From NCBI GenBank assembly GCA_021156265.1, contig JAJNBR010000029.1, positions 1-32,915 of the forward strand: 32,915 nucleotides of DNA, given 5' to 3'. Position numbers and translations under genes: made by a program. Position 1 is the first letter of the stretch; the number at the start of each line of letters is the position of its first letter. Of the stretch, positions 1 through 32,915 are shown one piece after another. The notes below the pieces were generated by a model, which was not told the origin of the DNA, ran no database searches, and worked only from the letters and a program-made list of their open reading frames with translations. This stretch comes from Flavipsychrobacter sp. Lineage in GTDB: Bacteria > Bacteroidota > Bacteroidia > Chitinophagales > Chitinophagaceae.

Positions 1-1597
1 AGCTGTATTCGGCGCCAGCCCCAATGTCGGCTATGGTGTTCAGTTTGGCCACCTGGTCGCCCTTGGTTAGCGCATATAGCTCATCCAGCACAGATAAATA
101 GCCTGTCACCACCAATTGCGGCAATGGTTTTACCATTACATCGCCCTTCAGCTGTACGCCGGGCATGTGCCATGCTTTGTCGAACGTTCTTGCTGAATAG
201 CTTGTCCAGGTGCCACTAAGACCAACTGAGAACGTGTTGGCGACCTGGTAACGGACGTTAGCCTGCAAAGCCATGGCCGTCACCCTGTCGTACACTACCA
301 GGAATCTTTTTTCATCGGACAGGGTGTCATTGATGAAAAGCGGCATATTGTGGTGTTTCCACCAGCTGAGTCTTCCGCCGAAGCTGATGTGGTTGCCGAC
401 ATTGCCCTGCACGCCACCGAAGATCTCATCGCTGCGGGTTTGTTTTACAGTATAAGAGTCCCACATGTATGGGTTGATGGTGGACAGCTGCTCGAAGGTG
501 TTTTGACGCAGCTGGCTTTTCCAGCCCGTATTGAACGTGTACTGAGACTGACCGATACCAAAGCGGGCCTCGATATCAGGAAGTACGTAAAAGATACCGC
601 CTTTGCCTACAGTCGGGTAGAGGCCCGCATTTCCTGAGATGTTGCCTTTAGTATAACGTACACCCGGTGTCAGCTGGAAGTAGTTGTTGCTTTGCTGGAT
701 AAACGCATCATTGAAGCCGGCGATTCCGAGGTTTACACCCATAAGTGCAGTAAGCGTCGTGTCTACCTCATAAGATACAGGGACTGCAAGGTTAAAGGAA
801 CGCTCGGTAGCGCCGAATACAGTATTGTGCGGTGTGCCATACACCGACATGCTGATGGACGGGTGGTAGTCCAGTCCCTCAAAGCCTTTATCCTCGTTTT
901 TCAGGTCAGCACCTACGCGCATGCCATAATAGGTCTTTCTTACAGCTTCTTTATCGTAGGAGAACACATCGTGGTCGTAGCCATAGTGGTGGAACTGGTT
1001 TCTTAATGCGTCAATGCTTGCATGCACTGCATGGCCGTCGCGGTGCAGGGTGCCGTCGGCATCTATCGAGCTGAGCGAAGTTTTTTGAAACTCAATGTTC
1101 CCCGCCTGCGACAGGTGGTGAACATTCAGGTTAGTTTCATAGTTGTAACTGTTGAAACTGCCGATGCCAGCGTCGAGGTATAGTGTAGATAAATTACCAC
1201 CACCCAATTTTACATAGTTGGCAAAGGTGTTCTCTACAGAATCGTTACCCAGTGCCAGAGGTCGGAGTGGAGTAGAACTGTATGTGTAGGACAGTGATTG
1301 CTGCGGCACGTCATAGTCAAGCCTTGGTGTGGTAGTATCTACCGGGGGCAGATTGGTTGCAAACTCCGGTTTGGGAGTATTCTTCACCTCGGGTTTGTAC
1401 GATTGCAAGATCTCGATAGTAGCACCTTTCAGCAGTGTGTCTTTAGAACTGCTGCGCTGCAAAGTTGTTTTGCGGGCTTTCGCTTTCGTTTGCGTGGTGC
1501 GACGTTTGGGTACAGCTTTCTTTTTTCTGCGTTGAGCAGAAGTGTCGAGCGTTAAACCCAGTATTATCAGTAAGAGGCAAAATGTTCTTAATCTCAT
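1..1597 (-). CDS. Outer-membrane beta-barrel protein, function unknown (C-terminus beyond window edge)
   Basis: Not in the ORF track because it runs off the window. Minus-strand ATG at 1597 translates as MRLRTFCLLLIILGLTLDTSAQRRKKKAVPKRRTTQTKAKARK...; frame checked open at both the start and position 1. Signal peptide, very basic N-terminus, then alternating beta-strand-like sequence (e.g. NYVKLGGGNLSTLYLDAGIGSFNSYNYETNLNVHHLS). No recognisable plug domain. Confidence 0.8.
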   Translation of the reverse strand, partial: MRLRTFCLLLIILGLTLDTSAQRRKKKAVPKRRTTQTKAKARKTTLQRSSSKDTLLKGATIEILQSYKPEVKNTPKPEFATNLPPVDTTTPRLDYDVPQQSLSYTYSSTPLRPLALGNDSVENTFANYVKLGGGNLSTLYLDAGIGSFNSYNYETNLNVHHLSQAGNIEFQKTSLSSIDADGTLHRDGHAVHASIDALRNQFHHYGYDHDVFSYDKEAVRKTYYGMRVGADLKNEDKGFEGLDYHPSISMSVYGTPHNTVFGATERSFNLAVPVSYEVDTTLTALMGVNLGIAGFNDAFIQQSNNYFQLTPGVRYTKGNISGNAGLYPTVGKGGIFYVLPDIEARFGIGQSQYTFNTGWKSQLRQNTFEQLSTINPYMWDSYTVKQTRSDEIFGGVQGNVGNHISFGGRLSWWKHHNMPLFINDTLSDEKRFLVVYDRVTAMALQANVRYQVANTFSVGLSGTWTSYSARTFDKAWHMPGVQLKGDVMVKPLPQLVVTGYLSVLDELYALTKGDQVAKLNTIADIGAGAEYS

Positions 1598-1601
1598 GGA
1601 C

Positions 1602-4600
1602 TTATTCTTCAGACAGTTTGCTTTGTTGTTTTTCCAGTTTTTTTACCTGCTCCAGCTTATCAGTTGCTTCCTGTTTCAGATCCGCGATCTTCGTATTCTT
1701 CACAATGCTTTGAAGCGTTGCCTTCGCGTTGAAATAATCTTTCTGCTGCGCCAGCACATCAGCAAGTAAGATGTACGATTTTACGATCCAGTAGTCATTG
1801 CCGGCAGAAAGCTTGATCGTATTATTGGCAGCGGTCTCAGCTTCGGTAAGTTTGTTTTGCTGCAGGTAGATCTCCGATATACGGTAGCGCGCTTCGGCAG
1901 CTACTGCGCTCACTTTCGACGCTTCAGCCTGTTTGTATGCATTCAGCGCTTCTGCTGTTTTGTTATTGCGTTGCAGCGCACGTGCTTTATATAATGCTAC
2001 TGTGCTCGATGTGTTTTCGTCGAGCCCCGGTTGCTGCGACAGCGTATCTGCATAGGCAGCAGCGGCGTCGTAGTTGCCCAGTTCATAGTTCGTCTGCATC
2101 AGGCCGTTGAAAGCTTGCTGCTTGCTTTCGTTGCTGCCTGCGGCCATGCGCAGCGTGTTGTAATACTCGCGTGCAGTTGTATAGTCCTTATTCTGAAGCG
2201 CAAGTATAGCCGCTTTGCGTGCCGCGTTCTCGGTAAAATCGCTCCACGGTGACGAGAGAACCAATGCATACTCGGCCCGGGCTTCTTTAGCTTCTTTCAG
2301 CTGCATGTGGCTTTCAGCCTTGTAGTAATGCGCCTTTGCTGCAAAAATGCCGTTGGGATACCGTTGCAGGTACTGTGCCAACGACTGTCTCGCATTGCTG
2401 TACTTACCGGCAGCATATTGTGCTTCAGCCGCTGCATAGAAAGTGGAGTCAAGTGTGTTGTCACCTTCCGATGAAATATTGTTTTCTTCCAGCAACCTGG
2501 CGTAAGCGTTTGGCTGGTTGCTTTCGATGTACAGGCTTTTTAATGCGTCAAGAGCTGCAGGTCTTTCTTCCGACGACGCAAACTCAGTTACCACGTGCTT
2601 ATATGCATCGATAGCTTTGTCGCTACTATTGAGCTGTTGAAAAGCAAAGCCGATCTTCATCCATGCTCTGGGTGCCATGTCCCTGCGGTCAACAGCTTCA
2701 GCCAGCGGCATCAGCATGCTGACAGCCTGTTGGTATTTATTCTCTTCTATGTAGGTTAGTGCAAGTTCATACCGGGCGTCTGCCGCATAAGCAGACGGGG
2801 GTGTGCTGTTAATGAGCGATTGTAGTAGTGCAGCGCGTTCTGGGTTCTTTCCCTGCAATCCAAGAAGCTTAGATTTTTGGAACTTTGCATAGTCGGCTTC
2901 CGGACTGTTGCCAGCTATAACTTTGTCATAAAGGCTTAAAGCACGCGCATAGTCTTTTTGCATGAATACGGCATCAGCTTCACGTAGTGTTGCTGTCAGC
3001 AGGTCGGTTGCTTCCTCATCCTGCGACTGTTGCGCCCTGCCAAAATAGCCCTGCGCAGAACTGAAGTCCTTCAGTTGCATAGCAGCATAGCCCATATTGA
3101 GATACGCATTGTGTGGCGTGGCAGAAGCACTGAGGTATTTCACATCATCGCGTACGAGCGTTGCCGCAAGGTATTTTTGCGCATACCCGGTTACTTCGCC
3201 ATAGCGTTGCATTCTGTAAGCCAGTTCTGATCTCCAGAAGTTGGCTGCGGCTTCGTAGCGGTCGTCTCTTGGTTGCTGCAATGATTCTGAGAATAGCCTG
3301 TCTGCTTCCGCAAGATTGCCCAGTTGAATTTGCTGTATGGCATAACCGTAAGCTACTTTTTGCAGCGTCACCCAGTAGTTGTTATCACGATTGGTCACTC
3401 CTTTCAGCGCGGCATATGCTTCTTCGTAGTTACTGGTCTTTAGTAACAATCCAGACAGCAGTGTTTTTGCTTCGTCTGAATACGGTGATGAAGGATAATT
3501 GGAGAGTAGTGTATTAACATGCGTGGTAGCATCGTCGTAATGCCCCATTTCATAAGAAAGCTTTGCAGCTAATAATAATGCTGCCTGCTGCTGGCCGGAA
3601 TTGAAGGGCATATCTGCGGCAAACGCAAACGCGTTGCGTGCGCTTTTCCTGTCGTTCGTTTTCAGGTAGGCATCGCCCAGCAGGTACATGGCGGTCTGAC
3701 CAAGCGAATCACGCGATGAGCTCAGCGGCTTAAACTTGTCGATAGCATTTTGCCATTCGTTCACCCTGTAGTAGGAATAGGCCATTTCGTACAGGTCTTC
3801 TTTCCTGATCTTCTCTACGTTGTTGTAGTAGTGTTCAAAGTAGGGAAGGGCTTCGCCATAGCGTTGCTCTTCAAATAACACCTGCGCCGCCAGCAAATGC
3901 AACTCGTTGTCGTAATAAGATTTTTCCGGGCGCTTCATCAGGTGTAAGGCCTCCTGCAAGGCTTTCTTCCTGTCGCCGGTGAAGTAATGTATCTCTGCTA
4001 TGTAATACGGTACAATGCTCTTATACTGCTTCTCGTTCTTTATTTTTTCAAAGCTTGTCAAAGCCTCGGCAAAGTTTCCCTGGTTGTAGGCAAGCAAACC
4101 AAAATAATAATGACCCGCCGAAGTATAAGTACTGGCCAACTGCTTGATGGAAGCAAAAAGAGGTTCAGCCTTATCGAACTGCCGCATGGTAAAATAGGCG
4201 TACGCAAGCTCGAATTTGGCATTGGCGATCTCTTCGTTGGTGAGATTGGAGATACCGGCCAGCTCATAATAAGGTATGGCTTGCGTCAGCATATTATTAC
4301 GGAAGTAATACTGGGCCAGTGCATAAGCCGTTCGCTGCTGAAACGCAGGGTCGGCAGTGGCGTTGATAAAGTTGATGGCAGAATCGATGCAGCCTTCTTT
4401 CATCAGCTTCAAATCAGCCACTGTAACAATATACCGGGCCTTGTCCAACGCGTCTATTCGTCGCGAATGCGTCTTTTGTTGGCTTTGGGAAATATAGGTC
4501 AACGCAGAGTTCGCTGCGGTGCTATAATGTCCCTGGTTAAATTGTTCTTCCGCTATGGTCAGCCATTTGTTCTCCGGAAGGTACGGACTGTGTATTTGAG

Positions 4601-4670
4601 CCGAAGCCTGGCTGCCCATCAGGAGGCAAGCCAGGCTTCCGGTTATAATAAGTTTCTTGCTGTAGTTCAT
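1602..4670 (-). CDS. Periplasmic tetratricopeptide-repeat protein (1022 aa, YbgF/TPR-like)
   Basis: Signal peptide (MNYSKKLIITGSLACLLMGSQASAQ) followed by many TPR units such as YSTAANSALTYI, FDKAEPLFASI, YGEALPYFEHYY, WQNAIDKFKPL, YGEVTGYAQKYL, YDAAAAYADTL. Stop lies 4 nt upstream of the barrel start. Confidence 0.88.
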   Translation of the reverse strand: MNYSKKLIITGSLACLLMGSQASAQIHSPYLPENKWLTIAEEQFNQGHYSTAANSALTYISQSQQKTHSRRIDALDKARYIVTVADLKLMKEGCIDSAINFINATADPAFQQRTAYALAQYYFRNNMLTQAIPYYELAGISNLTNEEIANAKFELAYAYFTMRQFDKAEPLFASIKQLASTYTSAGHYYFGLLAYNQGNFAEALTSFEKIKNEKQYKSIVPYYIAEIHYFTGDRKKALQEALHLMKRPEKSYYDNELHLLAAQVLFEEQRYGEALPYFEHYYNNVEKIRKEDLYEMAYSYYRVNEWQNAIDKFKPLSSSRDSLGQTAMYLLGDAYLKTNDRKSARNAFAFAADMPFNSGQQQAALLLAAKLSYEMGHYDDATTHVNTLLSNYPSSPYSDEAKTLLSGLLLKTSNYEEAYAALKGVTNRDNNYWVTLQKVAYGYAIQQIQLGNLAEADRLFSESLQQPRDDRYEAAANFWRSELAYRMQRYGEVTGYAQKYLAATLVRDDVKYLSASATPHNAYLNMGYAAMQLKDFSSAQGYFGRAQQSQDEEATDLLTATLREADAVFMQKDYARALSLYDKVIAGNSPEADYAKFQKSKLLGLQGKNPERAALLQSLINSTPPSAYAADARYELALTYIEENKYQQAVSMLMPLAEAVDRRDMAPRAWMKIGFAFQQLNSSDKAIDAYKHVVTEFASSEERPAALDALKSLYIESNQPNAYARLLEENNISSEGDNTLDSTFYAAAEAQYAAGKYSNARQSLAQYLQRYPNGIFAAKAHYYKAESHMQLKEAKEARAEYALVLSSPWSDFTENAARKAAILALQNKDYTTAREYYNTLRMAAGSNESKQQAFNGLMQTNYELGNYDAAAAYADTLSQQPGLDENTSSTVALYKARALQRNNKTAEALNAYKQAEASKVSAVAAEARYRISEIYLQQNKLTEAETAANNTIKLSAGNDYWIVKSYILLADVLAQQKDYFNAKATLQSIVKNTKIADLKQEATDKLEQVKKLEKQQSKLSEE

Positions 4671-4674
4671 TCAA

Positions 4675-7074
4675 TTAGAAATTCCATGTCACATTCAGGC
4701 TTGGGAATACAGGTAATTGGTAAACGCGTGTGCCCGATATGCGGCTAACATAAAATATATTCTGCCTATCGTATACGTTGGTCGCACTAAGGGTAGTCTC
4801 GATATTAGAATATTGAGACAGTGTGAACCTTTTACGTACTGAGAAATCGAGCCTGTGGTACCATGACAGGCGACCGCCATTTATCTGGGTTGCATATAAG
4901 ATACCTGTGCTTCCGTTCTGTGTATTAATGTTCTGGTCAAGCGGGTTGTTGGGACCGAGCAAGGTGAGGTTTTCGTAAAAGCCCTGTGTTTGTGTAAAAG
5001 GAAACGGAGAACCTACGTTATACCTTGCAGATATTTCCCAGTCTTTTTTAGCACCTGCGGTGTAAGCTGCCATCAGGTTAACGTTTATGCGACGGTCGAA
5101 AGGTGGCGCATAGCTCTGTACTTCTTTTTGAAACAGCTGGTTGCCTTTGTCGTCGATACGCACCACATTATCTTTCAGCACAAGTGTTTGGTACAAGATC
5201 TCCTGGTAAGAAACAACTCCCCAAAGGTAAACGCGGTTCCTGTTGTACCTGGCTGACAGGTCGATACCCTTAGCAGTACCTTCGCCGGATGTGAAATTAC
5301 CGGTAGTGATCTTAATGCGGCTAAGTTCTATGTGCTGGTAAAAGCTCTTATACCAGGGCTCCAGGTTCAATTCAACATTCTGAATGTCTACCTCAATGCC
5401 GCCCAGCGCATGATAAGCTTTTTGCAGATTCTTATTCAGTTCCTCCCCGGTGATATTCTCAACTGGTTCGTCCGGACTCAGGATGAAACCCGTGAAGAAG
5501 TTTACGATATCGCGGTCGCTTTTGGTGCTGATGATATTTTGAGAGTAGAGGCCCCCGGCTGCTTTAAGACGTACATTACGGCTTACGTTATACTTCATGC
5601 CTAAGCGAGGTTCAGGCGAAAGCGCGCTGATCGCTGAATAATACTGCAGACGGAAACCTGGTTCGAAAATGAACTTGTCGCCGAAGTTTTTACGGAACAT
5701 CACGAATAAAGCTGCAGAAGTGTTCCGCCGATCGAGAGCTACCGTATTGCCGTTCTCATTCAGGTAATCCAGTGCCGTGTGGAGGCCGCTTACTTCAAGA
5801 CCGTATTTCAGCTGGCTGTACCTTGGCATGTAATAGGTGAAGTCGATACCGCCCTCGAAACCTTCAATGCCGCTGGTACGTGTACCATCGTAGGCACTGC
5901 CGGGCATGGCAACAAAATCAGCCTCTTTGTAGCTGAGGGAATATTTGGAGTATGCAAAACGACCATTGATAAGTGCAGAACTGTTGCCCGGGGTGATAAC
6001 GAAGGTAGTACCGCCGCCGGTTGCTTTCCAGCCGATGCTTGCCGCTTCGGTAAGAGAATCAGGATCGATCGCTTTGGCTTTATCATCGAAGTTGAATCCA
6101 AACACGTTTATCTTGCTACCGTTGTCACCGTTGAAAGTTAGTTTACCATACAGATCGGTGAAGGAATAAGGCAGACTGCTTTTAAAAGGTTCTCCGAGAC
6201 CACCATAAATGGAGGTCGACGTTTTATCGAAGTAACTATGCTTGGCAGCCAGCAGGTAAGTGAAACCCGCACCGCCTTCATTTTTTGGCTTGGATATAGG
6301 CCCTTCAAGCATAGCGCGAGCCATGAGCGGAGATACAGATACCTTACCTGAGGTGCGGTTCTTGTTACCGTCTTTGGTGCGTACGTCAAGTATCGCGGAA
6401 GTACGGTTGCCATACTGCGCATTGAAACCGGCGCTCTGAATATCTACGTTACGGATCGCGTCAGTTTCAAAAACTGAGAACAGACCTATCTGGTGGAAGG
6501 GATTGTAGATGGTAACGCCATCCAGGAGGATACCTGTTTGAGAAGGCGCGCCGCCACGGATGTACAGCTGGCCACCCTGGTCGCCGGTAAAAACCACACC
6601 GGGCACTACCTGCAGGTACTGTGCGATATCCGGCTCACCACCAGCGCTGGGCATCAGCTTGATCTCGCGAGCTGTTACAGAAGTAGTACCCGCATTGATC
6701 TGGGTGGTCTTCTCTACCTTGCGCGCAGACACCTCCACGCCTTTCAGCACCCGGTCAGCCCTGTTGAGGAAGATTTTTTTGGTGATCAGGTCACCCGGTT
6801 TTACGGTAATGCTGATCCTGGAAGTATCGTAACCCATAACGGTGGTGAACAGTGTATAGCTGCCTTCGGGTATCTGCGTGAACGAAAAATAACCGTTTAC
6901 GTCCGTTTGCACAGCAAACTGGGTGCCCGTCAGGACAACGTTGGTGAAGATCATAGGTTCACCGGAAGAGCGGTCGTAAACAAACCCTTTGATAATAGCA
7001 TTGTCGGTTTGGGCATAGGCACCAAACGAAAGGCATAATAACAAAGCGGCTACAAGGCCGAAGCGGTTTAGCAT
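4675..7074 (-). CDS. TonB-dependent receptor with N-terminal carboxypeptidase-regulatory-like domain and plug
   Basis: Signal peptide; IIKGFVYDRSSGEPMIFTNVVLTGTQFAVQTDVNGYFSFTQIPEGSYTL (CarbopepD_reg-like); plug LYIRGGAPSQTGILLDGVTIYNPFH; barrel to C-terminal SLNVTWNF. No SusD-like gene adjacent. Confidence 0.92.
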   Translation of the reverse strand: MLNRFGLVAALLLCLSFGAYAQTDNAIIKGFVYDRSSGEPMIFTNVVLTGTQFAVQTDVNGYFSFTQIPEGSYTLFTTVMGYDTSRISITVKPGDLITKKIFLNRADRVLKGVEVSARKVEKTTQINAGTTSVTAREIKLMPSAGGEPDIAQYLQVVPGVVFTGDQGGQLYIRGGAPSQTGILLDGVTIYNPFHQIGLFSVFETDAIRNVDIQSAGFNAQYGNRTSAILDVRTKDGNKNRTSGKVSVSPLMARAMLEGPISKPKNEGGAGFTYLLAAKHSYFDKTSTSIYGGLGEPFKSSLPYSFTDLYGKLTFNGDNGSKINVFGFNFDDKAKAIDPDSLTEAASIGWKATGGGTTFVITPGNSSALINGRFAYSKYSLSYKEADFVAMPGSAYDGTRTSGIEGFEGGIDFTYYMPRYSQLKYGLEVSGLHTALDYLNENGNTVALDRRNTSAALFVMFRKNFGDKFIFEPGFRLQYYSAISALSPEPRLGMKYNVSRNVRLKAAGGLYSQNIISTKSDRDIVNFFTGFILSPDEPVENITGEELNKNLQKAYHALGGIEVDIQNVELNLEPWYKSFYQHIELSRIKITTGNFTSGEGTAKGIDLSARYNRNRVYLWGVVSYQEILYQTLVLKDNVVRIDDKGNQLFQKEVQSYAPPFDRRINVNLMAAYTAGAKKDWEISARYNVGSPFPFTQTQGFYENLTLLGPNNPLDQNINTQNGSTGILYATQINGGRLSWYHRLDFSVRKRFTLSQYSNIETTLSATNVYDRQNIFYVSRISGTRVYQLPVFPSLNVTWNF

Positions 7075-7143
7075 AAAATTAATTTTACTATAAATAAGGT
7101 TGAGCCCCGAAAAATACTGTTTTTAATCCTGTTTAGGGGCAAA

Positions 7144-7174
7144 CAAAGATAGGAATTACAGTATCGTGACCAAA
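7144..7174 (-). promoter_or_regulatory. Bacteroidota-type promoter for the TonB receptor / TPR / barrel unit
   Basis: On the minus strand: TTTG (7174-7171), exactly 19 nt, TATCTTTG (7151-7144), matching TTTG-N19-TAnnTTTG; 70 nt upstream of the receptor ATG at 7074. Confidence 0.7.
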
Positions 7175-7229
7175 AAACACAATAAAACTCAATGTTTTAA
7201 GTAATATTATTAACTGCTAAAATATTGAT

Positions 7230-9020
7230 ATGCGATTCCTGGCTTTTACCTTGATCCTATGTATTGCTGTTACCTGTTCCGCACAAAAATTTTCTCGCGT
7301 AAAAATATCGCTTGATAAGTCTAACTTAAATGAACTGATCTCGCTGGGAGTAGAAATAGACCATCTGCAACGCGGCCAGAACAACGACATTGTTACCGAG
7401 CTGTCCGAAGGCGAAGTAGATATTATCCGGAAACATGGATTCAAAACCGAAGTATTGATCGCTGATGTGGGCAAGTACTATAGTGAGCTGAACGGAACTA
7501 ACGAGCTCCTTAAAACCACACAAACCGGAGGAACACCAGAAAATTTTCAGCTGGGTAGCTATGCCGGTTATTTTACCTACGATGAGATGCTGCAAATATT
7601 CCAATCGATGCGAACGGCGTTTCCTCATCTTATCAGCGAGTTGACCCAGATCGATACCTTCCGGACTGCAGAGGGAAGGCCGATCCATTGGCTAAGGATA
7701 TCGAACAAGCCGGATGAGGAGCAGGCAGGTAAGAAGCAGATAATATACACGGCGTTGCACCATGCCCGGGAACCCGGCAGCCTTTCGCAAATGATCTATT
7801 TTCTCTGGCATTTATTGGAAAACTATGATAAGGACGAGAAAATACGCGCGTTGATAGACAATACGGAAATGTATTTCATCCCCTGCATCAATCCTGACGG
7901 ATATATATACAACATCAGCACCAATCCTAAAGGCGGTGGCATGTGGCGTACAAACCGAAGAAAGTACTACTCGGCAATCGGCGTAGATATTAACAGAAAT
8001 TACGGATACAAATGGGGGTTTGATAATATGGGGTCACAGTCCATTATGGGCGCAGAAACATCAAGGGGAACCAGCGCCTTTTCCGAACCGGAAACTCGCG
8101 CCGTAAAATGGTTTTTTGAAAATCATAACTTCCTCATCGCGCTTAACTACCATTCATACAGCCAGGTGCTTATTTACCCATGGGGATACCAAAATATGAA
8201 GTGCCCTGATTCTGCAACTTATGATGCCCTGGCGAATGTGATAACGGAGGCGAACAATTATAACCAGGGTAATTGCTACAATATGCTTGGTTACCTGGCC
8301 AATGGTAGCTCGGAAGATTGGATGTATGGGGAACAAACGACAAAAAATAAAGTTTTTGCATTTACGCCCGAAGTAGGATCGGGCTTTTATGAACCTGCAT
8401 CGGAAATAATACCTACATGCCAGGAAAACCTGGCGGCGAACATAAATGCAGCCGCACTCCTATTGCCTTTTGTAAAAATCGACCTTGATACGCAGATTTT
8501 GGGGTTAGTAGGCCATATTGCATTTGAATTGACGAATCCCGGTTTTTCAAAAACAGCCGATGTCCAGGTTGTGTTAGAACCGGTGGACGATAAGTTTGAA
8601 CACCTTGGCTCACGAACCTATACATCGATTGATCTGACCCAACCGTTGAGAGATTCAATTGAATTCAGGCTTCGACCGGGTGAAATAAAAGATGATGAAA
8701 GTATCAGGTGCCGCCTGAAATATACGAATGGGTATTACGGCGAATCATATACTGTGACTTTTAAATTTAAGGCTTCGGGATTATCAGTATTTCCTAACCC
8801 TGCAAGCACGGGTATTACTGTGCGGATAAACAGCTTTGTTGTATCGCAACCTATTGAAGCAGTATTGTTCAATAATGTGGGGATGGTGGTAAAAAAGTCA
8901 ATAATGAGGTCAAATTCGATGACCTTGGATGTCAGCGATCTCAGCGCCGGAATATATTACATGAAAATAGACTCCAAAACTAACCCCTTGCCTGTTCAGC
9001 GGGTATGTATTACGAGATAA
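7230..9020 (+). CDS. M14-family zinc carboxypeptidase with C-terminal type IX secretion (type A) sorting domain
   Basis: Signal peptide, propeptide-like region, M14 motifs HHAREPGS, NPDGY, GVDINRNYGYKWG, ALNYHSYSQVLIYPWGY, FTPEVGSGF; C-terminus LSVFPNPASTGITVRIN...DLSAGIYYMKI. Confidence 0.93.
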   Translation: MRFLAFTLILCIAVTCSAQKFSRVKISLDKSNLNELISLGVEIDHLQRGQNNDIVTELSEGEVDIIRKHGFKTEVLIADVGKYYSELNGTNELLKTTQTGGTPENFQLGSYAGYFTYDEMLQIFQSMRTAFPHLISELTQIDTFRTAEGRPIHWLRISNKPDEEQAGKKQIIYTALHHAREPGSLSQMIYFLWHLLENYDKDEKIRALIDNTEMYFIPCINPDGYIYNISTNPKGGGMWRTNRRKYYSAIGVDINRNYGYKWGFDNMGSQSIMGAETSRGTSAFSEPETRAVKWFFENHNFLIALNYHSYSQVLIYPWGYQNMKCPDSATYDALANVITEANNYNQGNCYNMLGYLANGSSEDWMYGEQTTKNKVFAFTPEVGSGFYEPASEIIPTCQENLAANINAAALLLPFVKIDLDTQILGLVGHIAFELTNPGFSKTADVQVVLEPVDDKFEHLGSRTYTSIDLTQPLRDSIEFRLRPGEIKDDESIRCRLKYTNGYYGESYTVTFKFKASGLSVFPNPASTGITVRINSFVVSQPIEAVLFNNVGMVVKKSIMRSNSMTLDVSDLSAGIYYMKIDSKTNPLPVQRVCITR

Positions 9021-9057
9021 GCATTTGTCCGAATGGTACAAATGCCTATTTTCGGCT

Positions 9058-10560
9058 ATGAAAATCTTTTCTGCCCCGCAGATAAGGGCATGTGACGCCT
9101 ATACGATACATGCTTCGGGTATTACCTCGCGCGAGCTGATGGAACGCGCAGCCGGAAAATGCGTGGAATGGCTGATGGCCAGTTTTCCCAAAGAATCCCT
9201 TTTCGTGGTGCTTTGCGGCACGGGCAACAACGGTGGCGATGGCCTTGTGATCACTCGTATGCTACATCGGCTGGGCTATGGTGCCAAGGCTTTTCTACTG
9301 CAATTCAGCGACGAGTTGTCGCCGGACTGCCAGGCTAACCTGGAGAGGCTGCAAAGTATTGACAATAGCTTAGTGGATATCCTGCAACCGGAAACCTTCA
9401 TTACAGATATCCCTGAGAATATTGTGGTCGTAGACGCGATATTGGGCACGGGACTAAATCGGCAGGCCGAAGGCTGGATCGCTAATTTCATTAACCATAT
9501 CAACGACCGCCCCAACAGGAAGGTGGCGATAGACATACCCAGCGGCATGCCCGCTGATAACATTCCCGGTGAAGATGCCTCGATCATCAAGGCAGATGAT
9601 ACCCTGAGCTTCCAGTTTTACAAAAGAGCTTTCCTGCATCCGGAGACAGGAGTTTTTGCCGGAGATATTCATATACTCGACATCGGCTTGCATGAAACGT
9701 TTATTTCCTCTACGCACACCAACTATCAAACAACAGGCGAGGAGCGAGTGCGCGCCATTTACAAGCCGCGTCAATCTTTCTCGCACAAAGGCACATTCGG
9801 TACTGCGTTATTGATCGGTGGCAGTTATGGTATGATGGGCGCTATCTCGCTGGCAGTAAAGGCTGCAGGACGTGCGGGCGCGGGTAAAGTGCGCTCGCTG
9901 GTGCCGGAAGTGGGATACAATATTATCCAGACCCTGGTACCGGAAGCTATGTGCACGATAAAAGGAGAAAAATACATTACACGCATAGCAGACTGGGAGA
10001 ATACTGATGCCATAGGGATAGGGCCGGGGATCGGTACTAAGGATGAAACAGCAAAAGCGTTTTCGAATTTCCTGGATGCATGTAAGCAGCCGATAGTGAT
10101 CGATGCGGATGCCCTGAACATTTTGGCAAAACAACCGGAGCTGCTTCATAAAATACCTGCTGGCAGTGTGCTCACACCACATCCTGCCGAGTACAAACGC
10201 TTATTTGGTAAAACATCTAACAGCATGCTGCGGTTAGAACACGCGCGTACACAGGCCATGAAGTATAATATTACTATTGTACTGAAGGACAGGTATACGG
10301 CGGTGATAGGCCCAGAGGGCGAATGCAGCTATAATATTACCGGTAATGTTGGGCTAGCAACAGCTGGAACCGGAGATGTGCTCACCGGGATCATTACCGG
10401 CCTCATTTCACAGAAATACGAACCGCACGATGCCGCCATCATGGGTGTGTACCTGCATGGATTAGCAGGAGAATACGCCTCGCGGATACACTCGGAAGAG
10501 GCGACGGTGGCCGGTGATGTTATTGATGCGCTGGGAAAGGCATTTCAGACAATGCGATAA
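9058..10560 (+). CDS. nnr: Bifunctional NAD(P)H-hydrate epimerase / ADP-dependent NAD(P)H-hydrate dehydratase
   Basis: N-terminal NnrE part (GTGNNGGDGLVITRMLHRLGY...AIDIPSGM) and C-terminal NnrD part (LLIGGSYGMMGAISLAVKAAGRAGAGKV...IDADALNIL...LTPHPAEYKRL...GTGDVLTGII). ORF track starts at an upstream TTG (9025); ATG at 9058 (MKIFSAPQIRACD) is the more likely start. Confidence 0.93.
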   Translation: MKIFSAPQIRACDAYTIHASGITSRELMERAAGKCVEWLMASFPKESLFVVLCGTGNNGGDGLVITRMLHRLGYGAKAFLLQFSDELSPDCQANLERLQSIDNSLVDILQPETFITDIPENIVVVDAILGTGLNRQAEGWIANFINHINDRPNRKVAIDIPSGMPADNIPGEDASIIKADDTLSFQFYKRAFLHPETGVFAGDIHILDIGLHETFISSTHTNYQTTGEERVRAIYKPRQSFSHKGTFGTALLIGGSYGMMGAISLAVKAAGRAGAGKVRSLVPEVGYNIIQTLVPEAMCTIKGEKYITRIADWENTDAIGIGPGIGTKDETAKAFSNFLDACKQPIVIDADALNILAKQPELLHKIPAGSVLTPHPAEYKRLFGKTSNSMLRLEHARTQAMKYNITIVLKDRYTAVIGPEGECSYNITGNVGLATAGTGDVLTGIITGLISQKYEPHDAAIMGVYLHGLAGEYASRIHSEEATVAGDVIDALGKAFQTMR

Positions 10561-10571
10561 TGTGTTAATGC

Positions 10572-10610
10572 GACAATGCGGCAATGCCGTTATCGCATTG
10601 CCGCATTGTC
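10572..10610. terminator. Perfect 16-bp stem hairpin between convergent nnr and purD, likely bidirectional terminator
   Basis: gacaatgcggcaatgc (10572-10587), 7-nt loop cgttatc, gcattgccgcattgtc (10595-10610). Arms are exact reverse complements. Confidence 0.75.
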
Positions 10611-10625
10611 CTATCGGCGAATTGG

Positions 10626-11909
10626 CTAGTTGAATTCGTACCCGATATCCCTGCGGTAGTATTTGCCTTCGTATTCGATGTGTTTTGCATTGTCAAACGA
10701 AGTAGCGAGGGCATCTTTCAGGGTTTCTCCATAAGAAGTTACTGCCAGTACACGTCCGCCACTGGTGACTGTATGGTGATCTTTTACAGAAGTACCGGCG
10801 TGGAACAGGATGCTACCATGTGATTTGTCGAAACCGCTCATCACTTTTCCTTTCGGATAGCTGCCGGGATAGCCTTCAGACACAAGCATCACGGTACAGG
10901 CAGCGCGTTTGTCGTGCTTTATCTCCACTTCGTTCAGCTTGCCTTCGTGCATTTTAACTATCAGCTCGATCAGATCATTCTCCAATCGCGGCATTACAAC
11001 CTCCGTTTCAGGATCGCCCATACGACAGTTGTATTCTATTACATAAGGATCACCACCTACGTTTATCAGACCAAAGAATATGAACCCGTGATAAACAATG
11101 CCTTCTTCTTTCAACCCTTTCACTGTTGGATCTATGATGCGCTCAGTAATTTTTTGCATGAAAGCGGCATCTGCAAAGGGTACAGGAGAAATAGCACCCA
11201 TGCCGCCGGTGTTCGGGCCTGTGTCGCCCTCACCGATGCGTTTGTAGTCTTTTGCTTCGGGCAGGCGTACATAGTTAGTGCCGTCTGTCATAACGAAAAC
11301 AGAAAGCTCTATCCCGGTCAGGAATTCTTCAACTACCACTTTCTTGCTTGCCTCACCAAACTGTGCTTCTTTGATCATGGTAGTGAAGCTTGCAATGGCC
11401 TCGGCCTTTGTTTCTGCGATAACAACACCTTTCCCAGCGGCAAGTCCGTCGGCCTTTAATACTATAGGCAGGCTATGTGCATCGAGATAAGCCATACCCT
11501 CGTCGAAGTTTTCTTCAGAGAATTCGCGGTAGCCCGCAGTAGGTATGCTGTGGCGGCGCATAAACTTTTTAGAGAAAGCCTTGCTGCCCTCTAGCTGTGC
11601 ACCATCCTTGGACGGGCCTGCAACCATGATGTGTTTCAGGTCGGGATCGTTCTTTACAAAGTCCCAGATACCGGCCACCAGCGAATCTTCGCCACCGGGA
11701 AACAGGATATCAATATGATCTTCCAGGCAAACTCTTTTGATCTCTTCAAAATCAGTCGGAGAGAAGTTCAGGTTGCTGCCGTATTGCGCTGTACCTGCAT
11801 TGCCGGGCGCAATGAAGAGCTCTTTGCAATATTTGCTTTGACGAAGTTTCCATGCGATGGCAGACTCGCGGCCGCCCGAACCAAGAAGTAATATGTTATA
11901 TGCCTGCAT
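10626..11909 (-). CDS. purD: Phosphoribosylamine--glycine ligase
   Basis: NILLLGSGGRESAIAWKL...VLKADGLAAGKGVVIA...GGMGAISPVPF...NCRMGDPETEVVMPRL, GARS ATP-grasp enzyme. Confidence 0.95.
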   Translation of the reverse strand: MQAYNILLLGSGGRESAIAWKLRQSKYCKELFIAPGNAGTAQYGSNLNFSPTDFEEIKRVCLEDHIDILFPGGEDSLVAGIWDFVKNDPDLKHIMVAGPSKDGAQLEGSKAFSKKFMRRHSIPTAGYREFSEENFDEGMAYLDAHSLPIVLKADGLAAGKGVVIAETKAEAIASFTTMIKEAQFGEASKKVVVEEFLTGIELSVFVMTDGTNYVRLPEAKDYKRIGEGDTGPNTGGMGAISPVPFADAAFMQKITERIIDPTVKGLKEEGIVYHGFIFFGLINVGGDPYVIEYNCRMGDPETEVVMPRLENDLIELIVKMHEGKLNEVEIKHDKRAACTVMLVSEGYPGSYPKGKVMSGFDKSHGSILFHAGTSVKDHHTVTSGGRVLAVTSYGETLKDALATSFDNAKHIEYEGKYYRRDIGYEFN

Positions 11910-11940
11910 TGTAATATTTAGTCTAACCCTGTTGAAGGGG

Positions 11941-11948
11941 CAAAATTA
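11941..11948 (-). promoter_or_regulatory. Candidate -7 element for purD
   Basis: TAATTTTG on the minus strand (caaaatta on plus) matches TAnnTTTG, 32 nt upstream of the purD ATG; no good -33. Confidence 0.4.
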
Positions 11949-11992
11949 TTCAAAAGCAAGGTTTATCTTTCACGAAATTTTAAAACAGCTTT

Positions 11993-13663
11993 ATGGAGCA
12001 ACAACCGGTCCAGGGGCGCAAGCACCCTAAAGGATTGCCTTATTTGTTTTTTACCGAGATGTGGGAGCGTTTCGGCTACTACCTGATGCTGGGCATTTTC
12101 GTGCTATATATGATCGATGTAAAGCGAGGAGGGCTCTCGATACCTGACAAGACAGCCGATGATATTTTTGGCACATTCATAGCCTTTACCTACCTGACAC
12201 CCTTCCTGGGCGGCTTTTTGGCTGACAGGAAGATAGGTTATATCAGATCGGTATACCTCGGCGGTATATTGATGGCAATGGGCTACCTCGGGCTGGCCTT
12301 GCCGGGTATGACGATGTTCTATACCTCAGTTGCACTTATTATTATAGGTAACGGTTTCTTCAAGCCCAACATTTCTACGTTATTAGGTAATCTCTATTCA
12401 GAGCCGGAATATCGTGAACGTAAAGACTCAGGCTACAACCTGTTCTATATGGGTATCAATATGGGTGCCTTCCTGGGCCCGATACTGGCAGCCTTGATGC
12501 GCAATAAATACAGCTGGTCGGCAGCATTTGCCACCGCAGGTATAGGCATGCTCGTTGGTCTTGTTGTATTTACTATTGGTTTGAAACATATCCGTCAGGC
12601 AGACGTGCTGAAGCCCGTGCAGAAAGAAGACGCCAGCATGGGTACAGTATTCGGAAAGGTTTTTCTGCCAGCGCTTATTTGCGGTGTTATCGGCTGGATC
12701 GCGCCGCAATATGTTTTAGGAGTGGAGAATATCTTCGGCAGCAATAGTACCGATGGTTTCATCTTCGCAGCTATACCGATAGTAATATTCTATGTATCGC
12801 TTTGGGCTAAAGCAAATGCTACCGATAAACGCCCGATAGCGGCGCTGCTAGTGATATTTGCGTTGAGTATAGTGTTCTGGGCCGTATTTAAACAAAACGG
12901 TACGGCGCTTACCCGCTGGGCCAAATATTATACCGACAGGGAAGTGGCTGCCGTGATAGAAGGACCGGCTCGCGCACTCTACCAGGTAGAGACTATGCCG
13001 ACGAAAATAGACTCGGTGGTGAAGTATGATGGGCAGTTCCAGGCCGTAAAGGAAGACGGAAAGACAGTGAAAATATACGACAGGGATGTATACTTCCGCA
13101 ATGTGCCGCCCGAGAAGCAGCCTAAAAATGACGAGCCCATATACCTGACAAGTACCGAGTTGTTTCAGTCGGTCAATCCATTCTGGGTAGTTGCGCTGAC
13201 GCCGATTATTGTCGCCTTCTTCGCTATGCTGCGGCGTAGAAATAAAGAACCGACAACGGCTACCAAGATAGCCTTTGGTTTGTTAATATCAGGCTTGTCG
13301 ACACTAGTAATGGTAGGGGCAGTGTATGCCGGTGACAATGGTGCGGAGAAAGTATCGCCGATGTGGCTGGTAGGCGTGTATGGTGTTATTACCATAGGTG
13401 AGCTGCTGCTAAGTCCTATGGGATTGTCCTTGGTTTCGAAACTCAGTCCGCCGAGGCTTACGGCGTTGATGATGGGTGGCTTTTTCCTGTCAACAGCTAT
13501 TGGTAATAAGATGTCGGGCGTACTGGCCAGTTTGTGGTACGGTTATGAGAATAAGGCCAACTTCTTCCTTGTTAACTGCCTGCTACTGGTAGTTGCTGCC
13601 GGACTTGCATTTGCTGTCCTCCGCTGGCTGAATGGAGTAATGAAAGAAAAGAATATCAACTAA
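11993..13663 (+). CDS. POT/PTR-family proton-dependent oligopeptide MFS transporter (copy 1)
   Basis: EMWERFGYYLMLG (ExxERFxYY motif), GNGFFKPNIS, FYMGINMGAFLGP; multiple TM segments; 556 aa. Confidence 0.93.
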   Translation: MEQQPVQGRKHPKGLPYLFFTEMWERFGYYLMLGIFVLYMIDVKRGGLSIPDKTADDIFGTFIAFTYLTPFLGGFLADRKIGYIRSVYLGGILMAMGYLGLALPGMTMFYTSVALIIIGNGFFKPNISTLLGNLYSEPEYRERKDSGYNLFYMGINMGAFLGPILAALMRNKYSWSAAFATAGIGMLVGLVVFTIGLKHIRQADVLKPVQKEDASMGTVFGKVFLPALICGVIGWIAPQYVLGVENIFGSNSTDGFIFAAIPIVIFYVSLWAKANATDKRPIAALLVIFALSIVFWAVFKQNGTALTRWAKYYTDREVAAVIEGPARALYQVETMPTKIDSVVKYDGQFQAVKEDGKTVKIYDRDVYFRNVPPEKQPKNDEPIYLTSTELFQSVNPFWVVALTPIIVAFFAMLRRRNKEPTTATKIAFGLLISGLSTLVMVGAVYAGDNGAEKVSPMWLVGVYGVITIGELLLSPMGLSLVSKLSPPRLTALMMGGFFLSTAIGNKMSGVLASLWYGYENKANFFLVNCLLLVVAAGLAFAVLRWLNGVMKEKNIN

Positions 13664-13717
13664 AATATTAACGGTGCATTTCTTTTTATTGCAGAAGTGC
13701 ATTAATCATTTATCCGC

Positions 13718-13745
13718 AGCTTACCTCTAAATATCGAGGTAAGCT
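13718..13745. terminator. Hairpin terminator after POT copy 1
   Basis: agcttacctc (13718-13727), 8-nt loop, gaggtaagct (13736-13745), followed by gtttgttta. Confidence 0.65.
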
Positions 13746-13853
13746 GTTTGTTTATTATCCATAAGAATAGTTATCCACCACGCAATTCACATAGGGTTTC
13801 ATCTCCTGATTATTTTACTATCTTTCGCGATTACTTAATACAAAAAACCTTTT

Positions 13854-15449
13854 ATGAGCGAACAAAAAGGGCATCCTAAAGGATTGTACGTCCTGTTTTT
13901 TACCGAGATGTGGGAGCGCTTCAGCTATTATGGTATGCGCGCCATCCTTATCCTTTTCATGACCAAAATGCTGCAGTTCGATTCCAAATTTGCCTCGGGC
14001 ATCTATGGAAACTTCACTGCGGTAGTTTACCTCACTCCATTGATAGGTGGCTTTATAGCCGATAGGTATTGGGGTAACAGGCGGTCGATCTTTATGGGCG
14101 GATTATTAATGGCCATAGGACAATTCGTCCTCTTCTTTTGTGCTGCATCGGTATCCACAAATATGGACCTTGCCAAAATATTATTTGTAGTAGGTCTTAC
14201 AGGGTTAGTGTTAGGTAACGGTCTTTTCAAGCCGAACATCTCTACCATGGTAAACCAGTTATATGCACCCGGCGACAAAAGGGTGGATGCCGCGTTCTCT
14301 ATATTCTATATGGGTATTAACCTTGGCGCTTTCTTCTCTCCGCTTATCTGCGGCGGTCTGGCTGAAAAGGTGGACTATAAATGGGGTTTCCTCGCTGCCG
14401 GCGTAGGTATGATACTTGGCCTGGTGGTATTCCAGTTGTTGAAGGATAAATATATCGTGACGGCTGATGGACAGCAGATAGGCGGTAAGCCAAGTAAAGC
14501 TGTTTCGAATGCTGCCGCTGCCGACGACGCCGGCGAGGTAGTGGTAGCCCATGACCGCGAAGATGATTTTGCTGCACAGCAGGATCCAAAGCTGTCAACT
14601 GCAAGGAAATCGGAATTCACTCCTGCGCGTATAGGTACATGGCTGGTTATCTATGCAGTGCTGTGGGCATTCTTCCTGCTGGTAGTTGATTTTAACTGGA
14701 TCAGTACGCTGGTGTTTGCTACTTCCCTTACAGCTTCCGGTTTCATTATTACTGACCCTAACCTTACTAAAGTAGAACGCGACAGGATCGTTGTTATATA
14801 CATCGCGGCCTTCTTTGTTATCTTCTTTTGGAGTGCGTTTGAGCAGGCGGGTGCATCGTTGACGTTATTTGCTGATCAGCAAACTGACCGTACCATATTT
14901 GGCTGGGAAATGCCTGCTGCGTGGTTCCAGTCGGTGAATCCACTGGCGATCATCCTGTTTGCGCCGCTGTTTGCCGGTATATGGACCAGCCTTGGTAAAA
15001 AAGATAAAGAACCTGCTTCTCCAACCAAGCAAGCCATCGGTCTTTCGCTGCTTGCCCTTGGCTATCTCGTTATAGCAATGGGTGTAAAAGGCGTAGATGC
15101 TTCTACAAAAGCTTCAATGTTCTGGCTGCTGGGTATGTATGTACTGCATACATGGGGCGAGCTTTGCCTGTCGCCTATCGGTCTTTCGATGGTGGCACGT
15201 CTTGCACCTATGCGTCTTGCTTCGCTGCTGATGGGTGTATGGTTTCTTGCAAATGCAATGGCCAACGACTTTGCAGGTATGCTGAGCAAGCTGTACCCTG
15301 AAGATGGTAAAGCCACGTCATTCTTTGGTTACGAGATCGCAACATTGAATGATTTCTTCATGATATTCGTTGTACTCTCAGGTGCTGCTGCTGTTATCCT
15401 CTTCCTGCTTTCGAAGAAGATGCTGAAGATGATGCATGGCCTCAGGTAA
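13854..15449 (+). CDS. POT/PTR-family proton-dependent oligopeptide MFS transporter (copy 2)
   Basis: EMWERFSYYGMRAILILFM, GNGLFKPNIS, FYMGINLGAFFSP; 531 aa. Confidence 0.93.
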   Translation: MSEQKGHPKGLYVLFFTEMWERFSYYGMRAILILFMTKMLQFDSKFASGIYGNFTAVVYLTPLIGGFIADRYWGNRRSIFMGGLLMAIGQFVLFFCAASVSTNMDLAKILFVVGLTGLVLGNGLFKPNISTMVNQLYAPGDKRVDAAFSIFYMGINLGAFFSPLICGGLAEKVDYKWGFLAAGVGMILGLVVFQLLKDKYIVTADGQQIGGKPSKAVSNAAAADDAGEVVVAHDREDDFAAQQDPKLSTARKSEFTPARIGTWLVIYAVLWAFFLLVVDFNWISTLVFATSLTASGFIITDPNLTKVERDRIVVIYIAAFFVIFFWSAFEQAGASLTLFADQQTDRTIFGWEMPAAWFQSVNPLAIILFAPLFAGIWTSLGKKDKEPASPTKQAIGLSLLALGYLVIAMGVKGVDASTKASMFWLLGMYVLHTWGELCLSPIGLSMVARLAPMRLASLLMGVWFLANAMANDFAGMLSKLYPEDGKATSFFGYEIATLNDFFMIFVVLSGAAAVILFLLSKKMLKMMHGLR

Positions 15450-15468
15450 ACATTATAGACTTTTAATT

Positions 15469-15498
15469 AAAAGCCCGTTCGCAAGAGCGGGCTTTTTT
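15469..15498 (+). terminator. Rho-independent terminator after POT copy 2
   Basis: aaaagcccgttc-gcaa-gagcgggctttttt: 12-bp stem with one G-U pair, GNRA-type tetraloop and T run. Confidence 0.85.
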
Positions 15499-15565
15499 GC
15501 GGGTGATAAAAAGGGTTAATCAGAAATAAAAACTAATTTGGCTCAAATTTATTAAAAGACAATAG

Positions 15566-17158
15566 ATGGCTTCAGAGACAATCACTGTAGAACAGATACA
15601 AAATTTCAAAGGGAAGTATCCCAAACAACTTTATGTGCTGTTCATGACCGAGATGTGGGAACGCTTTACCTTTTATGGTATGCGCGCCCTGCTTATCCTG
15701 TTCATGATATCGGGCGCATCGTTCGAAGCTTTTCCTGACGAAAAAGCAAATCTTACTTATGGTGCTTACCAGGCGTTGGTATATGCCATGCCTGTTTTTG
15801 GTGGTATACTGGCCGACAGGCTGATGGGTTTTCGCAGGGCGATATTCTGGGGTGGTATATTGATGGCGATAGGGAACTTTACGCTGGCTATACCTAATAA
15901 TATATGGGCGTTCTATCTCGGTATGGGTTTTATCGTAGTAGGTAATGGTTTCTTCAAACCTAATATCTCCTCTATCGTTGGTAACCTGTATGCTCCTAAC
16001 GACCCTCGCCGTGATGCGGGTTTCTCGATGTTCTATATGGGTATCAATATCGGCGCCTTCCTGGGTAGCTTGTTGTGTGGCTGGATAGGACAAACCTATA
16101 GCTGGCATGCTGGTTTCGGGCTGGCTGGCGTATTCATGATCGTTGGTTTAATCGTGTTTAAGACCGGTCAGAAAGCACTTGGACCGATAGGCTTGCCTCC
16201 GGTACCGGGTAAAGAAGAGCAGATCGCAATGGGGGATATGCTGGACCGTCCGCAGGATGACCAAACCGAGATGATAACAACTGACAAGGTGATACCTAAT
16301 TATAAGGCAAAAGAGCGCCTTGTGTTCATCGGTAGTCTTGTTGCCATCCCGCTTTTTGCTGCGCTGTTGTATTACTATAAGGTAATGGGCTCTGTTTTCG
16401 TGCCGTTCGGTTTGATAGCACTGGGTTATATTCTTTACCTGTCTGGCAAAGAAAACCTGGAAGCGCGATTGAAAATATTTGCAGCATTAGTAATGATCGT
16501 CTTCTCTATCCTGTTCTGGGGTTTTTATGAGCAGGGTGGTGGTTCGCTCAACCTGTTTGCAGCGCGTAACGTGAACATGAATTTCTTTGGGCTCGAACTT
16601 TCTTCTGCCGCGGTGAACAACTCAGTGAATCCGGTATGGGTGATCTTGCTAAGCCCGGTATTTGGTTATCTCTGGGTAGCGATGGCGAATAAGAGACTGG
16701 AACCCAATTCTCCGCTGAAGTTTGCAATAGGCCTGATACTACTGGGACTGAGTTTCTATGTATTTGTATTGGCAGGACATGCTGCCGGTACCGATGGTAA
16801 AATATCGCTCGGTATGTTCGTGGTAGGATACTTTATTATGTCGTGCGGCGAGCTTTGCCTGTCTCCAATAGGCTTGTCCATGATCACGAAACTCTCGCCT
16901 GCAAAGATGGTGGGCCTGATGATGGGTATGTGGTTCCTGGCGAGCGCGTTCGGTCAGTATGTGGCTGGTCTTGTTGGTACGCTCATGGCTATCCCATCAG
17001 AAGGTGGTGAGGGAACTGGTCTTGCGGTTAATCCTATTGAAACGTTACCCGTGTACATGGGTGTGTTTGAGAAAATAGCCTGGATATCCATTGGTTGCGG
17101 TGTGTTACTGCTGATATTATCTCCGCTATTGAAACGCTGGATGAAGGATGTTCACTAA
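15566..17158 (+). CDS. POT/PTR-family proton-dependent oligopeptide MFS transporter (copy 3)
   Basis: EMWERFTFYGMRALLILFM, GNGFFKPNIS, FYMGINIGAFLGS; 530 aa. Confidence 0.93.
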   Translation: MASETITVEQIQNFKGKYPKQLYVLFMTEMWERFTFYGMRALLILFMISGASFEAFPDEKANLTYGAYQALVYAMPVFGGILADRLMGFRRAIFWGGILMAIGNFTLAIPNNIWAFYLGMGFIVVGNGFFKPNISSIVGNLYAPNDPRRDAGFSMFYMGINIGAFLGSLLCGWIGQTYSWHAGFGLAGVFMIVGLIVFKTGQKALGPIGLPPVPGKEEQIAMGDMLDRPQDDQTEMITTDKVIPNYKAKERLVFIGSLVAIPLFAALLYYYKVMGSVFVPFGLIALGYILYLSGKENLEARLKIFAALVMIVFSILFWGFYEQGGGSLNLFAARNVNMNFFGLELSSAAVNNSVNPVWVILLSPVFGYLWVAMANKRLEPNSPLKFAIGLILLGLSFYVFVLAGHAAGTDGKISLGMFVVGYFIMSCGELCLSPIGLSMITKLSPAKMVGLMMGMWFLASAFGQYVAGLVGTLMAIPSEGGEGTGLAVNPIETLPVYMGVFEKIAWISIGCGVLLLILSPLLKRWMKDVH

Positions 17159-17163
17159 TATAT

Positions 17164-17188
17164 AAGCCCCGCAGGTGCGGGGCTTTTT
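17164..17188 (+). terminator. Rho-independent terminator after POT copy 3
   Basis: aagccccgc-aggt-gcggggctttttc: 9-bp GC-rich stem and T run. Confidence 0.88.
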
Positions 17189-17227
17189 CTTTGTAGTACC
17201 GTCTTAAAGAGTTTTTTTTGCAGGGAT

Positions 17228-17898
17228 ATGGATAAATACGCCGTTATAGTAGCAGGTGGTAAGGGGATGCGCATGGGTACCGCTATACCTAAGCAATTCC
17301 TTCCGTTAGCAGACCAACCTGTACTCCACCATACGATCAAGGCATTTCTTACTGCCTTCCACGACATTCATATTGTCCTCGTGTTGCCGGCAGATCAGCT
17401 GAGCTATGCGCAGATAGTGTTGCAGTCATTTCCTGAACGCATAGACCTGACGATGGTGAAACACGCTTTCACAGTGTTCAGAACGGGCTGAAGGCCTGCG
17501 GTGATAACTCAGTGATATTTGTGCATGATGGAGCACGTCCGCTGGTAACCTCGGACCTGATACTACGTTGTTATGAGCAGGCCGTGCAAGTAGGTAGTGC
17601 CATACCTGCTATACCTGTTGCAGAAAGTATGCGCATGGTAGAAGATGAGCGTAACATCCCTATCAACCGCGATCACCTGCGTATCATTCAAACTCCGCAA
17701 ACCTTCCGCTCAGAAATAATACTTCCGGCATTTCAACAACAGTTTAATGAAATGTTTACTGACGAGGCGACCGTTGTAGAAGCTCGTGGCACGAAGGTTT
17801 TCCTGGTAGAAGGTGAGCGCAGCAATATTAAAGTGACTACTCCCGAAGACATGGTGATCGTTACGGCGCTATTAAATGACAGGATGCAATATGATTAG
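17228..17898 (+). pseudogene. ispD: 2-C-methyl-D-erythritol 4-phosphate cytidylyltransferase, reading frame disrupted near 17451-17461
   Basis: Frame 1 (17228-17491) gives MDKYAVIVAGGKGMRMGTAIPKQFLPLADQPVLHHTI...ERIDLTMV then nonsense KHAFTVFRTG*. The other frame from about 17455 gives GETRFHSVQNGLKACGDNSVIFVHDGARPLVTSDLILRCYEQA...GERSNIKVTTPEDMVIV to 17898. Together these form one IspD. Confidence 0.85.
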
Positions 17899-18808
17899 GT
17901 TGTGGCTGATATTATTCATGTTGGCTTGTGCGATAAATGTAAACGCGCAACGCTACGACAGTAGTATCTTCTCCATGCCTATACAGATGGATGCTGTGAC
18001 CATCAAGGCTGCACGTGGTGGTTGGGATCTTGCAGGTTTTATCAGGCGCGTCCGAACGGACACGACTTTTTTCAAGGCATTTCATAACCTGCGATTCATC
18101 AATTACACGGCCATCAACGACATAAAAGTCCTTGATAAAAAAGGAAAAGTTGATGCCTCTTATTTCAGCAGGACCAGGCAGACATATGCCAATGGCTGCC
18201 GTACGATGCAGGTGTTGGAAGAACAAACAACAGGAAATTTTTATAAACGAAATAAGGAACATAGGTACTATACAGCAGAATTGTACGACTACCTGTTTTT
18301 TACTCACGGACAGGTCTGCAATGAAAAGGAAAGTGTTGCGGGCTATCTTGATGAAAGAGGCAAAGGGCAAATAGAGAAGAACAAGCAGAGACTGAAAATA
18401 CTGATGTTTAGTCCCGGAAGTAAAGTGTCAGGCGTGCCGCTGATGGGCGACAACGCCGCCATTTTCGAGCCTTCTGTGGCGAAGATGTATGATTTCAAAT
18501 TGACTTCTGTCGAATATAATGGCGAAGATTGTTATGTATTCCGGGCGGTTCCGAAAAAGCAATATACCGATGAGGTGGTTTATAACGACCTCAGCACCTG
18601 GTTCCGTAAAAGCGATTACACCATTCTCGCCCGCGACTACTCCCTTTCCTACAAGGCAGGCGTCTACGATTTTGACGTAAGAATTAAGGTGAGAACGCAG
18701 CAAGCGGGCAAAAGGCTCATCCCCGCCCGTCTTGAATATGACGGAAACTGGCATGTGTTCAGCAAAAAACGCGAGCGGGTGCGGTTTACAACCGTGATAA
18801 CCCCGTAA
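17891..18808 (+). CDS. Hypothetical exported protein
   Basis: ATG at 17891 overlaps the ispD stop (8 nt); signal peptide MIRLWLILFMLACAINVNAQ; ~305 aa with no motif I recognise. Confidence 0.75.
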   Translation: MIRLWLILFMLACAINVNAQRYDSSIFSMPIQMDAVTIKAARGGWDLAGFIRRVRTDTTFFKAFHNLRFINYTAINDIKVLDKKGKVDASYFSRTRQTYANGCRTMQVLEEQTTGNFYKRNKEHRYYTAELYDYLFFTHGQVCNEKESVAGYLDERGKGQIEKNKQRLKILMFSPGSKVSGVPLMGDNAAIFEPSVAKMYDFKLTSVEYNGEDCYVFRAVPKKQYTDEVVYNDLSTWFRKSDYTILARDYSLSYKAGVYDFDVRIKVRTQQAGKRLIPARLEYDGNWHVFSKKRERVRFTTVITP

Positions 18809-18828
18809 AAAAGAGATAATTTCGCTGC

Positions 18829-20778
18829 GTGATCTCCCAGAACTCCATACAGGAAGTATTGAACCGTGCCGACATCCTGGATGTAGTAGGGCAGTTTGTC
18901 CGTTTGAAAAAGCGTGGTGCTAACCACATTGCCAACTGTCCTTTCCACCACGAGAAGACACCGTCGTTTTATGTATCTGGTGCGAAGGGTATCTATAAAT
19001 GCTTTGGTTGCGGTAAGGGCGGTAATGTGCTTACGTTCATACAGGAGCATGAAAAGCTAACTTATCCTGAGGCGATACGCTGGCTGGCGGATTATTATAA
19101 AGTAACCCTCGAAGAAAGCGAGCGCACGCCTGAACAGCAACAGCAACAACTCGCTGAAGAAAGTCTGCGCATTCTGAACGAATGGGCCGCCAGTCAATTC
19201 CAGCAAACCTTGCTGGAAACTGAGGAAGGGCAGGCAATAGGCTTGTCTTACTTCAAACAACGGGGCTTCAGAAAAGAGATCATCGACCGTTTCAGGTTAG
19301 GATACAACCCTGAAGGGTATGATCATTTCTATAGGGCGGCGATACAGAAAGGGTATAACGCAGACCTGTTAGAAAAAGCCGGGTTGGTCAAGAACCGTAG
19401 TGGTATGTATAATGATGTATACCGTGGACGGGTGATCTTCCCGATACAAAGCATGACCGGCAGGGTATTGGGTTTTGGTGCACGTATCCTGAAGAGTAAT
19501 GAGAAAGCGCCGAAGTACATCAATACGCCGGAGAACGAACTGTACAATAAAAGTCGCGTGCTCTATGGTATGTACCAGTCGCGTCAGTCTATTGGCAAAC
19601 TGGATGAATGTTTCCTCGTAGAGGGTTATACCGATGTCATTTCACTTCACCAGGGTGGAGTAGAGAACGTCGTATCCAGTAGTGGCACTTCGCTTACAGA
19701 AGATCAATTGAGATTAATCGGTCAGCTTACTAAAAACCTGACCATACTATATGACGGCGATGCCGCAGGTGTGAAAGCAGCATTACGTGGCCTGGATATG
19801 GCGCTGTCGCAGAGCTTTAATGTGAAGCTGGTGCTGTTTCCTGAAGGGGACGACCCGGACAGCTTCATTCAGAAGGCAGGTGCGGGGAAGTTTCACGAAT
19901 ATGTAAAGACCCATAAGCAGGATGTTATCGGCTTCCGCCTCGAAGTAGGTATGAAGGAAGCTGCGAGTGATCCCGTTCAAAAGTCGAAGCTGGTGAACGA
20001 GATAGCGGAAAGCATCTCGCGCATCAATAAAGCAGAGGACTTTGCGTTGCAGGATCACTATATACGTGAAGCCACGCGTAAGCTGCAGGTGGAAGAAGCA
20101 GGCTTCATCAACCTTGTCAATAAATACATTCGCGAGCGAGTAGATGGTGACAAGAAGTACCAGCAGCGGCGCAACGAGCAGCAAGCTCCTGAACCCGCTG
20201 AGCAAGGTACGGTTGATATGCCAGCAGAGCGCATAGCGCCAGCCAACCCCGACGAACAACAGGAGTGGGAATTGGTGCGGGTTTTACTTGAACAGGGCGC
20301 AAAAGAATATGAGGGTTTTGCGAACGTGGCCGAGGTCATACATAACCGCATTGACCCGGACCTGATCGAGACCATGCAGGTGAGGCAGATATACGATGGT
20401 TACTTTCATTACAAAGACACCTTCGGCAACTTACCTGACATATCCTATTTCGTGTCGCATCCTGACCTGGCCATTCAGCATAGAGTAGCAGGGTTGTTCC
20501 AGACCAAAGATTCGATGAGCGAGAAATGGCAGACCAACTACGGCATTGAAACGCTGCACGGTGAGTTCAACTACCTGAACGAAGTGGACAGCATGCTGGC
20601 CTATTTCGAGTTGAAAAAGATCAAGGTGGTTCAAACGGAAATAATGAATCGTTTGAAGACCGAGCAGGATATTAACAGGATCACGGCACTTCACCGGAAA
20701 TTCCTGGAATTGAAGCAATCTGAATCTGAGGTTGTGAAGAAAATGGGAACTGTGATCGTTAAACAACTTGGCAGGTAA
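18829..20778 (+). CDS. dnaG: DNA primase (GTG start)
   Basis: CHC2 zinc finger (NCPFHHEKTPSFYVSGAKGIYKCFGCGKGG), TOPRIM region (FLVEGYTDVISLHQGGVENVVSSSGTSLTEDQ...ILYDGDAAG). Confidence 0.95.
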   Translation: MISQNSIQEVLNRADILDVVGQFVRLKKRGANHIANCPFHHEKTPSFYVSGAKGIYKCFGCGKGGNVLTFIQEHEKLTYPEAIRWLADYYKVTLEESERTPEQQQQQLAEESLRILNEWAASQFQQTLLETEEGQAIGLSYFKQRGFRKEIIDRFRLGYNPEGYDHFYRAAIQKGYNADLLEKAGLVKNRSGMYNDVYRGRVIFPIQSMTGRVLGFGARILKSNEKAPKYINTPENELYNKSRVLYGMYQSRQSIGKLDECFLVEGYTDVISLHQGGVENVVSSSGTSLTEDQLRLIGQLTKNLTILYDGDAAGVKAALRGLDMALSQSFNVKLVLFPEGDDPDSFIQKAGAGKFHEYVKTHKQDVIGFRLEVGMKEAASDPVQKSKLVNEIAESISRINKAEDFALQDHYIREATRKLQVEEAGFINLVNKYIRERVDGDKKYQQRRNEQQAPEPAEQGTVDMPAERIAPANPDEQQEWELVRVLLEQGAKEYEGFANVAEVIHNRIDPDLIETMQVRQIYDGYFHYKDTFGNLPDISYFVSHPDLAIQHRVAGLFQTKDSMSEKWQTNYGIETLHGEFNYLNEVDSMLAYFELKKIKVVQTEIMNRLKTEQDINRITALHRKFLELKQSESEVVKKMGTVIVKQLGR

Positions 20779-20779
20779 T

Positions 20780-21193
20780 ATGGCAAGAGTAATGGCCCTG
20801 GATTATGGTAAAAAGCGTACGGGTATTGCCGTGACTGATCCCTTGCAAATCATTGCAACAGGACTTGAGACTGTAGATAGCAATGAACTAATAGGTTACC
20901 TGAAGAAGTACTTCCTGAAAGAACCTGTGGAGAAAGTGATCATCGGTTATCCCCTGAATTTTGATGATACAGCTACTGATGCTACTCCGCTGGTTGAAAA
21001 GTTCATCGGCAAGTTTCAGCATGTATTTCCTAACCTTGCTATTGTAAAAGTAGACGAACGCATGACCTCGCGCATGGCTTCCCAGGCTATTGCCGAAATG
21101 GGACTGAAGAAGAAAGACCGCGAACGTAAGGAGCTGATAGATACAGTCAGCGCGGTTATCATATTACAGGAATACCTCGAAAGCCGCTCCTAA
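20780..21193 (+). CDS. ruvX: Putative pre-16S rRNA nuclease / Holliday junction resolvase-like YqgF
   Basis: MARVMALDYGKKRTGIAVTDPLQIIATGLETV...VIIGYPLNFD...VDERMTSRMA...IDTVSAVIILQEYL. ATG at 20780, one nt after the dnaG stop; ORF track used an upstream TTG. Confidence 0.92.
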   Translation: MARVMALDYGKKRTGIAVTDPLQIIATGLETVDSNELIGYLKKYFLKEPVEKVIIGYPLNFDDTATDATPLVEKFIGKFQHVFPNLAIVKVDERMTSRMASQAIAEMGLKKKDRERKELIDTVSAVIILQEYLESRS

Positions 21194-21197
21194 TTCG

Positions 21198-21205
21198 TAT
21201 CTTTG
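21198..21205 (+). promoter_or_regulatory. Candidate Bacteroidota -7 element upstream of def
   Basis: TATCTTTG matches TAnnTTTG exactly, 23 nt before the def ATG; no clear -33 element. Confidence 0.4.
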
Positions 21206-21228
21206 CGGGCTATAATAGTTTTTAAAGA

Positions 21229-21807
21229 ATGATTTTACCAATTGTTGCATACGGGCATCCAGTGTTGCGGAAACTGTGTGAGGATATTACTGCTGAATAC
21301 CCCGAACTGCAAAAGCTGATAGCCGATATGTGGGAGACCATGTACAACAGCAGCGGTGTTGGCCTGGCCGCTCCGCAGATCAACCGTGCCATACGCCTGT
21401 TTGTGATCGATACCGAGCAGATAGTTGAAGGATTTGACGAAGAAGATAAGCGCACGTATCCTAACGAAAAGCCCATAAAACGCGTATTCATCAACGCTCA
21501 TATAGTCGAAGAGACTGGTGAAATGTGGCCTTATAATGAAGGTTGCCTGAGCATACCCAAAGTAAGAGAAGACGTCAATCGCAAGAAGCACTTAAAGCTG
21601 CGCTACATGGATGAAAACTTTGTGGAGCATGTAGAAGATTTTAGCGGCATTACGGCCCGCGTTATCCAGCACGAGTACGACCATATAGATGGCAAGCTCT
21701 TCATTGATTATATGCCGCCGTTGAAGAAGCGCCTGATGAAAAAGAAACTGGATGATATTTCTAACGGTAAAGTAAAGACAGACTACCGTATGCTGTTTGT
21801 AAAATAA
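21229..21807 (+). CDS. def: Peptide deformylase
   Basis: GVGLAAPQI, EGCLSIP and QHEYDHIDGKLFID motifs. Confidence 0.95.
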   Translation: MILPIVAYGHPVLRKLCEDITAEYPELQKLIADMWETMYNSSGVGLAAPQINRAIRLFVIDTEQIVEGFDEEDKRTYPNEKPIKRVFINAHIVEETGEMWPYNEGCLSIPKVREDVNRKKHLKLRYMDENFVEHVEDFSGITARVIQHEYDHIDGKLFIDYMPPLKKRLMKKKLDDISNGKVKTDYRMLFVK

Positions 21808-21829
21808 TTACAGCAGTATCTAAATAGAT

Positions 21830-21856
21830 AAAGCACTATACTAAGTATAGTGCTTT
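21830..21856. terminator. Bidirectional terminator hairpin between convergent def and ACP gene
   Basis: aaagcactatac-taa-gtatagtgcttt, perfect 12-bp stem with a 3-nt loop, followed by gttattttt. Confidence 0.8.
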
Positions 21857-21878
21857 GTTATTTTTAGCGGGAGGCCGG

Positions 21879-22136
21879 TTATATCTTGCGGTGCTGGCTG
21901 ATATATTCTGACATAGACTGTACAGATGACAGTACTTTACGACCTTCACGTGCGTCCTCTATTTTGATGCCATAGTTCCGTTCCAGCAATACCATCAGTT
22001 CCAGGGAGTCAATGCTGTCGAGCCCAAGGCCTTCGCCAAACAAAGGCGCATTGTCATCAATGTCTTCCGGTTTCATACCCTGCAGGTTCAGCGAATCGAT
22101 GATCTGTTGTTTGAGCGTTACTTTAAGGTCTTCCAT
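21879..22136 (-). CDS. Acyl carrier protein (phosphopantetheine-binding)
   Basis: 85 aa; GLGLDSIDSLELMVLLERNYGIKI with DSI/DSL attachment motif. Confidence 0.9.
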   Translation of the reverse strand: MEDLKVTLKQQIIDSLNLQGMKPEDIDDNAPLFGEGLGLDSIDSLELMVLLERNYGIKIEDAREGRKVLSSVQSMSEYISQHRKI

Positions 22137-22207
22137 ACTTTTTTGAAATGTGCCGCGAAATTAAGCATATCGGCGGCTTTTACATATTTTTATTATATAA
22201 TTCTGTT

Positions 22208-25003
22208 TTAAAGAGTAAAGGCTTTTTCTACCAGCTGCTGTTGCTCCTGTGCGTGTTTCTTCGAGAAACCGGTAGCTGGCGAAGCGCTTGCCGGACGGCT
22301 GATGTAGCTCATTGGAAAGTCTTCGATGTTCAGCTTCAGGAATGATAGTGCACCCATATTCGCTGGTTCTTCCTGCACCCACATCCATTCTGCTTTCTTG
22401 TACTTTTCGCGCAGTTGTTGCAGCTGGCCTATCGGCAGCGGGTGTATCTGCTCCAGACGAACTACTGCAATATCAGCGCGAGTTTCAGCGAGTTGTTTTT
22501 CGCTTAGATCAAAATACATTTTACCGCTACATAGCAGCACGCGTTTTACCTTAGAAGCTGTCTTAACATTCGGATCATCCAGTACTTCCTTAAAGCCACC
22601 TGAAGTAAATTCTTCAGTTGAAGAATATGAACGTACATGGCGCAGGTTAGCTTTCGGTGAGAAGTTCACCATTGGCTTACGGAAAGGCCATGCCATTTGT
22701 CGTCTCAGTCCGTGGAAGAAGTTGGCAGAGGTCGTGATGTTGGTGATGATCATGTTGTACTCAGCGCAGTTCTGAAGGAAACGTTCCAGACGCGCACTTG
22801 AGTGCTCCGGTCCGCCACCTTCATAGCCGTGAGGCAGCAGCATTACCAGGCCATTCATGTTAGCCCATTTCTGCTCGCCGCTTGATATGTACTGATCGAT
22901 CACCGTTTGTGCACCGTTCACGAAGTCGCCATACTGCGCTTCCCAAACAACGAGGTTGTTAGGGTTAGCCATGGCATATCCATAATCAAAGCCCAGAACT
23001 GCAAACTCACTCAGTAGCGAATTGTAGATGTAGAACCTGCCTTGTTTATCTGTAAAATGATTCAGCCTGTTGTGTGAGTCATTTGTTTTCTCGTCGTAGA
23101 TCACTGCGTGACGATGAGAAAAGGTGCCGCGCTTAACATCTTCGCCGCTCAGTCTCACATCGTGGCCCGAAGTAAGCAGGCTTGAATAGGCCAGCAATTC
23201 ACCGGTTGCCCAATCTACCTTGCCTTCTGTTTCAAACAGTTTTATTTTATCCTGCAGCAGTTTTTCCACTTTACGCAGTGGCTTGAAATCAGCAGGCCAT
23301 TGCATCAGTTTGCTCAGCAGGTTTTTAAATTCTTCTTCTTTAATGGCTGTTGCCGGCGATTGCCCGAAATCTTCAGACTTGGAGCGTCTCAACTCTTTCC
23401 ACCACAACTCTGGTTTCTGGTACACATAAGGCAGCGGATTTTGCTTCACTTCGTCGAGGCGTTTTTGCAGTTCGTCCCAGAAGTTCTTCTCCATATCCTT
23501 GGCCAGCTGCTGCGCTTCAGATTCGCCATTTTTCAGCAGGTACTGTGTATATACTTCACGTGGGTTAGGATGCTTGTCGATCAACGCATATAACTGCGGT
23601 TGCGTGAACTTTGGCTCATCACCTTCGTTGTGACCATGACGACGGTAGCACACCATATCGATGAAGATGTCTTCACCGAACTTCTGGCGGTAAGCTATCG
23701 CCAGTGATGCTGCTTTTACTACAGCTTCGGGATCGTCACCATTCACATGCAGTACAGGAGCTTGCACCATTGACGCAATGCTGGTGCAATAGTCAGCAGA
23801 GCGTGCATCATCAAAATCGGTAGTGAAACCGATCTGGTTGTTGATGACGAAATGCACAGTACCACCTACTGCATAGCCTGCAAGTTTGCTCATTTGCAGC
23901 AGCTCATATATCACGCCCTGGCCTGCTACTGCGGCATCGCCGTGTATCAGGATGGGCAGTATTTTGCTATAGTCGTTGTTGTAGAGTGTATCGGCCTTAG
24001 CGCGTGCAAAACCTGCTACAACAGGGTCAACTACCTCGAGGTGTGAGGGGTTGGGCACCAGTTGCAGGTTTACTTCCTTACCATGCGGTGTAGTAATGTG
24101 CGACGAAAACCCAAGATGGTATTTCACGTCGCCGCTTCCCATGGTCATATCAGCGGGCATGTTGCCTTCAAACTCTGAGAATATTTGCTCGTAAGTTTTA
24201 CCGAGTGTGTTAGCCAGTACGTTGAGACGGCCGCGGTGTGCCATACCAATTACCACCTCCTGAACCCCCAGGTCGGCGCCATCGTTGATCAGCGTGTCAA
24301 GAGCAGGTATTGTGCTTTCACCTCCATCGAGCCCAAAGCGTTTCTGGCCGATGTATTTTGTATGGAGGAACTTTTCGAAGATCACGCCTTCGTTCAGTTT
24401 TTCCAGTATGCGTTTCCTTTCTTTCAGGGTAAAAGGCTTCTGCATCATTTCTTCGAATGCAGCTTGTACCCACCTGCATTTATCGCCCCTGTTGATGTAA
24501 GTGTATTGAATGCCTACATTGCTTGCATATATCGTTTTCAGTTTAGCGATAATGTCGCTCAGCTTTGCTTTGCCCAGGCCAATGAATGAACCGGCATGAA
24601 ACTCTTTGTTCAGATCTGCTTCAGTAAGATCAAAATTTACCAGGTCCAGTTCCGGCTTACGGTCTTTACGCGGACGGATAGGATTGGTAGTAGCGATCAG
24701 GTGTCCTTTTTTACGGTAGGCCTGGATTAAACTGTAAACAGCCAGTTCTTTAGCCAGTTGCTCATTGCTTACAGGAGTTTTATCTGTAGGTTGGGCGGCA
24801 GCATGACTACCATTGCCATTCACTTTGGTGACAGCAAAGTCGAATCCTTCAAAGAATTTCTTCCATTCAGGATCTACTGCAGACGGGTCTTTAATATAGT
24901 CTGTATACAGCGACTCAATGTAAGAGGGGTGTGAGCTCATCACGTATGAAAAATCTTTCATCGTATAACCGTTCGTTTGAGTATTTACTCGTTTGAAATT
25001 CAA
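22208..25003 (-). CDS. sucA: 2-oxoglutarate dehydrogenase E1 component (start 25003 or 24961)
   Basis: MAHRGRLNVLANTLGKTYEQIFSEFEG, IHGDAAVAGQGVIYELLQMSKLAGYAVGGTVHFVINNQIGFTT, VCYRRHGHNEGDEPKFTQPQLY, LLPHGYEGGGPEHSSARLERFLQ. Second in-frame Met (MKDFSYVMSSHPSY) is a plausible start. Confidence 0.95.
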   Translation of the reverse strand: MNFKRVNTQTNGYTMKDFSYVMSSHPSYIESLYTDYIKDPSAVDPEWKKFFEGFDFAVTKVNGNGSHAAAQPTDKTPVSNEQLAKELAVYSLIQAYRKKGHLIATTNPIRPRKDRKPELDLVNFDLTEADLNKEFHAGSFIGLGKAKLSDIIAKLKTIYASNVGIQYTYINRGDKCRWVQAAFEEMMQKPFTLKERKRILEKLNEGVIFEKFLHTKYIGQKRFGLDGGESTIPALDTLINDGADLGVQEVVIGMAHRGRLNVLANTLGKTYEQIFSEFEGNMPADMTMGSGDVKYHLGFSSHITTPHGKEVNLQLVPNPSHLEVVDPVVAGFARAKADTLYNNDYSKILPILIHGDAAVAGQGVIYELLQMSKLAGYAVGGTVHFVINNQIGFTTDFDDARSADYCTSIASMVQAPVLHVNGDDPEAVVKAASLAIAYRQKFGEDIFIDMVCYRRHGHNEGDEPKFTQPQLYALIDKHPNPREVYTQYLLKNGESEAQQLAKDMEKNFWDELQKRLDEVKQNPLPYVYQKPELWWKELRRSKSEDFGQSPATAIKEEEFKNLLSKLMQWPADFKPLRKVEKLLQDKIKLFETEGKVDWATGELLAYSSLLTSGHDVRLSGEDVKRGTFSHRHAVIYDEKTNDSHNRLNHFTDKQGRFYIYNSLLSEFAVLGFDYGYAMANPNNLVVWEAQYGDFVNGAQTVIDQYISSGEQKWANMNGLVMLLPHGYEGGGPEHSSARLERFLQNCAEYNMIITNITTSANFFHGLRRQMAWPFRKPMVNFSPKANLRHVRSYSSTEEFTSGGFKEVLDDPNVKTASKVKRVLLCSGKMYFDLSEKQLAETRADIAVVRLEQIHPLPIGQLQQLREKYKKAEWMWVQEEPANMGALSFLKLNIEDFPMSYISRPASASPATGFSKKHAQEQQQLVEKAFTL

Positions 25004-25032
25004 GACAGCCGGATAAAGTCCGGGTAGCCCCG

Positions 25033-25063
25033 CAAATTTAATCCAAATCAGTTATGTGGCAAT
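25033..25063 (-). promoter_or_regulatory. Candidate Bacteroidota promoter for sucA
   Basis: On the minus strand: ATTG (25063-25060), 19 nt, TAAATTTG (25040-25033), matching TTG-N19-TAnnTTTG. Confidence 0.6.
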
Positions 25064-25107
25064 TGCAGGAATTCAAATAATATATGTACATATTAGCTTT
25101 TGTGGCA

Positions 25108-27126
25108 TTAGTTTATCAGCGTCCACGTAAACCCGAAACGTATCATTGTATTAGGTAATCCGTAGCCCGGCGCGGCTGTGGCATTCCGGTCTAAATACAG
25201 CAGTTGCAGCTGATCGGCCATAACGTAGGCGCGGAAGCGCTTGATCCGGAAATTGAAGAAAGCCGACAGTTCGGGGTCATTGCTCTGTTCAACAGAATTT
25301 TGATAATGGAACCTGGCAAACAGCGGGGCATAACCAGCCTGGTAGTAAGGACTGTGATAACGCACCTCCACTCCGGTGGCTATTTGAAGTAAGTCACGGA
25401 AAACCCATGTTTCGAGGCCTAATTGATGCCGGCCCAACAGCAGGGGAACGTTGATCGGGCCGCCGCCTGCAATTTGTTGATAGGCCAATTCATTATCCAG
25501 CACTACCGCACGCCACCTGAATACCTTCCGAAGCCAGATCTGTGTCAGGTTGAAAGTAGGTGCATATTGTGCAGGAAGCTGTTTTTCGTCGAGGTAGATA
25601 TAGTTGCTGATAAGAAAGCTGCGTACGCCACCGGATAGCTTCAGCCAGTCGTTTTCAATAGTACCATATAACCGCGTTACACTTTCTTTGTTGAAACTGG
25701 TCAGGATCGTGTCGTAATCGGTTTGGTACGTGGTATAGTTGTAAGGGGCGTTGTTGATCTCCTGCCTGAAACCAGCCAGGATATTACCAAAGCGTCTCCC
25801 GAGATCCTTACCTAATTCGGCTTGCAGGAGTGAATTGCCTGCGGCCTCACCTGAGGTGAAAAGGATTGCTTTCGCGTTATAAAACCAGGCACCGGTATCT
25901 ACGGCATCCTTTGCGGCGTCAGCGATGAAATAAGAGCTGAAAATGTTATTCCTGATATTGCCTTTCGGGTATTCATCAGTGAACTTGTCATTGCGTATGC
26001 CAACGCCGGCATTGATGCGCAACTGGTTTTCATATTTACCCAGGAAACCACCCAGCAATAGCTGGTTGTCGGTCATTATCCACCGCTGGGTCATCATTAC
26101 TGAATCCCTGAAGCCATCACCAATGAACGAATGTTGGAAAAAGGGATCGTAGCGCAAAGAGTCAGGAGTAAAATCGCGGAATCTGTATTTCTGCGACTGT
26201 ACCTGGAAACGGTGTGTCAGTCCAAACCGTGGAGTAAATTTATACCGGTAGAGGGTGGAATCTTCATTATACAACGTATCGGTCTTGCCAAAAGCATAGC
26301 GATGCTGCACCATGAACGAAAAATCGCGCAGGGTGTTAGATACCGGGGAACGGCGTATCCGCGGGCCACCGCCAAAAGCATCATTCTGGAAGTTCACCGG
26401 GATGGTCAGCGGGTCTTCATAGGTTTGCGAGGACAGAAACGTGTCATTGACAATCCCGCCATTTTCATCATTTTGTTCAATATTATACACCAGGGCGCCG
26501 AATAACTCGTAATGCTGGTCGCGGCTTTGATAGTTGCTACTCAGGTAAGCATTGTCATGGTTGGTGCGCTGTATGTTGAAATGGCCGGGCGATGTGATCT
26601 TACGGTATTTTACCGCGAAGTTCCAGTTGGGCTGAATGTTTTGTGTATGCAGCAATTCTGCGGTCTGCTCCTGCTTACTGCCCAATTGAAAAGTGAACGT
26701 TGAATAAGGGCGGTTGGTATTATAATAATGGACGCTGTCCACATCGAACCTGTATACGTCAAAAAGGTGGTACCCCAGGGTAGGTCCTACCCTGTATTCC
26801 GGTGTGAATAGCAGGTTTGTTGTAGGGCCGCCATGGTTGCCGAGGTTGCGGTACCATGGTTGCGAAAACGGCCGGCGGTGGAATGTATGGATCGAGGTAT
26901 CCGGTGCGTACAATTTTTCGGAGTGCAGTTGTCGGAAAGACACAGATACTTGTTCGTTATGCCAGTCGTTGGTGTTGGTTTTGTTAGTATTCGTGTCCCG
27001 TTGCGGTGCATTGGGCAGCGTGGTGGGAGCGCCGGGCAGCTGGCGTTGTTGCGCCGTCGCTTCATTGGCAAATACAAGCCAGCCAAGCGCCAGCAGAAAA
27101 GCATAATATATCCGGCCGGTGTTCAA
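25108..27126 (-). CDS. Putative outer-membrane porin (Porin_10-like beta-barrel)
   Basis: ORF 25108-27261; TTG at 27126 gives MNTGRIYYAFLLALGWLVFANEATAQ (signal peptide), avoiding the implausible overlap with the PNP gene. Beta-barrel-like throughout, C-terminal MIRFGFTWTLIN. Confidence 0.75.
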   Translation of the reverse strand: MNTGRIYYAFLLALGWLVFANEATAQQRQLPGAPTTLPNAPQRDTNTNKTNTNDWHNEQVSVSFRQLHSEKLYAPDTSIHTFHRRPFSQPWYRNLGNHGGPTTNLLFTPEYRVGPTLGYHLFDVYRFDVDSVHYYNTNRPYSTFTFQLGSKQEQTAELLHTQNIQPNWNFAVKYRKITSPGHFNIQRTNHDNAYLSSNYQSRDQHYELFGALVYNIEQNDENGGIVNDTFLSSQTYEDPLTIPVNFQNDAFGGGPRIRRSPVSNTLRDFSFMVQHRYAFGKTDTLYNEDSTLYRYKFTPRFGLTHRFQVQSQKYRFRDFTPDSLRYDPFFQHSFIGDGFRDSVMMTQRWIMTDNQLLLGGFLGKYENQLRINAGVGIRNDKFTDEYPKGNIRNNIFSSYFIADAAKDAVDTGAWFYNAKAILFTSGEAAGNSLLQAELGKDLGRRFGNILAGFRQEINNAPYNYTTYQTDYDTILTSFNKESVTRLYGTIENDWLKLSGGVRSFLISNYIYLDEKQLPAQYAPTFNLTQIWLRKVFRWRAVVLDNELAYQQIAGGGPINVPLLLGRHQLGLETWVFRDLLQIATGVEVRYHSPYYQAGYAPLFARFHYQNSVEQSNDPELSAFFNFRIKRFRAYVMADQLQLLYLDRNATAAPGYGLPNTMIRFGFTWTLIN

Positions 27127-27181
27127 TCTAAATAGGTGAATTGCGGGCAAAGTTAAGGTAATAGCTATCAGACTCAAACAG

Positions 27182-28003
27182 TTATATACGCTCCACCATG
27201 GCGGTGACCAGCGCTGCCAGCTTTGGAGCGGCTGCATTGGCCGCCTCCAGCACCTCTTCATGGGTTATCGGTTCTACATGTCCGTCGATGCCGCCCAGGT
27301 CGGTGATAACGCTCATGGCAAATACGCGCATTTGTGCATGGCGGGCAACTATGGTTTCGGGAACGGTGCTCATTCCGACAACATCGGCGCCCATGCGGGC
27401 CAGCCATTTGTATTCAGCAGGTGTTTCGAAGGTAGGTCCTGACAGACCCGCGTAGGTGCCTGTATGCAGCAGCAGTCCCTGTTCTTTGGCAATATCGAGC
27501 GCCAGTCCAATGAGTTTTTTATCATATGGCTCGCTCATATCCGGAAACCGGATACCCAGCCGGTCGTCGTTAGCGCCGCGAAGCGGGTGCTCGGGAAAGA
27601 GATTAATGTGATCGTCAATGACCATCAGGTCACCCACTTTATATTTTGGGTTCATTCCCCCACAGGCATTCGACAGAATGAGCGTTTCAGTGCCTAATTG
27701 CTGAAATACACGGATGGGAAAGGTGACTTGTTCCATCGAGTAACCCTCGTAATAATGGAACCTGCCCGCCATCATGACCACTTGCTTACCTGCCAGCGTG
27801 CCGAACAACAGGTGGCCGGCGTGCCCTTCTACGGTCGATTGGGGGAAATCGGGTATGTCTGCGTAAGGGATCTCCGCGTCGATTTTTACCGTGTCAACCA
27901 GTTCGCCGAGGCCGCTGCCTAATATAATTCCGATTTGAGGTTGGATCTTCGTTTTCTCCTGCAGGAATGCTGCTACCGCCTGCGACCGTTCAAATAAACT
28001 CAT
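27182..28003 (-). CDS. Purine-nucleoside phosphorylase
   Basis: IGIILGSGLGELVD, STVEGHAGHLLFGTLAGKQVVMMAGRFHYYEGYSMEQVTFPIRV, SNACGGMNPKYKVGDLMVIDDHINLF, GLSGPTFETPAEYK, VGMSTVPETIVARH. Confidence 0.95.
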   Translation of the reverse strand: MSLFERSQAVAAFLQEKTKIQPQIGIILGSGLGELVDTVKIDAEIPYADIPDFPQSTVEGHAGHLLFGTLAGKQVVMMAGRFHYYEGYSMEQVTFPIRVFQQLGTETLILSNACGGMNPKYKVGDLMVIDDHINLFPEHPLRGANDDRLGIRFPDMSEPYDKKLIGLALDIAKEQGLLLHTGTYAGLSGPTFETPAEYKWLARMGADVVGMSTVPETIVARHAQMRVFAMSVITDLGGIDGHVEPITHEEVLEAANAAAPKLAALVTAMVERI

Positions 28004-28200
28004 GCTTTAAAAGTAGGGTGAAAATGGCACACTGAAAAACAGGGATGATAATCAGCGTGTTAGGTTTCAAAATGTTGTCGTTTGTTGTCGATTTTATAGT
28101 CAAATCAATCTTTCTTTTGCCAGTTACATGAGGAAAATGTCCTACTGAATGACTATAGCAAAGGTACTAAAAAATGACAAATATTTAAAATGGAACTTTA

Positions 28201-28740
28201 TCAATACCCGGGATTAGGCACCTTATTGACATCAGCTACTTCATAAGGCAGCGGCGGCAGCTCTACAAAATGGCGCTGCTCAATGATCTCTATGGATGCT
28301 TTGCGCCTAAGGTGCTGGGCTACGAGTTCTTTCATGTTTTTGCCGGCAACGTGGAGAATGTCGTTTTTCAGGCGTATTTGCCGCATACAGCGGCCAATTA
28401 GGTAAAAGAGGATAGTGGAAATGCCCACGAGTCCGTAAATGGCCAGGTTGAAGTACTCGATGTTTTGCCAGCCAAGGTTACTGTAGCTTTTGTCCGTCCT
28501 GATCTCTGAAAGAATATAAAAAGGGTAGATCCTGTTCATGAAGACCGCGAAGGCAATGCTACCTGCAGCCAGCAAATAGCATATTATTTCTGCCGTTATC
28601 AGTGCGCCCTTGCTTACCAGCCTTACGGCTGCAGGTTGCCGGAGTTGAGTGCCTAGCGGGTCAAATAATTCGATCTGCTGGTATATCATTTCCTTCTGTT
28701 CCTTAAAATCGCGGAGCAGGTCGTCGTTAAGTAGGCTCAT
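28201..28740 (-). CDS. Small hypothetical membrane protein with two predicted TM helices
   Basis: 179 aa; hydrophobic segments ALITAEIICYLLAAGSIAFAVFM and FNLAIYGLVGISTILFYLIGRC flanked by charged regions. Confidence 0.75.
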   Translation of the reverse strand: MSLLNDDLLRDFKEQKEMIYQQIELFDPLGTQLRQPAAVRLVSKGALITAEIICYLLAAGSIAFAVFMNRIYPFYILSEIRTDKSYSNLGWQNIEYFNLAIYGLVGISTILFYLIGRCMRQIRLKNDILHVAGKNMKELVAQHLRRKASIEIIEQRHFVELPPLPYEVADVNKVPNPGY

Positions 28741-28812
28741 TTGTATCGTACTATTGGGTAGGCACTAAATTAGAAAATAGCCCAAAAATCAGGATGGGTG
28801 TGGAAAAGAAAA

Positions 28813-28840
28813 GCCCCTTTTCCACGAAAAGAAAAGGGGC
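28813..28840 (-). terminator. Rho-independent terminator for the 28869-30644 gene
   Basis: gccccttttc (28813-28822), 8-nt loop, gaaaaggggc (28831-28840); read on the minus strand the stem is followed by ttttctttt. Confidence 0.8.
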
Positions 28841-28868
28841 GTTACCTTAAAATGAACAAAACTTATAA

Positions 28869-30644
28869 TTAATCTTTTGCAAACTGTATGCCGAAATTCA
28901 CCTCATTTGTCATGCGAATCAAATAATTTCCGGCAGGCAGAGTGCTGATATTGACCTGGCCCTCGGTGGTTCCGTCCAGCAGTTTCTGACCGGCCAGGTT
29001 GTAAATGGCGAATGCGGTCGGCTTATCCAGTCCTTTTATGGTCATCGAGTTGCCCGCGGGGTTGGGATAAACGATCATCCCGCTACCGTTTTTTACATCG
29101 TTTATATTTTGAGGATATTTTCGCTGTTTGTATCCTATACCATTGAGCGGTGCGCCCTGGTATTCCATATCTTTTTTAAACTTGCCGCCTGCGTAGAGCC
29201 GGCCCTTGAATACCGTCATCTTGTTGATCGCATCATCTACCAGGAACCAGTCGCCGGTGCCAAACAGGCCAATACAGTTGCTCACCCCCGTCATCATCAT
29301 AGGATGTGTAAATTTACCGCCCATCAGGAACGTGTCAACGTCAACGCACAGCGTATTATATGATGTGGTAGAAGTGATGTTCATTCCCAACGGTTCGTCA
29401 ACCCAGCTGCTACCGGAAAGTTTTTTCAACAGTGTGCTGTCAGTTCCACCGCTGAATTTGGTAGCGGCATACATGGTGCCTTTATAAACCTGGAAGTCCA
29501 TGACCTCGTTTTGAATAATATTGCCAAAGGCCTGGAAGTTGTTAACCGGATCCCACAGGATGGCATTGGCACTCAGGAGGTAGTATTGAAACGAACCGCC
29601 GAGGAGTAATTTATCGTTCCATATTTCTACAGTATTCACATGACCCTCCAGAAACGGTATCTGCTGCCACATAGTACCTGTCCAACGCGCAAAGTTTACT
29701 TCGCTCATAGCAGCACAGACATCAAAATCGCCAACAGCATACAATTGACCACCATATACGATCAGGTCCTTAACAGTTCCGTATGTACAACCGGCAGGCT
29801 GCCAGGCGCTGCCATCCCAATAAGCTACGTTGGCGAGGGCTGTACTACCTGCCATGGTCATGCTGAAATGACCGGCAATGAAGATCTTCCCGTCAAATTT
29901 CTCGATGGCATATACTTCGCCATTCACGCCTTTGTTCATGTCGTGCCAGGTATAGACACCGGCGAGTTCTGTAACGTAGGCAATATTGTTGGCCTGAATA
30001 GAGCCGTCAGCCGTCATGAAGCTGCCGCCCACATATAGTTTGTCATCAGCATCGTCTGCAAATAACTCGAGTACTTCACCATCCACGCCATCACCTACGG
30101 GTAGGGCATTCATTTCGGGGGGATAACCGGGTTGGATCCAGGCCAGTTCATCTATTGTAAAGCCATATTCGTTGGCCCAGGTCATAAGTTCTGGATAGTT
30201 CATCTGGCGAACATATGCCAGGTTGGTCTTTGCCGCGATCTTGCGTGATACAGATTCATTGCCACTGGCTTTAACCAGGTATCCCACTGCGCAGAAATTA
30301 TCATACTTATCAATAAATATGGGTGTGCGGTACGCGTATTGATCGTTGATCGGGAATTGACCCGATTGCCAGTATTGGTGAAGGTCGTTCAGGCTTTGGT
30401 TTCTTTTCTCTTTCTGATCGGCAGACAATTTGCTTATGTCACGTGCACGCAGCGTTTGTTCTACTAGTGATAAATGTGTTTGTATCCACTGCCTTTCTGA
30501 CATCGTACGGTAAGGAGGTAACCGGGGAATGTCTTTTTGTTCGGTCCAGCATTGGTTGACTTCAGCCAGTTTGCTGAAGGTTTTGTTATCAGCAAATGAC
30601 CATAAGCAGTAGCAGGAGAGGACGAGGGTAAGTAGTGCTTTCAT
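28869..30644 (-). CDS. T9SS-secreted protein: N-terminal conserved Cys-containing domain, seven propeller-like repeats, C-terminal sorting domain
   Basis: ATG at 30644 gives MKALLTLVLSCYCLWSFA (signal peptide). Repeats include KLYVGGSF, KIFIAGHF, QLYAVGDF, KLLLGGSF, TMYAATKF, TFLMGGKF, RLYAGGKF. C-terminus MIVYPNPAGNSMTIKGLD...TLPAGNYLIRMT. Confidence 0.85.
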   Translation of the reverse strand: MKALLTLVLSCYCLWSFADNKTFSKLAEVNQCWTEQKDIPRLPPYRTMSERQWIQTHLSLVEQTLRARDISKLSADQKEKRNQSLNDLHQYWQSGQFPINDQYAYRTPIFIDKYDNFCAVGYLVKASGNESVSRKIAAKTNLAYVRQMNYPELMTWANEYGFTIDELAWIQPGYPPEMNALPVGDGVDGEVLELFADDADDKLYVGGSFMTADGSIQANNIAYVTELAGVYTWHDMNKGVNGEVYAIEKFDGKIFIAGHFSMTMAGSTALANVAYWDGSAWQPAGCTYGTVKDLIVYGGQLYAVGDFDVCAAMSEVNFARWTGTMWQQIPFLEGHVNTVEIWNDKLLLGGSFQYYLLSANAILWDPVNNFQAFGNIIQNEVMDFQVYKGTMYAATKFSGGTDSTLLKKLSGSSWVDEPLGMNITSTTSYNTLCVDVDTFLMGGKFTHPMMMTGVSNCIGLFGTGDWFLVDDAINKMTVFKGRLYAGGKFKKDMEYQGAPLNGIGYKQRKYPQNINDVKNGSGMIVYPNPAGNSMTIKGLDKPTAFAIYNLAGQKLLDGTTEGQVNISTLPAGNYLIRMTNEVNFGIQFAKD

Positions 30645-30740
30645 AAAAAATATTTTAAAGATTAAGGTTACTGCTCTCCGGAAAAGCGTATACACAGATA
30701 GACGAAAGGGACGGTGGGGTTGTTAGTACTTGGTGAAAAT

Positions 30741-32321
30741 TTATTTCAGAAGATCGAAGCCTAAAGTTACGCGGATATAAGGTTGCCTTAATATTTCACG
30801 CACCTTGTCATTGAATATGTACTCCATCTTTGAAAGCGTCTGACGGTACAAGATATCGAAATGGAAACGCTGCCTGAATGTATAGCTTAATCCAAATGTC
30901 ACGCCCATTTTGAACGGGTTGATCGTTGGATTATCGAAAGCAGATGTGTTGTGAGCGGAAATGTCTGGTCCTGCTTGCGGAAATACTTCATTGATATTCA
31001 AGGTGTCAAATTCAGCGCTATTGTGTTTGCGATTCATTTTTAGTGTGTCAACCAACACAAGGCCCGAATGAGTCTGTTTTGTAGTTGCCACTTTAGGTAC
31101 ACGGGTGAAATGAAACGCCGGACCGGCATATACCGAGAAATTCTTGTACACTTTGTAACTCAGCATCAATGGCAGGTCAAGATTCCAGTAGCGCACATTT
31201 TTTAGCTCATTTGTGATAAAAATGGAATCGTAGGTTTTCCGGTAAGCCATGTGCTCATCATTGCTGGCAGGTATTCCGCTGCCGCCATTGGGCGTCCCTA
31301 CGAAGACCACTTCCTTAAGGCTGTCGGTTGTTCTGCTATAACTACCCTTCGATAAAAGTGCTGCTTCCGAATGTGAATACTTAAATGCCGGTTGCAGAAG
31401 CAGACCGAAACGTTTGCCTAAATTGTATTTCAGGTATGGAGATAGGACAAAGCTGTTAGCATGGTAAGGTTTAGTTCCGAATTCGTAGCCGGTTTTTAAA
31501 CCTGCCGAGAACCTGCGGATACGGTCTTTTTCGGCTATTTGTGTATCAGCAGGAATGTTTGTCAAAGCTGTTTTTTCGGTCTCTGCCGGTTGCATTTGTG
31601 TTATTTCAGCCGGACTATTGTCAACAGGCCTCAGAGTTTGTGAAGGCTGGTTGTCAGGCGTACTTTCGGCAAGTAAACCTGTACTGGTTTCCATTTTTGC
31701 TCCCGACGAGGGGACCAGGGCCTGGAATACTTCCTCATCAAATTGCTTTTCATATTGATCGCCTTTGCCTGCGGTTGGCAGGAGGTGTAAAATGTCTTGT
31801 GCCGGTTCCGGCTTTTTTAATTCTGTTGGCGAGGGGCCGGGGGCAGAAACCAGCTCTGCTTTGAGTGCGTTTGTTTCAGGGGTAGTGGGATACACTGCAG
31901 GTTCAGGAACCGCTGATGCTACTGAATGATTGGTAACGACGGGTATGGCCGCGGGCAGTTTGCTTCTGCTCGGCCTGTTGCTGGCCGATCGCCGGACGGA
32001 GGGTTTGGGCTCTTGTATAGGTTTGGATACAGTAGTTTGTATGGTTGCAGGTCTTGGCGTTGCGGATAGATCTATGTGAATTGGTTTTGGAGGGTTCGGC
32101 GAATCGATGGTTTCAATACCAGCGAGGTGTTTGTAATAAGCTGTTCCGCCGATCGACGCCATAAACAACAGGATAAACCATATCCAGGGTATAAGCCTTT
32201 TGCGCGGCTTTTCATCAAGGCGCTGCTCCAGGGCTGCCCAAACATCAACCGCCGGCTGTTCGGTATAGCCGCCCAGCTGCTGCCTGAAGTATTGGTCGAT
32301 ATGTTGGTTGTGGTCTTCCAT
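30741..32321 (-). CDS. Candidate dual membrane-spanning anti-sigma factor: cytoplasmic N-terminus, one TM, long disordered linker, outer-membrane beta-barrel
   Basis: MEDHNQHIDQYFRQQLGGYTEQPAVDVWAALEQRL then KRLIPWIWFILLFMASIGGTAYY (TM), Pro/Ser/Thr/Ala-rich linker, then barrel FSAGLKTGYEFGTKPYHANSFVLSPYLKYNLGKRFGLLLQPAFKYSHSE...PYIRVTLGFDLLK. Starts 2 nt after the sigma-factor stop. Confidence 0.7.
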   Translation of the reverse strand: MEDHNQHIDQYFRQQLGGYTEQPAVDVWAALEQRLDEKPRKRLIPWIWFILLFMASIGGTAYYKHLAGIETIDSPNPPKPIHIDLSATPRPATIQTTVSKPIQEPKPSVRRSASNRPSRSKLPAAIPVVTNHSVASAVPEPAVYPTTPETNALKAELVSAPGPSPTELKKPEPAQDILHLLPTAGKGDQYEKQFDEEVFQALVPSSGAKMETSTGLLAESTPDNQPSQTLRPVDNSPAEITQMQPAETEKTALTNIPADTQIAEKDRIRRFSAGLKTGYEFGTKPYHANSFVLSPYLKYNLGKRFGLLLQPAFKYSHSEAALLSKGSYSRTTDSLKEVVFVGTPNGGSGIPASNDEHMAYRKTYDSIFITNELKNVRYWNLDLPLMLSYKVYKNFSVYAGPAFHFTRVPKVATTKQTHSGLVLVDTLKMNRKHNSAEFDTLNINEVFPQAGPDISAHNTSAFDNPTINPFKMGVTFGLSYTFRQRFHFDILYRQTLSKMEYIFNDKVREILRQPYIRVTLGFDLLK

Positions 32322-32323
32322 CG

Positions 32324-32905
32324 CTACTTCATAAAAGGTTTTATTTTTTCTTTTAGCCGTTTGCGCGCATCATTCAGGTGCCACCTGCTGTTGTTTTCTG
32401 ATATGGAGAGCAACGCAGCAATGTCTTTATGCGGGTAATCCTCGAAAACAAAGAGGTTGAATACCATCCGGTGCATCTCGGGCAGATCGTGTATGAGCAG
32501 CAGCAGGTCTTTGTAATGGATGCCACTTGTTATCGACTGCTCCATCCTTACATCCAGATGCTCCGGCATCTCCTGCATGGTTTGGCGGTGCCGGGCGTGT
32601 TTCCGCACATGGTCAGTAATAGTATAGATGGTCGTTGTCCTCATCCAGCCTTCAAAAGCTCCTTTGAATTCGTAATGGCCCAGTTTGGTCAGGATCTTAA
32701 AGAAGCTATCGTTGAGTATCTCTTTTGCTTCTGCCTCGTCTTTAATATACCGCCTGATGACACCGTATATAAAAGGAGCGTAACGGTCATATATCTCTTT
32801 TTGAGCGGTTCTTGTCCCGGCAATAGCTTCCCTGATCAGTCCGTGCAGGTCTGACTGGCCGGTTTTGGCCGGCAACGATACAGGTATAGTGTTTTTTAAG
32901 TCCAA
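32324..32905 (-). CDS. ECF-type RNA polymerase sigma-70 factor
   Basis: Sigma2-like AQKEIYDRYAPFIYGVIRRYIKDEAEAKEILNDSFFKILTKLGHYEFKGAFEGWMRTTTIYTITDHVRK and sigma4-like LPEMHRMVFNLFVFEDYPHKDIAALLSISENNSRWHLNDARKRLKE. Confidence 0.92.
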   Translation of the reverse strand: MDLKNTIPVSLPAKTGQSDLHGLIREAIAGTRTAQKEIYDRYAPFIYGVIRRYIKDEAEAKEILNDSFFKILTKLGHYEFKGAFEGWMRTTTIYTITDHVRKHARHRQTMQEMPEHLDVRMEQSITSGIHYKDLLLLIHDLPEMHRMVFNLFVFEDYPHKDIAALLSISENNSRWHLNDARKRLKEKIKPFMK

Positions 32906-32915
32906 GCCATGTCGT

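Follow-up and report, generated by a model that had tools for sequence, protein, structure and literature searches.

How might the state of the outer membrane reach a cytoplasmic sigma factor when a single protein stands behind that sigma factor? In FecI-FecR-TonB receptor systems, an outer-membrane signal is passed to a cytoplasmic ECF sigma factor by three separate proteins. The locus described here seems to serve the same route, but with neither a FecR domain nor a TonB-dependent receptor in either protein of the pair (Pfam). It lies at the end of the window, that is, the whole stretch of 32,915 nucleotides that was analysed, which makes up an entire contig (C128). The genome to which this contig belongs is 85% complete and comprises 3.03 Mb on 331 contigs. 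Elsewhere, at 11993-17158, the window carries three tandem genes for transporters of the POT family (PTR2).

The sigma factor gene and the protein behind it

The sigma factor gene, the gene behind it (here called dma) and the parts of its product are as follows.

32324..32914, (-) strand: ECF sigma factor gene (Sigma70_r2 and r4_2), cut off at its 5' end by the contig edge (32915)
30741..32321, (-) strand: 526-aa protein, Dma-type anti-sigma and outer-membrane barrel protein by its anatomy (ORF, Pfam, tblastn, AlphaFold)
32190..32321, (-) strand: residues 1-44, two helices with a conserved motif, predicted to lie in the cytoplasm and to bind the sigma factor
32121..32186, (-) strand: residues 46-67, single inner-membrane helix (hydropathy, AlphaFold), with KPRKR just before it
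31527..32120, (-) strand: residues 68-265, disordered periplasmic tether rich in Pro, Ala, Thr and Ser (AlphaFold pLDDT <50; 15% P)
30744..31526, (-) strand: residues 266-526, C-terminal outer-membrane beta-barrel (PF13568, AlphaFold, Foldseek)

The sigma factor is recognized by both of its Pfam domains (Sigma70_r2, E 2e-11; r4_2, E 8e-10). Its reading frame runs past the contig end, and the start codon is either the TTG at 32905 or farther out. The ATG of dma follows 2 nt past the sigma stop, at the coordinates claimed in an earlier, sequence-only reading of this DNA. That reading had also divided the protein into a charged N terminus, a transmembrane helix, a linker and a barrel-like region; AlphaFold and hydropathy place the boundaries within a few residues of those proposed, and its claim of only one transmembrane segment holds, with hydropathy giving a single segment near residue 43.

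In the AlphaFold model of the whole protein, for which an alignment of 27 sequences was used, two helices (8-16 and 25-36) are followed by the transmembrane helix and by barrel strands between residues 271 and 525. The positive residues of KPRKR fit an orientation with the N terminus inside the cell. The suspected barrel is borne out by a match to OMP_b-brl_2 (PF13568) over residues 289-498 (E 6e-7; bit score 30, cut-off 27) and by folding of the barrel alone (mean pLDDT 85, pTM 0.70). In Foldseek, the barrel is matched best by outer-membrane barrels of the PDB, FapF, OmpA, Ail and OmpX among them; these superpose poorly, and given the large rmsd of the alignments they support an outer-membrane barrel but no closer family. 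A sequence search of the PDB gave no match. Judging by the order of DSSP elements in the model, the barrel probably has eight strands, with both termini on the periplasmic side.

Relatives and the pairing with a sigma factor

Of 200 genomes assigned to the same family by GTDB, 35 contain relatives of the 526-aa protein detected by tblastn, with 20-52% identity across the matched stretches. Nearly all of those fetched have an ECF sigma gene immediately before them, and in most the two reading frames overlap or are no more than about 20 nt apart; the observation is therefore not a matter of chance. Among the hosts are Chitinophagaceae bacterium LGM1, Taibaiella soli and Flavipsychrobacter stenotrophus, with weaker relatives in Flavobacteriaceae and in a Bacteroidales MAG. 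The sigma factor of the window is about 39-50% identical to the sigma factors adjoining the closer relatives. A scan of genome contigs with the single 526-aa sequence found no relative; an alignment-based profile did find relatives, and in a phylum-wide search it matched 81 of 396 genomes, although some of these matches may reflect linker composition only.

The N-terminal segment carries a conserved motif, IDxxF..LG.Y.E.PP..VW..LE.RL, which is shared by the relatives, including those from a Bacteroidales MAG (L113) and a Bacteroidetes MAG (L112). In two relatives (L033:6604-8670 and L034:6372-8387), this predicted sigma-binding motif occurs twice in tandem before the transmembrane helix. At another locus (L139:1501-2289), a sigma-like ORF adjoins the gene for a 263-aa protein whose N-terminal motif is similar and which has a transmembrane helix, but in which no barrel was matched. 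The tether varies between about 90 and 690 aa among the relatives compared. Divergence of the N-terminal 40 residues follows that of the sigma factor more closely (Spearman 0.83) than does divergence of the barrel (0.67), which is weak evidence of contact between N terminus and sigma factor, since shared descent gives such correlations too.

A promoter-like motif and the genes behind it

The most informative part of the analysis, which had no counterpart in the earlier reading, is a promoter-like motif and its link to type IX secretion (T9SS). The pattern TAAC-N17-CGTC occurs in 38 of 42 regions upstream of the sigma genes of closer relatives; in five shuffles, the best pattern reached at most nine regions. 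The consensus, CTAACRTTT-N13-CGTC, is ECF-like, and many loci hold a second, divergent copy. The strict form of the motif was counted 47 times in 22 genomes that carry the pair (80.7 Mb), against 15 for the reversed pattern, and not once in 22 genomes of the family in which tblastn detected no relative (109.7 Mb), a contrast that may in part be phylogenetic because the two sets of genomes differ in ancestry. Lengthening the spacer by one nucleotide (N14) leaves a single site. The motif was not seen in the sigma upstream regions examined from Flavobacteriaceae, Bacteroidales and more divergent relatives, and a small sample of seven upstream regions, mostly from loci of the phylum-wide search, showed no common motif.

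Which genes stand behind these sites? Sites were retained when their coordinates were judged to lead away from the pair itself, and the gene behind each was taken; two genes of the window's own genome were added and one 80-residue ORF was left out. Among the resulting 43 proteins, 33 match a T9SS type A sorting tail, a proportion for which a binomial p-value assumes too much independence, because orthologous sites recur in close genomes. A further six are sigma factors; one site of the set (L235) proved to precede a sigma gene of the same type as that of the pair. The T9SS-tailed genes are mostly far from the dma locus. The background amounts to 117-138 such tails per genome of 3.0-3.6 Mb in the fully counted genomes, or about 4-6% of genes if roughly one gene per kb is assumed.

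In the window, a copy of the motif stands between dma and the next gene:

30701..30726, (-) strand: promoter-like motif CTAACAACC-N13-CGTC, at +15 relative to the dma stop; the start codon of the following gene is 56 nt away
28869..30644, (-) strand: predicted target, a 591-aa secreted beta-propeller protein with a T9SS type A sorting tail at 28902-29072

The 591-aa protein matches TIGR04183 (E 8e-9), PF18962 (E 1e-8) and DUF5122. The placement of this copy is near that found in several relatives; a motif between dma and the next gene is present in 8 of 41 relatives, the window counted, and most are without it. Across the window's own genome, the core motif has six matches, against ten for the reversed control, and so shows no genome-wide enrichment. 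Two of the six lie directly before T9SS-tailed genes, one in the window at 56 nt and one on another contig (C43) at 32 nt (p ~7e-5 by a simple count that treats related sites as independent). Both copies have the CTAAC/CGTC core without the TTT of the consensus, and for this reason their activity is a prediction only. A near-consensus copy, CTAACATTC...CGTC, lies elsewhere in the same genome at C164:30-55 (L151:30-55) and points off the contig start. Presuming that this contig adjoins that of the window, it could be the missing promoter of the window's sigma gene.

Two further observations concern the same genome. A gene for an M14 carboxypeptidase with a T9SS tail lies in the window at 7230-9020, and a window search allowing up to two mismatches found no motif site near it. 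A second sigma/Dma-like pair, cut by the contig end, is present on contig C212 (L067:1-1082); neither TAAC...CGT nor CTAAC...CGTC was found upstream of its sigma gene.

Proposed mechanism, alternatives and known systems

From the architecture, the gene pairing, the promoter motif and the T9SS-tailed targets, all predicted by computation, we infer how the sigma factor may be bound, signalled to and released, and what it may read. The best explanation, to which we give a probability of about 0.75, is a pair of ECF sigma factor and Dma-type anti-sigma factor that couples the state of the outer membrane to the production of T9SS cargo. At rest, the protein would be inserted by its barrel in the outer membrane and by its single transmembrane helix in the inner one; the disordered tether would bridge the periplasm, and the pair of N-terminal helices in the cytoplasm would keep the sigma factor inactive. 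The trigger at the outer membrane could be a ligand on long surface loops, failed barrel assembly, or tension on or cleavage of the tether, and such a change would release the sigma factor. In the relatives, the latter would then read CTAACRTTT-N13-CGTC and switch on the operon to which it belongs, together with a limited group of T9SS-exported proteins; in the window, the gene directly downstream, encoding the 591-aa protein, would belong to this target set if the motif copy before it is active. It could even be imagined, though we think it improbable, that the signal sensed by the barrel is the state of the type IX system or a surface protein exported through it. If true, the pair would form a feedback loop in which cargo synthesis is matched to outer-membrane export.

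Other readings of the pair have to be weighed against this coupling to T9SS cargo. The most serious, though still an unlikely one, concerns the signal: the barrel could be an anchor only, with signalling by proteolysis of the tether or the transmembrane segment in the manner of RseA. The single transmembrane helix and the long exposed linker would suit such a route, and among the parts compared the barrel is the fastest to diverge (mean identity 0.23); it is nevertheless kept across the aligned Chitinophagaceae, and some of its positions are invariant, among them the DS of a YDSI-like motif (one alignment). We also regard it as rather doubtful that the pair serves general envelope stress or vesicle control, as in Bacteroides, with the T9SS-tailed genes as incidental neighbours. 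The published Dma and Reo systems do control outer-membrane vesicles, NigD lipoproteins and polysaccharide utilization loci (PULs), and the Reo system responds to Bd-A and to the toxin BcpT, but the prevalence of sorting tails among the motif-linked genes, most of them remote from dma, speaks against mere neighbourhood.

It seems very unlikely that another sigma factor reads the motif and that the pair is merely one of its targets. A candidate was suggested by five genomes (L216, L219, L225, L228, L242), in which a second ECF sigma gene, a conserved one, has the motif 187-256 nt ahead of it. This second sigma factor is, however, found in every one of the 22 genomes that lack the motif, while the motif itself goes with the Dma pair, and this sigma factor was therefore set aside as an improbable reader. 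Least credible of all is the idea that the 526-aa protein is no anti-sigma factor but an outer-membrane protein anchored through a long N-terminal part and placed by chance behind a sigma gene. No Pfam anti-sigma domain was matched in it; yet the pairing is kept in most fetched relatives, the conserved N terminus co-diverges with the sigma factor, and published proteins of the same architecture are anti-sigma factors.

These published proteins are the closest known systems. Dma2 of Bacteroides thetaiotaomicron has the same four-part organisation, in a family found solely among Bacteroidota (PMC13088901), and the anti-sigma factor Reo of the EcfO-Reo pair in P. vulgatus crosses the periplasm to a C-terminal barrel (PMC9308784) and 'spans all five' compartments (PMC13114119); the pair is induced by antibacterial toxins (PMC9308784, PMC13114119). 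What Dma1/Dma2 (Das1/Das2) of B. thetaiotaomicron and EcfO-Reo of Bacteroides/Phocaeicola share with the locus is an ECF sigma factor followed by one protein with an N-terminal sigma-binding part (predicted here), one transmembrane helix, a long disordered tether and a C-terminal barrel. On anatomy, then, the suggestion of a Dma-type system outside Bacteroides stands, but its novelty is smaller than supposed, since the family is Bacteroidota-wide and the three reports (PMC13088901, PMC9308784, PMC13114119) make the design a known one. The Dma and Reo systems differ in their targets, which are NigD lipoproteins, vesiculation and PULs, while here the predicted targets are T9SS cargo and the host probably belongs to the Chitinophagaceae. 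What is new is thus the promoter motif together with the predicted link to T9SS cargo.

Control of type IX secretion by ECF sigma factors has been described for PorXY-SigP of Porphyromonas gingivalis and for the SM6 ECF promoters of Flavobacterium psychrophilum. In the parts of those reports available to us, both are described as acting on genes for T9SS components, PorXY is a two-component route for which no barrel anti-sigma factor is described, and the SigP motif (PMC4800418) differs from CTAACRTTT-N13-CGTC. If the reading preferred here is right, a class of regulators that reaches from the outer membrane to the cytoplasm gains a concrete promoter and target set outside the gut Bacteroidales. 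This class would also be linked to type IX secretion, where ECF control, as far as the consulted parts of the literature go, has mainly concerned component genes rather than a cargo set under an envelope-spanning anti-sigma factor.
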